Assembly: GCA_905181885.1 (NCBI GenBank)
Contig: CAJIZI010000001.1
Coordinates: forward strand, 434,001 to 498,000
DNA: 64,000 bases
From: an uncultured Gammaproteobacteria bacterium
Lineage (GTDB): Bacteria > Pseudomonadota > Gammaproteobacteria > Nitrosococcales > Methylophagaceae
Direction of reading: 5' to 3'
Shown: positions 1 to 64,000 of the stretch, piece after piece
How the letters are laid out: each line of letters opens with the position of its first letter
Position numbering within the stretch: the first letter of the stretch is position 1
Translations under genes and position numbers: made by a program
The notes under the pieces: model-generated
What the model was told of the DNA's origin: nothing
Database searches by the model: none
What the model saw: only the letters and a program-made list of their open reading frames with translations

Positions 1-552
1 CCGAGCGTTACCCATATAACTGACGATCTTTATTTCTAATTTAATCTCTTTATTCACTGGTGACGTTAATGATACCGCTTTCCCTTTCATCGCCGGATCA
101 ATAATCAACTTCTGAAAAACTGGATCCCTAATTAAGTTATTTACCCTAATACTCTTATCTCTAGGGCACGTTATGCCTAACAAAGCTTCAGCTGAAGCAT
201 TAACCCACATCACCTCACCAAACGAACCCAATACAACAACCGCATCAGGTAGCGCAGCTGTTGCAGATTGAAACCGTTTCAAATAACCCGTTAACTTCTT
301 CTTTCTCGACTTGTTCTGCCGGCGCATTTGCTCTAGATCTCTACACACATCATTGACAACCCCCTCTGCTTCTGGTGGCTGGTTTTTCTTTGGGTTTCTC
401 AACCACGCTGACAATTTATACCAAGAATGTTGAATCCATACCGCATAAAGAAGGGTGGCAATAAACATAAACGTCATCATTTGACCAAATAACAGCCCAA
501 TAAAGCCCGATAAACTGACTACTGTTAATAACCTCCAATAATCCCAAGGCAT
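1..552 (-). CDS. phoR: Phosphate regulon sensor histidine kinase PhoR (N-terminal part; runs off the window)
   Basis: Reading from the ATG at 552 towards base 1 gives an open frame of 184 codons with no stop, beginning MPWDYWRLLTVVS. It has two hydrophobic stretches near residues 8-45, then a basic, polar linker and a PAS-like segment (ALPDAVVVLGSFGEVMWVNA at about 101-120). This is the N-terminal layout of PhoR: membrane anchor with a DUF3329-type region followed by PAS. The kinase domain would lie beyond base 1. PhoR senses the phosphate transport state at the inner membrane and phosphorylates PhoB. It starts 13 bases after the phoB stop on the same strand, so the pair is an operon. The identification rests on the N-terminus and on phoB next door. 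Confidence 0.88.
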   Translation of the reverse strand, partial: MPWDYWRLLTVVSLSGFIGLLFGQMMTFMFIATLLYAVWIQHSWYKLSAWLRNPKKNQPPEAEGVVNDVCRDLEQMRRQNKSRKKKLTGYLKRFQSATAALPDAVVVLGSFGEVMWVNASAEALLGITCPRDKSIRVNNLIRDPVFQKLIIDPAMKGKAVSLTSPVNKEIKLEIKIVSYMGNAR

Positions 553-565
553 TGATTAAACCTGC

Positions 566-1258
566 TTAATGTTTAGCAAAGCGATACCCTACACTACGTA
601 CTGTTTCAATTAGAATGCCATTTCCACTAAGTCCTAATACTTTTCGTAGGCGAAGGACATGCACATCCACTGTTCGTTCTTCAATATAAACCATATCTCC
701 CCAAACCTGATCTATCAGCTGACCTCTGCTGTATGCACGATCGGGGTTTTTCATAAAGAAATGCAATAAACGAAACTCTGTCGGACCCAAATTAACTTCC
801 TCACCGTCTATTAAAAGGCGGTGGCTTTTTATGTCTATTTCCAAAGGACCATGCTTTATATTTGTGCTTGTAGGTTCATCAAGACCCTTGCATCGTCTCA
901 ATAATGCCTTTATCCGTGCAATCAATTCTGGTGGTGAAAAAGGCTTATTTACATAATCATCTGCCCCAACGCTTAATCCTTTCACCATATCCCCGCTTTC
1001 TCCTTTGGCAGTCAGCATGATCACTGGAATGTCAGCAAAAGTGTTTATAGCACGTAAGCGCCTAATAAACTCAACACCATCAATACCTGGCAACATCCAG
1101 TCTAAAAGAATAATAGCTGGTCGTCTCTCTTTCAATGATACTAACCCTAATTCAGCATCAGCGACTCCTTCACACTCAAACCCAGAGTGGCGGAGTGAAA
1201 AACACAACATCTCCCTGATGGCCTTATCATCTTCTATTACTAAAACCAGCTCAGCCAT
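566..1258 (-). CDS. phoB: Phosphate regulon response regulator PhoB
   Basis: OmpR/PhoB-family regulator of 230 residues, the usual length. The receiver domain (about 1-120) has the acidic pair in VLVIEDD, the phospho-acceptor Asp53 in LLDWMLPG, and the conserved Lys in NKPFSPPE. The winged-helix effector domain (about 130-228) ends with the typical RTVDVHVLRLRKVL and RSVGYRF motifs. When phosphorylated by PhoR it activates phosphate-starvation genes at Pho boxes. The downstream phoR confirms the assignment over other OmpR-type regulators. A Pho-box-like sequence 48-65 bases upstream of the start suggests autoregulation. Confidence 0.96.
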   Translation of the reverse strand: MAELVLVIEDDKAIREMLCFSLRHSGFECEGVADAELGLVSLKERRPAIILLDWMLPGIDGVEFIRRLRAINTFADIPVIMLTAKGESGDMVKGLSVGADDYVNKPFSPPELIARIKALLRRCKGLDEPTSTNIKHGPLEIDIKSHRLLIDGEEVNLGPTEFRLLHFFMKNPDRAYSRGQLIDQVWGDMVYIEERTVDVHVLRLRKVLGLSGNGILIETVRSVGYRFAKH

Positions 1259-1305
1259 GAAAAATCACCCCAAAATACAATTAATTAGAAGCATACAGTT
1301 CAAAT

Positions 1306-1323
1306 ATTACAAACTTATAACAT
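1306..1323 (-). promoter_or_regulatory. Pho box (putative PhoB binding site) upstream of phoB
   Basis: On the minus strand the sequence ATGTTAT-AAGT-TTGTAAT forms two 7-base direct repeats separated by 4 A/T-rich bases. This is the geometry of the PhoB consensus CTGTCAT-N4-CTGTCAT, with about 5 of 7 bases matching in each half. It lies 48-65 bases before the phoB start, a normal position for an activator site in an autoregulated phoBR operon. Seen directly: the repeats and their spacing. Inferred: PhoB binding. Confidence 0.5.
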
Positions 1324-1357
1324 AATCAACAAATTACCGTATTTAGTCACAACTCAC

Positions 1358-3472
1358 CTATAAACTCGCTCTAACACAACGTAACATGCCATAACTATAC
1401 TGACCTTCAAACGCATCATAAACCGGTTTCAAGCGCCCTTTATCATCTTCATCAAATGATTCTATCATTCGGACAATTTCAACATAATCATCATCGCTCA
1501 AACCCAACACGTCACGAGCCGTTAAGAGCCCCACTTCTATCGTTTCTGCCAAATGCATATAAATAGTGCTAGCTTTAACATCACGCTCTCTAGCAATCAC
1601 ATCGATATTTAAGCCTTGCTGATATAGCATCAATGTCTCATTAACCGTATCACTGAGCCGGTTATCTAATAACACTGGTAACGGGTGCTTAGCTATCTCT
1701 TCCATAAAATCATTACCATAGCGCATTAGCTTTTGCTCACCAACACCAGAAATAAGCGCCATTTTAACCATGGAACCGGGTCTTTTTTTCACCATTTCTT
1801 TCAAGGTTGCATCATGAAAAATTAGATACGGTGGAACACCAAAACCTTCGGCTAGACGAACACGTAGTGCCCGTAATGCTGCCCACAGCTCTCCATCTTG
1901 AGGCCTTACAACTTGCTTTTTCTTCGATGCTTTATCTTTCTCAGCGGACTGCTGATGATGTCTTAATGCTAAAACTTGTTTGCCCTTCAATAATGCACGG
2001 CATGATTCAGTCAAGCGTAAAGCGCCATAGCGAGTCACATCAATATCAAGATAGCCCAATGCGATTAATTGTCTAAAAACACTCCTCCATTCCAGTCCCG
2101 TTTTATGCTGCCCCAGACTAAAAGTGCTCAACTTATCATGGCCATTTTCCTGGATCCTATCATCAATTTTTCCCTGCAAAATATCAATAATATAGTTGAC
2201 GCCAAAACGTTGATCCGTACGATATACGCAAGATAAAGCCTTTCTGACATCTTCAGTCGCATCCCATTGAGCAGGTGGGTTTTGGCAATTGTCACACTGG
2301 CCGCACTTACTATCACTATGCTCGCCAAAATAAGCCAGAATCGCTTGTCGTCTGCAGCTGATAATCTCACATAACCCTAGCATAGACTCTAGTTTGTGCT
2401 GCTCGACACGTTTATGCGCCTCACCCGCTTTTGAATCCTGCATAAACTGCCTAAGCGTAATCACATCTTGTAACCCATAAGCCATCCATGCATTAGCGGC
2501 TTGCCCATCTCGGCCTGCGCGGCCTGTTTCCTGGTAATAAGCCTCGATACTCTTGGGCAAGTTTAGGTGTGCAACAAACCTAACATCTGGTTTATCAATT
2601 CCCATGCCAAACGCAATGGTTGCCACAATAATCACACCTTCTTCACGTAAAAACCTTTGCTGGTTTTGTTGTCGAACCTGCTGCGACAATCCGGCATGGT
2701 AAGGCAGAGCATCACGACCTTGATCAATTAGCCACTGAGCAATAGCTTCGACCTTTTTTCGTGACAAGCAGTAAATAATTCCAGCATCATTTACGTGGTG
2801 CTGCTGTAGGAATCCCCAGAGCCTGTTTTTCGGGTTATTGCCTTCGGAAATCGCATAGTGAATATTGGGTCGATCAAAGCTATTAATAAATACTTTTGCA
2901 TTGTTAAGGCCTAATTGACTGATGATCTCATCACGGGTTTTTTGATCAGCTGTCGCAGTTAAAGCAACCCTTGGTACCGCTGGAAACTGCTGGTGTAATA
3001 TTTTTAATTGTTGATATTCCTGCCTGAAATCATGACCCCATTGCGAAACACAGTGCGCTTCGTCGATGGCAAATAAAGCAATGTGGCATTGACCCAGGAT
3101 TGCTAACATTTTTGGCATTACCAGACGCTCTGGGGCAATATAAATTAGCGCCAGCTCACCATCTAACAACTGCTGTTCAATCTCCCTCGTTTCAACAATT
3201 GTTAAGCTTGAATTGATAAATGCGGCTTTAACACCCAACTGTTTTAGAGCATCAACTTGATCTTGCATTAAGGCAATTAGAGGAGAGATGACAACGGCTG
3301 TGCCTTCTCTAACCATTGCTGGGATCTGATAACACAGAGATTTACCGCCACCCGTTGGCATTAGAACCAACGCATCATCACCGTCTAGTAAGGTTTGAAT
3401 AATCTCTTCTTGGCTATGCCTAAATTCATCATAACCAAATAAGGACTTAAGAACCTGTTTTGCGCGTTTCAC
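1358..3472 (-). CDS. recQ: ATP-dependent DNA helicase RecQ
   Basis: Superfamily 2 3'-5' DNA helicase of 704 residues. The helicase core has the Walker A sequence MPTGGGKS (about 38-45), the DEAH box at 137-140 within [15 protein letters not shown], the SAT-like ALTATAD motif and motif [14 protein letters not shown] zinc-binding cysteine cluster follows (CEIISCRR ... CGQCDNC), then the RQC winged helix and a C-terminal HRDC domain containing [14 protein letters not shown]. The segment after HRDC is longer than in E. coli RecQ (about 610 residues) and ends in a further helical region. RecQ unwinds recombination and replication intermediates. It is a separate unit between phoB and the phosphate transporter, all on one strand. 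Confidence 0.96.
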
Positions 3473-3503
3473 CTAATCACTTTTAATGACATCTGCGGGC
3501 TTC

Positions 3504-5147
3504 CTAGCGCATTATCCCTTCGATAATATAGTAGATACCAGCTGATAATACTGCAGCAGAAGGCACGGTAATCAACCAAGCAGTGATGATTTTTTGAATC
3601 ATACCTTGTTTGATATAAAGACTTTTTTTATCTTTCTTTAACTCTTTTTTCGCCTTTTTAACAACTGCTCTTTCTTTGTCGATAAGCTTGTATATCTTTA
3701 GCATGTCTTCTGAGGTTTTAGGCGTTCTATCTTTCTCAGCCTTAACTGATTCTAACTGTTCATACAAAGCACGTAAGCGGCCCTTTTCAGTCGCTAGATT
3801 GGCTTTTTCTCGCTCAATCTCTGCTTCCAAAGTGATACTTTTATCCAACCATTCTCGCAGTAATCCAACCCCAAATATACCTCCTATTGCAATATGAGTT
3901 GAACTAACCGGCAAACCCAATTGGCTGGCAATAATCACCGTTATTGCGGCAGCCATCGCCACAGAAAAAGCACGTATTGGATCTAGGTCTGTAATGCCGC
4001 TACCCACGGTTTTAATTAGACGGGGCCCGTACAAAGCCAGACCGATTGCAAGACCAAAAGCACCAACAGCCATTACCCAAAAAGGAATCTCAGCTTTTGC
4101 AGAAATACCACCCGTCATTACAGCATCATTAATAGCCGCTAGAGGGCCGATGGCATTAGCGACATCATTAGCACCGTGCGCGAAGCTCAATAGTGACGCT
4201 GCAAAAATCAACGGGATGGTGAACAAGACGTTCACGCTCTCACGTGTATTCTCCAGCTTATTTAATTTAGTGCCCAATCGTTTTTTAATAAAACCATAGA
4301 CTAAAACTGCAACAAGACCACCGAGGAAAAGGGCTGTAGCAAAAGAAGGCTTCTTGCTCACTTCGATAGTAAAAAAGAGTATGTCGTTAAAGAAATGTAG
4401 CATTTGCGGCCAAATCTTCTTCAACCCTTTCAAGACTAAGTAAGTTACAAAGGCCCACGCCATGACGGCAACATAGACTGGGACCCACCTATACGATGCA
4501 CTTAACTTATCGTCTTTAAAAATAATGGTTTTCTTAATTGCTAATAGGAACAAGGCTGCAATCACCCCGCCAATAACAGGAGAAATAACCCAAGAACTGG
4601 CAATTTTAGCCATGGTATTCCAATTAACGATGTCAAAACCTGCCGCAGCAATGCCTGCCCCCATAACGCCACCAACTATCGAGTGCGTTGTTGAGACAGG
4701 TGCTCTAGCCACAGTCGCTAAATTTAACCATAGCGCCGCGGCTAGTAGTGCTGCCATCATCGCCCATAGAAACCGGTCCGTATCATCACCAAAAGCATCA
4801 ATATCGATAATGCCTTTTTTAATAGTAGAAACAACCTCACCACCAGCAATGAAAGCTCCGCCCGCCTCAAATACCATCGCAATGACAATTGCCCACCCCA
4901 TTGTCAATGCCTTCGATCCAACTGCAGGGCCTACATTGTTAGCAACATCATTGGCGCCGATATTCATCGCCATATAAGCACCAAAAACTGCAGCAACAGC
5001 TAAAAACAAATGGTTTGAATTGGATTCTATAAAGAAGAGGCTAAAAGCAAGGACTAGGCCTAAAAATAATAGAGCTATGGTAAACCGAGCTATATCGCTC
5101 ACTGCTGTTTGCATTAATGGTGTTTCAACTTCGCGGCTACTTTTCAT
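3504..5147 (-). CDS. PiT-family inorganic phosphate transporter
   Basis: Integral membrane protein of 547 residues from the PiT family, which drives low-affinity phosphate uptake with H+ or Na+. The two inverted PiT signature repeats are visible: GANDVANNVGPAVGSKAL in the first half and GANDVANAIGPLAAI in the second. Each half also has a PVSTTH or PVSSTH motif. About ten hydrophobic helices are evident. Between the penultimate and last membrane segments lies a highly charged stretch of about 90 residues (from about 430, rich in E, K and R) that should form a cytoplasmic coiled coil. Met12 is an alternative start. It sits next to phoBR, a fitting phosphate context, and recQ begins 31 bases downstream. 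Confidence 0.93.
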   Translation of the reverse strand: MKSSREVETPLMQTAVSDIARFTIALLFLGLVLAFSLFFIESNSNHLFLAVAAVFGAYMAMNIGANDVANNVGPAVGSKALTMGWAIVIAMVFEAGGAFIAGGEVVSTIKKGIIDIDAFGDDTDRFLWAMMAALLAAALWLNLATVARAPVSTTHSIVGGVMGAGIAAAGFDIVNWNTMAKIASSWVISPVIGGVIAALFLLAIKKTIIFKDDKLSASYRWVPVYVAVMAWAFVTYLVLKGLKKIWPQMLHFFNDILFFTIEVSKKPSFATALFLGGLVAVLVYGFIKKRLGTKLNKLENTRESVNVLFTIPLIFAASLLSFAHGANDVANAIGPLAAINDAVMTGGISAKAEIPFWVMAVGAFGLAIGLALYGPRLIKTVGSGITDLDPIRAFSVAMAAAITVIIASQLGLPVSSTHIAIGGIFGVGLLREWLDKSITLEAEIEREKANLATEKGRLRALYEQLESVKAEKDRTPKTSEDMLKIYKLIDKERAVVKKAKKELKKDKKSLYIKQGMIQKIITAWLITVPSAAVLSAGIYYIIEGIMR

Positions 5148-5187
5148 TAAATTCTAATCTTATTTAGTATGTATAGTGTGCAGTGAT

Positions 5188-5205
5188 ATGAAAAAATTAT
5201 GACCG
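5188..5205 (-). promoter_or_regulatory. Weak Pho-box-like direct repeat upstream of the PiT transporter
   Basis: The minus strand reads CGGTCAT-AATT-TTTTCAT from 5205 to 5188, 41-58 bases before the transporter start. The first half matches the PhoB half-site consensus CTGTCAT at 6 of 7 positions and the second only at 4 of 7. The spacing is correct. Without the neighbouring phoBR operon I would not list it. Confidence 0.22.
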
Positions 5206-5339
5206 TTTTTTAGCATAATCATCAAATATATAAGGTCCACACATTAGCACCAAATTCGTTTTTTATGCGAAAAAATGAAACAATTACTGGCATAAAGAGT
5301 CAATCTATTCACAAATAGGCTAACAAGTACTAGATAAAT

Positions 5340-7166
5340 ATGAAAAAAATTCTATTTCTACTTCTCATTTCCTTCACCTTTATCGTCCCTGCTCAGGCTG
5401 GACTTTTAGATAATATTGGCTTTGGTAATGATGGTTTACCCCCGAGTCAAGATGAAGCTTTTCAATTTGACATGGCAGTCCAAGATCCTCAAACCTTGTT
5501 AGCTCGTTTCACTGTTGCAGCCGGTAATTATCTGTATCGAGATAAAATAAAATTTGAAATCAGCGGCACTCATCCTATTCAAATTCTTCACTTTGAACTC
5601 CCTGAAGGCAAAAATAAAATCGATGAGATTTTTGGCCCCACTGATGTTTTCTTTGATGACATCGACATCCAACTGCCACTAAACCGTAGTCCTCAGCAAC
5701 AAAATATTTCACTTACGGTCCATTATCAAGGGTGTTCAGAAACTTTTAATATTTGCTACCCTCCCACAAAAAAGATTATTGAGCTAGTATTACCAGCCTC
5801 CAATACCTCATTAGTAGATAAGGCTAATACTCAAGTACTAAGCTCTACACCACTACTCTCTGAACAGGACCGTTTAGCGCAAAGCCTCGCTAACGATAAT
5901 TTATTCACTATACTAATTAGCTTTTTTGGGCTTGGGTTATTACTGGCCTTCACTCCCTGTGTCTTTCCAATGATCCCCATTTTATCCAGCATCATCGTCG
6001 GTGAAGGTAAAGATATTACGACTCGTCGTGCTTTTATATTATCGCTTGTTTATGTTCTTGCCATGTCTCTTACCTATACCGTCGCAGGTCTGCTCACAGG
6101 TTTATTGGGCGCTAACCTGCAAACCATGCTGCAAAATCCATGGGTAATCAGTAGCTTTAGCGCCTTATTTGTAGTGCTATCCCTGTCTATGTTTGGCTTG
6201 TATGAACTACAGTTGCCACAAGGAATACAAGATCGTCTGCATCGAATAAGCCACAATCAAACCGGTGGAAAACTTGCAGGTGTCGCTCTAATGGGATTGT
6301 TATCGGGGCTTATCGTCGGTCCTTGCCTTGCACCGCCGCTTGCTGGTGCTCTAGTTTTCATTGGTCAACAAGGCGACCCACTTCTGGGCGCATCAGCCTT
6401 ATTTTCGCTTAGCATGGGAATGGGTATCCCTCTATTGGTCATTGGTACTTCAGCTGGCAGCTTATTACCTAAAGCTGGGCCATGGATGGATGGTATTAAA
6501 TCTGTTTTTGGTGTGCTAATGATAGCCCTTGCTATCTGGTTATTAGAACGTATTATTCCTGGTTGGGTTGCCTTGCTACTATGGGGTAGCTTGCTCATCG
6601 TCTCTGCAGTATACCTAGGCGCCCTGAATTCTTTATCCATGGTCTCCACCGGTTGGGAAAAACTATTAAAAGGCTTTGGTCTAATTATCTTGGTTTATGG
6701 CAGCTTATTAATAGTGGGCAGTGCCAGCGGTAGTCAAAACGTTTGGCAACCCTTAACGGCCTTAACATCTCCTAGCTTTAATACAGGAGAGAATCAACAT
6801 GGTGTCAAATTCATACAGATCGACAACCTCACAGAACTTGAACAACAACTTTCCAGATCCACAAGGCCCGTCATGCTAGACCTGTATGCAGATTGGTGTA
6901 CTGAATGTAAAACCATGGAGATGACAACTTTTAAAGATCCTGCTGTTGTCGCAGCATTAGCCAACACGACTACTTTACAGCTCGACATGACCGACAATAC
7001 CGCAGAGCATAAAGCGTTACTCAAAAAGTTCAGCATCTTTGGCCCACCGACTATTCTATTTTTTGACTCACAAGGTGACGAATACAGCCAATACCGCTTG
7101 ATTGGTGGTCTCGATGCACAAGATTTTAGCCAACATATAGCAAACATACCCATTATAGTAAAATAG
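5340..7166 (+). CDS. dsbD: Thiol:disulfide interchange protein DsbD
   Basis: Inner-membrane protein of 608 residues that passes electrons from cytoplasmic thioredoxin to periplasmic DsbC/DsbG and cytochrome c maturation proteins. It has all three DsbD parts. After a signal peptide (MKKILFLLLISFTFIVPAQA) comes the periplasmic alpha domain with the Cys pair in CSETFNICYP. The eight-helix membrane domain carries the two redox cysteines in TPCVFPM and GPCLAPP. The C-terminal thioredoxin-like gamma domain has the CxxC motif WCTEC (Cys520 and Cys523). It is divergent from the phosphate transporter and stands alone; aroQ follows after about 130 bases. Confidence 0.96.
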   Translation: MKKILFLLLISFTFIVPAQAGLLDNIGFGNDGLPPSQDEAFQFDMAVQDPQTLLARFTVAAGNYLYRDKIKFEISGTHPIQILHFELPEGKNKIDEIFGPTDVFFDDIDIQLPLNRSPQQQNISLTVHYQGCSETFNICYPPTKKIIELVLPASNTSLVDKANTQVLSSTPLLSEQDRLAQSLANDNLFTILISFFGLGLLLAFTPCVFPMIPILSSIIVGEGKDITTRRAFILSLVYVLAMSLTYTVAGLLTGLLGANLQTMLQNPWVISSFSALFVVLSLSMFGLYELQLPQGIQDRLHRISHNQTGGKLAGVALMGLLSGLIVGPCLAPPLAGALVFIGQQGDPLLGASALFSLSMGMGIPLLVIGTSAGSLLPKAGPWMDGIKSVFGVLMIALAIWLLERIIPGWVALLLWGSLLIVSAVYLGALNSLSMVSTGWEKLLKGFGLIILVYGSLLIVGSASGSQNVWQPLTALTSPSFNTGENQHGVKFIQIDNLTELEQQLSRSTRPVMLDLYADWCTECKTMEMTTFKDPAVVAALANTTTLQLDMTDNTAEHKALLKKFSIFGPPTILFFDSQGDEYSQYRLIGGLDAQDFSQHIANIPIIVK

Positions 7167-7294
7167 GCTTCATTAGTCGTGTTCGACGAATTTAGCGACA
7201 AAAAAGCCCTTTTTCGCCTAAATAACTGGACAATCATCAAACACTGGTGCAAAATTCGCTCCATATTACTTGTATCAGGTTATTAAATTTCACA

Positions 7295-7732
7295 ATGGCA
7301 AAACTTCTACTCCTTAATGGTCCAAACCTAAATTTATTAGGCACTCGCGAGCCTGAAGTCTACGGCACAGAAACACTCGATGACATTATCACCAAACTAA
7401 ATACTACTGCCGAGAGCTTAGGCCACACATTAGAGAGCTTTCAAAGCAATGCTGAGCATTCATTGGTCGACAAAATTCAAACTGCAATGACTAATAAAAC
7501 AGACTTTATTATCATCAACCCTGCCGCTTTTACTCATACCAGCGTCGCTATCCGCGATGCTTTGGCTGCAGTTGACATACCTTTTATTGAAGTACACCTA
7601 TCTAACGTTCATTCACGTGAACCCTTTAGACATCATTCTTATTTATCTGATCTCGCTTTTGGCGTTATCTGTGGCTTAGGCGCTCAAGGTTATGAACTAG
7701 CCCTGCAAGCAGCCATCAAACATTCTCATTAA
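7295..7732 (+). CDS. aroQ: 3-dehydroquinate dehydratase, type II
   Basis: Type II dehydroquinase that converts 3-dehydroquinate to 3-dehydroshikimate in the shikimate pathway. The start is placed at the internal ATG giving [16 protein letters not shown], which makes 145 residues, the family norm. The longer frame from 7247 adds 16 residues that do not belong to the fold. Diagnostic motifs are [41 protein letters not shown] and the substrate-lid segment [15 protein letters not shown]. It heads the common gammaproteobacterial order aroQ-accB-accC, with accB starting 15 bases after its stop. Confidence 0.96.
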
Positions 7733-7747
7733 AATTTAAGGTTACTA

Positions 7748-8203
7748 ATGGACATTCGTAAAATCAAAAAATTGATCGACTTAATACAAGAGTCTGATGT
7801 AGCTGAAATTGAAATTAAAGAAGGAGAAGAATCTGTTCGCATCAGTCGTAACAGCCCCCAACCAGCTCAAATGATGATGGCTGCACCTTCTATGCAGGCA
7901 GCACCACTTATTTCATCACCTTCTGTTCCTACTGACATAGAAATCGCACCTATTCCAGTCGCGAGTAATACTAATGCTGTTAAATCACCCATGGTTGGCA
8001 CCTTCTATCGCTCAGCTTCTCCAGAAGCAGCAGTCTTTGCAGAGGTTGGGCAAACTGTCGCCGAGGGTGAAGTGATTTGTATAATTGAAGCAATGAAAAT
8101 GTTTAATCAGATTGAGTCTGACCGAAGCGGTGTGATCAAATCTATCTTGGTAGAAAATGGTCATCCTGTTGAGTTTGGCGAACCTCTGTTTATTGTTGAA
8201 TAA
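7748..8203 (+). CDS. accB: Biotin carboxyl carrier protein of acetyl-CoA carboxylase
   Basis: BCCP subunit of 151 residues that carries biotin between the biotin carboxylase and carboxyltransferase sites in the first committed step of fatty acid synthesis. The N-terminal helical region ([16 protein letters not shown]) is followed by a Pro/Ala/Met-rich flexible linker at about 36-75. The biotinyl domain contains the thumb-like [14 protein letters not shown] segment and the biotinylation motif EAMKM, with Lys117 as acceptor. accC starts 59 bases downstream, so the two are very likely co-transcribed as in most gammaproteobacteria. Confidence 0.97.
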
Positions 8204-8262
8204 AGAAAGTCATTGAACAAACGCCCAATATACATACACAAACTTGCGGATAAAGAAACATC

Positions 8263-9603
8263 ATGATCGATAAAATTGTCATTGCTAACCGAGGTGAAAT
8301 TGCCCTCCGCGTGCTTCGCGCCTGCCAAGAATTAGGTATTAAAACTGTTGCTGTCCATTCAGAAGTGGATCGTGATTTGAAACACGTTTTACTAGCAGAT
8401 GAGACTGTCTGTATTGGCCCTGCACCTTCAGCCGAAAGTTACTTAAATATCCCAGCTATTATCAGTGCTGCTGAAATAACCGATGCATCTGCTATTCACC
8501 CCGGGTATGGTTTCCTATCTGAAAATGCTGACTTTTCTGAACGTGTTGAACAAAGTGGCTTTATTTTTATCGGCCCTCGTGCTGAGACTATCCGTTTAAT
8601 GGGTGATAAAGTTTCAGCTATTGCCGCTATGAAAGCAGCAGGTGTACCATGCGTGCCAGGCTCAGATGGCCCATTAAACAATGATGATGCCACTAATCTT
8701 CGCCTCGCTAAGAAAATTGGTTATCCAATAATCATAAAAGCCTCCGGCGGCGGCGGCGGTCGCGGTATGCGTGAAGTTCATAGTGAAGCTCATCTACTCA
8801 ATGCTATCGCTCTAACTCGAAGTGAAGCCAAGGCTGCTTTTGCCAATGACATCGTTTATATGGAAAAATTCCTAGAAGATCCACGCCATATTGAATTTCA
8901 AATCTTAGCTGATGAACACGGCAATGCTATTCACTTAGGTGAACGTGACTGCTCAATGCAACGTCGCCACCAAAAAGTATTAGAGGAAGCTCCAGCTCCT
9001 GGTATTACAGATGAAATGCGAAATCGTATGGGTAAAACTTGTGCGGATGCTTGCGTGCGAATCGGTTATCGCGGTGCGGGAACCTTTGAATTCTTATTTC
9101 AAGATGGTGAGTTCTACTTTATTGAAATGAATACCCGTATCCAAGTCGAACACCCTGTAACAGAACGTATCACTAATACTGACCTTGTAGCAGAGCAAAT
9201 TCGTATTGCTTCGGGCGAAAAGCTATCGCTAAAGCAGGAAGATGTCATTTTCCAAGGCCATGCCATTGAATGCCGTATTAATGCCGAAGATGCCAAGACT
9301 TTTATGCCTAGCCCCGGAACCATAACCCATTACCACGCACCTGGCGGAGCAGGAATACGCATGGATTCTCATGTTTATAGTGGCTATCGCGTACCACCTA
9401 ATTATGATTCGCTCATTGGTAAATTAATCGTTTATGGTAATACACGAGATTCTGCTATCGCTCGCATGAAAACCGCTCTCAATGAGATCGGCATTGAAGG
9501 CATCCGAACTAATGTTGCCTTACAGCAAGACATTATTGATGACCCTCACTTTCAAAAGGGTGGCACCAACATCCATTACCTTGAGAAGAAACTTGGCCTC
9601 TAA
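8263..9603 (+). CDS. accC: Biotin carboxylase subunit of acetyl-CoA carboxylase
   Basis: ATP-grasp enzyme of 446 residues that carboxylates biotin on AccB using ATP and bicarbonate. It shows the N-terminal motif [15 protein letters not shown], the glycine-rich ATP loop [15 protein letters not shown] (about 159-173), the catalytic [14 protein letters not shown] segment near 285-298, and the C-terminal domain with ECRINAEDA. Length and motifs match AccC rather than the longer pyruvate or propionyl-CoA carboxylases. It follows accB directly, and prmA begins 46 bases later. Confidence 0.97.
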
Positions 9604-9649
9604 GCAAAATATGGCCTCTTCTTTTAATGTGCCTGCTAGCTACTAAGCA

Positions 9650-10525
9650 ATGGCCTGGATCCAATTTATATTCAATAGTACTCCTCTCGGCGCTGACTCA
9701 CTATCCGAATTCCTGTCTGACTGTGGCGCTAGTGCTGTCACATTCGAAGACAATGCTGACCAACCTATTTACGAACCTGAAATAGGAACAACCCCATTAT
9801 GGCAGGCAACAAATGTCATTGCTTTATTTGAGGCTGATGTGAATACTCAGGGTATTCTTACTCAACTCACCAAACTTATGGCACCCATAGCAATACCAAG
9901 CTACCGAATAGAAGCTATTGAGGACAAAGACTGGGTTAGAGAATGGATGGATAACTTCCACCCCATGTGTTTCGGTGAAAAACTCTGGATTTGTCCAAGT
10001 TGGCGCCAACCCCCAAAACCCGATGCCATTAATATACTACTTGACCCCGGCCTGGCCTTTGGTACAGGAACTCATCCAACAACAGCACTCTGCTTGAATT
10101 GGCTTGACCAAGCTGACCTCAAAAATAAAACTGTCATAGATTATGGATGTGGCAGTGGTATTTTAGCCATTGCAGCAGCATTGCTCGGTGCAAAAAAAGT
10201 CATTGGTGTCGACACTGACCCACAAGCATTAGAAGCAACTCAAGCCAATGCAGAGCGCAACAACGTCCAAATTGCTACTTACTTGCCACAAGACTGTCCC
10301 AACGAAAATGCCGACGTGGTACTAGCAAATATTTTAGCTGGCCCTCTTCAGACATTGGCTCCTATACTTGCACGCCTATGCCGACCTTGTGCCGACATCA
10401 TCCTGTCAGGAATTTTAGAAAGTCAGGCCGACATCGTCAGTAGCTGTTATCAAAGCACGTTCACTATGCAATCACCTACCCAAAAAGAAGAGTGGGTAAG
10501 ACTTGTAGGCCGTCGCAATGACTAA
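9650..10525 (+). CDS. prmA: Ribosomal protein L11 methyltransferase
   Basis: SAM-dependent methyltransferase of 291 residues that trimethylates ribosomal protein L11. Its N-terminal substrate-recognition domain begins MAWIQFIFNSTPLGADSLSEFL. The Rossmann domain has the family motif DPGLAFGTGTHPTT and the SAM-binding motif VIDYGCGSGILAIAA (about 162-176). The motif DVVLANILAGPL corresponds to the NPP-like catalytic region of PrmA. The stop overlaps the dusB start by 8 bases, indicating translational coupling in the accBC-prmA-dusB-fis run. Confidence 0.96.
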   Translation: MAWIQFIFNSTPLGADSLSEFLSDCGASAVTFEDNADQPIYEPEIGTTPLWQATNVIALFEADVNTQGILTQLTKLMAPIAIPSYRIEAIEDKDWVREWMDNFHPMCFGEKLWICPSWRQPPKPDAINILLDPGLAFGTGTHPTTALCLNWLDQADLKNKTVIDYGCGSGILAIAAALLGAKKVIGVDTDPQALEATQANAERNNVQIATYLPQDCPNENADVVLANILAGPLQTLAPILARLCRPCADIILSGILESQADIVSSCYQSTFTMQSPTQKEEWVRLVGRRND

Positions 10526-11516
10526 CCCTATAAAAATTGGCTCATACACTTTACCAAACAACCTTTTTTTAGCACCAATGGCCGGCGTAACTGATCGCCC
10601 TTTTCGACAGCTATGTAGACGTTTAGGCGCAGGAATGGCTGTATCAGAAATGATCACAGCAAATAAAATGCTATGGGCCAGTAAAAAGTCATTACTTCGT
10701 GCAAATCATATAGGTGAACCTGAACCCCGCGCCATTCAAATTGCTGGGGCCGATCCAGAGATGTTAGCTGAGGCTGCCCAACATAACGTTAAACAAGGGG
10801 CTCATATTATCGACATCAATATGGGTTGCCCTGCTAAAAAAGTCTGTAATGTTATGGCTGGCTCAGCATTATTACAAAATGAAAAATTGGTCTCGAAGAT
10901 CTTAGAGTCTGTTGTCAAAGCTGTAGATGTCCCTGTCACCTTAAAAATTCGCACTGGCTGGGACACAGAGCATCGCAATGGCGTTACCATTGCTAAGATT
11001 GCAGAGCAGTCTGGCATACAAGCTTTAGCTATTCATGGTCGAACCCGTGCCTGTGCGTATAAAGGTAATGCAGAATATGACACCATTGCTGAAATAAAAT
11101 CCGCACTAAGTATTCCTATTATTGCCAATGGCGATATAACAAATCCCGAAAAGGCAAAGTTTATCCTCGATTACACTCAAGCTGATGGCTTAATGATTGG
11201 GCGTGCTGCACAAGGTAACCCTTGGATCTTTAGACAAATCAATTATTATTTAGAGCATGGCGAACACATTTCTACGCCACCTGTTCATGAAGTACAACAA
11301 ATTTTGACCGAACATATGCATGCCCTCTATGCTTTTTATGGTGACTATACCGGTGTTCGTATGGCTCGAAAACACATTGCTTGGTATAGTAAAGGACTAC
11401 GTAATGGCAACCCTTTCCGTCAACAGATGAATACTTTTGAACTGCCACAACAACAACTTGATTTCACCGAACAATTCTTTAATCAACTGGCCGAGCAGGA
11501 CACCTTCGCCGCATGA
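10518..11516 (+). CDS. dusB: tRNA-dihydrouridine synthase B
   Basis: FMN-dependent enzyme of 332 residues that reduces uridines in the tRNA D-loop. It has the Dus signature MAGVTDRPFR near the N-terminus, the catalytic cysteine in NMGCPAKKV (Cys104), the phosphate-binding HGRTRACAYKG segment and the GDITNPEKA and MIGRAAQGNPWIF motifs. The DusB subfamily is supported by the directly following fis gene, a hallmark dusB-fis operon in gammaproteobacteria. Its stop overlaps the fis start by 4 bases (ATGA). Confidence 0.96.
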   Translation: MTNPIKIGSYTLPNNLFLAPMAGVTDRPFRQLCRRLGAGMAVSEMITANKMLWASKKSLLRANHIGEPEPRAIQIAGADPEMLAEAAQHNVKQGAHIIDINMGCPAKKVCNVMAGSALLQNEKLVSKILESVVKAVDVPVTLKIRTGWDTEHRNGVTIAKIAEQSGIQALAIHGRTRACAYKGNAEYDTIAEIKSALSIPIIANGDITNPEKAKFILDYTQADGLMIGRAAQGNPWIFRQINYYLEHGEHISTPPVHEVQQILTEHMHALYAFYGDYTGVRMARKHIAWYSKGLRNGNPFRQQMNTFELPQQQLDFTEQFFNQLAEQDTFAA

Positions 11517-11794
11517 CAAAAGTACTTAAAAAAGTTAAACGTGAAACTGATACTTTACTTAGACAAGAGTATGGATCTTTAAGCGAGTGTGTTGAAGTCT
11601 CTATCAAAGACTACTTCGCACAACTCGAAGGTCATCACACCGCTAATTTATACGACATGCTACTAGCAGAAGTAGAAGCCCCCATGCTTAAGGCCACACT
11701 TGAACATACTAAGGGAAATCAATGTCGTGCATCAGAAATTCTGGGTATTAGTCGAGGCACATTACGAAAAAAATTAAAAACTTATGGCCTATAA
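11513..11794 (+). CDS. fis: DNA-binding protein Fis
   Basis: Small nucleoid-associated protein of 93 residues that bends DNA and modulates stable RNA promoters, site-specific recombination and replication. The C-terminal half has the canonical Fis helix-turn-helix [20 protein letters not shown] followed by KTYGL. The preceding helices carry [16 protein letters not shown], the dimerisation region. The N-terminus is less conserved than in enterics, as is usual. Overlap with dusB supports both the start and co-translation. purH follows 29 bases downstream. Confidence 0.95.
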
Positions 11795-11823
11795 ACAATT
11801 ATTTTTACATCAAGGTTTGCTCA

Positions 11824-13389
11824 ATGAATAATATCCAACGTGCACTATTAAGTGTTTCTGATAAAACAGGCGTACTAGAACTAGCTAAACAGCTTGCAAA
11901 ATTAGGCATCGAATTACTGTCAACAGGTGGCACCGCTAAATTGCTAAAAGAGGCCGGTCTCACTGTCAAGGAAGTTTCTGAGCACACCGGTTTTCCAGAA
12001 ATGATGGCTGGACGAATCAAAACATTACATCCGAAAGTTCATGGCGGTTTATTGGGACGCCGAGGAATTGATGAAGCGATCATGGCGCAACATGATATAA
12101 GCCCCATCGACCTCGTTGTCGTTAATCTATACCCTTTTGAAGCAACAGTCGCACGTGATGATTGTACTTTAGAAATGGCTATTGAGAACATTGATATCGG
12201 AGGTCCAACTATGTTGCGAGCCGCCGCCAAAAATCATGCAGCAGTCACAGTCCTAATCGACCCTGCAGACTATAGCCGAGTGATAACACAAATAGAATCT
12301 TCTGGTGGTGTTAATGATGCCACTCGCTTTGATCTTGCCGTAAAAACCTTTGAACATACGGCCTATTATGATGGAATGATTGCCAACTATTTTGGCAAAA
12401 ACACAGAGTCTGAAGGTACACTCGACTTCCCACGCACTTTCAATAGCCAGTTCCACAAAGCTCAAGACATGCGATATGGTGAGAATCCTCATCAAAAAGC
12501 TGCCTTTTATGCCGAAAAACAGCCCGAATCAGGCACCATCAGTGCCGCAGTCCAACTTCAAGGTAAAGCACTTTCTTATAATAATATCGCAGATACAGAT
12601 GCCGCCTTAGAATGTGTCAAAGCATTCCCAGAGTCGCCTGCCTGTGTCATTGTCAAACATGCCAACCCCTGTGGTGTAGCAACTTCTGTAGATTTATTAA
12701 CAGCTTATGACCTGGCTTACCAAACTGACCCCACATCAGCTTTTGGTGGCATTATTGCCTTCAATAAGACATTAGATGCCGTAACAGCTAAGGCTATTAT
12801 TGAGCGTCAGTTTGTTGAGGTTATTATTGCACCTAACATTAGCAAAGAAGCTCAAAACATCATTAGTAAAAAAACTAATATTCGCCTTCTCAGTTGTGGT
12901 GCTTTTTCAAAGCAACAATCACATGGCTTCGACTATAAACGTGTCACCGGAGGCCTATTGATACAAGAAAGGGATACAGCTCTAGTTCGCGAAGATGAAC
13001 TAATTGTAGTTACGAAAAAAATACCAACAGACCAACAAATGCAAGATTTACGTTTTGCGTGGCGCGTCGCTAAATTCGTCAAGTCCAATGCTATTGTTTA
13101 TGTAAGTCAACAAAAAACCATTGGTATTGGAGCCGGCCAAATGAGTCGTATCGTGAGTAGTCGTATCGCAGGCATCAAAGCGAAAGATGCCGGCTTAACA
13201 GTACAAGGGGCCGTCATGGCTTCAGATGCTTTTTTTCCCTTCCGTGATGGCTTAGATGCCGCTGCTGAAGCAGGTATTAGTGCTGTGATCCAACCAGGTG
13301 GTTCAATGCGGGATGAAGAAGTTATTGCAGCTGCAAACGAACACGATATTGCCATGGTCTTTACCGGCATGCGTCATTTTCGTCATTAG
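11824..13389 (+). CDS. purH: Bifunctional AICAR transformylase / IMP cyclohydrolase
   Basis: Protein of 521 residues performing the last two steps of IMP synthesis. The N-terminal MGS-like IMP cyclohydrolase domain begins with [18 protein letters not shown] and contains [11 protein letters not shown] and [12 protein letters not shown]. The C-terminal AICAR formyltransferase domain has the catalytic Lys-His region [11 protein letters not shown], plus [10 protein letters not shown] and [12 protein letters not shown]. Length is close to the E. coli enzyme (529). In E. coli purH is followed by purD; here argC follows after about 100 bases. Confidence 0.97.
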
Positions 13390-13491
13390 GTTTATAAAGT
13401 TGAAAAATGGTTTAACTACGATTAAGCCCTATCTCTTTATTCAATGCTCTTCTATTATGTATACTTTTATTAAACCAGAAAGAGATGCGTC

Positions 13492-14520
13492 ATGATAAAG
13501 GTCGGCATAGTAGGTGCTACCGGTTATACCGGTCTAGAGCTTTTACGTTTACTAATAAATCACCCTGAGGTTTATTTAAACTGCATCACTTCACGCAGTG
13601 AAGCTGGCACAGCAGTCAGCGCTCTTTTTCCAAGTTTACGAGGCCATATTGACCAAAACTTTACCCAACCTGACGTTAATCAATTAGCTGGTTGCGATGT
13701 CATTTTTTTTGCTACACCACATTGTGTTGCAATGGAGATGGTTCCAGAACTAATTCAGCATGGCAGCCGCATCATCGACCTGTCTGCTGATTTTAGACTT
13801 CGTGATGCCAAGCTATGGGAACAATGGTACAAGATGCCTCATACCTGCCCTGAGTTATTGTCTAAAGCTGTTTACGGCTTGCCAGAAGTCAACCGTGAAG
13901 CAATCCGAACTGCTCAGTTAATAGCTGTTCCAGGTTGCTACCCTACTGCGACTCAGTTAGGGTTCCTACCATTATTAGAGAAAAACATAATTGATCCTAC
14001 TAACCTAATTGCAGATACCAAGTCCGGCATTAGTGGTGCTGGACGTAAAGCTGCTATTGGTACGCTACTTACAGAATCATCAGAGAATATGAGCGCATAT
14101 GCTGTAACAGGCCATCGTCATTTACCAGAAATAGCACAAGGGCTCAATAATATCAGCGAGTCCGAAATAGGCCTCACATTTGTACCGCATTTGACTCCTA
14201 TGATTAGGGGTATTCACGCAACACTTTATGGCCAACTAAAGCAAGACTGTGATCTACAGGCCTTGTTTGAGCAACGTTACGTAAATGAGCCATTTGTCGA
14301 TATTTTACCTTCTGGCTCATATCCCGAGACACGTAGCGTTAAAGGTACCAATATTTGTCGTATTGCTGTTCACCAGCCCCAACAGAGTAATACCGTTGTC
14401 GTATTATCCGTAATTGATAATTTAATCAAAGGTGCCTCAGGACAAGCTATTCAGAATATGAACATAATGTTCGGTTTTCCAGAAACAATGGCCCTTAATA
14501 TTATTTCGGTTCAGCCATAA
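13492..14520 (+). CDS. argC: N-acetyl-gamma-glutamyl-phosphate reductase
   Basis: Arginine pathway reductase of 342 residues (type 1) that makes N-acetylglutamate semialdehyde with NADPH. The N-terminal NADP-binding motif is [15 protein letters not shown]. The catalytic cysteine is Cys149 in [12 protein letters not shown], and the C-terminal domain has [12 protein letters not shown] and [16 protein letters not shown]. It lies alone between purH and erpA; argH is present separately at 27.2 kb, so arginine genes are scattered. Confidence 0.97.
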
Positions 14521-14558
14521 GAGGCTCAAAAAAGGTAAGAATTTCAACTGACGAAGGG

Positions 14559-14591
14559 GGGCTTGACTAAATTAAACAGGTCTAGGACAAT
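14559..14591 (+). promoter_or_regulatory. Putative erpA promoter overlapped by an IscR type-1-like site
   Basis: A -35 hexamer TTGACT (14563-14568) stands 17 bases before GACAAT (14586-14591), about 33 bases upstream of the erpA ATG. The same -35 begins TTGACTAAATTAAACAG (14563-14579), which fits 15 of 17 core positions of the E. coli IscR type 1 consensus YYGACTRWWWYAGTCRR; with flanks about 19 of 25 fit. In E. coli, erpA is a type 1 IscR target. The match is by eye and the right half-site is imperfect. Confidence 0.42.
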
Positions 14592-14623
14592 GAGGTAAGA
14601 AAGAATTCTATTTTGGAGCCAAG

Positions 14624-14968
14624 ATGTCAAGCGAAATGCCTAGTCCCGTTAAGTTCACCGATGCTGCTGCTAACAAAGTGAGTACGCTAATCGAAGAAGA
14701 GGGTAATGATCAACTTAAATTACGTGTATTCATTACGGGTGGTGGTTGTTCAGGTTTTCAATATGGCTTCACTTTTGAAGAAGAAATCAATGATGGTGAT
14801 ACTCAAGTCGAAAAAGCTGGTGTCACGCTACTCATTGATCCTGCTAGTTACCAGTACTTAGTCGGTGCTGAAATTGATTACAGCGATAATGTGGAAGGAT
14901 CTCAGTTCGTAATTCGCAACCCAAATGCTACAACTACCTGTGGTTGTGGCTCTTCGTTCTCAGCTTAA
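14624..14968 (+). CDS. erpA: Iron-sulfur cluster insertion protein ErpA
   Basis: A-type iron-sulfur carrier of 114 residues that delivers clusters to apo-proteins such as IspG. The three invariant cysteines are present: Cys42 in [11 protein letters not shown], and Cys106 and Cys108 in TTCGCGSSF at the C-terminus. The N-terminus [17 protein letters not shown] and the length distinguish it from IscA (about 107), though ErpA and IscA are close relatives. A good promoter with an IscR-like site lies upstream. It converges on mnmE with only 6 bases between stops. Confidence 0.93.
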
Positions 14969-14974
14969 AAAAGA

Positions 14975-16315
14975 CTATTTCCCGATACAAAAATTAGAGA
15001 AGATTTGATCTAACAAGTCCTCGTTAGTAAATGTACCTGTAATCTCACCCAACGCGAGCTGCGCTTGACGTAGCTCCTCAGCCAATAACTCACCAGCACC
15101 CAGCCCTGCTAGACAGTCATAACCAGCTGCGATAGCAACACCGGCACGATGAAGTGCATCTAAATGACGACGCCTGGCGATAAACACCCCATCATCTTGT
15201 GGGTGATAACCAACAGAGTCACATAGATGTTGCTTTAGAAGATCAACACCATCACCAGTTTTTGCCGACAAGAACAACTCTACTTGTCCGGATTTAATAA
15301 TAAGGCTAGGCTTCAAACCATGTTTATCGATCTTGTTATGAATGATCGTCATCGGTATTGACGTTGGTAAGCTTTCTAATATTATTTTATCCTGCTCAGT
15401 TATTCCATCAGTGCCATCTACTACTAGTAATATCCGATCAGCTTCAGCTAATTCTATTTGAGTGCGGCGAATACCTTCTTGTTCAACCATATCAGTTGCA
15501 TCATGTAAACCTGCTGTATCAGAAATACTCAAAGGTAACCCACCCAGATGTATTTGCTCTCGTAGAATATCACGCGTTGTGCCGGCAACATTCGTCACAA
15601 TAGCAGCATCATGGCCAGCTAATTGATTATGCAGACTAGATTTACCTGCATTCGGCTGGCCCGCCAGTACAACTCTCATACCATCACGTAATAGTCTGCC
15701 TTGTTGAGCACTATCACTTATACATTCAAGGGTTTTTAGTAAACCTTGTAACTGCTGATCAACTGCTGCTTCACCTAGAAAATCTATTTCTTCATCGCTA
15801 AAGTCAATTGCAGCTTCGACATAGATCCTAAGTTCAGTTAATTCCTTTAATAGCTGATTAACTCGTTCAGAAAAAACACCCTGTAATGAACGAATGGCAC
15901 TCCGAGCTGCTTGTTCTGTAGTGCTTTCAATAAGATCTGCCACTGCTTCAGCTTGCGCCAAATCCATTTTATTATTCAAAAAAGCTCTTTCAGAAAACTC
16001 ACCTGGTTTAGCCATTCTGGCACCAAGACTAATTGCACACTGGCAGAGACGATCTAAAACAACTGGGCTGCCGTGGCCCTGTAGTTCAACAACATCTTCT
16101 CCTGTAAAGGAGGCTGGCTTTGGAAAATATAAAGCAATTCCACTGTCAATGACCTCGCCTTTCCCATCACGAAAATGATTGAATTGTGCCACTCGTCCTT
16201 CTGGCAAACGGCCACAAATATGCTCAGCAATTTTTGAACTTTGATCACCGGATAATCTGACAACACCGATGCCACCCCGGCCGGGAGCAGTCGCAATGGC
16301 TACAATAGTATCCAT
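14975..16315 (-). CDS. mnmE: tRNA uridine-5-carboxymethylaminomethyl modification GTPase MnmE
   Basis: GTPase partner of MnmG in forming cmnm5U at the wobble position of several tRNAs. I place the start at 16315 (MDTIVAIATAPGRGGIGVVRLSG), giving 446 residues; the longer frame to 16360 would add 15 residues overlapping the end of yidC. The N-terminal formyl-THF-binding domain is followed by a helical domain with an inserted G domain: G1 GQPNAGKSS, GTTRD, DTAGLHD and NKIDK. The protein ends with the essential CIGK motif. It is last in the rpmH-rnpA-yidD-yidC-mnmE cluster. Confidence 0.97.
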   Translation of the reverse strand: MDTIVAIATAPGRGGIGVVRLSGDQSSKIAEHICGRLPEGRVAQFNHFRDGKGEVIDSGIALYFPKPASFTGEDVVELQGHGSPVVLDRLCQCAISLGARMAKPGEFSERAFLNNKMDLAQAEAVADLIESTTEQAARSAIRSLQGVFSERVNQLLKELTELRIYVEAAIDFSDEEIDFLGEAAVDQQLQGLLKTLECISDSAQQGRLLRDGMRVVLAGQPNAGKSSLHNQLAGHDAAIVTNVAGTTRDILREQIHLGGLPLSISDTAGLHDATDMVEQEGIRRTQIELAEADRILLVVDGTDGITEQDKIILESLPTSIPMTIIHNKIDKHGLKPSLIIKSGQVELFLSAKTGDGVDLLKQHLCDSVGYHPQDDGVFIARRRHLDALHRAGVAIAAGYDCLAGLGAGELLAEELRQAQLALGEITGTFTNEDLLDQIFSNFCIGK

Positions 16316-16326
16316 AGTAAATTGAG

Positions 16327-17970
16327 TTAAATTGCGCCTAATTTGTGCGTTATATACCACTGCTGTGCGATCGATAAAATATTATTGACCACCCAGTACA
16401 GCACTAAACCCGAAGGGAAGAAAGCAAAGAAGACCGTAAAGACAATTGGGAATGCCTTCATCACCATCGCTTGTGCTGGATCCTGAGGAGCAGGATTTAG
16501 TTTCTGCTGAATAAACATACTGACACCAAAAATTACCGGCAAAATAAAGTATGGATCCATAGCTGTTAGATCAGTCAACCATAAAACAAAATCAGCTTGA
16601 CGCAACTCGATACTTTCAACTAATACCCAATAGAATGCCAAGAAAACAGGCATTTGGACTAAAATGGGCAAACACCCACCCAGTGGATTGATCTTTTCAG
16701 CTTTGTATAGTTCCATCATAGACTGATTAAACTGTTTTTTATCATCACCATAACGTTCTTTTAATGTTGCTAACTTTGGTGTCAATTTTCTCATCCCCGC
16801 CATAGAACGGTAGCTCGCTGCAGAAAGCTTATAAAATACAAGCTTAATTAAAACCGTTAAAAATACAATCGACCAACCCCAATTGTTCGTCAACTTATGT
16901 ATCCATTCCATAACTGTAAACAAAGGCTGAGAAATGATTGTCAACAACCCGTAATCAACGGTTAAGCCAAGGTTATCTACAATGGGTTCAAGACGTTTTT
17001 GCTCTTTAGGTCCCAAGTACATACTGTAGTTTGCTTGGCCTTGCTCACCTGCTTTGATGTTCATTGTCGGCATCTTGATCCCCGCCGTGTAGTTCTCTTC
17101 ATTAATCGATTTACCATAGAAGGTTTTATTCTGGTCGCTAGGAGAAGGAATCATCGCTGCAACAAAGTAATGCTGAATCATTGCAGTCCAACCGCTAGCT
17201 GCTGTTTTACTGTATGAAGCATCATCTAGATCATCAAAGTCTATTTTTTCGTACTCATCTCCTGGGCTAGAAAAAACAGCACCTGTATAAGTATAGATAA
17301 GCGAAGTATCATCATTAGGACGACTTCGATTAAACTGCGCATAAGGATATGCTGAGAAAGTTTGTCCACTTCTATTTGTCACCTGATAATCAACATCAAT
17401 GAGATAACTATCTCGATGAAATCGATAAGTCTTAGTCACTTTCAAACCATCTTTTGATTGCCAATACATCGGTACAGTTATGCTCTCTTTGCCCGCTGAT
17501 AATTCATACTCACTCTTTTCTACAGAATATTGTTCATAATGAGTAGGTGCTTTCGCATCCGATCGCAGACCCGATTGCACAACAAAAAAGTCTGCAGCAT
17601 TATCATTAAGAAATTGTACAGGCACATCAGGGTTGCTGGACTCAACAGGATATTTAGATAGTGCTAAGCGGCGGATATCTCCGCCCTTTGGGTCAATGTA
17701 TAAATCCAACACATCTGTCTTAATATGAATTTGCTTCAGTCCACCGGTCGCCCGTCTTTCATCAAGAGCAGGTAAACTACCATCTGACAAATTAGACATT
17801 ACGGGCAAGTCAGGCAAATCACCCTTTTCTTCAACAGGATAGACCCCAGTTTCTGTCATCAGCTGCTCTGCTATTTGTGCAGGACGAACATATTCATTTT
17901 GCCATGCTTCCCACAATAGTAGTGAAACAATCAACAAGCCAAATATAAGAAAAGTTTTGATATTATCCAT
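16327..17970 (-). CDS. yidC: Membrane protein insertase YidC
   Basis: Inner-membrane insertase of 547 residues, the length expected for a gammaproteobacterial YidC (E. coli 548). It has an N-terminal membrane anchor ([17 protein letters not shown]), a large periplasmic domain of about 310 residues, then five C-terminal helices with the conserved segments [40 protein letters not shown] and [14 protein letters not shown]. It inserts small membrane proteins, including ATP synthase subunit c encoded in this window. Its start overlaps the end of yidD by 8 bases. Confidence 0.97.
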
Positions 17971-18199
17971 TGCGTTTTTCTATCTTCAGTTCAGGAACGG
18001 GATCGGTGCCACCATCATGCCAAGGGTGACAATGTGATAGGCGGCGTAGACCAAGCCAAGTTCCGCGTACAAAGCCAAAACGTGAAATAGCTACGAGCAT
18101 ATAATGTGAGCATGTAGGCTCAAAGCGACAACTTGGCCCCAACAAAGGACTAATAATTAGTTGATATACGCGAATGAGTCTGATTAGGATTTTTGCCAT
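17963..18199 (-). CDS. yidD: Membrane protein insertion efficiency factor YidD
   Basis: Small basic protein of the YidD family. I choose the start at 18199, giving 78 residues beginning [21 protein letters not shown]; a start at 18220 would add 7 residues. The family signature [15 protein letters not shown] and the DPVPE segment near the C-terminus are present. YidD aids insertion of membrane proteins by YidC. It overlaps rnpA by 16 bases upstream and yidC by 8 bases downstream, the standard compact cluster. Confidence 0.95.
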
Positions 18200-18537
18200 T
18201 GTGCTACCACCGTTTGCCAATGCCGTTCTAATGCCAACAAAACCTGTGCTAACTCACACTGGCTGATATCATTACGCGACAACACTACGATATCGATATT
18301 GGCCAACACTGACTGATGCTGCCGGAATGATGTTCTAATAATACGTTTTAATTGATTGCGTCGCGAAGCTAATTTAAGATGCTTTTTGGCAATCGCCATT
18401 CCCAATCGAGGGTGCCCAGCTGAGTTTTCAGCTGTTAATATTGTCAGGCCACCCGTACTGGAACGCTTGGCTTGATGAAATACCCGGGAATAATCTCTCG
18501 GGTTACTCATTTTCATGGCCCGGCCAAATTTTGCCAA
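18184..18537 (-). CDS. rnpA: Ribonuclease P protein component
   Basis: Protein subunit of RNase P, 117 residues, which helps the catalytic RNA bind and cleave precursor tRNAs. The RNR motif is visible in [22 protein letters not shown], and the N-terminal [14 protein letters not shown] matches the family's leader-binding face. Its place between rpmH and yidD is universal in these bacteria. The RNA subunit gene rnpB is not in the window. Confidence 0.96.
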
Positions 18538-18566
18538 GTCATGCCCCCCTATACAATTAAGAGAAG

Positions 18567-18701
18567 TTAAGCGGTTAAGCTAGCACGGCCTTTAGCACGA
18601 CGAGCATTAACCACGCGGCGACCGCCGACAGTTCTCATTCTTGCACGAAAGCCATGTGTACGTTTACGCTTTATATTACTGGGCTGAAAGGTTCTTTTCA
18701 T
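18567..18701 (-). CDS. rpmH: 50S ribosomal protein L34
   Basis: Translation from the ATG at 18701 gives a 44-residue, very basic protein beginning [20 protein letters not shown] and ending GRASLTA. This is a textbook L34 (44-46 residues). The stop at 18567-18569 lies 29 bases before the rnpA start, so rpmH heads the rpmH-rnpA-yidD-yidC-mnmE operon. It is divergent from dnaA across a 232-base intergenic region. Confidence 0.97.
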
Positions 18702-18933
18702 TTCACCAACTCCACTATATTATTTATTGTTACCAAACTAGCATAATGCAGCCGGTCAAAAAGGTTGCGATTATAGTGCTTTATACGCTATGAAGTCAAT
18801 GATCATCGCCAACAAAATATAAGAAATTTTACTTGCTAAAAAAGTGCATAGGCGATAAATTTGATTGCAAGGTTGTGCCTTCATATTTTATTAAGTCACT
18901 CACCACTATCTTCTAACCGAATAGGGAGTTGCC
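18702..18933. other. rpmH-dnaA intergenic region (position of oriC in many relatives)
   Basis: This 232-base A/T-rich spacer separates the divergent rpmH and dnaA genes, where the origin lies in pseudomonads. I looked for DnaA boxes (TTATNCACA on either strand) and found none; the nearest, TTATCGCCT in reverse orientation around 18852-18860, matches only 6 of 9. It must hold the rpmH and dnaA promoters. A Shine-Dalgarno-like AGGGAG lies just before the dnaA GTG. Whether it contains the origin is unresolved. Confidence 0.35.
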
Positions 18934-20280
18934 GTGTCATCATCCCTTTGGGAAAAATGTTTGTCCCATCTTGAGGATGAATTGTCAGTACAGCAACTAA
19001 ACACTTGGCTTCGCCCATTACAAGCTGTTGAAACAAAAGATTCGCTGTGTCTACTCGCTCCAAATGCCTATGTTCAAACATGGGTCCAAGAGCAGCTCGA
19101 GCAACGTCTCAATAAGCTTGTTGCCAGCCTCACCCAAAATAAAATAAGTTCTATCCAAATAGAGGTAGGTAATAATATTCCTGACAGAGCACCCACTAAA
19201 ACTACACCTGATAATAACAGAACTAACACCCGAAATAACAAAAGCGAGCCCGCCTTGGGCAGCCCAATGAATCCCTTATTTACATTTGACACATTTGTCG
19301 AAGGCAAGTCTAATCAAATTGCACGCGCAGGCTCATTACATGTCGCTGAAGCACCCGGAACTAGCGGCTATAACCCCTTATTTTTATATGGTGGTACAGG
19401 CCTAGGTAAAACACACTTAATGCTAGCTGTCGGCAATCAAATTAAAAAAGACAACCCGAAAGCACGTGTGATGTATCTTTCATCTGAACGCTTTGTACAG
19501 GATATGATTACCTCTCTTCGCAACAATGTTATGGATCAATTTAAGGCCCATTACAGAAGCGTCGATGCACTTTTAATAGATGACATACAGTTTTTCGCAA
19601 AAAAAGAGCGCTCACAAGAAGAGTTCTTTTATACTTTCAACAACTTATTGGAAGGACAACGCCAAATAATCTTAACCTGTGACCGCTTTCCAAAAGAAGT
19701 CGATAACTTGGATGAACGTTTACAGTCCAGGTTTGGCTGGGGACTAACTGTTGCAATTGAGCCTCCCGAACTTGAAACTCGCGTCGCAATATTAATCAAA
19801 AAAGCACAACAAAACTTAATTATCCTTCCTGAGGACGTAGCTTTTTTTATAGCCCAACGTATTCGCTCAAATGTCCGTGATCTTGAAGGCGCCTTACAAC
19901 GGGTTCTTGCATACTCTAGATTTACTAAGCAACCCTTTTCCATAGATATGGCCCAAGAAGCACTCAAAGATCTACTCGCCCTTCACCAAAAGCTAGTCAC
20001 CCTCGAGAGTATCCAGAAGACAGTTGCAGAATATTTTAAGATGCGCGTCTCAGATTTACTATCGAAAAAACGAACACGCTCAATTGTAAGGCCAAGACAA
20101 TTAGCCATGGCACTAGCCAAGGAGCTCACAAACCACAGCTTGCCTGAAATTGGCGATGCTTTTGGTGGTAGGGACCACACAACGGTATTACACGCTTGTC
20201 GTAAAGTAGCCGAGCTACTTGAAACTGACAGTCGTATTGCTGAAGATCATCGTAATTTACTCAGAACTTTATCTAGCTAA
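18934..20280 (+). CDS. dnaA: Chromosomal replication initiator protein DnaA
   Basis: AAA+ initiator of 448 residues that binds DnaA boxes and opens the origin. The start is GTG, preceded by AGGGAG. Domain I is [28 protein letters not shown]; a polar, Asn/Thr-rich domain II follows (about 80-105). Domain III has Walker [10 protein letters not shown] (about 153-161) and Walker [10 protein letters not shown]. Domain IV ends with the DNA-binding signature [14 protein letters not shown] (from about 411). dnaN follows after 14 bases. Confidence 0.98.
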
Positions 20281-20294
20281 ATGAGAGAATATTA

Positions 20295-21398
20295 ATGCAC
20301 TTTACTGTCAGCCAAGAAACTATTGTCCGACCATTACAATTGGTGTGTAGTATCGTCGAACGCCGAGCGACTCTACCTATTTTATCGACTATTTTGCTGA
20401 GTACTCATGGTAATAAATTGACCATAACCAGTACTGATATGGAGCTAGAAATGACTGCAACTCTCCCTGTAGCAGTTGAGCAGGAAGGCAAAACAACCGT
20501 CTCTGCCCGTAAATTCCTTGATATTTGTCGAGCATTACCGGCTAATGGCACAATTAGCTTTAAAGCCCAAGATAATAAAGCATTGGTTAAAGCTGGTAAA
20601 AGCCGATTCTCTCTATCCACTTTGCCTAGCGAAGATTTTCCAGATAGCGAAGGCGCAAATTATACAGATGAAATTAGCCTGCCACAATCTGCACTGAAAT
20701 CCTTACTAGATGAAACCAGCTTCGCTATGGCCAGTCAAGATGTTCGCTATTACCTCAATGGCCTCCTTCTTGAGCGTGAAGAAGCAACTTTGCGAGCGGT
20801 TGCAACCGATGGTCACCGTTTAGCCATGGGTAGCCTTACGACATCTAATAAAGTAACCGACAAAAACAGCCTTATTATTCCTCGTAAAGCTATTCTAGAG
20901 CTTGGCCGGCTATTGAATGATAGCGATGAAAACGTAACTATCGCTTTCAGCAGTCAACAAATTAAGGTTGAACTGTCTGACTTAAACTTCACATCTAAGC
21001 TCATCGATGGTCAATTCCCAAACTATCAACGTGTCCTACCTGTAGGAGGAGACAAAGAAGTTATTGCCGAGCGGGACCAACTAAAACAGGCTTTGTCACG
21101 TGCTGCAATCTTATCTAGTGACAAACACCGCAGTGTACGCATTAATTTAGACACTGATTTGTTCAAAGCCACCGTTGTCAATCAAGAGCAAGAGTCTGCC
21201 GAAGAGGAAATAAGTGTCGAATACAAAGGCGCTCCACTTGAAATTGCATTCAATAATGCTTATCTACTGGACCTCCTAAATGCTATGCCTGACGAAAAAG
21301 TCAAAATGATATTCAGCGATGACAACAGCAGCGTATTAATCACACCGCATGACGCACAACTGGAACGACAATACGTTGTGATGCCAATGCGTTTATAG
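20295..21398 (+). CDS. dnaN: DNA polymerase III beta subunit (sliding clamp)
   Basis: Sliding clamp of 367 residues, the E. coli length (366). It begins MHFTVSQETIVRPLQLVCSIVERRATLPILS, and ends with the conserved YVVMPMRL, part of the clamp's client-binding pocket. It has the repeated three-domain fold with AVATDGHRLAM in the middle. It is in operon with dnaA. Unusually for this group, recF and gyrB do not follow; the next gene is a convergent antiporter whose stop lies 3 bases away. Confidence 0.98.
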   Translation: MHFTVSQETIVRPLQLVCSIVERRATLPILSTILLSTHGNKLTITSTDMELEMTATLPVAVEQEGKTTVSARKFLDICRALPANGTISFKAQDNKALVKAGKSRFSLSTLPSEDFPDSEGANYTDEISLPQSALKSLLDETSFAMASQDVRYYLNGLLLEREEATLRAVATDGHRLAMGSLTTSNKVTDKNSLIIPRKAILELGRLLNDSDENVTIAFSSQQIKVELSDLNFTSKLIDGQFPNYQRVLPVGGDKEVIAERDQLKQALSRAAILSSDKHRSVRINLDTDLFKATVVNQEQESAEEEISVEYKGAPLEIAFNNAYLLDLLNAMPDEKVKMIFSDDNSSVLITPHDAQLERQYVVMPMRL

Positions 21399-21401
21399 CG
21401 C

Positions 21402-23141
21402 TCAATGTTTGAGCTCACCCATTACTACACGATGATCTGATACTTTTTGTACCACATCTGAATAGTAATCCTTTCTAAAATCATTGATAACACGATCAAT
21501 CTCTGACTGAGCAACGCTACTACTTTGCAACACCTCCTCGGACAACCTTAAACTCGTCTCCAAAGTTTCTGATACCGCAGTGCTCGCTCCTTGCATGATC
21601 AAGGCCGCACAGTGCTGCCTATCTTTAGCTCGTGCGTGAATAGGTAAATTTGGATAAAATTGCCTCACTAAAGGCACCATACGATCAAAGTGTTCTGGAT
21701 TATCCAGTGCAACCACTATCATTTTAGCTCGCCCAGCCCCTGCAGCCTGCAGCACTTTAACGTTGCTGGCATCGCCATAAAACACTGAAAAACCTTGGGC
21801 TCTTGCGGCTTTAACACGACTTTGATCCATATCGATACCTACGTATGGCACATTCGCAGCATTCAAAATGGCACCGATGCGAGCACCCACCCGCCCAAAA
21901 CCAGCGAGAATAACATGTCCTCCACTGATATCACCTTCAAGCAAAGGAGAAAAGCCCTCATCTTCACCTGACTCTGGTAAATAGAAATGATTTAACAATA
22001 AATTCATCCCCTCAACAGCAAAAGGAGTTAAAATCATTGTCAACGCAATTACCAAAATCATCATATTACTCAAGTGCACGTCTAATACACCTGACATTGT
22101 TGCAAAACCAAACATGATAAAACCAAACTCACCACTTTGCGACAACAACACTGCCGTTCTAGCAGAAACATCCTCTCTGGCTCCTGACATTCTAGCTAAG
22201 ATGTAGACAATAACTCCCTTTAATGACATCAAACCGACTGTCAAACCGATGATTACAGCTAATTTTTCCCAAAGTAAACCAAAATCAATACCCATTCCCA
22301 CTGTCATAAAAAACAGCCCAAGAAGAATACCTCTAAAAGGTAAAATATCAGCTTCTATCTGATGCCGGTAATGAGATTCAGCCAACATAGTGCCCGCTAA
22401 AAAGGCTCCTAATGCCATCGAAAAGCCAATGCTTTCCATAATCCAGGCGACACCCAAAACAAGTAACACGGCCAAAGCCACTAAGACATCAGGGTCCTGA
22501 CTAGCCACAACCCTATCCAGAATAGGGTTCAGTAGGTAATGGCCCGCTACTAATACCACAACAATCACCAACACGGCATAAGTAAAACTGAACGTAGAGC
22601 CCACAGTCCCAGCATCACCAACTGCAAACATTGACACCAAGGCTAATAAAGGAACAACTGCCAAATCTTGTAATAGCAAAACTGAAAAAGACATTTGGCC
22701 CATTAAGGTCGAAATACCACCGCGTTCAGCTAATAGTTTCAAACAAAATGCCGTCGATGACAGTGCAAGGCCAAAACCAATAATAATCGCAGCATGCTGA
22801 GAAACACCAGAAAGTAATGCGATGCTATAAATAACACCTGCTGTAATTAATAACTGTCCGAGCCCCAACCCAAGAACCATTTTACGCATTTGCCATAGTT
22901 TCTCTGGCTTGAGCTCAATGCCTAAAACAAATAACAAAAAAATGACTCCAAACTCACCTAAATGCCGAATTTCTTCAACTTCAGAAATCAGACCAAGCCC
23001 CCAAGGTCCCAAAACAATACCCGCAGCTAAATAGCCTAGAATGGCCCCTAAACGAATCGCATGAAAAAAAGGCACAACAATAACTGCCGCCAGCAACAAC
23101 GCCAATATATCAACTAAATAATGTGAACTTATTTCACCCAT
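21402..23141 (-). CDS. Kef-type (CPA2) cation/proton antiporter with TrkA-N domain
   Basis: Monovalent cation:proton antiporter-2 family protein of 579 residues. The first 385 or so residues form about 12 hydrophobic helices, with the family motifs LGYLAAGIVLGPWGLGL and LPFRGILLGLFFMTVGM. A cytosolic Rossmann RCK/TrkA-N domain follows from about 407 (HVILAGFGRVGARIG, then FYGDASNVKVLQAAGA), and there is a short C-terminal helical tail. It resembles KefB/KefC potassium efflux systems, but I cannot assign glutathione gating from sequence alone, so no symbol is given. It lies 9 bases downstream of hemY on the same strand, so it may be transcribed with the heme genes. Confidence 0.88.
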   Translation of the reverse strand: MGEISSHYLVDILALLLAAVIVVPFFHAIRLGAILGYLAAGIVLGPWGLGLISEVEEIRHLGEFGVIFLLFVLGIELKPEKLWQMRKMVLGLGLGQLLITAGVIYSIALLSGVSQHAAIIIGFGLALSSTAFCLKLLAERGGISTLMGQMSFSVLLLQDLAVVPLLALVSMFAVGDAGTVGSTFSFTYAVLVIVVVLVAGHYLLNPILDRVVASQDPDVLVALAVLLVLGVAWIMESIGFSMALGAFLAGTMLAESHYRHQIEADILPFRGILLGLFFMTVGMGIDFGLLWEKLAVIIGLTVGLMSLKGVIVYILARMSGAREDVSARTAVLLSQSGEFGFIMFGFATMSGVLDVHLSNMMILVIALTMILTPFAVEGMNLLLNHFYLPESGEDEGFSPLLEGDISGGHVILAGFGRVGARIGAILNAANVPYVGIDMDQSRVKAARAQGFSVFYGDASNVKVLQAAGAGRAKMIVVALDNPEHFDRMVPLVRQFYPNLPIHARAKDRQHCAALIMQGASTAVSETLETSLRLSEEVLQSSSVAQSEIDRVINDFRKDYYSDVVQKVSDHRVVMGELKH

Positions 23142-23149
23142 AATTTATT

Positions 23150-24358
23150 TTAAGACCTAATTGATGAGTCATGCCGAGATAGCATTAATGCCAAACCTTT
23201 CTGGTAGACTTCTGTAATCTGTAAATAACTACTCCCTTCTAAAGTTAACACTTCCGCTAATTCCTGATAAGTCTCACCTCTTGGTCCATACAAAATACTC
23301 TCACGTAAAATAGCCTCTGCTTTAACCCATTCTTTATTAGCTTTCAGCAGCCGGCCTACCGTCAATAATATCCATGGGTTATCGTTATGCTGATTCATCC
23401 ACTTTTCAGCCCTTGCAAGTTGAGCAGCAAGATCATCAAGTTGAATTAAGCCATACTGATAAACTAATTTATCACTCCAACCTTTATTCATATAAGCCTC
23501 TACCAGAGGGCCTGCTTCTTTACCTTTTCCCTGCAGATTAAGGCTAATAACATAACTATTTAACATGCCTTCAGAATGACGGATTTTTGTTGGTGCCTGC
23601 TGCCAAATTTCGCTTACACTGTGCCAATCTTCTTTGGCTGTCGCCGCCTCTAATTGTCCAACTGTCGCCTCTGTAGACAATAACTTTACACCAGCCGAGT
23701 CAAGTACATTTCGCTTTCGCAGGTCAGGTAAGACATCTTTCACTCCTTGCCACTCATTCATATCTGAATATAGCTGCTGTAATAGCTGCAATACATAAGG
23801 ATGTTTAGGAGACACTTCACGTAAGTGTTGTAATGTTGCTAATGCTTGTTCTTTTTGATTGGCTGCTAACTGTAGTTCCGCCTGTACCACCCCAACCGCT
23901 ATATCTGCACCATCTGTCGTTTCATGTGCTAAACGTAAATAACTATCACGACGTTCCGCTGCCTTTTGTTTTTGTGCAGCTCTTGCAGCTGCAAGATAAT
24001 GTAATAATGGAGTTTCGCTGTGACCGGCATAACTCAATAATAAACGCTCAGCTTCCGCCCAACGCCCTTCCTCTAATGTTATCAACCCCAAAGTTAAACT
24101 TTTATTAGCCCGACGCAATCGCCTACCAGACTGCCAGCTAGCAAGCCTTCCTGGAGCTTGCTTGAGTATAACTAAACTCCTTAAACCCATATAGCTCGCA
24201 ATAACCAGTAGAACAAAAATAACTGCAAAAACAATTAAAGACATCTCAATACTCCAACCCTGGTATTGGAAAAGCACGTAACCTGGCTCAAACTCTGCTA
24301 GCCATATTAGGCCACCTCCGATTGTCATTGCCATGATAATAATGAACAGCAGTTTCAC
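23150..24358 (-). CDS. hemY: HemY, TPR-containing membrane protein of the heme operon
   Basis: Protein of 402 residues with two N-terminal membrane helices (about 3-20 and 41-62) followed by tetratricopeptide-like helical repeats, such as LLHYLAAARAAQKQKA and ALATLQHLREVSPKHPYVLQLL. This is the gammaproteobacterial HemY family, which associates with heme biosynthesis enzymes; it is not the Gram-positive protoporphyrinogen oxidase of the same name. The start is GTG, overlapping the hemX stop by 4 bases (GTGA). It is the last gene of hemC-hemD-hemX-hemY. Confidence 0.92.
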   Translation of the reverse strand: MKLLFIIIMAMTIGGGLIWLAEFEPGYVLFQYQGWSIEMSLIVFAVIFVLLVIASYMGLRSLVILKQAPGRLASWQSGRRLRRANKSLTLGLITLEEGRWAEAERLLLSYAGHSETPLLHYLAAARAAQKQKAAERRDSYLRLAHETTDGADIAVGVVQAELQLAANQKEQALATLQHLREVSPKHPYVLQLLQQLYSDMNEWQGVKDVLPDLRKRNVLDSAGVKLLSTEATVGQLEAATAKEDWHSVSEIWQQAPTKIRHSEGMLNSYVISLNLQGKGKEAGPLVEAYMNKGWSDKLVYQYGLIQLDDLAAQLARAEKWMNQHNDNPWILLTVGRLLKANKEWVKAEAILRESILYGPRGETYQELAEVLTLEGSSYLQITEVYQKGLALMLSRHDSSIRS

Positions 24359-25410
24359 CTTTGTTCACCATTTTTTTGTAACCAGGCTAAAGATGCCGAA
24401 ATATCTGGGATTACCACCGTAATTTTTACACTGTTTAGCTCCCTGACACTTTTCATAACTGCATCTCGGTCTTCACCAATAAAATACTGACCTAACCAAT
24501 GCTCCGCTGACGTCAAACTATCATGATAAGTTTCTTCCTGACCCCCCAATAGTGCTGTCCTAGCTGTTTCTAATTTTAAGTGTAGATTTTGATATAAAAA
24601 GTAACGTTCCTTGGGTGCTAATACTGCCGCTGATCCATCTTCTTGATGACGAATAGTCACCAATGAGCGAACAGAGTTCCAAGCAGCTGCCATAGCTTCT
24701 CCCCAGTTTTCAGGCTTAGAACTTTCTTGAGACTCAACCTCTTCTCTTGATGTAACTGGGGCCATCAGCAACTGTAAACTATCAACTTGATTCAAAATAC
24801 TTTGTAACCGAACGGCTAAACCATCAACATCAACTTTTGTCACTGATGCTAAAGCTAATTGCTCATCAGATAACAGGGAGCGCAAATAATATAGCTTTGG
24901 ATCTGCTAGCTCTTTCAGCTTCTCGTCCGCTAGTTCCAATATTATTTTAGCCCCTTCAGTATCCCGTGCTAACAACACTCGCTGATTCGCCGTTTGTAGT
25001 AAAAACTCGACTTCTGCCATTGCCCAGACACGCTTAACATCGTTGTCAGTCATACCTTGAATTTTAACGATTTCAGTGATTTTTTTTGACAATGCCGCAT
25101 TCGTAGAGCTCAGATTTTCTAATAGTTCCGCTGTACTGACTGACTCCGTAGCAACCATCTGATTTAATTGCCCCAACTCCTCATCAAATTGTTGCTCACC
25201 AGCTTCAATTCTACTTGCCATACTAGCCACAGCTATCCTCTGTTGTTCTATAAGCCAATAAAGCCCCGTCCCAAAAATCAACAACGTAACAACTGCAAAC
25301 CATAAGAATATTGGCCTAGATGCAACCAAAGTATCTTGAGCGACTCCATTCTCAATCGTTAATGGTGTTTTTTTATTATCGTCACCATTCTTATTAGTCT
25401 TATTTGCCAT
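24355..25410 (-). CDS. hemX: HemX, membrane-anchored protein of the heme operon
   Basis: Protein of 351 residues with a polar cytoplasmic N-terminus, a single membrane helix (about 34-52, IFLWFAVVTLLIFGTGLYW) and a long helical periplasmic region starting with a coiled coil. The segment ALAWAMAEVEFLLQTANQRVLL-like (VWAMAEVEFLLQTANQRVLL) is the HemX family hallmark. It was once called a uroporphyrinogen methyltransferase because of a fusion in some species, but it has no methyltransferase domain here. Its start overlaps the hemD stop as TAATG, indicating coupled translation. Confidence 0.92.
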   Translation of the reverse strand: MANKTNKNGDDNKKTPLTIENGVAQDTLVASRPIFLWFAVVTLLIFGTGLYWLIEQQRIAVASMASRIEAGEQQFDEELGQLNQMVATESVSTAELLENLSSTNAALSKKITEIVKIQGMTDNDVKRVWAMAEVEFLLQTANQRVLLARDTEGAKIILELADEKLKELADPKLYYLRSLLSDEQLALASVTKVDVDGLAVRLQSILNQVDSLQLLMAPVTSREEVESQESSKPENWGEAMAAAWNSVRSLVTIRHQEDGSAAVLAPKERYFLYQNLHLKLETARTALLGGQEETYHDSLTSAEHWLGQYFIGEDRDAVMKSVRELNSVKITVVIPDISASLAWLQKNGEQR

Positions 25411-26153
25411 TATCTTGTCCTATTTTCAACTACGCAGTCGAGTATCGCGGTATTACTTACGTCATCCGTAACAGCAATATGCTGAAAACCTAGCTTTATT
25501 GCAACTTGCTTAATCCTCCCACTAACAACAATCAATAATTTATGCTTAATCATATGGTTGCTAATTAGGTGGCACAAGTTCTCAAGTCCAGTCACACTAG
25601 TAACAATAATTGTGTCCGCCATGCAGGCCCTTGTTATTTCTTCTGCTTTATAATTAGGTAAGCAACGCTTATACACCTCTAGATACCGAATATTAGCACC
25701 TCTCAGCTTCAAGGTATCAGCCAATAGCTCTCGACCTGATTCACCTCGTATAATCATGACCTTGAGTCCTACTACAGTTTGCATTTCAGGTAGTGCTAAT
25801 AAACTTTCACTCCCCGCAGGTGTAGGCCCCATTATATCTACTCGTAAACCTTTTTCTTCCATACATCTTGCTGTTGCAGACCCTATAGCAACGAGTCGCG
25901 TTCGTGATGACAACTTAAACATTACTCCTGCTTTGAAATGAGTCACTGCATTTCGACTTACAAATATCATCATATCTTGTTCTACGATAACTTTTTCATC
26001 ACATATTTCGTCGACAGCTGACACAACTTCAATCATCGGCATCAAAACAATTTCAGCACCTTTCTCTACCAGCATTTTTGTTATTGCTATTGCCTGCGCC
26101 TTAGGTCGCGTGACCAGGATATTAGCCCCTGCTAGTGGAAAATTAGTACCCAT
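25410..26153 (-). CDS. hemD: Uroporphyrinogen-III synthase
   Basis: HemD-fold protein of 247 residues from the start at 26153 ([21 protein letters not shown]); a start at 26180 would add 9 residues and more overlap with hemC. It closes hydroxymethylbilane to uroporphyrinogen III with ring D inversion. HemD sequences are poorly conserved, but the N-terminal ILVTRP motif, [26 protein letters not shown] and [12 protein letters not shown] match the family. Position between hemC and hemX supports it. It overlaps the hemC stop by 11 bases. Confidence 0.93.
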
Positions 26154-27072
26154 ATACCTCAGCCAAAATTTTATCCGCACCTTGAGACAATAACTTTTCT
26201 GCTATCGCTTCCCCTAAGGCCTCCGCATCCTCAACCTTAGCCCTTGCATCAGCAGTCAAAATACGGCTGCCATCTGGACGCCCTACCAAACCTCGCAACC
26301 AAACTTCATCGCCATCAATCAAGGCAAAACCAGCTATTGGTACCTGACACCCACCTGCCAGCCGCTTATTCATTGCTCGCTCTGCTGACACCACAATCCA
26401 GGTTCGAGGACAGCGAAGCGGTGCCAGTAGGGAGGTCACTTCTGTATCATCAATGCGTGTTTCAATGCCAACCGCTCCCTGCCCTGCAGCAGGCAGACTC
26501 TGTTCTGGCGCCATAGCCTCACTAATACGATCTTCAAAACCCAGCCTTTTTAGTCCTGCTGATGCCAAAATAATGCCATCGAACAGGCCTTCATCTAGTT
26601 TCCGTAGCCTCGTGTTCACATTACCTCGCAAAGGTAAAACATTAAGATCAGGTCGGTGATTACGTAACTGACATTCACGTCTTAAACTTGAAGTGCCAAC
26701 TCTAGAGCCCATAGGCAAATCATCTAATGACGCATAAGTATTCGATACAAACGCATCACGCGGATCTTCCCTTTGACAAATAACTGGCAGATGCAGCCCT
26801 GCAGGAAAAGCCATCGGTACATCTTTCATCGAATGTACTGCTATGTCCGCATCTCCCGCCAATATTCCATGTTCGAGCTCTTTAACAAACAATCCCTTCC
26901 CGCCCACTTTAGCTAAAGGGGTATCTAAAATTTTGTCACCCTGAGTCGTCATACGAATTAATTCGATATTAAGTTCTGGGTGTAAATTTAATAAACTATC
27001 TCTGACAAACTCAGCCTGCCAAATAGCCAGTGGACTCTTTCGCGTAGCAATCTTTATTGTTCTTTTTGTCAT
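26143..27072 (-). CDS. hemC: Hydroxymethylbilane synthase (porphobilinogen deaminase)
   Basis: Enzyme of 309 residues that polymerises four porphobilinogens. The N-terminal [16 protein letters not shown], the catalytic region around HSMKDVP, and [13 protein letters not shown] are all present. The dipyrromethane cofactor attaches at Cys242 in [13 protein letters not shown], the same number as in E. coli. It heads the hemCDXY operon and is divergent from argH across 146 bases. Confidence 0.98.
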
Positions 27073-27218
27073 CTCTTTTTTTGCTCATTTAATCAAGTTA
27101 AGCTCAGTTTAACAGTCAATTTGAGACTGTCATAGATCGTGAATATCACAATGAGAGATTGTAAATGTGTATTCCGCTATAATAACTACTTAATCGACAC
27201 GTCTTAAAGACTATACTC

Positions 27219-28607
27219 ATGACTGTATCCAATAAAAAACTATCATCAGCCCGCCTCACACAGCCTACAAATTCTTTTGTGGAAGAGTTTACTGCATCCG
27301 TCCAATTTGACCAGCGCTTATACCAACAAGATATTGCCGGTTCCATCGCTCATGCGACAATGCTTGCGAGCGTTGATATTTTAACGAATGAAGAGCGTGA
27401 CCAAATTATTGCTGGGCTCAGCACTATTTTTGATGAAATTACTGGCGGTCATTTTGAATGGTCTATCGCACAAGAAGACGTGCACATGAACATCGAAGCA
27501 AGACTTATCTCCTTGATTGGAGAAGTAGGCAAGAAGCTTCACACCGGGCGCTCACGAAATGACCAAGTAGCAACTGACATCAGATTATATTTACGTGACA
27601 TGATCACCCCGATCGAAAATCAGATCGACAGATTACGACATGCCTTACTGGATGTTGCTGAACGCGAAGCCGACACTATTTTACCTGGCTTCACTCACCT
27701 ACAAACGGCACAACCCGTAACATTTGGTCACCATATGATGGCTTGGTATGAAATGCTATGCCGCGATATAGAACGCTTAAGTGACTGTGCCAAAAGAGTA
27801 GACTCGCTTCCACTTGGCGCAGCAGCATTAGCAGGTACCACTTTTCCTATCGATCGCGAACTAACAGCCAAACTTCTTGGCTTTGAACGTATTTGCCAAA
27901 ACTCACTAGACGCAGTCAGTGACCGTGATTTTGCCATCGAGTTTAATAGTTTTGCCGCAATACTTATGATGCATCTTTCTCGCTTTTCAGAAGAGCTTAT
28001 TATTTGGTCTTCAGCCCAGTTCGACTTTGTCGATCTAAGCGATGCTTTCTGTACAGGCTCATCCATTATGCCCCAGAAGAAAAACCCGGATGTACCTGAA
28101 CTCGTTCGAGGAAAAACTGGCCGAGTTTATGGCAACTTGTTCAACCTTTTAACCCTGATGAAAAGCCAGCCTTTAGCATATAACAAAGACAATCAGGAAG
28201 ATAAAGAGCCCTTATTTGATACTATAGATACATTGCTCGGTTCATTACGGGTCTATGCAGATATGATTGCAGTAATGAAAGTCAAACCCAATAATATGCG
28301 TCAGGCTGCTTTACGTGGTTACTCAACAGCAACAGACTTAGCAGATTATCTAGTGCGTAAAGGTGTCGCTTTCCGAGATGCTCATGAGGTCGTTGGTTTA
28401 TCTGTTGCCTATGGTATCAAGCATCAAAAAGACCTCTCTGAACTTACTTTGAAAGAATTACAATCTTTTTCATCGCATATTAGTGATGATGTCTTTCAAG
28501 TCTTAACACTCGAAGGCTCTGTCGCAGCACGTGAGCATCTTGGTGGTACAGCTCCTAAGCAAGTTAGAGCTGCTATTGCTAAAGCCCGTAAATCATTAAA
28601 AGCTTAA
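27219..28607 (+). CDS. argH: Argininosuccinate lyase
   Basis: Enzyme of 462 residues from the fumarase/aspartase superfamily that splits argininosuccinate to arginine and fumarate. Visible motifs are [15 protein letters not shown], the catalytic-histidine segment [16 protein letters not shown], and the superfamily signature [12 protein letters not shown] near residues 278-289 containing the catalytic serine. A TATAAT hexamer at 27178-27183 could be its -10 box. It is divergent from hemC, an arrangement common in gammaproteobacteria. No arginine pathway genes adjoin it. Confidence 0.97.
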
Positions 28608-28862
28608 TCTAATAATTTCACTACAACTACGTTTTATTTGCTCGTAATATAAACTAGCTAAGATAGCAGGCACATCTGAAAGTAAGCGCTTAAATCATTA
28701 CTTATCTTGATATATTGACAACCTAAAGAATTTTTAATCCTCGTGAAACTACTCAATGGCTCTTGTTTTTATGAAAGTCACCTTTGGATTTATAGTGCTT
28801 TTTATACAATCATGACACATAATTACTAAATATATAAAAAAGCAGGATATTTCTCCTCCTCC
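28608..28862. other. A/T-rich non-coding spacer between argH and the cbpA promoter
   Basis: I see no open reading frame with a plausible start and ribosome binding site here, and no tRNA-like cloverleaf. No strong terminator hairpin follows argH. The stretch is A/T-rich and ends at the RpoH promoter listed next. Confidence 0.5.
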
Positions 28863-28892
28863 GTTGAAAACTCTTCCTTATGCCCCCATTTA
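28863..28892 (+). promoter_or_regulatory. RpoH (sigma-32) heat-shock promoter of cbpA-degQ
   Basis: GTTGAAA (28863-28869) is followed after 14 bases by CCCCATTTA (28884-28892). The E. coli sigma-32 consensus is CTTGAAA, 11-16 bases, then CCCCATNTA, so all but one position agree. The -10 ends 36 bases before the start codon of a J-domain chaperone gene, followed by a periplasmic protease gene. Both are typical heat-shock products. Sequence match and context agree strongly. Confidence 0.75.
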
Positions 28893-28928
28893 ATATCTAT
28901 TAATATAATGAGTAATTAAATCAGCCCC

Positions 28929-29840
28929 ATGGAATATAAAGACTACTACAAAGTGCTTGCTGTCTCACGTGACGCCTCACAAGATGAACTAAAAAAAGCC
29001 TACCGTAAACTGGCGAGAAAGTATCATCCTGATGTCAGTAAAGTTGCAAATGCTGAAGAAAGATTTAAAGAAGTTGGCGAAGCCTACGAAGCTTTAAAGG
29101 ACCCTGAAAAGCGAGCACAGTATGATCAGTTTGGTAGTGATTACAAGCATGGTCAATCCTTCAACCCCCCTCCAGGCTGGGCCCAGAGTGCTTCTGGAAT
29201 GGGAGGGCAAAATAATGATTTCAGTAGCTTTTTTGAAAGTATGTTTAGTGGTAACCAAACTGGTCATCAAACAGGTGGTAATTTCTATGCTCCAGGTGCA
29301 AATGTTAACGCAAAAATCACCATCAGCTTAGAAGATGCTTTCCATGGTGCAAAAAAAGAGATCCGACGACCTGCTGGAGGTACACAGGCAGGCAATATAG
29401 AAGTCAAAATTCCAGCAGGTATTACTAATGGGAAAAAAATGCGACTTGCTGGCGAAGGAAAATCTGGCGCAGGAGGTGAAGCTGGTGACTTATTCCTAGA
29501 GATAAGTATTGCTAATCACCCACACTATCAACTTGATGATAATAATCTTTTACTTAACTTACCGATCGCGCCGTGGGAAGCAGCACTGGGGGCAAAAATA
29601 ACCGTGCCAACACTCGCGGGGAAGATCAATCTAACAATTCCTGCAGGTGCAAAAAGTGGCCAGAAAATGCGCCTAAAAGGACGTGGGCTTCCTAGTAAGA
29701 ACTCAGGTGACCAAATCATCATTTTACAAATTATGACTCCTCCAGCAGACAGCGATAAATCAAAACAACTTTATCAAGAGATGGCTGAAGAACTAAACTT
29801 CAATCCACGACATGAGTTAGAAGATAATCAGGATACTTAG
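28929..29840 (+). CDS. cbpA: DnaJ-family curved DNA-binding protein CbpA
   Basis: DnaJ homologue of 303 residues. The J domain (about 4-70) has the catalytic HPD at 33-35 in KYHPDVSK, which stimulates DnaK ATPase. A Gly/Phe/Ser-rich linker (about 75-120) follows, then two C-terminal substrate-binding domains (AKITISLEDAFHGAKKEI, IPAGITNGKKMRLAGEG, IPAGAKSGQKMRLKGRG). There is no CxxCxGxG zinc-finger region, which excludes DnaJ itself and places it with CbpA. A heat-shock promoter lies directly upstream and degQ starts 17 bases downstream. Confidence 0.93.
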   Translation: MEYKDYYKVLAVSRDASQDELKKAYRKLARKYHPDVSKVANAEERFKEVGEAYEALKDPEKRAQYDQFGSDYKHGQSFNPPPGWAQSASGMGGQNNDFSSFFESMFSGNQTGHQTGGNFYAPGANVNAKITISLEDAFHGAKKEIRRPAGGTQAGNIEVKIPAGITNGKKMRLAGEGKSGAGGEAGDLFLEISIANHPHYQLDDNNLLLNLPIAPWEAALGAKITVPTLAGKINLTIPAGAKSGQKMRLKGRGLPSKNSGDQIIILQIMTPPADSDKSKQLYQEMAEELNFNPRHELEDNQDT

Positions 29841-29857
29841 AGGAAAAGGTATAAAGC

Positions 29858-31237
29858 ATGGTTAATGTAAAAATGACCTTAGTTTGGCTTATAGTTTTAA
29901 ACATGGGTACTCAAATTGCATATGCAGCTCTCCCCATAGAGCTCTTTGCCAGTAATGGAGCTCTGCCAACTCTTGCACCAATGCTAGACCAATCTAGACC
30001 TGCTGTTGTTAATATTGCAACCCGCAGTCATGTTCAAACAAGAGATAATCCATTATTAAGCGACCCTTTTTTTCGACGTTTTTTTAACATTCCTCAACAC
30101 CAGAAACCTCGCCAGAGAACAAGGCAAAGTCTGGGGTCAGGCGTTATTTTTGATGCAAGTAAAGGACTAGTCCTAACTAACAACCATGTAATCCAACGTG
30201 CTGATGAAATTACAGTTTCATTAACAGATGGTCGTAGCTTTGAGGCGGTAGTGGTTGGGAGTGACCCTGCTACTGATGTCGCATTAATCAAAATCATTGC
30301 CGATGATCTTACAGCCATACCACTAGCAGACTCAGATAAACTTCGTGTCGGTGACTTTGTTGTCGCTATCGGCAACCCCTTTGGGCTAGGGCAAACTGTG
30401 ACATCAGGCATTGTCAGTGCTTTAGGTAGAAGTGGTCTAGGTATCGAAGGGTATGAGAACTTCATTCAAACTGATGCATCTATTAACCCTGGAAATTCTG
30501 GCGGAGCCTTAGTCAACTTGAGAGGTGAGCTCGTCGGAATTAATACCGCTATTTTTTCCTCAGGTCAACGAGGCGGTAACATCGGTATTGGCTTTGCTAT
30601 TCCGAGCAATATGGTAAAACAAATTAGTGACCAACTTATTGAGTATGGTGAAGTGCGGCGGGCCTATTTAGGCGTCCAAATGCAGGATATTAACGATGAA
30701 TTGGCCCAAGCTTTCAACATCTCATCAGGACATGGGGCTGTCGTCACCCGTGTTCAAAGAGACTCAGCTGCTGCTGAAGCTGGTGTAAAAATAGGCGACG
30801 TGATCAAAGCAATCGATAACCGAAAACTTATCAATGCTGATAACTTACGAAACACTATCGGGTTACTCATGGTCGGGCAAACTATTAAAATCGAGGTTTT
30901 AAGAAATGGTAAGAACAAAACTTTGAGCGCCACAGTTAAAGAAATTCAAAAACAAGTAAAGCTAAAGCCTGTTCACCCAAAATTAGTAGGAGCCTCATTT
31001 GGTGACATTGAAGAATCCTCGCCTTATCATGGCGAATTATTGGGCGTTATGGTCTATTCTGTCATACAAAACAGTCCTTCTTGGAATGCAGGCTTAAGGC
31101 CCAATGACATAATCACTTCCGTCAATAAAACTGCAATTAATAATTTAGATGACTTTAAGATCTTAGCCCGAAACAGCGGTCGCTTGCTGTTTAATCTCAC
31201 TCGCAACCGCCGAGCGATGTTCCTGATGCTACGTTAA
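29858..31237 (+). CDS. degQ: Periplasmic serine endoprotease, DegP/DegQ (HtrA) family
   Basis: HtrA-family protease of 459 residues with an N-terminal signal sequence (to about AYA at 21-23). The catalytic triad is His110 in LTNNHVI, Asp140 in DPATDVALIK and Ser214 in NPGNSGGALVN. Two PDZ domains follow; the first is marked by YLGVQMQDI and GAVVTRVQRDSAAAEAG, the second by GVMVYSVIQNSPSWNAGLRPND. It degrades or refolds damaged envelope proteins. DegP and DegQ cannot be separated safely by eye. It is probably co-transcribed with cbpA from the RpoH promoter, which is atypical because degP in enterics answers to sigma-E and Cpx. Confidence 0.9.
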   Translation: MVNVKMTLVWLIVLNMGTQIAYAALPIELFASNGALPTLAPMLDQSRPAVVNIATRSHVQTRDNPLLSDPFFRRFFNIPQHQKPRQRTRQSLGSGVIFDASKGLVLTNNHVIQRADEITVSLTDGRSFEAVVVGSDPATDVALIKIIADDLTAIPLADSDKLRVGDFVVAIGNPFGLGQTVTSGIVSALGRSGLGIEGYENFIQTDASINPGNSGGALVNLRGELVGINTAIFSSGQRGGNIGIGFAIPSNMVKQISDQLIEYGEVRRAYLGVQMQDINDELAQAFNISSGHGAVVTRVQRDSAAAEAGVKIGDVIKAIDNRKLINADNLRNTIGLLMVGQTIKIEVLRNGKNKTLSATVKEIQKQVKLKPVHPKLVGASFGDIEESSPYHGELLGVMVYSVIQNSPSWNAGLRPNDIITSVNKTAINNLDDFKILARNSGRLLFNLTRNRRAMFLMLR

Positions 31238-31308
31238 GCCAACATAAACAGAGTAGTATTTACTATATCTGGCTCACTATTAGTTATGGCTCTTTTCAAT
31301 AGGCTAAG

Positions 31309-32673
31309 TTACTTCTTCTTCTCCGGACTTTTCCAGCCCTCAACCGTCCTTTGTATATTCTTAGTCAATGTCAGCTGTCCAGCAGGTGCATCTTTTCGCA
31401 AAGTTGTCCCTGCTCCAATTGTCGAGCCTTCACCTACTGTCACTGGTGCCACCAACTGAGTATCAGAGCCAATAAAAGCATTGTCACCAATCACAGTCCG
31501 ATGCTTATTTACCCCATCATAGTTACAGGTGATCGTCCCCGCACCAATATTGACCCCCGCTCCCATATCAGTATCACCAATATAACTCAGATGATTCACC
31601 TTAGAGCCCACGCCAACATTCGTGTTCTTAACCTCGACAAAGTTGCCAATTTTCGCTTTCTCTCTTAATATCGTACCAGGCCGTAACCTCGCAAAAGGAC
31701 CAATACTAGAGCCTGCTCCAACCACACTCGAATCAATCATACTATTAGGAAGTATCACGCTTCCCTCAGCAATCTCACTATCTTTAATAATACAGTTGGC
31801 ACCAATACTTACATGGGAAGCAATCGATACTTTGCCTTCAAAAATTACATTTATATCTATGAAAATATCATTACCCGCATTCAATTCACCACGTACATCG
31901 ATCCGGTTAGGATCAGCTAAAGTCACGCCAGCAGTCATTAGTCTATCTGCTTGTAAAGCCTGGTAATGCCGCTCTAATTTGGCCAATTGACAACGTGTAT
32001 TCACTCCGGCTACTTCTGCTTCATCAATGCAGCATATTGTATTAACCTCTATGCCATCAGCTACAGCCAAAGCTATTATGTCCGTTAAATAATATTCACC
32101 TTGGGCATTATCATTACCTAATCTATCTAAGGATGACAACATCCACTGACTCGGTAACAACATGATCCCACTATTAACTTCCTTAATCGCCAATACTCTC
32201 TCATCAGCATCTTTTTGCTCCGTAATGCATTTAACCCTGCCAGAGTCATTTCTTACAATTCGGCCATAACCTGTTGGATCTGCAATTTTGGTAGTGAGAA
32301 TACCTATACCATTTTGATCAGCGCAATCTATCAAGGCTTGAAGGGTAGTCACTTTCGTTAGGGGCACATCACCATACAGCACGAGAACTTGTGTAGAATC
32401 AGTCATCGCTATTTTAGCCTGCATTAAAGCATGACCTGTGCCTAACTGTTCATTTTGAATGACAGTTTCAATTTGATTACACTCTAGAAATGGTACTACT
32501 TGTCCTTCATCATTTCCCGCCACAACCACTAATTTATTAGGGTTTAATTGTATGGCAGCATCAATCACATGCTCTAGTAATGGTCTTCCAGCAAGGTGGT
32601 GCATCACCTTTGCAGTTGCTGACTTCATTCGCTTACCTTCACCTGCAGCAAGGATAACAATACTCAGTGACAT
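31309..32673 (-). CDS. glmU: Bifunctional UDP-N-acetylglucosamine pyrophosphorylase / glucosamine-1-phosphate acetyltransferase
   Basis: Enzyme of 454 residues that makes UDP-GlcNAc for peptidoglycan and lipopolysaccharide. The N-terminal nucleotidyltransferase domain (to about 230) starts with IVILAAGEGKRMKSATAKVMH. The C-terminal left-handed beta helix (from about 250) shows hexapeptide repeats and the acetyltransferase segments VEVKNTNVGVGSKVNHLSYIGD and GAGTITCNYDG. It follows atpC on the same strand, as in E. coli, but a terminator-like hairpin lies between. Confidence 0.97.
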   Translation of the reverse strand: MSLSIVILAAGEGKRMKSATAKVMHHLAGRPLLEHVIDAAIQLNPNKLVVVAGNDEGQVVPFLECNQIETVIQNEQLGTGHALMQAKIAMTDSTQVLVLYGDVPLTKVTTLQALIDCADQNGIGILTTKIADPTGYGRIVRNDSGRVKCITEQKDADERVLAIKEVNSGIMLLPSQWMLSSLDRLGNDNAQGEYYLTDIIALAVADGIEVNTICCIDEAEVAGVNTRCQLAKLERHYQALQADRLMTAGVTLADPNRIDVRGELNAGNDIFIDINVIFEGKVSIASHVSIGANCIIKDSEIAEGSVILPNSMIDSSVVGAGSSIGPFARLRPGTILREKAKIGNFVEVKNTNVGVGSKVNHLSYIGDTDMGAGVNIGAGTITCNYDGVNKHRTVIGDNAFIGSDTQLVAPVTVGEGSTIGAGTTLRKDAPAGQLTLTKNIQRTVEGWKSPEKKK

Positions 32674-32774
32674 AATTGGTCGTCCATAGTTAATGTGTTT
32701 TGTCTATTCTAGCAAATTTATATCGAGTCATTATGCACGCTTATCTTTAAACACACATATCACTTCTTTCAGGC

Positions 32775-32807
32775 AAAAAAAAGACCATTATCAAAACGGT
32801 CTTTTTA
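32775..32807 (-). terminator. Rho-independent terminator after atpC
   Basis: Read on the minus strand, AAAAAGACCGTTTTG is followed by a short loop, then AATGGTCTTTTTTTT. The stem pairs AAAGACCGTTTT with AATGGTCTTT and leads into a T-run. It lies 28 bases past the atpC stop, ending the ATP synthase operon before glmU. The A/T-rich flanks mean it may also act on the plus strand. Confidence 0.72.
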
Positions 32808-32834
32808 TCTATAACATCTTATAGCTTGAACTAA

Positions 32835-33257
32835 CTAATGTCCTTTTGCTTTTCTCATACGCTCGATACTTCTTAACTGTGCCACAGCTTGAGTAAGTTG
32901 AGACTGTGCTTCGGCATAGTCAATTTTTGTACCTGTCTCAGCTAGAGAACGCTCTGCCGCTGCTTTCGCTTCTAATGCTGCCGCCTCGTCAACATCATCA
33001 GCACGCATGGCAGTATCAGCTAAAATTGTCACCACATGAGGCTGTACTTCTAGCATGCCACCGGAGACGTAGAACTGCTCTTCTTTTCCGTCTACCAACA
33101 CACGAACCTCGCCTGGTTTAAGACTCGTAAGTAAGGGTGTATGTTGAGGGTAAATACCAATTTCACCCATTGATGCTCTAGCAAACACAGCATCGACTGG
33201 GCCAGAGTATATCTCTTTTTCAGCGCTTACAATATCAACATGTATAGTCTTCGCCAT
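32835..33257 (-). CDS. atpC: F1Fo ATP synthase epsilon subunit
   Basis: Epsilon subunit of 140 residues: an N-terminal beta-sandwich (HVDIVSAEKEIYSGPVDAVFARASMGEIGI, with YPQHTPLLTSLKPGEV) and a C-terminal helical hairpin from about 90. It couples rotation of the central stalk and inhibits ATP hydrolysis. It is the last gene of the atpIBEFHAGDC operon and begins 21 bases after atpD. Confidence 0.97.
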   Translation of the reverse strand: MAKTIHVDIVSAEKEIYSGPVDAVFARASMGEIGIYPQHTPLLTSLKPGEVRVLVDGKEEQFYVSGGMLEVQPHVVTILADTAMRADDVDEAAALEAKAAAERSLAETGTKIDYAEAQSQLTQAVAQLRSIERMRKAKGH

Positions 33258-33278
33258 GATTGTTCTCCTTATAGCCTA

Positions 33279-34685
<1,407 letters not shown>

Positions 34686-34705
34686 TTAAACCCGTGTTAT
34701 TTACT

Positions 34706-35572
34706 TTATACCGCTGCCGCACCAGCAACAATTTCTGATATTTCTTGTGTAATAGCTGCTTGACGCGCTTTGTTATAAACCAGTTGCAAATCATCAATAA
34801 GATCACCCGCATTATCTGATGCACTTTTCATAGCAACCATTCGAGAGGCTTGTTCACAGGCCGCGTTCTCAACTACACCTTGATAAACCAACGACTCCAT
34901 GTAACGAACCAGAAGGTTATCTAGTACTTCTTTAGCATCAGGTTCGTAGATATAGTCCCAATGATGTTTTAATTCTTCATCTGGCGCTTCAGGCTTATTA
35001 GGCAATAGCTGCATAATTTTATTTTCTTGTGTCATTGTATTTACAAACTCATTAAATACTAGATACAAGCTGTCAATATGGCCTGATTCATAAGCATCGA
35101 GCATCACTTTGACACTTCCAATTAGCTCATTTGCACTTGGTGTTTCACCTAATTGAGTTACTTGCGCTGCTAGTGTCACCGGCAAACGACCAAAAAAGCT
35201 GGTAGCTTTCTTACCAATTGCACAAACATCAATTTCAAGACCTTTATCTGCTTTAACTTGAATATCTTTTAGTAAGGCCCTAAATAAATTATTGTTCAGA
35301 CCGCCACATAACCCACGATCGGAAGAGACGACTATATAACCAACTCGTGTTTTCTCTTCTCTCTCCTGTAAATAGACATGCTTGTATTCTGGGTGTGCAA
35401 AAGCCAAATGCTGAATAACATTATGAATTTTGTCCGAGTAAGGGCGCGTTGCAGCCATTCGTTCTTGGGCTTTACGCATCTTACTTGCAGCCACCATTTC
35501 CATCGCACGCGTGATCTTCTGCGTATTTTTGATGCTGCCTATCTGAGTCCGTATCTCTTTACCGCTAGCCAT
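34706..35572 (-). CDS. atpG: F1Fo ATP synthase gamma subunit
   Basis: Central-stalk subunit of 288 residues. The N-terminal helix ([36 protein letters not shown]) and the C-terminal helix ([34 protein letters not shown] region) form the coiled coil that rotates inside the alpha3beta3 ring. [16 protein letters not shown] is the conserved central motif. It sits between atpA and atpD with normal short gaps. Confidence 0.97.
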
Positions 35573-35586
35573 GCTTTATGCTCCGC

Positions 35587-37128
35587 TTACCAGCTGCCTG
35601 TTGTCTTAAAGCTTTCAATTGCTGAGCGGATACCGCCAGAAATATCATCACCAAAGCCACCAGTATCATTAATTTTAGTCATTAGCTCAGCTTCATTTGA
35701 CTTCATATAGGACAATAAAGCCGCTTCAAAAGAGCCCACTTTCTCAACGTCTACATCATCAATAAAGCCCTCGTTAGCCGCAAATAAAGAGACTGACATT
35801 TCGGCAATAGATAATGGTTGATACTGTGCTTGTTTCATTAACTCAGTAACACGTTGACCACGTTGAATTTGACTACGAGTTGCTTCATCAAGATCGGAAG
35901 CAAATTGAGCAAACGCCGCTAACTCTCGATATTGAGCTAAATCGAGGCGTGTACCACCACCTAGCTTCTTGATGATTTTAGTTTGAGCAGCGCCACCAAC
36001 ACGAGATACTGACAAGCCAGCATTAATCGCAGGCCGTATACCCGAGTTAAATAAATCTGTTTCTAAAAATATTTGACCATCAGTGATTGATATAACGTTA
36101 GTCGGTACGAAGGCAGAAACGTCACCCGCTTGTGTTTCAATGATGGGTAGAGCCGTTAAAGAGCCAGTTTTACCTGTAACTGCACCACCGGTTTGTTTCT
36201 CTACATAATCAGCACTAACACGTGATGAACGCTCTAACAAGCGAGAGTGGATGTAGAAAACATCACCTGGATATGCTTCACGGCCTGGTGGACGACGCAA
36301 TAACAAGGACATTTGACGATAAGCCCATGCTTGTTTGGTCAAATCATCATAAATAATTAAAGCATCTTCACCTTTATCGCGATAATACTCACCCATTGAA
36401 CAACCCGCGTAAGGTGCAATGAACTGTAATGCTGCTGCGTCAGATGCTGCTGCTGCAACGATAGTTGTATGTGCTAATGCACCATGCTCTTCAAGTTTGC
36501 GTACTACATTAGCTATCGAAGATGCTTTTTGACCAATTGCTACATAGATACATTTAACACCTGTACCCTTCTGATTAATAATTGCATCAATTGCTATCGC
36601 TGTTTTACCTGTTTGACGGTCACCAATAATTAACTCTCGTTGACCACGACCCACTGGAATCATCGCATCAACTGATTTCAACCCTAACTGAAGCGGTTGA
36701 TCAACAGACTGACGTGAAATAACACCTGGTGCAACTTTCTCAATAGGAGATGTCGCTTCACTGGTGATTTCACCCTTACCGTCTATTGGGTTACCTAATG
36801 AGTCAACAACTCGACCTAATAAGCTTTCGCCAACAGGTACTTCTAAAATACGGCCAGTACATTTAACACTGTCGCCTTCAGTAATGTGCTGATAGGGCCC
36901 TAGCACCACAGCACCAACAGAGTCGCGTTCTAAGTTAAGTGCCATACCATAAGTATTGCCGGGAAACTCTAACATTTCACCTGCCATTACATCGGCTAAA
37001 CCATGGATACGTACAATACCATCGGTAACACCGACAACAGTTCCTTCTGTACGTGCTTCAGTAGCCCCATCAAAGCTTTCAATTCGCTTTTTAATTAGGT
37101 CACTGATTTCTGCTGAATTCAGTTGCAT
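35587..37128 (-). CDS. atpA: F1Fo ATP synthase alpha subunit
   Basis: F1 alpha subunit of 513 residues, identical in length to E. coli. It begins [19 protein letters not shown] and has the nucleotide-binding loop [13 protein letters not shown] (about 170), [34 protein letters not shown]-type segments and the signature [14 protein letters not shown]. It forms the non-catalytic sites and stator contacts. It lies between atpH and atpG. Confidence 0.98.
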
Positions 37129-37150
37129 CTTAATTCCTCTATACAGGCCA

Positions 37151-37684
37151 TTAGTTTATAACGTTGGCCAGTCTGTTCAATTTACCCAAGGCTGATCCAT
37201 CTATGATCAGATCACCGGCTCGAATAATCGCTCCACCTAATAAGCTTTCGTCTACTTCAACATTTAACGTGACATCTCTGCCCGTGCGTTTTTTCAGCGC
37301 TTTTGCAATATTAGATTCTTGTTCTGGTGTTAAAGCTCTCGCAGAACTAACCTCTGCAGTCATCACTTGCTCTGCTTCTGCACGCAACTGTTCAAAAATA
37401 GCAGCTATGTCCATCAGTAGAGTTAGGCGCTTATTTTCTGCTAGCAAAGCCAAAAAATGACGCGCTTCTGTAGTGACCAGTTCTCCAGCAATATCTGCCA
37501 GTACACTAATCATTTGTTCATCGCTAATCGATGGGTTTCCTATCATCGCATCGATATCTTCGTCGGCAACACTTTGTGCCATCACGGCCAAAAATCCTGA
37601 CCAGACTTTTAACTCAGTCTTTTCATTAGCAATGTCGAATGCTGCATTAGCATAAGGACGAGCGATAGTAGTTGCTTCAGCCAT
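37151..37684 (-). CDS. atpH: F1Fo ATP synthase delta subunit
   Basis: Delta (OSCP-like) subunit of 177 residues linking F1 to the b-subunit stalk. The N-terminal helical domain begins [17 protein letters not shown]. The C-terminal signature region contains the segment [30 protein letters not shown], here cited by its ends at about 133-164. It begins 12 bases after atpF. Confidence 0.96.
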
Positions 37685-37696
37685 CGTCTACCTCCT

Positions 37697-38167
37697 CTAG
37701 ATCCGACTTACCAATTCTTTTAACAAATCGGTATGCGCCTTATCATCAATTTCACGGTTAAGAATTTTCGCGGCTCCAGCCAATGCAATACTGCCGACCT
37801 GCCCACGAAGTTCATCTTTTGCTTTATTAGCTTCTTGCTCTATTTCAGCCTGTGCCGATGTCAAGATACGCTCGCCCTCAACCCGGGCGGTGTCTTTTGA
37901 TTCATCAACAATTTCATTACTACGGCGTTGTGCTTGCGAAATTATTTCATTCGCTTGCTCTTTTGCTTCGCTAATCACTTGTTGCGCACGTTTTTCAGCT
38001 AACTCTTGCTCATGACGTCCACGTTCTGCTGCTGCTAAACCATCTGCAATTTTTTTAGTACGCTCTTCGAGCGCTTGCATAATTGGTGGCCAGACATATT
38101 TCATGCAAAAAGCAATGAAAATACCAAAAGCAATTGCTTGACCGATCAATGTTGCATTGATGTTCAT
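37697..38167 (-). CDS. atpF: F1Fo ATP synthase subunit b
   Basis: Peripheral stalk subunit of 156 residues, the same length as E. coli AtpF. It has one N-terminal membrane helix (LIGQAIAFGIFIAFCMKYVW, about 7-26) and a long Ala/Glu/Gln/Lys-rich coiled coil (about 35-140) reaching F1. It starts MNINATLIGQAIAF, the standard N-terminus, and lies between atpE and atpH. Confidence 0.97.
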   Translation of the reverse strand: MNINATLIGQAIAFGIFIAFCMKYVWPPIMQALEERTKKIADGLAAAERGRHEQELAEKRAQQVISEAKEQANEIISQAQRRSNEIVDESKDTARVEGERILTSAQAEIEQEANKAKDELRGQVGSIALAGAAKILNREIDDKAHTDLLKELVSRI

Positions 38168-38209
38168 GCTTATACCTCTTTTTTATCGCAATACTGTTTA
38201 AAAATGCTA

Positions 38210-38452
<243 letters not shown>

Positions 38453-38500
38453 CTAACAAAAATCTAATACTAAAAAATTAAAGTAAAAACCTGCTTAAAC

Positions 38501-39795
<1,295 letters not shown>

Positions 39796-39870
39796 TGGGT
39801 TCTAATTCTTACCAACTAAACCCGTACATTCTATAGAGCAGGCCTTAACGGGTCAATTAAATTCAGTGAT

Positions 39871-40728
39871 TTACTTTATTTTTTTAACAATTCTCTTTAA
39901 ATCTTCCACGCTGGCATAATCAATAACCAGCTTGCCTTTACCACTTACAGTATGTTTGACTGAAAAATGATGGTCTAACTTCTGTTTGATTAACTTTTCA
40001 ATGTTATCTAGTTCTGCTTGTAAAGAATCTTCAGGCTGAGGCTTTTCTTTTGCTGGGCGCAATAAACGCCTTACTAACTGTTCAGTCTCGCGAACAGATA
40101 AGCCCCGTTCAACAATACTATTTGCTGTATCTGACTGTAAGCGACCTTCGAGCGGCAATAAAGCACGTGCATGACCCATTTCTAGATCACAATTCTCTAC
40201 TAATCTTTTAACATCTTCATTAAGATTTCTCAGTCTCAGTAAATTTGATACAGCGGCCCTCGAACGACCTACAGCTGCTGCCGCTTCTTGATGCGTCATC
40301 GAAAACTCTTCACGTAAGCGATGCAAAGCATTCGCTTCTTCCATCGGGTTTAAATCTTCTCTTTGAATATTTTCAATTAAGGCCATTGCAATCGCATTAC
40401 GATCAGGCACATCTCTCACTAGGGCTGGAATTGTGTCCAAACCCGCAAGTTTTGATGCTCGCCAACGTCGCTCGCCAGCAATAATTTCATAACGACTATT
40501 ACCGACTGGTCGAACAACGATAGGCTGAACAAGTCCTTGAGCGCGTATCGAGTCCGCTAATTCCCCAAGCGACTCTTCAGACATGTCTACCCGCGGTTGA
40601 TATTTGCCTGGCTGAATCACATCCAAAGGAAAGTATTGCAAACTGTCACTAATGCCTTCCTCCAGATGATCAACATCTGCCAATAAGGCATCTAACCCTC
40701 TACCTAACCCTCTTTTTTTAGTCGCCAT
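39871..40728 (-). CDS. parB: Chromosome partitioning protein ParB
   Basis: DNA-binding CTP hydrolase of 285 residues that loads on parS and spreads to form the partition complex. It begins with the hallmark KKRGLGRGLDALL. The ParB/Srx domain has GKYQPRVDMSEESL, and the CTP-binding boxes GERRWRASKLAGL and ENIQREDLNPMEEA. The helix-turn-helix segment MTHQEAAAAVGRSRAAVSNLLRL (about 146-168) follows, with a C-terminal dimerisation domain. It is 34 bases downstream of parA and upstream of atpI. Confidence 0.97.
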   Translation of the reverse strand: MATKKRGLGRGLDALLADVDHLEEGISDSLQYFPLDVIQPGKYQPRVDMSEESLGELADSIRAQGLVQPIVVRPVGNSRYEIIAGERRWRASKLAGLDTIPALVRDVPDRNAIAMALIENIQREDLNPMEEANALHRLREEFSMTHQEAAAAVGRSRAAVSNLLRLRNLNEDVKRLVENCDLEMGHARALLPLEGRLQSDTANSIVERGLSVRETEQLVRRLLRPAKEKPQPEDSLQAELDNIEKLIKQKLDHHFSVKHTVSGKGKLVIDYASVEDLKRIVKKIK

Positions 40729-40762
40729 TACCGTCCCTATCTAAATTATTTCAAAGACTAGT

Positions 40763-41530
40763 TTAACTTTTTTCACGTCGCATAAACTCACTTGCTAGCG
40801 CCATATATGCAATCGAACCACGCGATGATCGGTCATAATCCAGCACTGGGACACCATGGCTTGGAGCCTCTGCCAACCGTACATTTCTAGGAATGAGGGC
40901 GTGAAACACCTTTCTCTCAAAATGCGTTATCAGCTGCCTTGAGACCTGATTAGCAAGGTTATTCCGGGCATCAAACATTGTTCTTACCAGACCTGTAATC
41001 TCTAGAGTCGGGTTTGCTCGCTGTCTAACGCGCTCCACCGTTTTTAATAGCGAGGATAAACCTTCCAAAGCATAATATTCACATTGAACCGGAATAATAA
41101 CGCCCTTAGATGCCACCAGCGCATTCAACGTCAGCATACTTAAAGAGGGCGGGCAATCAATCAAAATAAAGTCATAATCTGCACGAATTGGCTCTAGTGC
41201 TAATCGAAGTCGGTGCTCTCGTAAATCTTCATCTAATAACTCAACTTCGGCTGCTGTTAAGTCTGAATTGGTTGGCATAACATCGAAGTTAAAATCATCA
41301 CGCTTTACAATTACCTCAGCCGCTGGTGCTTCCCCCATAATGACGTCATAACTGCTCTTCTCAAGCACCACACCGTTTATGCCACAACCAGTGCTCGCAT
41401 TACCCTGAGGGTCAAGATCAACAAGCAAAATCTTCTTACCATTCTCTGCTAATGATGCAGCCAAGTTTACGGTTGTGGTCGTCTTACCCACTCCCCCTTT
41501 TTGATTAGTCACAGCAAAGACATTACCCAT
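40763..41530 (-). CDS. parA: Chromosome partitioning ATPase ParA (Soj family)
   Basis: Deviant Walker-type ATPase of 255 residues that drives segregation of ParB-parS complexes. It begins MGNVFAVTNQKGGVGKTTTT, with the deviant Walker A KGGVGKTT at 11-18 including both lysines. Walker A' is LLVDLDPQGNASTG and Walker B is FILIDCPPSLSMLT. Chromosomal type is supported by its place in the mnmG-rsmG-parA-parB cluster. Confidence 0.97.
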   Translation of the reverse strand: MGNVFAVTNQKGGVGKTTTTVNLAASLAENGKKILLVDLDPQGNASTGCGINGVVLEKSSYDVIMGEAPAAEVIVKRDDFNFDVMPTNSDLTAAEVELLDEDLREHRLRLALEPIRADYDFILIDCPPSLSMLTLNALVASKGVIIPVQCEYYALEGLSSLLKTVERVRQRANPTLEITGLVRTMFDARNNLANQVSRQLITHFERKVFHALIPRNVRLAEAPSHGVPVLDYDRSSRGSIAYMALASEFMRREKS

Positions 41531-41559
41531 TCAAACAACCTTTTGTGCTGAAAACCACA

Positions 41560-42186
41560 TTAACCTCGGACCAGCTCAACCAAATGCCGCTGCCCCTCAT
41601 ACCCTGGTACTTCCAGTACATGCACAGATTCAAGCTTAAAATTACCCTCTACTCTCATTAGTTCATCTTCGGGGTAAACACCCTTCATTAATAACAGCCT
41701 GCTCGCATCATGGCAGTGTCGCTCGGTTAAATCAATAATGTCAGCTATTGTCGAGAATGCTCGTGCAGTCACCAAGTCAAACACAGGTAACTTAGCTTGT
41801 TCAATACGCTCATGAATCACAGTCACATTATCTAACGCTAATTCCGCCTTGGCCTGCTGTAAAAAACGGGTTTTCTTTGAATTACTATCCAACAAAGTCA
41901 CGGCTAGATCTGGTCTGGCAATAGCGATGGGAATACCAGGTAAGCCTGCGCCTGAACCTACATCAAGCAAAGAATGACCGGCAAGAAAAGGTAAAACCGT
42001 CAAACTATCCAGTAAATGTCGGCTTACCATCACATCAATATCGCGAACTGATGTTAGGTTGTAAACCTTATTCCACTTAGCTAGTAACGTCACATAAGAC
42101 AACAATTGCTGCCTCTGCTTTTCCGATAATGTTAACGCTAAATCATCACAACCTTGTTGTATTTGTTGCAGTAATGGTGCCCCCAT
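41560..42186 (-). CDS. rsmG: 16S rRNA (guanine-527-N7)-methyltransferase
   Basis: SAM-dependent methyltransferase (GidB) of 208 residues that methylates G527 of 16S rRNA. The SAM motif is LLDVGSGAGLPGIPIAI, and YNLTSVRD lies upstream as in all RsmG proteins. VTARAFSTIADI corresponds to the conserved active-site region. The start overlaps the mnmG stop as TAATG, a coupled pair, and parA follows 29 bases later. Confidence 0.97.
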   Translation of the reverse strand: MGAPLLQQIQQGCDDLALTLSEKQRQQLLSYVTLLAKWNKVYNLTSVRDIDVMVSRHLLDSLTVLPFLAGHSLLDVGSGAGLPGIPIAIARPDLAVTLLDSNSKKTRFLQQAKAELALDNVTVIHERIEQAKLPVFDLVTARAFSTIADIIDLTERHCHDASRLLLMKGVYPEDELMRVEGNFKLESVHVLEVPGYEGQRHLVELVRG

Positions 42187-44066
42187 TAGCTGGCTTCTCT
42201 CTGGTCACGCTTCAAATGTACTAGTAGTAAAGACATTGCTGCCGGTGTCACACCAGACACGCGAGATGCTTGACCTAGACTATTAGGCCTCGCATTCGCC
42301 AGTTTTTCACGAACCTCGTTTGACAAACCTCGAACATTATCGTAATTGATATCATCTGGTAAAACTGTCGTTTCATTTCGCTGCATACGATCAATTTCAT
42401 TTTGTTGGCGCTGAATATAGCCCGCATATTTAGTTCGAATAACAACTTGATCTGCGACAACATCCTCAACCTTTTGTTCTTCACCTAATAAAGTTAACAG
42501 CCCTACGTAATCAACAGCAGGTCGACGTAATAAATCCATCGCCGTACTCGCTTTTTTCAAAGGCTCACCAAGCACCAGTTTTGCAACCTCTTGGTCTATT
42601 TTTTCTGGACTAAACATCATAGTGTCAAGTCGGTTAATTTCTGATGTCACAGCCTCCTGCTTTTTGTTAAAAGCCGCCCACCGTTGATCATCCACCAAAC
42701 CTAGTTCTCGGCCTTTCGGCGTCAGCCGCAAATCTGCATTATCTTCACGTAGAAGCAACCGATATTCTGCTCTACTAGTAAACATTCGATAGGGCTCCTG
42801 GGTTCCGGAAGTCACCAAGTCATCGATCATCACACCAATATAAGCTTCATCTCGGCGAGGTGACCAAGGCTCCATCTCACGTACTTGCAAACCAGCATTA
42901 ATTCCAGCGATTAAACCCTGCGCTGCGGCTTCTTCATAACCTGTCGTCCCGTTTATTTGGCCGGCAAAAAATAAGCCCTTCATGTGTTTTGTCTCTAACC
43001 ACGGCTCCAAATCACGTGGATCAAAGTAGTCATATTCAATCGCGTAACCCGGACGTGTAATATGAGCGTTTTCAAGGCCTTTCATGGACCTCACAATTTC
43101 ATACTGCACATCAAACGGTAAACTCGTTGATATTCCATTAGGGTAGACTTCACCGCAGTTTAACCCTTCAGGCTCAAGAAATATCTGGTGAGAATTTCGC
43201 TCTGCAAAACGGACCACTTTATCCTCTATCGATGGGCAGTAGCGTGGGCCAATACCTTCTATTTCCCCACCATACATTGGTGAGCGATCCAAATTAGCCC
43301 TAATCACATCATGAGTTGCTTCGTTAGTATGCGTAATATGACACGAGATTTGTGCCGGATGATGTGATACCTCTCCCATAAAGGAAAACACAGGTGTTGG
43401 TGTATCTCCAGGCTGTTCAACCAAGAGCGAATAATCAATACTACTGCTCGCAATTCTCGGGGGCGTACCTGTTTTCAAGCGATCAACTCGGAAAGGTAAA
43501 GCTCTTAGCCGCTTAGCCAAACCAATAGAGGCTGGATCGCCGGCACGTCCCCCACGATGGTTTTCCATGCCTATATGAATCAGGCCGCCTAAGAAAGTCC
43601 CTACTGTCAAAATTACTACTTGGGCAGAAAAACGTAAACCAACTTGCGTGACTACACCGACAACACGATCATTTTCAACCACCAAGTCGTCTACAGTTTG
43701 TTGAAATAAATACAAGTTATCTTGAGACTCTAGAGTTTCACGCACGGCTGCTTTATAACGAACTCGATCAGCCTGAGCTCTTGTCGCTCTGACCGCAGGC
43801 CCTTTACTCGCATTCAAAATACGAAATTGAATACCACCACGATCAGCAGCTTTCGCCATTACACCACCAAGGGCATCGATTTCTTTAACTAAATGTCCTT
43901 TGCCAATACCACCGATAGCCGGGTTACAACTCATTTGACCGAGTGTTTCAATATTCTGAGTCAACAATAGTGTTTTAACGCCCTGGCGCGCTGAGGCCAA
44001 AGCTGCTTCAGTACCAGCATGTCCACCACCAACAACAATCACATCATAATGATCTTGATAACTCAT
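42186..44066 (-). CDS. mnmG: tRNA uridine-5-carboxymethylaminomethyl modification enzyme MnmG
   Basis: FAD-dependent enzyme (GidA) of 626 residues, partner of MnmE. The N-terminal dinucleotide-binding motif is [14 protein letters not shown] (about 9-22). Also visible are [47 protein letters not shown] and [16 protein letters not shown]. The C-terminal helical domain binds MnmE and tRNA. Unlike E. coli, it is far from mnmE (28 kb away in this window). It heads mnmG-rsmG-parA-parB. Confidence 0.98.
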
Positions 44067-44202
44067 AGTAATAACTCAAAATTTTTACGCAAATCAAAAA
44101 GTGATTTTAACATGAGACAGCCATGCTTAATGCAAAAATGCTATTTTAATCTTAATTTTAAAAATTAATAAGCTGCTGACACGCTACGGGAATTTTATTT
44201 AT

Positions 44203-44976
44203 TTACTTAACGCTCTGAAATGCACGAACCGTAATAAATAGTCCTATCACAATCATAGGTAATGACAAGATTTGGCCCATAGTGATCAAATCTAAGAGTA
44301 AATAGCCATATTGCTGGTCAGGAACGCGCACAAATTCAACCACGAAACGGAAAAAACCATACCCTAATAAAAAAAGACCTGAAACAGCTCCTGGTGGCTT
44401 TGGCTTAGCAGAATATATCCACAGGATTAAAAATAATAAGACACCTTCAAGCATAGCCTCATAGAGCTGGGATGGGTGTCGGGCAAGCGGACCAGCATTT
44501 GGGAATATCATGGCCCATGGCACATCACTTACTTTTCCCCACAACTCACCGTTGATAAAATTACCGATCCGTCCAAAAAACAAACCTACGGGGACCATCG
44601 GTACGATAAAATCGCTAATTGAGAAATAAGATTTACCCGTGGCTCTCGCAAAAAAACCAAATGCTATCACTACACCTAATAGTCCCCCATGAAACGACAT
44701 CCCTCCTTGCCAAACTTTGAATAAGTTCAATGGGTTGTCGATCAGCGCAGGGAGGTCGTAAAACAACGAGTAACCAAGGCGGCCACCCACAATCACCCCA
44801 ATGGCACCATAAAACAACAAGTCCTCCACTTCCACTGCAGTCCAGCCAAATCGTTCGGCCCTTAGCCGCCCAAGCCACCAAGCTCCAGAAAAACCGAGCA
44901 AATACATTAAGCCATACCAGTGGATCTGAATTGGGCCTAATGACAAAGCCACGGGATCAATTGTTGGATAAATCAT
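44203..44976 (-). CDS. lgt: Prolipoprotein diacylglyceryl transferase
   Basis: Inner-membrane enzyme of 257 residues that transfers diacylglycerol from phosphatidylglycerol to the lipobox cysteine of prolipoproteins. Seven hydrophobic helices are evident. The Lgt signature [13 protein letters not shown] is present, as are the conserved [12 protein letters not shown] at the N-terminus and [11 protein letters not shown], which holds essential residues. It is upstream of mnmG on the same strand, separated by 136 bases. In many relatives lgt pairs with thyA, which is absent here. Confidence 0.97.
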
Positions 44977-45089
44977 ACAAATCTCTCAAAAATGTGGCTA
45001 AATGGATACAAATTGGACGAAACAACATATAAAAGCTAGCTCATCTTCTCAATTGTCGTTAACATAACGACCCATTGTCTTGTTAAAAA

Positions 45090-45104
45090 TGCACTAAATT
45101 AGCA
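45090..45104 (+). promoter_or_regulatory. TGCAC dyad, possible enhancer half-site upstream of porin 1
   Basis: TGCACTAAATTAGCA is a short dyad (TGC ... GCA), 113 bases upstream of the porin 1 sigma-54-like element. NtrC sites have the form TGCACC-N5-GGTGCA; only the left half agrees and the spacing is 2 bases short. It is listed because an equivalent TGCAC lies 110 bases before the sigma-54 element of porin 2. NtrC binding is an inference. Confidence 0.25.
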
Positions 45105-45202
45105 TATTAAAGGCAAGTCTACTGCGCTAGGATGTCTTCTTCTTTGAGTATAGGATAAATTAGATAGTAATATCGATAGAAACGTTACCAATTAAGAATA
45201 AA

Positions 45203-45219
45203 TGGCGCGCATCATACTT
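45203..45219 (+). promoter_or_regulatory. Degenerate sigma-54-like promoter of porin 1
   Basis: TGGCGCGCATCATACTT aligns with the sigma-54 consensus TGGCACGN4TTGCW. The -24 GG is present, but the -12 GC is replaced by AC at the correct 12-base distance. It is clearly paralogous to the better element before porin 2 (shared CGCATC and a downstream TCAGTCTG). It lies about 70 bases before the start codon. Activity may be weak or lost. Confidence 0.4.
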
Positions 45220-45289
45220 TGGTCAGTCTGTTTAAACAAACAAACCAAAATATATACGAACAATAACTTTAATTTTCCAGGAGACGGAA

Positions 45290-46048
45290 ATGAAACTGAA
45301 ACAATTATCTAGTCTTTGCCTAGCAGCAAGCACATTAATGGCGGCTTCTTCAGCAATGGCATGGGAAAGTGCTGATGGTCAACACTCAACTAGCGCTAGC
45401 GTCGCACTTTCTAGTGACTACATGTGGCGTGGTGGATCACAAACTGATAATGAAATGGCCTTGTCTGGTAGTTTTGACTACGGACATGCTTCTGGTTTTT
45501 ATGCTGGTGCTTGGGCTTCAAACGTAGATTTTACTGTTGGTACTGACAAGGCTCACCTCGAAGTTGATGTATATGCAGGTTATACATTTGAAGCATACGA
45601 TGGCATTGCTTATGACTTGGGTATGATGCGGTATGTCTTCACAGGTACGGATGGAGTTGACTGGAATGAATATTATGCGGCAATAAGCTACAGCGCATTC
45701 AGTCTTAAAGTTTCTCATACTGAAGACTTTGGCGGTAAAGATGAAAAAGCAACACACTATTTACTAGGCTTTAACTATGACCTACCTATGGATGTTGCAC
45801 TTCATGTGAATTATGCTTTCTATGACTTTGATGACATTGACAAAGTAATGGGGACGTCACCTAACAAAATAGATAACCCACTTCAGGATTATGCGATCGG
45901 CGTATCTAAACATATGGTTGGCCTTGACTGGGATGTTACTTACTTTGAGACACTGAAAGAAGGTAAAAATGCTACTGAGAACGGTAATGCCGGCTCAAGT
46001 AACAAGTCTGATAGCAGGTTCGTACTAACTGTTTCTAAATCATTCTAA
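45290..46048 (+). CDS. TorF-family putative porin (porin 1)
   Basis: Outer-membrane beta-barrel protein of 252 residues with a signal peptide cleaved near AMAWES (about 23-25). The mature part alternates aromatic and polar residues, begins DGQHSTSASVALSSDYMWRG and ends with the barrel-closing FVLTVSKSF (terminal Phe). The SSDYMWRG-SQT start and the G-FYAG-WASNVDF segment mark the TIGR02001/TorF family of putative porins. These often sit near glnK-amtB or other nutrient-uptake genes; the substrate is not known. It is a paralogue of the next gene. Confidence 0.85.
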   Translation: MKLKQLSSLCLAASTLMAASSAMAWESADGQHSTSASVALSSDYMWRGGSQTDNEMALSGSFDYGHASGFYAGAWASNVDFTVGTDKAHLEVDVYAGYTFEAYDGIAYDLGMMRYVFTGTDGVDWNEYYAAISYSAFSLKVSHTEDFGGKDEKATHYLLGFNYDLPMDVALHVNYAFYDFDDIDKVMGTSPNKIDNPLQDYAIGVSKHMVGLDWDVTYFETLKEGKNATENGNAGSSNKSDSRFVLTVSKSF

Positions 46049-46078
46049 ATCTGATTTAGTAATACTCAAGCTTTATAA

Positions 46079-46117
46079 AAAGGGCGGCTATCTGCAAAGA
46101 TAACCGCCCTTTTTTTA
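46079..46117 (+). terminator. Rho-independent terminator after porin 1
   Basis: AAGGGCGGCTATCT, a GCAA loop, then AGATAACCGCCCTT and a T-run (46111-46117). The stem has 13 or so pairs with one G-T pair. It lies about 30 bases after the porin 1 stop, so porin 1 is a single-gene unit. Confidence 0.88.
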
Positions 46118-46215
46118 CCCTTTTTACTCCCCCCTAAACTCTACACCTCATAAATCATCCTCTTTTTGTTCACAAAAAATTATATCTCTCCGCTCCAAAA
46201 TGCCTTAAATCTAAC

Positions 46216-46232
46216 TGCACCTTTATAGGTCA
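46216..46232 (+). promoter_or_regulatory. NtrC-like enhancer half-site upstream of porin 2
   Basis: TGCACCTTTATAGGTCA has a perfect left half of the NtrC consensus TGCACC-N5-GGTGCA, while the right half (GGTCA, spaced by 6) is imperfect. It lies 110 bases upstream of the sigma-54 element, the usual enhancer distance. With glnK-amtB two genes downstream, nitrogen control is plausible but inferred. Confidence 0.35.
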
Positions 46233-46325
46233 GAACTTGATAATACCGCACCAGCACTACCCACAAGATCCAAATAAAACTATAATAAAAACCGTAAACT
46301 ACTGTTTTATAATGCTTTATAATCA

Positions 46326-46341
46326 TGGCACGCATCCTGCT
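46326..46341 (+). promoter_or_regulatory. Sigma-54 (RpoN) promoter of porin 2
   Basis: TGGCACGCATCCTGCT matches the RpoN consensus TGGCACGN4TTGCW at every position but one, with GG and GC exactly 12 bases apart (46327 and 46339). It lies about 85 bases before the porin 2 start. Combined with the downstream glnK-amtB genes, it suggests control by nitrogen status. Confidence 0.75.
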
Positions 46342-46424
46342 TTATCTTCATCAGTCTGAACTTTAAATATGGCCAGGTCCCTATGTGAGTTCAAACGATA
46401 AACCTATAATTCAGGAGCTTAAAA

Positions 46425-47069
46425 ATGAAAATGAAAAAACTATCAACACTTTGTTTAGCGGCAAGCACTTTAATTGCTACTTCAACTGTAATGGCATGGG
46501 AAAGCGCAGATGGTCAGCACTCGACAAGTGCCAGTGTGGCGCTCTCTTCTGACTATATGTGGCGTGGCTATTCTCAAACAGACAGTGAGCCTGCTATTTC
46601 AGGCAGCCTAGACTATGGGCATGCAAGTGGCTTTTATGCTGGTACTTGGGCATCAAATGTAGACTTTTCAGATAGTAATAACAATCAAGCTCATATTGAA
46701 ATTGATGCTTACGCAGGTTTTTCTAACGAACTCGGCGGTACGGGCATTGGGTACGACCTTGGTGTCTTGCGCTATATGTACCCTGGTACTGACAGTCTAG
46801 ATTGGAATGAATATTATGCCTCTCTAAGCTATAGCATCTTTACTGCTGGTATTGCATACACAGATGAAATTTATGGTGGTGATAAAGATGCAACCTATTA
46901 CTCTTTAGGCTTTGGCTATGATCTTCCGATGAATGTCGCATTAAGTGCTAACTATGGCTATTACGATGATGAATCTGCAGATAATAACCCAACTGATTAC
47001 AGCATTGGCCTTTCTACAGAGATGGTTGGTTTTGGTTTGGACCTGACCTATACCGATACTGATAGCTGA
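46425..47069 (+). CDS. TorF-family putative porin (porin 2), frameshifted near the C-terminus
   Basis: Paralogue of the preceding porin, of similar length. The signal peptide and first 70 residues are nearly identical (SADGQHSTSASVALSSDYMWRG, then GYSQTDSEPAISGSLDYGHASG). The frame stops at 47067-47069 after TDTDS. One base later, a second frame reads GEALYGENIADGRLIFTVSKSL up to a TAA at 47137-47139, exactly the missing last beta strands. Removing one T at 47067 restores a 237-residue protein. As read, the barrel would lack its terminal strand and probably not assemble. Regulation is by the sigma-54 element upstream. Confidence 0.83.
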   Translation: MKMKKLSTLCLAASTLIATSTVMAWESADGQHSTSASVALSSDYMWRGYSQTDSEPAISGSLDYGHASGFYAGTWASNVDFSDSNNNQAHIEIDAYAGFSNELGGTGIGYDLGVLRYMYPGTDSLDWNEYYASLSYSIFTAGIAYTDEIYGGDKDATYYSLGFGYDLPMNVALSANYGYYDDESADNNPTDYSIGLSTEMVGFGLDLTYTDTDS

Positions 47070-47154
47070 TGGTGAAGCACTCTATGGTGAGAATATAGCC
47101 GATGGGCGCCTAATTTTCACAGTCTCAAAATCGCTCTAATAACTAATTATAAAA

Positions 47155-47190
47155 GAGGTCTCCTCGCCATAGGCAGCGAGGCCTCTTTTT
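47155..47190 (+). terminator. Rho-independent terminator between porin 2 and glnK
   Basis: GAGGTCTCCTCGCC, a short loop, then GCGAGGCCTCTTTTT with a T-run. The stem is long, with one bulge. It lies just 18 bases before the glnK start. I see no separate promoter between it and glnK, so glnK-amtB may depend on read-through of this hairpin or on a promoter overlapping it. Confidence 0.75.
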
Positions 47191-47204
47191 AAACGAAGGA
47201 ATAA

Positions 47205-47546
<342 letters not shown>

Positions 47547-47564
47547 TTAAAAGGACACAATAAA

Positions 47565-48833
47565 ATGGAAGATCAAATTTTCCAGCTCCAGTATGCTATG
47601 GACACATTCTATTTTCTAGTTTGTGGCGCACTAGTTATGTGGATGGCAGCTGGCTTCTCTATGCTAGAAGCAGGCCTTGTCAGAGCTAAAAACACTACTG
47701 AAATTTTAACAAAAAATGTCATGCTTTTCGCAATCGCTTCTACGTCTTACTTAGTAGTCGGTTATGACATCATGTACGGCGGCGGTTTATTTCTCACAGG
47801 AATAGATGGTGGTGACACCTTAGTTGCTGATGCACTTGCTGCATCTGCTGAAGCAGGGTTCGATGGCGGATCTGTATACTCAGGTGCATCTGATTTCTTC
47901 TTTCAAGTTGTATTTGTAGCTACTGCAATGTCAATTGTATCTGGTGCGGTTGCTGAAAGAATGAAACTTAGCGCTTTTGCCTTTTTTGCAATTGTCATGA
48001 CAGCGTTCATTTACCCAATGTCAGGAGCTTGGACATGGGGCGGTGCATCTGTATTTGGCCTATTTTCACTAGGTGATGACTTTGGCTTTCTTGATTTTGC
48101 AGGTTCAGGAATCGTTCATATGGCAGGTGCAGCTGCAGCTCTTGCTGGTGTTATCTTATTAGGTTCCCGTAAAGGAAAATATGGCGCAAACGGTGAAGTG
48201 AAACCAATTCCTGGTGCAAACCTACCTCTAGCAACACTTGGTACTTTCATCTTGTGGATGGGCTGGTTTGGCTTTAATGGTGGTTCAGTCTTAAAATTAG
48301 GTGATATCGCAAGTTCAAATGCTGTTGCAATGGTCTTTTTAAATACCAATGCTGCGGCTGCTGGTGGTGTTCTTGGTGCTTTAATTATTTCTAAAGTACT
48401 CTTCAATAAAGCCGATTTAACTATGATTTTGAATGGCGCTTTAGCAGGCTTAGTTGCCATCACTGCTGGTCCGGATACACCCACACCTGTTGTTGCAACA
48501 TTAATTGGTGCCGTCGGTGGTGTTTTGGTTGTCTTCTCTATCATGATGATGGATAAATTTAAAATAGATGACCCAGTCGGTGCAATTTCGGTCCACGGCG
48601 TCGTCGGTCTATGGGGATTATTAGCAGTACCATTAACAAATAGTGATGCAAGCTTTATAGGTCAAATAGTTGGCGCTGCAACCATATTTGTGTGGGTCTT
48701 TGGTGCGAGCTTCATTACCTGGCTAGTTTTGAAAAAGGTTATGGGCATCCGTGTCAGCGAAGAAGAAGAGGCTGCAGGGGTAGACATAAGTGAGTGTGGT
48801 ATGGAGGCATACCCAGAGTTCACAGACAGATAA
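47565..48833 (+). CDS. amtB: Ammonium transporter AmtB
   Basis: Ammonium channel of 422 residues with about 11 membrane helices. The N-terminal WMAAGFSMLEAGLVRAKNTTEI and DFAGSGIVHMAGAAAALAG segments are typical. The twin histidines of the pore are in GIVHMAG and SVHGVVGLWGLLAV. Unlike E. coli AmtB, I see no cleavable signal peptide: the protein starts with a polar MEDQIFQLQYAMDTFYF. It forms an operon with glnK and is followed by a strong terminator. Confidence 0.95.
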   Translation: MEDQIFQLQYAMDTFYFLVCGALVMWMAAGFSMLEAGLVRAKNTTEILTKNVMLFAIASTSYLVVGYDIMYGGGLFLTGIDGGDTLVADALAASAEAGFDGGSVYSGASDFFFQVVFVATAMSIVSGAVAERMKLSAFAFFAIVMTAFIYPMSGAWTWGGASVFGLFSLGDDFGFLDFAGSGIVHMAGAAAALAGVILLGSRKGKYGANGEVKPIPGANLPLATLGTFILWMGWFGFNGGSVLKLGDIASSNAVAMVFLNTNAAAAGGVLGALIISKVLFNKADLTMILNGALAGLVAITAGPDTPTPVVATLIGAVGGVLVVFSIMMMDKFKIDDPVGAISVHGVVGLWGLLAVPLTNSDASFIGQIVGAATIFVWVFGASFITWLVLKKVMGIRVSEEEEAAGVDISECGMEAYPEFTDR

Positions 48834-48860
48834 TAAACTCTTAGCATTTTAAACCAATAA

Positions 48861-48896
48861 AAGGGCGGCTCGATACCTTCGAATCGCCCTTTTTTC
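48861..48896 (+). terminator. Rho-independent terminator after amtB
   Basis: AAGGGCGGCTCGA and TCGAATCGCCCTT form a stem with a small internal mismatch, followed by a T-run to 48895. It lies 27 bases after the amtB stop and shares AAGGGCGGCT with the porin 1 terminator. Confidence 0.85.
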
Positions 48897-49027
48897 ATCC
48901 AGATTTTCATTCATAATCAAGTTAGTCTATTATTTGGTATAACCCTTATCTTCGAAAAAAAGATAATGCCAGCCATTACAGAAAAGCGTAAAATGGCTGG
49001 ATACAGAACAACATGACATAAAACTCT

Positions 49028-49630
49028 ATGATAAATATCGACTTAATCAACACAACTCCCCTAAAAATGCAGCCCTTTCCATACTTTACCATTGAGCAAT
49101 CCATGCTTGATAAAGAGTTAATGGGGCTTGTACAAAACTTTCCAATAATCAATAGCGGTGGCAGCTTCAACAAAGAAGATCTTGAGCTCAGTGAGCACTA
49201 TCACTCTCTTCACGATTCATTAGATTCAGACTCTTTTCGCCAAGCATTATCTGAAAAGTTTAAAGTCAATGTAATAACATCACCAATAATGCTCACCTAT
49301 CGTGGGTTCTCACGGACTAAAGATGGACGTGTTCACACAGATTCAAAAACAAAGCTACTCACTATTTTGATCTACTTTAACGATGGGTGGGCAGCACAAA
49401 GCGGTAAATTACGCATTTTAAACAGTGATGACATGAATGATATTGCTGAAGAAGTAAACCCAACTGCCGGCTCCATGGTCGCCTTTAAAGTCACGGACAA
49501 CTGCTGGCATGGCTATCCTTCATTTGAAGGTACTCGCAATGCAATTCAGGTTAACTTTTTAGCCAATGAAGCTGCTAGCAAAAAACATAAGTTCTTCCAT
49601 AAAATAAGCGCCAAACTAAAGTCTCTTTAA
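49028..49630 (+). CDS. 2-oxoglutarate/Fe(II)-dependent oxygenase, function unknown
   Basis: Protein of 200 residues with the iron-binding facial triad of the 2OG-Fe(II) oxygenase superfamily: His103-x-Asp105 in GRVHTDSKTK and His161 in NCWHGYPSFEG. Arg170 (GTRNAIQVNFL) is placed to bind 2-oxoglutarate. The strand pattern between (LLTILIYFNDGW, GSMVAFKV) fits the double-stranded beta helix, as in prolyl hydroxylase-like members. The substrate is unknown; some close families act on sugars, lipopolysaccharide or small metabolites. It stands alone between amtB and the convergent hemE, so context gives no clear role. Confidence 0.78.
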   Translation: MINIDLINTTPLKMQPFPYFTIEQSMLDKELMGLVQNFPIINSGGSFNKEDLELSEHYHSLHDSLDSDSFRQALSEKFKVNVITSPIMLTYRGFSRTKDGRVHTDSKTKLLTILIYFNDGWAAQSGKLRILNSDDMNDIAEEVNPTAGSMVAFKVTDNCWHGYPSFEGTRNAIQVNFLANEAASKKHKFFHKISAKLKSL

Positions 49631-49689
49631 GCAAGTATTAGGCTTTATTCTTAATTTAAGAGCTGTTTTATCGGTAATCCCTATCCAAT

Positions 49690-50758
49690 TTACTTATGAT
49701 ATTGCTCACTTAGCCGATGAACAGAATCGACTAGTCGTGTCATATTCTCCGGGTCAACTGTCGGGTGAATACCATGTCCTAAATTAAAAACATGCCCAGT
49801 CTTACCCTCTCCAAAACTAGCTAAAACACTAGAAACTTCTTGTTCCACTCGGTCCGGAGAGGCATAAAGTACACAAGGATCCATATTACCTTGAAGCGTC
49901 ACTTTATTACCTATACGTTGACGTGCAGAACCGATATCAGTAGTCCAATCCAACCCAACACCATCCACTCCAGTATCGGCCATTACCTCTAACCATTGCC
50001 CCCCCCCTTTCGTAAATAATGTAACAGGCACTACTCTGACCATCATTTTCACGTGTTAGCCCTGCCACAATTTGCTGCATATAGGCTAAAGAGAATTGCT
50101 GATAATTACTTTGGCCCAGTGCCCCACCCCATGTATCAAAAAGCATAATCGATTGGGCGCCGGCAGCAATTTGAGCATTTAGATATGCAATAACTGATTT
50201 AGCTAAAACAGCTAATAATGCATGCATTTGCTCAGGCGCATCGAACATCATCCCCTTGACCTTGGCAAAATCTTTACTCGACCCTCCTTCAACCATATAA
50301 CAAGCCAAAGTCCAAGGGCTACCACTGAAACCAATCAAAGGCACTTTCCCATTTATTTCACGACGAGTAACACGAATTGCATCCATCACATATCGCAAAT
50401 TATCTTCCATATCAGGCACGCCCAATTTGGCAATATCTGCAGCACTACAAATAACATTTTTGAATTTTGGTCCTTCTCCAGGGACGAAATGAAGCCCTAA
50501 ACCCATCGCATCAGGAATAGTCAAAATATCTGAGAATATAATAGCGGCATCCAAATCATAACGGCGTAAGGGCTGTAAAGTGACTTCACACGCGAGGTCT
50601 GGTGTGCTGCATAGGGTCATAAAGTCCCCTGCTTTTGCCCTTATTTCACGATATTCTGGCAAATATCGGCCGGCCTGACGCATAACCCATACAGGAGTCT
50701 TATCTACAGGCTGTCCTAACAACGCTCTCAAATAACGGTCATTTTTTAATTCAGACAC
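49690..50758 (-). pseudogene. hemE: Uroporphyrinogen decarboxylase, interrupted by a one-base insertion
   Basis: HemE decarboxylates uroporphyrinogen III to coproporphyrinogen III. The start at 50758 gives the correct N-terminus ([36 protein letters not shown]), continuing to ENDG near residue 240. There the frame shifts: it goes on with unrelated residues to a stop at 49937, while the true C-terminal half continues in another frame to 49690 ([21 protein letters not shown] ... HRLSEQYHK). Removing one base near 50037-50038 restores a 355-residue enzyme, the family length. All motifs are intact on both sides, so error or very recent mutation is likely. Loss would block heme synthesis, though hemC and hemD are intact here. 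Confidence 0.88.
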
Positions 50759-50810
50759 CCGCGGGCTCCTTAATTAGAGTTCTTTGGTTTTCAAAACAGA
50801 TAATTGCAGG

Positions 50811-56725
<5,915 letters not shown>

Positions 56726-56964
56726 GTCTATACCTTTAACATTTGTGTTAATGCTCGACTCCCCATCATTGCTTTAATTTGAGAAGTATTGATGCCTTTA
56801 TAAGTAAGGCCAGCAAAATTGATCCACCATTATAGCTGTTGATCTGATGCCATTCAATCATCACTTCTTTATAAATAGGACATTTATTAAAGATAGAAAT
56901 TTCCCTAATTTCAATTAAATAGCTAAAATAGTTTGTTGTTTATAAAAAAGGCATTAGATCTATC

Positions 56965-57456
56965 ATGGATAAACCTGTCGTTGGTATCGTAATGGGAAGT
57001 AATAGTGACTGGCCTGTTATGCAAAAAGCCGTAGAACAACTCGAAGATTTTGGTATCCCCTACGAAACAAAAGTCGTCTCAGCACATCGTACACCCGGTC
57101 TTTTAACTGAGTATGCTGTCACTGCGAAAGACAAGGGACTCAGCTGCATTATTGCTGGTGCCGGTGGCGCTGCTCATCTACCTGGGATGTTAGCCGCCAA
57201 CACAACGATCCCAATTCTTGGCGTACCCGTCCCTTCTAAATATTTAAAAGGTCAAGACTCTTTGTTGTCTATTGTCCAAATGCCAAAAGGTATTCCCGTC
57301 GCCACTTTTGCTATTGGTGAGGCTGGTGCAGCTAATGCCGCTCTATTCGCTATTGCACAATTAGCAACGAGTGATGAAAATCTTGCTAAAAAATTAACAC
57401 AATTCAGGATCCACCAGCATGAGCAAGTGCTGGCAATGACACTTCCGCCACAATAA
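56965..57456 (+). CDS. purE: 5-(carboxyamino)imidazole ribonucleotide mutase
   Basis: Class I PurE of 163 residues that converts N5-CAIR to CAIR in purine synthesis. The active-site motif GSNSDWPVM is near the N-terminus, followed by [11 protein letters not shown] and [16 protein letters not shown]. purK starts 14 bases after its stop, the classic bacterial purEK operon. It is divergent from gltB across 239 A/T-rich bases with no PurR-like palindrome that I could see. Confidence 0.97.
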
Positions 57457-57470
57457 CGGATATTTTTATT

Positions 57471-58601
57471 ATGATTTTACCTGGCGCCACACTCGGCATG
57501 CTCGGCGGCGGCCAATTAGGCCGTATGTTCACAACAGCAGCACAAACAATGGGGTATAAGGTCATTGTCTTAGATCCAGATCCCCTAAGCCCAGCAGGCA
57601 TCATTGCTGATCAACACCTCTGCGCCAAATACGATGACAAAGTAATATTAGAATCATTAGCCCTGGCATGCGATGCCGTCACGACTGAATTTGAAAATAT
57701 CCCTGCCTCAACCTTAGCTTATTTAGAATCAAAAACCGTTGTACATCCTTCTTCTAAAGCATTAGAAAAAACCCAAAACCGTATTATCGAAAAGCAATTT
57801 ATAGCTTCTCTAGGTATAGCCGTAGCTCCTTTTCTGCCGATCAGAACTGAAGAAGATATTGACGATGTCGAAAGCCATATTCAACTCCCAGGTATATTAA
57901 AAGTCGCCAACTTTGGCTACGATGGAAAAGGCCAAGTTGTTTGCCACAGCCTAGACGAGGTAAGGCAGGCTTTTGCTTTACTAAATCAAGCTGAATGTGT
58001 ATTCGAAGAGCGTATCGACCTAGATCGCGAAGTTTCAACCGTTTTAGCTCGTGGCCAACTGGGGGATATCAGTAATTTTCCTGTCGCAGAAAATATTCAT
58101 ATCAATGGTATCTTGCACAGTACAACAGTACCTAGCGCCATAAGTGACGAACAAGCTCGAACTGTAATGGAGATTGCCGATAAAATTGCCGAGAGCCTAA
58201 ACTATGTAGGGACTATGGCTGTTGAGTTTTTTATCTCCAAGGAAGGCGATATTATTACGAATGAGATAGCACCAAGACCCCACAATTCAGGTCATTTCAC
58301 ACTTGATGCCTGTGAAACATCACAATTTGAACAACAAGTCCGCATGCTTTGTAATCTGCCCTCAGGCAACTGCGAGCTTAAATCTCCAGTCGTTATGATC
58401 AACATTTTAGGAGATATTTGGGGAAGCAGCCAACCGGATTGGCATGACTTATTATCTATTCCCAACAATAAATTACACCTCTACGGCAAACAAGAAGCAC
58501 GTGTCGGACGGAAAATGGGGCATTTTAATGTTCTTGCAGCTTCAACCGAACAAGCAATGGTGGTCGCAAATAATAGTTTTGAACGTCTAAAAGCAGATTA
58601 A
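57471..58601 (+). CDS. purK: 5-(carboxyamino)imidazole ribonucleotide synthase
   Basis: ATP-grasp enzyme of 376 residues that carboxylates AIR with bicarbonate, the step before PurE. The N-terminal motif is LGMLGGGQLGRMF, followed by VTTEFENIPA, KVANFGYDGKGQ, and the conserved NEIAPRPHNSGHFTLDAC near the end of the ATP-grasp domain. Length and motifs fit PurK rather than PurT. It converges on topA with 24 bases between stops. Confidence 0.97.
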   Translation: MILPGATLGMLGGGQLGRMFTTAAQTMGYKVIVLDPDPLSPAGIIADQHLCAKYDDKVILESLALACDAVTTEFENIPASTLAYLESKTVVHPSSKALEKTQNRIIEKQFIASLGIAVAPFLPIRTEEDIDDVESHIQLPGILKVANFGYDGKGQVVCHSLDEVRQAFALLNQAECVFEERIDLDREVSTVLARGQLGDISNFPVAENIHINGILHSTTVPSAISDEQARTVMEIADKIAESLNYVGTMAVEFFISKEGDIITNEIAPRPHNSGHFTLDACETSQFEQQVRMLCNLPSGNCELKSPVVMINILGDIWGSSQPDWHDLLSIPNNKLHLYGKQEARVGRKMGHFNVLAASTEQAMVVANNSFERLKAD

Positions 58602-58625
58602 AAAGAGAAAAGCAGGCTTAAAAAC

Positions 58626-60908
58626 CTATTCTGTTTCCACTTTTTCAGTGTAGCCACAACTTTTTTGTGGACACACTTTCTCAGCACCACGGCTCTTAGT
58701 TGTTTTAGTCGTCAAAATTGGCCACTCACAATCAGGGCAAGGTTCTTTGACAGGTTCATTCCATAGCGCATAGTCGCACTCTGGATATCCTGAACAAGAA
58801 TAAAATATCTTGCCACGTCGAGACTTGCGAACCAGAATCTCACCTTTTTTACATTGCGGACAATCTACACCAGTGTTGGTTGGCTGCTCTAGTGATTCAA
58901 TATGTTTACATTTTGGATAACTACTACAGCCAATAAACTTTCCATACTTACCTATACGCACCCATAAGTCCGACTCACATTTCGGGCACTTCCGATCTGC
59001 TACTACTTCAGGTTCACTGGCGGTTGTTTCTTCACCATCTACATTTCGAGTGTAATCGCATTCAGGATAGGCCGTACAGCCAATGAACCGACCACTTCTA
59101 CCCAGCCGGCTAGAAAGCTTTTTTCCACACTTAGGGCAATCCTCATCCAACAATTCTTGCGTCACATCACTGCGCTGAACTTCTTTATCTTTGGTCTCAA
59201 CTTGTTCTTTAAACGGCCCCCAAAAATTTCTTAACAGTGGCACCCACTCTTTTTCGCCACGTGATACTGCATCCAAGTCGCCTTCTAAACTGGCAGTAAA
59301 GCCATAATCCACATATTGTGTAAAATGTTCGACTAAAAACTTACCTACAACACGGCCAACATCAGTTGGGTGGAAGCGTTTCTTTTCTAGTTCAACATAT
59401 TCTCTTTGCAATAAAGTCGAAATGATATTGGCATAGGTTGATGGTCGCCCAATATCATGCTCTTCAAGACTTCTCACTAAGCTGGCTTCACTATAGCGTG
59501 GTGGTGGCTCTGTAAAATGTTGCTCTGGCCGAACAGCCTTCAAATCAACAACATCACCCACTTCCATCACGGGTAGAAGCCGCTCATCTTTATCCGACTT
59601 AGAGTCGTCTTTACCCTCAAGGTAAACACTCATAAAGCCAGGGTTGACAACAGTCGAACCATTAGCACGAAGGGTGTTTCCCGCACCACAACCTAAGTCA
59701 ACGGCAACTGTATTCATAGTGGCATGAACCATTTGGCTGGCAAGAGTGCGCTGCCAAATCAAGGTGTACAACTTATGTTGATCGGCAGGTAAATATGACT
59801 TTAATGATTCTGGCGTACGTGAAATAGACGTTGGCCGCACTGCCTCATGGGCCTCTTGGGCATTTTTAGATTTAGTTTTATAAACTTGGGGCGCTTTTGG
59901 CACTGCTACAGCACCATATTTTTCAGCAATAAAACCTCTCAGCTCTTCAACCGCCTCATTTGCTAATGAAACCGAATCAGTTCGCATGTAGGTAATTAAA
60001 CCCACAGCACCCTCACCCGTATCAACGCCTTCATACAATTGTTGAGCAACACTCATTGTGCGTTGCGCTCCAAAGCCTAATTTACGAGACGCTTCTTGTT
60101 GTAAGGTCGAAGTAGTGAAAGGCGCTGCAGGGTTGCGCTTACGTTGCTTTTTACTGACATTGGTGACTAATAATTTACCATCAGCGGCCTTAGTCAAAAT
60201 AGCTACAGCTTCAGCTGATCCCGTTTCATTGTTAATTGTAAACTGTGATAATTTCTTGCCTTGCAAGTGAGTTAACTTCGCATCAAAATTAGCTTTTTTC
60301 AGTGCGGCATCAGCTTCAATGGTCCAATACTCTTTCGGTTCAAATGCTTCTATTTCTAATTCACGCTCAACTATCATCCGTAAAGCAGGGCTTTGAACTC
60401 GACCGGCAGAAAGTCCCCGCCGTACCTTTTTCCACAACAAAGGCGATAAGGTGAACCCTACAAGATAATCTAGGGCCCGACGGGCTTGTTGAGCATTAAC
60501 CATATCCATGGATAACTCACGCGGATTTGCCACTGCTTCATTGACAGCTTGCTTGGTAATCTCATGAAAAACTACTCGATGTGTTTTCTTGTTTTTTAAT
60601 GTACCGCGTTTTTTCAACAATTCATATAAGTGCCATGAAATTGCTTCTCCCTCTCTGTCCGGATCCGTTGCAAGGTAAAGGACATCAGCTTTTTTCATTG
60701 CCTTTGCAATAGCATCAACATGCTTACTATTACGGTCAATGACTTGATATTTCATTGCAAAGTCATTAGCAGTGTCGACAGCACCTTCTTTTGGCAATAG
60801 GTCACGAACATGACCATAAGATGCAAGCACCACAGTATCTTTACCCAAATACTTCTGTATCGTTTTGCACTTAGCCGGTGACTCTACTATAACTAATTTA
60901 CTGCTCAT
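58626..60908 (-). CDS. topA: DNA topoisomerase I
   Basis: Type IA topoisomerase of 760 residues that relaxes negative supercoils. The N-terminal TOPRIM domain has KLVIVESPAKCKTI and the acidic TDPDREGEAI (81-90). The active-site tyrosine is Tyr307 in LITYMRTDS. At the C-terminus there are four zinc-ribbon-type units, beginning CPKCGKKL, CPKCESDL, CPQCKKGE and CPDCEWPI. It is somewhat shorter than E. coli TopA (865). It lies downstream of smg and dprA, the usual order. Confidence 0.97.
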   Translation of the reverse strand: MSSKLVIVESPAKCKTIQKYLGKDTVVLASYGHVRDLLPKEGAVDTANDFAMKYQVIDRNSKHVDAIAKAMKKADVLYLATDPDREGEAISWHLYELLKKRGTLKNKKTHRVVFHEITKQAVNEAVANPRELSMDMVNAQQARRALDYLVGFTLSPLLWKKVRRGLSAGRVQSPALRMIVERELEIEAFEPKEYWTIEADAALKKANFDAKLTHLQGKKLSQFTINNETGSAEAVAILTKAADGKLLVTNVSKKQRKRNPAAPFTTSTLQQEASRKLGFGAQRTMSVAQQLYEGVDTGEGAVGLITYMRTDSVSLANEAVEELRGFIAEKYGAVAVPKAPQVYKTKSKNAQEAHEAVRPTSISRTPESLKSYLPADQHKLYTLIWQRTLASQMVHATMNTVAVDLGCGAGNTLRANGSTVVNPGFMSVYLEGKDDSKSDKDERLLPVMEVGDVVDLKAVRPEQHFTEPPPRYSEASLVRSLEEHDIGRPSTYANIISTLLQREYVELEKKRFHPTDVGRVVGKFLVEHFTQYVDYGFTASLEGDLDAVSRGEKEWVPLLRNFWGPFKEQVETKDKEVQRSDVTQELLDEDCPKCGKKLSSRLGRSGRFIGCTAYPECDYTRNVDGEETTASEPEVVADRKCPKCESDLWVRIGKYGKFIGCSSYPKCKHIESLEQPTNTGVDCPQCKKGEILVRKSRRGKIFYSCSGYPECDYALWNEPVKEPCPDCEWPILTTKTTKSRGAEKVCPQKSCGYTEKVETE

Positions 60909-60993
60909 ATCTTTCTATTACCAAAATGACTGTTTCTGATACAACGCTGCCCGCTATAACGGGCAGTCGACAGGATGACTAAACTTACTAGGC

Positions 60994-61464
60994 TCAATGA
61001 ATAACCGCTTCCATATCTTCAAAGACTAAATCTTCCATCCATGCATAAGCTACTTCTCTACCCGGCTGATAAAAAAGAACCATCAACACAACCCACTTAA
61101 GCTGATCTAAATCAATCTCATCTGTCTCCAATGCCAACACACGTTCAATGACAACTTCACGTGTCATTTGGTCCAACACACCTACTTGCTCTAAAAACAA
61201 TAAGTAACCACGACAAGCGGTATTTAATAACTTAAGCTCTTGTTCAGCGTAAAAACGCATAGCAAGGAGGGGCGAGCCGGCAGAATCTTCTGCAATTACA
61301 GTCATGTTTTCCAGCCACACAAGTGCCTTGTCGATCTCCAGTTCTGGAAAACCAACCTGTTCTAGCTCAGATTCCAATGCTGCCTTATCGGGTTGGCTAA
61401 CATCATCGTTATCAATGTAGTTTTCAAACAAATACAACAATACATCAATCACATTTTCTTTCAT
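60994..61464 (-). CDS. smg: Smg protein (DUF494 family)
   Basis: Small acidic protein of 156 residues. The start KENVIDVLLYLFENYID and the helical, Asp/Glu/Leu-rich body (ELEQVGFPELEIDKALVWLENM, LQDQLKWVVLMVLFYQPG-like region at about 124-142) are those of the Smg/DUF494 family found between dprA and topA in gammaproteobacteria. Its molecular role is not established. It starts 21 bases after the dprA stop. Confidence 0.92.
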   Translation of the reverse strand: MKENVIDVLLYLFENYIDNDDVSQPDKAALESELEQVGFPELEIDKALVWLENMTVIAEDSAGSPLLAMRFYAEQELKLLNTACRGYLLFLEQVGVLDQMTREVVIERVLALETDEIDLDQLKWVVLMVLFYQPGREVAYAWMEDLVFEDMEAVIH

Positions 61465-61485
61465 TGTATTCCTCTACTTAGTGCT

Positions 61486-62640
61486 TCAACCATCCATTCG
61501 GATATATCGGCCACCAGATAATGATGCCACCTGGCCTTCTAACTCTAGTAACAGCAGCATGGATGAAACTATATCAACCGTCAATCCACTTTGCTCTGCA
61601 AGAGTATCTATTTCTATAGGATCATAACCTAAACAAGTAAACAGCAGTTGATAATCACTATCTAGTGTCTGTGGCCCATTGTTTACTGTGGCCTCTTTTG
61701 TTTCTAAAACCTCGACAACACCGGCTAATGCGCCTAATTCTTCAATAATATCTTCAGCTTTTTCCACCAGTTTTGCACCTTCACGAATCAACTGATGACA
61801 CCCTTTTGCTAGCGGATTATGAATAGAGCCTGGAATAGAAAACACTTCACGCCCTTGTTCTAATGCCATCCGTGCCGTACCAAGTGAACTGCTACGAGAC
61901 GATGCTTCAACGACCAAGACTCCAAGAGATAAGCCACTAATCAAGCGGTTTCGTCTGGGAAAATTTTCTGGGCGAAGGGGGGTTCCCAATGCAAATTCCG
62001 ACACAAGAGCACCCTCCTGAACAATATCTTGAGCAAGAGCATACTGCTTTTCTGGGTAAACCCGATCCAGTCCCGAACCCATCACCGATAAAGTTTTACC
62101 TTCCACTGCTAGAGCACCTTGATGAGCTGCAGAATTAATACCATCGCTCAATCCACTAGTAATAGTTAGCCCCCCATGCGCTAAAAACCGCGAAAACTCA
62201 AACGCATTATCTCGGCCTAATCTTGAAGGATTTCGACTACCAACAATACCTAACTGCCATTCCGACAGGAGGCCTGCATCGCCTTGAACAAACAAAATAC
62301 TCGGAGGATCTACAATCTCTTTCAGTAAAGGCGGATATCGCTCATCTTGAATGGTGACAATATGGCGATCAGGCTCCGCAAACCAGATCAGATCTTGCTC
62401 TACAAGATCCCAGTTTGGTGCTAACAAAGATTGATAGCTACGGTCTGAAATGTTCTTCGCCGCTCTCGGGTTTTCAAATAACGATTGTAGACTGGGAAAT
62501 TGCGCTAACAACCGCATAAACGTAATTGGTCCTACTCCAGGTGTTCGGTGTAAGGCTAACCAGCATGCTAATAACTTTTGATCGTCTGTAAAACGTTTCA
62601 GAACAACACCTTTATCTAATAATTTAGCAAAATCACTCAA
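61486..62640 (-). CDS. dprA: DNA-processing protein DprA
   Basis: DprA/Smf protein of 384 residues that protects incoming single-stranded DNA and loads RecA during natural transformation. The Rossmann-like core has LGIVGSRNPSRLGRDNAFEFSRFLA, TSGLSDGINSAAHQGAL, GSGLDRVYP and SLGTARMALEQGREVFSIPG. An N-terminal helical region precedes it, and a C-terminal winged-helix-like domain (YDPIEIDTLAEQSGLTVDIVSSML) follows. Other competence genes are not in the window. Confidence 0.96.
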   Translation of the reverse strand: MSDFAKLLDKGVVLKRFTDDQKLLACWLALHRTPGVGPITFMRLLAQFPSLQSLFENPRAAKNISDRSYQSLLAPNWDLVEQDLIWFAEPDRHIVTIQDERYPPLLKEIVDPPSILFVQGDAGLLSEWQLGIVGSRNPSRLGRDNAFEFSRFLAHGGLTITSGLSDGINSAAHQGALAVEGKTLSVMGSGLDRVYPEKQYALAQDIVQEGALVSEFALGTPLRPENFPRRNRLISGLSLGVLVVEASSRSSSLGTARMALEQGREVFSIPGSIHNPLAKGCHQLIREGAKLVEKAEDIIEELGALAGVVEVLETKEATVNNGPQTLDSDYQLLFTCLGYDPIEIDTLAEQSGLTVDIVSSMLLLLELEGQVASLSGGRYIRMDG

Positions 62641-62820
62641 TCATGGATCGTCAATATAAGACTAAACACAATTAAAGACTATCGCAATCCTCATAGTCTC
62701 CAAACTACTCACTTGCCTGAACTTTATGGGTGGCTTGATAAAACGTTAAGTCAAGAGCACAGCATGATATACTGACGAATAATTATTAATTTAATAACAA
62801 AGTCTAAGGTGGAGATCTAA

Positions 62821-63138
62821 ATGAAACATATTGCCTATACATTCCTAGGATTGGCTGCTCTTTTTGGCGCCAACGTAACTCTAGCTGCTGGTGATGCCGC
62901 AGCAGGAGCAGGAAAAGCAGCAAGTTGTGCAGCCTGCCACGGAGCTAATGGTCAGGCAGCTGTACCTGTTTATCCTAGCCTTGCAGGTCAAAATGAAGCT
63001 TACCTAGTTTCATCTCTGCAATCATATAAGAACAAACAGCGTAGTGGCGGGATGTCTGCCATTATGGAAATGCAAGCTGCGAACTTATCTGAGCAAGATA
63101 TTGAAGACTTAGCAGCCTACTACGCCGCAATGAGATAA
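62821..63138 (+). CDS. Small periplasmic c-type cytochrome (class I, c553/c5-like)
   Basis: Protein of 105 residues with a signal peptide ending near LAAGDA (about 22-24). It has a single heme motif CAACH (Cys36, Cys39, His40) and probable axial Met78 in SGGMSAIM or Met82. The length and the NLSEQDIEDLAAYYAAM C-terminal helix fit soluble class I cytochromes of the c553 type, which shuttle electrons to terminal oxidases. It carries its own ribosome binding site (GGTGGAG) and terminator, so it is a single-gene unit inserted between dprA and def. Confidence 0.9.
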   Translation: MKHIAYTFLGLAALFGANVTLAAGDAAAGAGKAASCAACHGANGQAAVPVYPSLAGQNEAYLVSSLQSYKNKQRSGGMSAIMEMQAANLSEQDIEDLAAYYAAMR

Positions 63139-63161
63139 ATCTCTATGCAAATAATTTATCA

Positions 63162-63186
63162 AGGCGGCCAATTGGCCGCTTTTTTA
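63162..63186 (+). terminator. Rho-independent terminator after the cytochrome c gene
   Basis: A perfect 16-base palindrome GCGGCCAATTGGCCGC (63164-63179) is followed by a run of six Ts. It lies 25 bases after the stop. The stem is strong and G+C-rich, with a minimal loop. Confidence 0.88.
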
Positions 63187-63290
63187 TTTCAACTCGCGAT
63201 ACTTATCTATTCCAAACATTAGCAACAACTTATACAATGCTCTTATAATAGGAGAGATATCCATCACCACAGTCTGATCAGGTTATCAAT

Positions 63291-63800
63291 ATGGCGCTAA
63301 GACAAATACTTCACTTCCCAGATCCTCGCTTGCGGAAAAAGGCCGCGCCAGTTGCTAAGGTTACTGATGATATACGTCAGCTCGCAGATGATATGTTAGA
63401 AACTATGTATGCTGCACCCGGCATCGGTTTAGCCGCTACCCAAATTAATATCCAAAAACGCCTCGTTGTAATCGATATTTCTGAAGATAAATCTACGCCT
63501 TATGTATTTATCAATCCTGAAATAGTCGAAAAGGATGGTGAACGTGAGCACGAAGAAGGCTGCCTATCAGTGCCAGAAGCTTATGAGCTCGTTACACGTG
63601 CTGACACAGTTCGTGTCTCAGCTCTTGACCGAGAGGGCGCCCCTTTTGTGCTGGAAGCTGATGAATTACTAGCCACTTGCATCCAGCATGAAATAGACCA
63701 CCTTGATGGCAAACTCTTTGTAGACTATCTGAGCAATTTAAAACGTCAACGCATTAAAAAACGGCTCGAAAAACAACAAAAACAACAAGAACAAAACTAG
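63291..63800 (+). CDS. def: Peptide deformylase
   Basis: Metallohydrolase of 169 residues that removes the formyl group from new polypeptides. All three motifs are present: GIGLAATQ (44-51), EEGCLSVPE with metal ligand Cys91, and QHEIDHLDG with His133, Glu134 and His137. The Lys/Gln-rich tail is normal. It begins the def-fmt pair and is divergent from dprA, the standard arrangement, apart from the cytochrome gene between. Confidence 0.98.
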
Positions 63801-63807
63801 GGTTTCG

Positions 63808-64000
63808 ATGCGTATTATTTTTGCTGGCACACCAGACTTTGCCGCACATAACCTCAAAGTATTGTTAACAACTGATCATACTATTTGCGCCACCTACACA
63901 CAGCCTGATCGGCCTGCTGGACGAGGAAGGAAGCTCGCTACGAGCCCCGTTAAACAAGTAGCTCTGGACAACAACATTCCTGTTGAACAGCCAGAAAGCT
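63808..64000 (+). CDS. fmt: Methionyl-tRNA formyltransferase (N-terminal part; runs off the window)
   Basis: The ATG at 63808, 7 bases after the def stop, opens a frame running to the window end: [20 protein letters not shown], then [22 protein letters not shown]. These are the start and the folate/substrate loop of Fmt, which formylates initiator Met-tRNA. About 64 of the usual 310-320 residues are inside the window. Context (def-fmt) makes the call firm. Confidence 0.96.

Follow-up and report, generated by a model that had tools for sequence, protein, structure and literature searches.

A sigma-54 (RpoN) -24/-12 promoter, TGGCACGCATCCTGCT, was identified at positions 46326-46341 of the window (the whole 64,000-nucleotide stretch that was analysed) by motif match, score and conservation in a sister species, G022. 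It precedes the second of two tandem TorF-family porin genes, porin 2, which is followed by glnK and amtB. We consider it very likely that this element drives a nitrogen-starvation operon made up of porin 2, glnK and amtB, which would be activated by NtrC and RpoN and in which porin 2 would act as a cation or ammonium channel. Sequence comparison establishes the promoter, the gene order, their conservation and the retention of the promoter after porin loss. The promoter, its relict counterpart, the NtrC-like sites, the four genes and the three hairpins described below are all on the plus strand.

The locus opens with porin 1 (45290-46048; TIGR02001, E 5.2e-45), a tandem TorF paralogue about 60% identical to porin 2 that lies outside the sigma-54 unit. 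Porin 2 (46425-47069; TIGR02001, E 5.7e-49) belongs to the TorF/Gcw_chp family. At 153.9 and 166.9 bits against a TIGR02001 cut-off of 47.15, porins 1 and 2 are both members, and both also match PF09694. The porin 2 frame stops at 47069, and a family-like C-terminus, DGEALYGENIADGRLIFTVSKSL, is found in another frame, up to 47139. Next come a glnK-type P-II regulator gene (47208-47546; PF00543, E 1e-32) and, adjacent on the same strand, a gene for an ammonium transporter of the marine Amt subtype (47565-48833; TIGR03644, 660 bits, cut-off 514; PF00909), which confirms the neighbours named in the preliminary description: a TorF porin (TIGR02001), then P-II, then Amt. Against the GlnK equivalog model NF007946 the P-II protein scores 175.7 bits, below the cut-off of 181, and against the AmtB equivalog model NF007947 the transporter scores 154.8 of 657 bits, so the two are classed as P-II and Amt members and not as equivalogs. 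Downstream of amt, past a terminator-like hairpin, window positions 49028-49630 encode a 2OG-Fe(II) oxygenase-like protein (PF13640).

The sigma-54 motif that had been proposed, TGGCACG-CATC-CTGCT, is present at 46326-46341 with a GG-GC distance of 12 bases. It is the sole exact match to TGGCACRN5TGC on either strand of the window, and in the organism's own 1.5 Mb genome the pattern TGGCAYRN5TGCW gave 7 matches, compared with 2 for a reversed control pattern. With an approximate matrix, TGGCACGCATCCTGCT scores 17.4 bits, a value that 200 resamplings of the 400-bp region before porin 2 never reached. Both the sigma-54 matrix weights and the NtrC consensus are approximate rather than trained; shuffles were first-order Markov or mononucleotide resamplings. 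Weak sigma-54 matches (2 mismatches or fewer) were not enriched in the window (95, with 97 expected), so the case for sigma-54 depends on the single site at 46326-46341 and on its conservation. Judged by its sequence, the promoter before porin 2 is very probably functional.

An NtrC-like half-site, TGCACC, had been placed 110 bases upstream of the promoter. The hexamer is indeed found there, at 46216, but it is actually the left arm of a weak dyad, TGCACCTTTATAGGTCA (46216-46232; dyad 1), which agrees with 9 of 12 positions of the consensus tested, TGCACC-N5-GGTGCA. The window holds 21 17-mers as good as dyad 1, or about 0.07 per 200 bp. A second NtrC-like site, CGCACCAGCACTACCCA (46247-46263), starts 31 bp, approximately three helical turns, past the start of dyad 1; it matches 7 of 12 positions, a level that occurs about 2 times per 200 bp of the window, and is weak alone. 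These values, 9/12 and 7/12, fall towards the weaker end of the range across loci; relatives often do better, and the dyads at porin 2 look decayed by comparison. Of a possible 15.8, dyad 1 scores 11.9 here and 10.7 in G022.

Motif and gene-order searches of relatives, which had been suggested as checks, supported both features: the sigma-54 site and NtrC-like dyads recur before glnK-linked porins, and the porin-glnK-amtB order is conserved, together with the promoter, in many related loci. Among the best-scoring matches in relatives, window included, a TorF porin lies directly before glnK in 27 of 31 loci. Of these 27 porins, 25 have a site of at least 12 bits upstream; it lies 76-118 bp from the start codon at 23 loci and 216-217 bp away at the other two, L014 and L028. 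L016 and L029 fall below the 12-bit threshold. None of the four relatives' loci without glnK (L003, L009, L010 and L011) has a sigma-54 site.

The same pattern was scored in a pooled set of 142 loci, which are the best-scoring of each search and not all matches: 31 from relatives (27 linked to glnK), 24 from a class sample of 140 genomes (12 linked), 80 from named genomes, where they were the top-scoring of 589 matches (36 linked), and 7 taken from 23 plasmid records, none of them linked. For each locus the scan took in the 330 nt before the start of the porin match, and dyads were sought upstream of the best-scoring sigma-54 position. Two loci were left out, L002 for belonging to the tandem already entered as L001 and L063 for want of upstream sequence, which was also too short at the linked locus L058. 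Five loci that are short downstream were counted apart, with the site in 3 of the 5, and L102, counted as unlinked, is really porin-amt-glnK. A sigma-54 site of at least 12 bits was present before 70 of 74 glnK-linked porins and 14 of 62 unlinked porins, against an expectation from shuffles of 1.2 per group (Fisher p 3e-19, a guide only since loci share ancestry). Three linked loci proved to be duplicates, one DNA listed under two identifiers, and without them the site is present in 67 of 71 distinct linked loci, window included; those without it are L016, L029, L057 and L130. Looser clustering of the upstream DNA, at 80% identity, merges 9 pairs of 141 loci. Linked carriers of the site include Janthinobacterium, Parazoarcus, Thauera, Sulfuritalea, Microbulbifer, Halioglobus, Methylophaga and HTCC2148. 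Methylophaga thiooxydans DMS010 (L156) and Janthinobacterium sp. CG3 (L122) are culturable bacteria with this arrangement.

NtrC-like dyads scoring at least 12.3 of 15.8 were found at 54 of 74 linked loci (1.6 expected), compared with 6 of 62 unlinked loci (1.1 expected). Measured from the T of TGG, the best dyad starts at -133, at -113 to -110 or at -82 to -79 in 37 of the 53 linked loci with both kinds of site. Judged from the positions themselves, this spacing looks like helical phasing, with the sites facing one side of the helix. Relatives often carry better dyads about 110 nt upstream of TGG, and the position at about 79 nt is also occupied. The neighbours of unlinked porins, inspected by eye, included no common downstream partner. 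Other arrangements were also noted, two of them with genes for other nitrogen compounds. A Pseudoalteromonas TorF porin (L081) lies beside the choline/betaine genes betA and a BCCT transporter, and the TorF porin of L066 lies beside an Amt-like protein, without glnK. In L059, positions 516-1916 (oriented) form one 467-residue frame with two TorF matches, possibly a double porin, and a sigma-54 site and an NtrC-like dyad scoring 12.1 are located upstream.

The preliminary description held that the promoter controls porin 2. A sigma-54 promoter with NtrC-type sites does precede this gene, but it appears to serve the whole of porin 2-glnK-amtB, as indicated by G022 and by the empty gaps between porin and glnK. 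In G022 the gene order is porin 1, promoter, glnK, amt, and porin 2 is absent (locus L036, G022:C10, 2230-2598). The G022 site, TGGCACGTATCCTGCT, lies directly before glnK and differs by one base, inside the N4 spacer. Of 75 porin-glnK gaps, two were too short to score, and a sigma-54 site of at least 12 bits was found in 0 of the 73 scored. Consequently, glnK-amtB most likely relies on the promoter upstream of the porin, and G022 together with the lack of a second site in the scored gaps led us to reject porin 2 as a stand-alone unit.

Porin 1 was considered as a second sigma-54 target and rejected. Upstream of it, at 45203-45218, is a likely sigma-54 relict, TGGCGCGCATCATACT, that scores 8.0 and has lost the -12 GC; the corresponding place in G022 likewise has no -12 GC. 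Tandem TorF porins in four relatives (L046, L047, L048 and L049) carry the site only before the glnK-proximal copy, their upstream copies scoring 8.3 or less. TorF tandems before glnK run to two or three copies (L046-L049; window 45290-47069). A terminator-like hairpin 3′ of porin 1 (46077-46114; dG -23.0 kcal/mol, z -5.4) probably sets this gene apart from the porin 2 operon as a separate unit.

Two further hairpins were found at the locus, one in the gap that separates porin 2 from glnK (47151-47189; dG -22.3 kcal/mol, z -5.6), inside the proposed unit, and a terminator-like one 3′ of amt (48859-48893; dG -19.5 kcal/mol, z -5.35). All three hairpins are strong and are followed by T tracts. 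A consensus terminator scan of 44900-49000 returned 2 sites, fewer than the shuffle mean of 3.0; it listed the hairpin that precedes glnK but neither the one 3′ of porin 1 nor the one 3′ of amt. A hairpin with a T tract is present in 35 of 75 linked porin-glnK gaps, a few of the 35 being weak, and a fold z below -2 was obtained for 28 of 66 linked gaps versus 1 of 70 control stretches taken inside porin genes. A terminator-like hairpin in this position could cut glnK-amtB off from the promoter. The hairpin at 47151-47189, which may lower glnK-amtB, is probably a partial terminator or an mRNA-stability (3′-end protection) element that would keep porin mRNA above glnK-amtB mRNA.

It is less likely than not that the promoter belongs to glnK-amtB alone, with the porin travelling along as a passenger that plays no part in nitrogen uptake. 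G022 fits such an arrangement, having lost porin 2 and retained promoter-glnK-amtB, and it argues against a need for porin 2, as this species does without it and keeps porin 1. In Herbaspirillum seropedicae, furthermore, glnK and amtB have described roles, and none is described for NlmA, the product of the gene that precedes them. Against a passenger porin, the porin-first order recurs with the promoter in both gamma- and betaproteobacterial loci, and two TorF porins that are not followed by glnK have sigma-54 and NtrC sites of their own, although these are only 2 of 62 unlinked porins. In L072 the porin is divergent from glnK-amtB and has its own strong sigma-54 site and NtrC-like dyads; in L074 it has both kinds of site and no glnK within the 1.5 kb flank. 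Judging by these two loci, a TorF porin may be a regulon member independently of glnK-amtB; a sigma-54 site that comes without an NtrC dyad in L076 (below) points the other way.

The operon reading names NtrC as the activator. It is rather unlikely that the sigma-54 promoter answers instead to another enhancer-binding protein, or that NtrC control is fading in a reduced genome. The dyads are poor both here and in G022, ntrC was not found in G022 at E <= 1e-150 (G022 is 84% complete), and a first look gave 9 NtrC-family candidates in this genome, compared with at least 18 in 27 of 28 genomes of the same genus. An Acinetobacter baumannii record (L076) has a TorF porin with a strong sigma-54 site, TGGCACAGCAATTGCT, no glnK nearby and no NtrC dyad; this porin may respond to an activator other than NtrC. 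In contrast, strong dyads at set positions are frequent in relatives, and the ntrC of this genome (G000:C3:380355-381717), found as neighbouring pieces in two frames that cover query residues 1-387 and 390-455, encodes products sharing 82% and 79% identity with the NtrC of a relative before and after the frame break. The weak dyads here and the weaker dyad 1 in G022 are consistent with NtrC control that may be relaxing in this lineage. The genome also encodes rpoN (TIGR02395, E 2.9e-146), and its glnA, named by Pfam, is preceded by a sigma-54-like site of 12.1 bits, with an NtrC-like dyad (9/12) 68 bp upstream of that site. A strict sigma-54 match at G000:C1:343357-343372, just upstream of the rpoN match (343452), possibly reflects autoregulation or chance.

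The frame breaks in porin 2 and ntrC are probably sequencing indels in the assembly. Two other genes named by Pfam, hemE (49690-50758) and gltB (52243-56725), are frame-split in the window, 2 of the 16 G022 frames found there, and the hemE break is close to a run of C. Because both are intact in G022, sequencing indels are a likelier cause than four decaying genes. If the breaks were real, NtrC would be left without its DNA-binding part and porin 2 without its last strand.

A chance sigma-54 match, with transcription from sigma-70 promoters, is extremely improbable and was rejected. Sigma-70-like hexamers are present, but about as often as in shuffles (13 found, shuffle mean 10.7), and against chance stands the conservation of the sigma-54 site, which G022 shares and which 67 of the 71 distinct linked loci carry ahead of their porin.

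What porin 2 may do was considered through the fold of an orthologue and the charge of the family. The L128 orthologue, which shares 79% identity with porin 2, is predicted to form a barrel of about 12 long strands (pLDDT 85.8). The model aligned with 4pr7_A (Z 16.3, rmsd 2.4, 163 aligned) and 2wjq (Z 15.5, rmsd 2.7, 177 aligned), and the closest solved folds among the chains compared are the KdgM/NanC monomeric 12-stranded porins, at a sequence identity of 9-14%; a profile search of PDB sequences gave no match at E <= 1. KdgM/NanC porins carry acidic sugars. TorF proteins are strongly acidic, and a shared fold does not amount to a shared function. In a rough assignment of inward residues, 11 of 61 are acidic and 2 are basic, and such an acidic lumen would favour cations. 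Charge was rejected as a mark of ammonium specificity, as acidity is family-wide and about equal in linked and unlinked porins (medians per 100 residues -13.3, n = 70, versus -12.1, n = 64; p 0.03). Acidity taken together with the operon context makes ammonium or a small amine the leading candidate substrate.

The proposal that TorF-family porins take part in nitrogen acquisition held up in part. The link to nitrogen has a precedent in the NtrC-dependent nlmA-glnK-amtB genes of H. seropedicae; that the porin itself carries a nitrogen source is an inference. A nitrogen role for porin 2 is plausible, and the conserved porin-glnK-amtB arrangement suggests, short of proof, that this channel may assist cells in taking up nitrogen when it is scarce.

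The H. seropedicae report describes nlmA-glnK-amtB as NtrC-dependent and apparently co-transcribed, with amtB::lacZ 21-fold up in nitrogen limitation; NlmA, of unknown function, was detected in membrane extracts and thought to be ‘most probably in the periplasm’ (PMC3023670). The nitrogen link is thus already known there, under another gene name. Hsero_0083 (98251-99039), just before glnK at 99052, should be nlmA, judged from its position, and in rice roots Hsero_0083, glnK and amtB are all induced, with table values of 15, 43 and 20 (PMC6646362). Janthinobacterium sp. CG3, from the same family as Herbaspirillum (Oxalobacteraceae), has a TIGR02001 porin in the nlmA position (E 8.6e-59), with TGGCACGCATTCTGCT and CGCACCATTGCGGTGCG upstream, and by analogy NlmA would be a TorF porin; Herbaspirillum itself is absent among the best 80 of 589 TorF matches in named genomes. 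The two operons share a membrane-protein gene directly before glnK-amtB; NlmA was not recognised as a porin in that report, whereas the gene here encodes a TorF porin.

The classical glnK-amtB operon under NtrC and sigma-54 is that of E. coli (PMC3224663). The promoter type, the type of regulator sites (weak dyads here) and the glnK-amtB pair are the same, and the present locus differs in having the porin first, a hairpin before glnK and a marine-subtype Amt. A PII-Amt-OmpL cluster is described in Flavobacteriales and viruses, and its authors state that the association was found only in Flavobacteriales (PMC8115048). There too an outer-membrane barrel gene adjoins a PII-Amt pair; however, the phylum is another and the OmpL porin lies downstream of amtB; the likeness noted is one of gene arrangement. 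Gcw-chp is tabulated as class 1.B.71 with 12 strands (PMC4827864), and torF is listed as a TMAO reductase system porin of Shewanella (PMC5955497); members here, in contrast to that listing, adjoin ammonium genes. A literature search, whose coverage mostly excluded subscription papers, found among the entries listed no report tying TorF, Gcw_chp or TIGR02001 to glnK or amtB.

In the proposed operon, ammonium limitation would lead phosphorylated NtrC to bind at two sites, about 97 and 128 bp ahead of the transcription start expected near 46352, and bound NtrC would activate RpoN-polymerase at 46326-46341. Porin 2 would be made most, and presumed read-through of the hairpin at 47151-47189 would yield less GlnK and AmtB. 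As a 12-stranded channel of the outer membrane whose lumen is probably acidic, porin 2 would pass ammonium or another small cationic nitrogen compound to the periplasm for AmtB.

We tentatively extend this to glnK-amtB-linked TorF porins in general, which might constitute a dedicated outer-membrane stage of ammonium or small-amine uptake within the NtrC regulon of beta- and gammaproteobacteria. If so, the outer membrane, and not only AmtB, would limit nitrogen uptake in nutrient-poor water, with cells building a cation-favouring channel for this uptake, and Flavobacteriales would have evolved a parallel PII-Amt-porin cluster. Herbaspirillum NlmA would probably be identified as an outer-membrane porin, not a periplasmic protein as its authors supposed. 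A large porin family, for which we found no assigned substrate beyond TMAO respiration, gains a testable setting in nitrogen starvation, beside an ammonium transporter, and the question of whether the outer membrane limits ammonium uptake at low concentration becomes directly testable.
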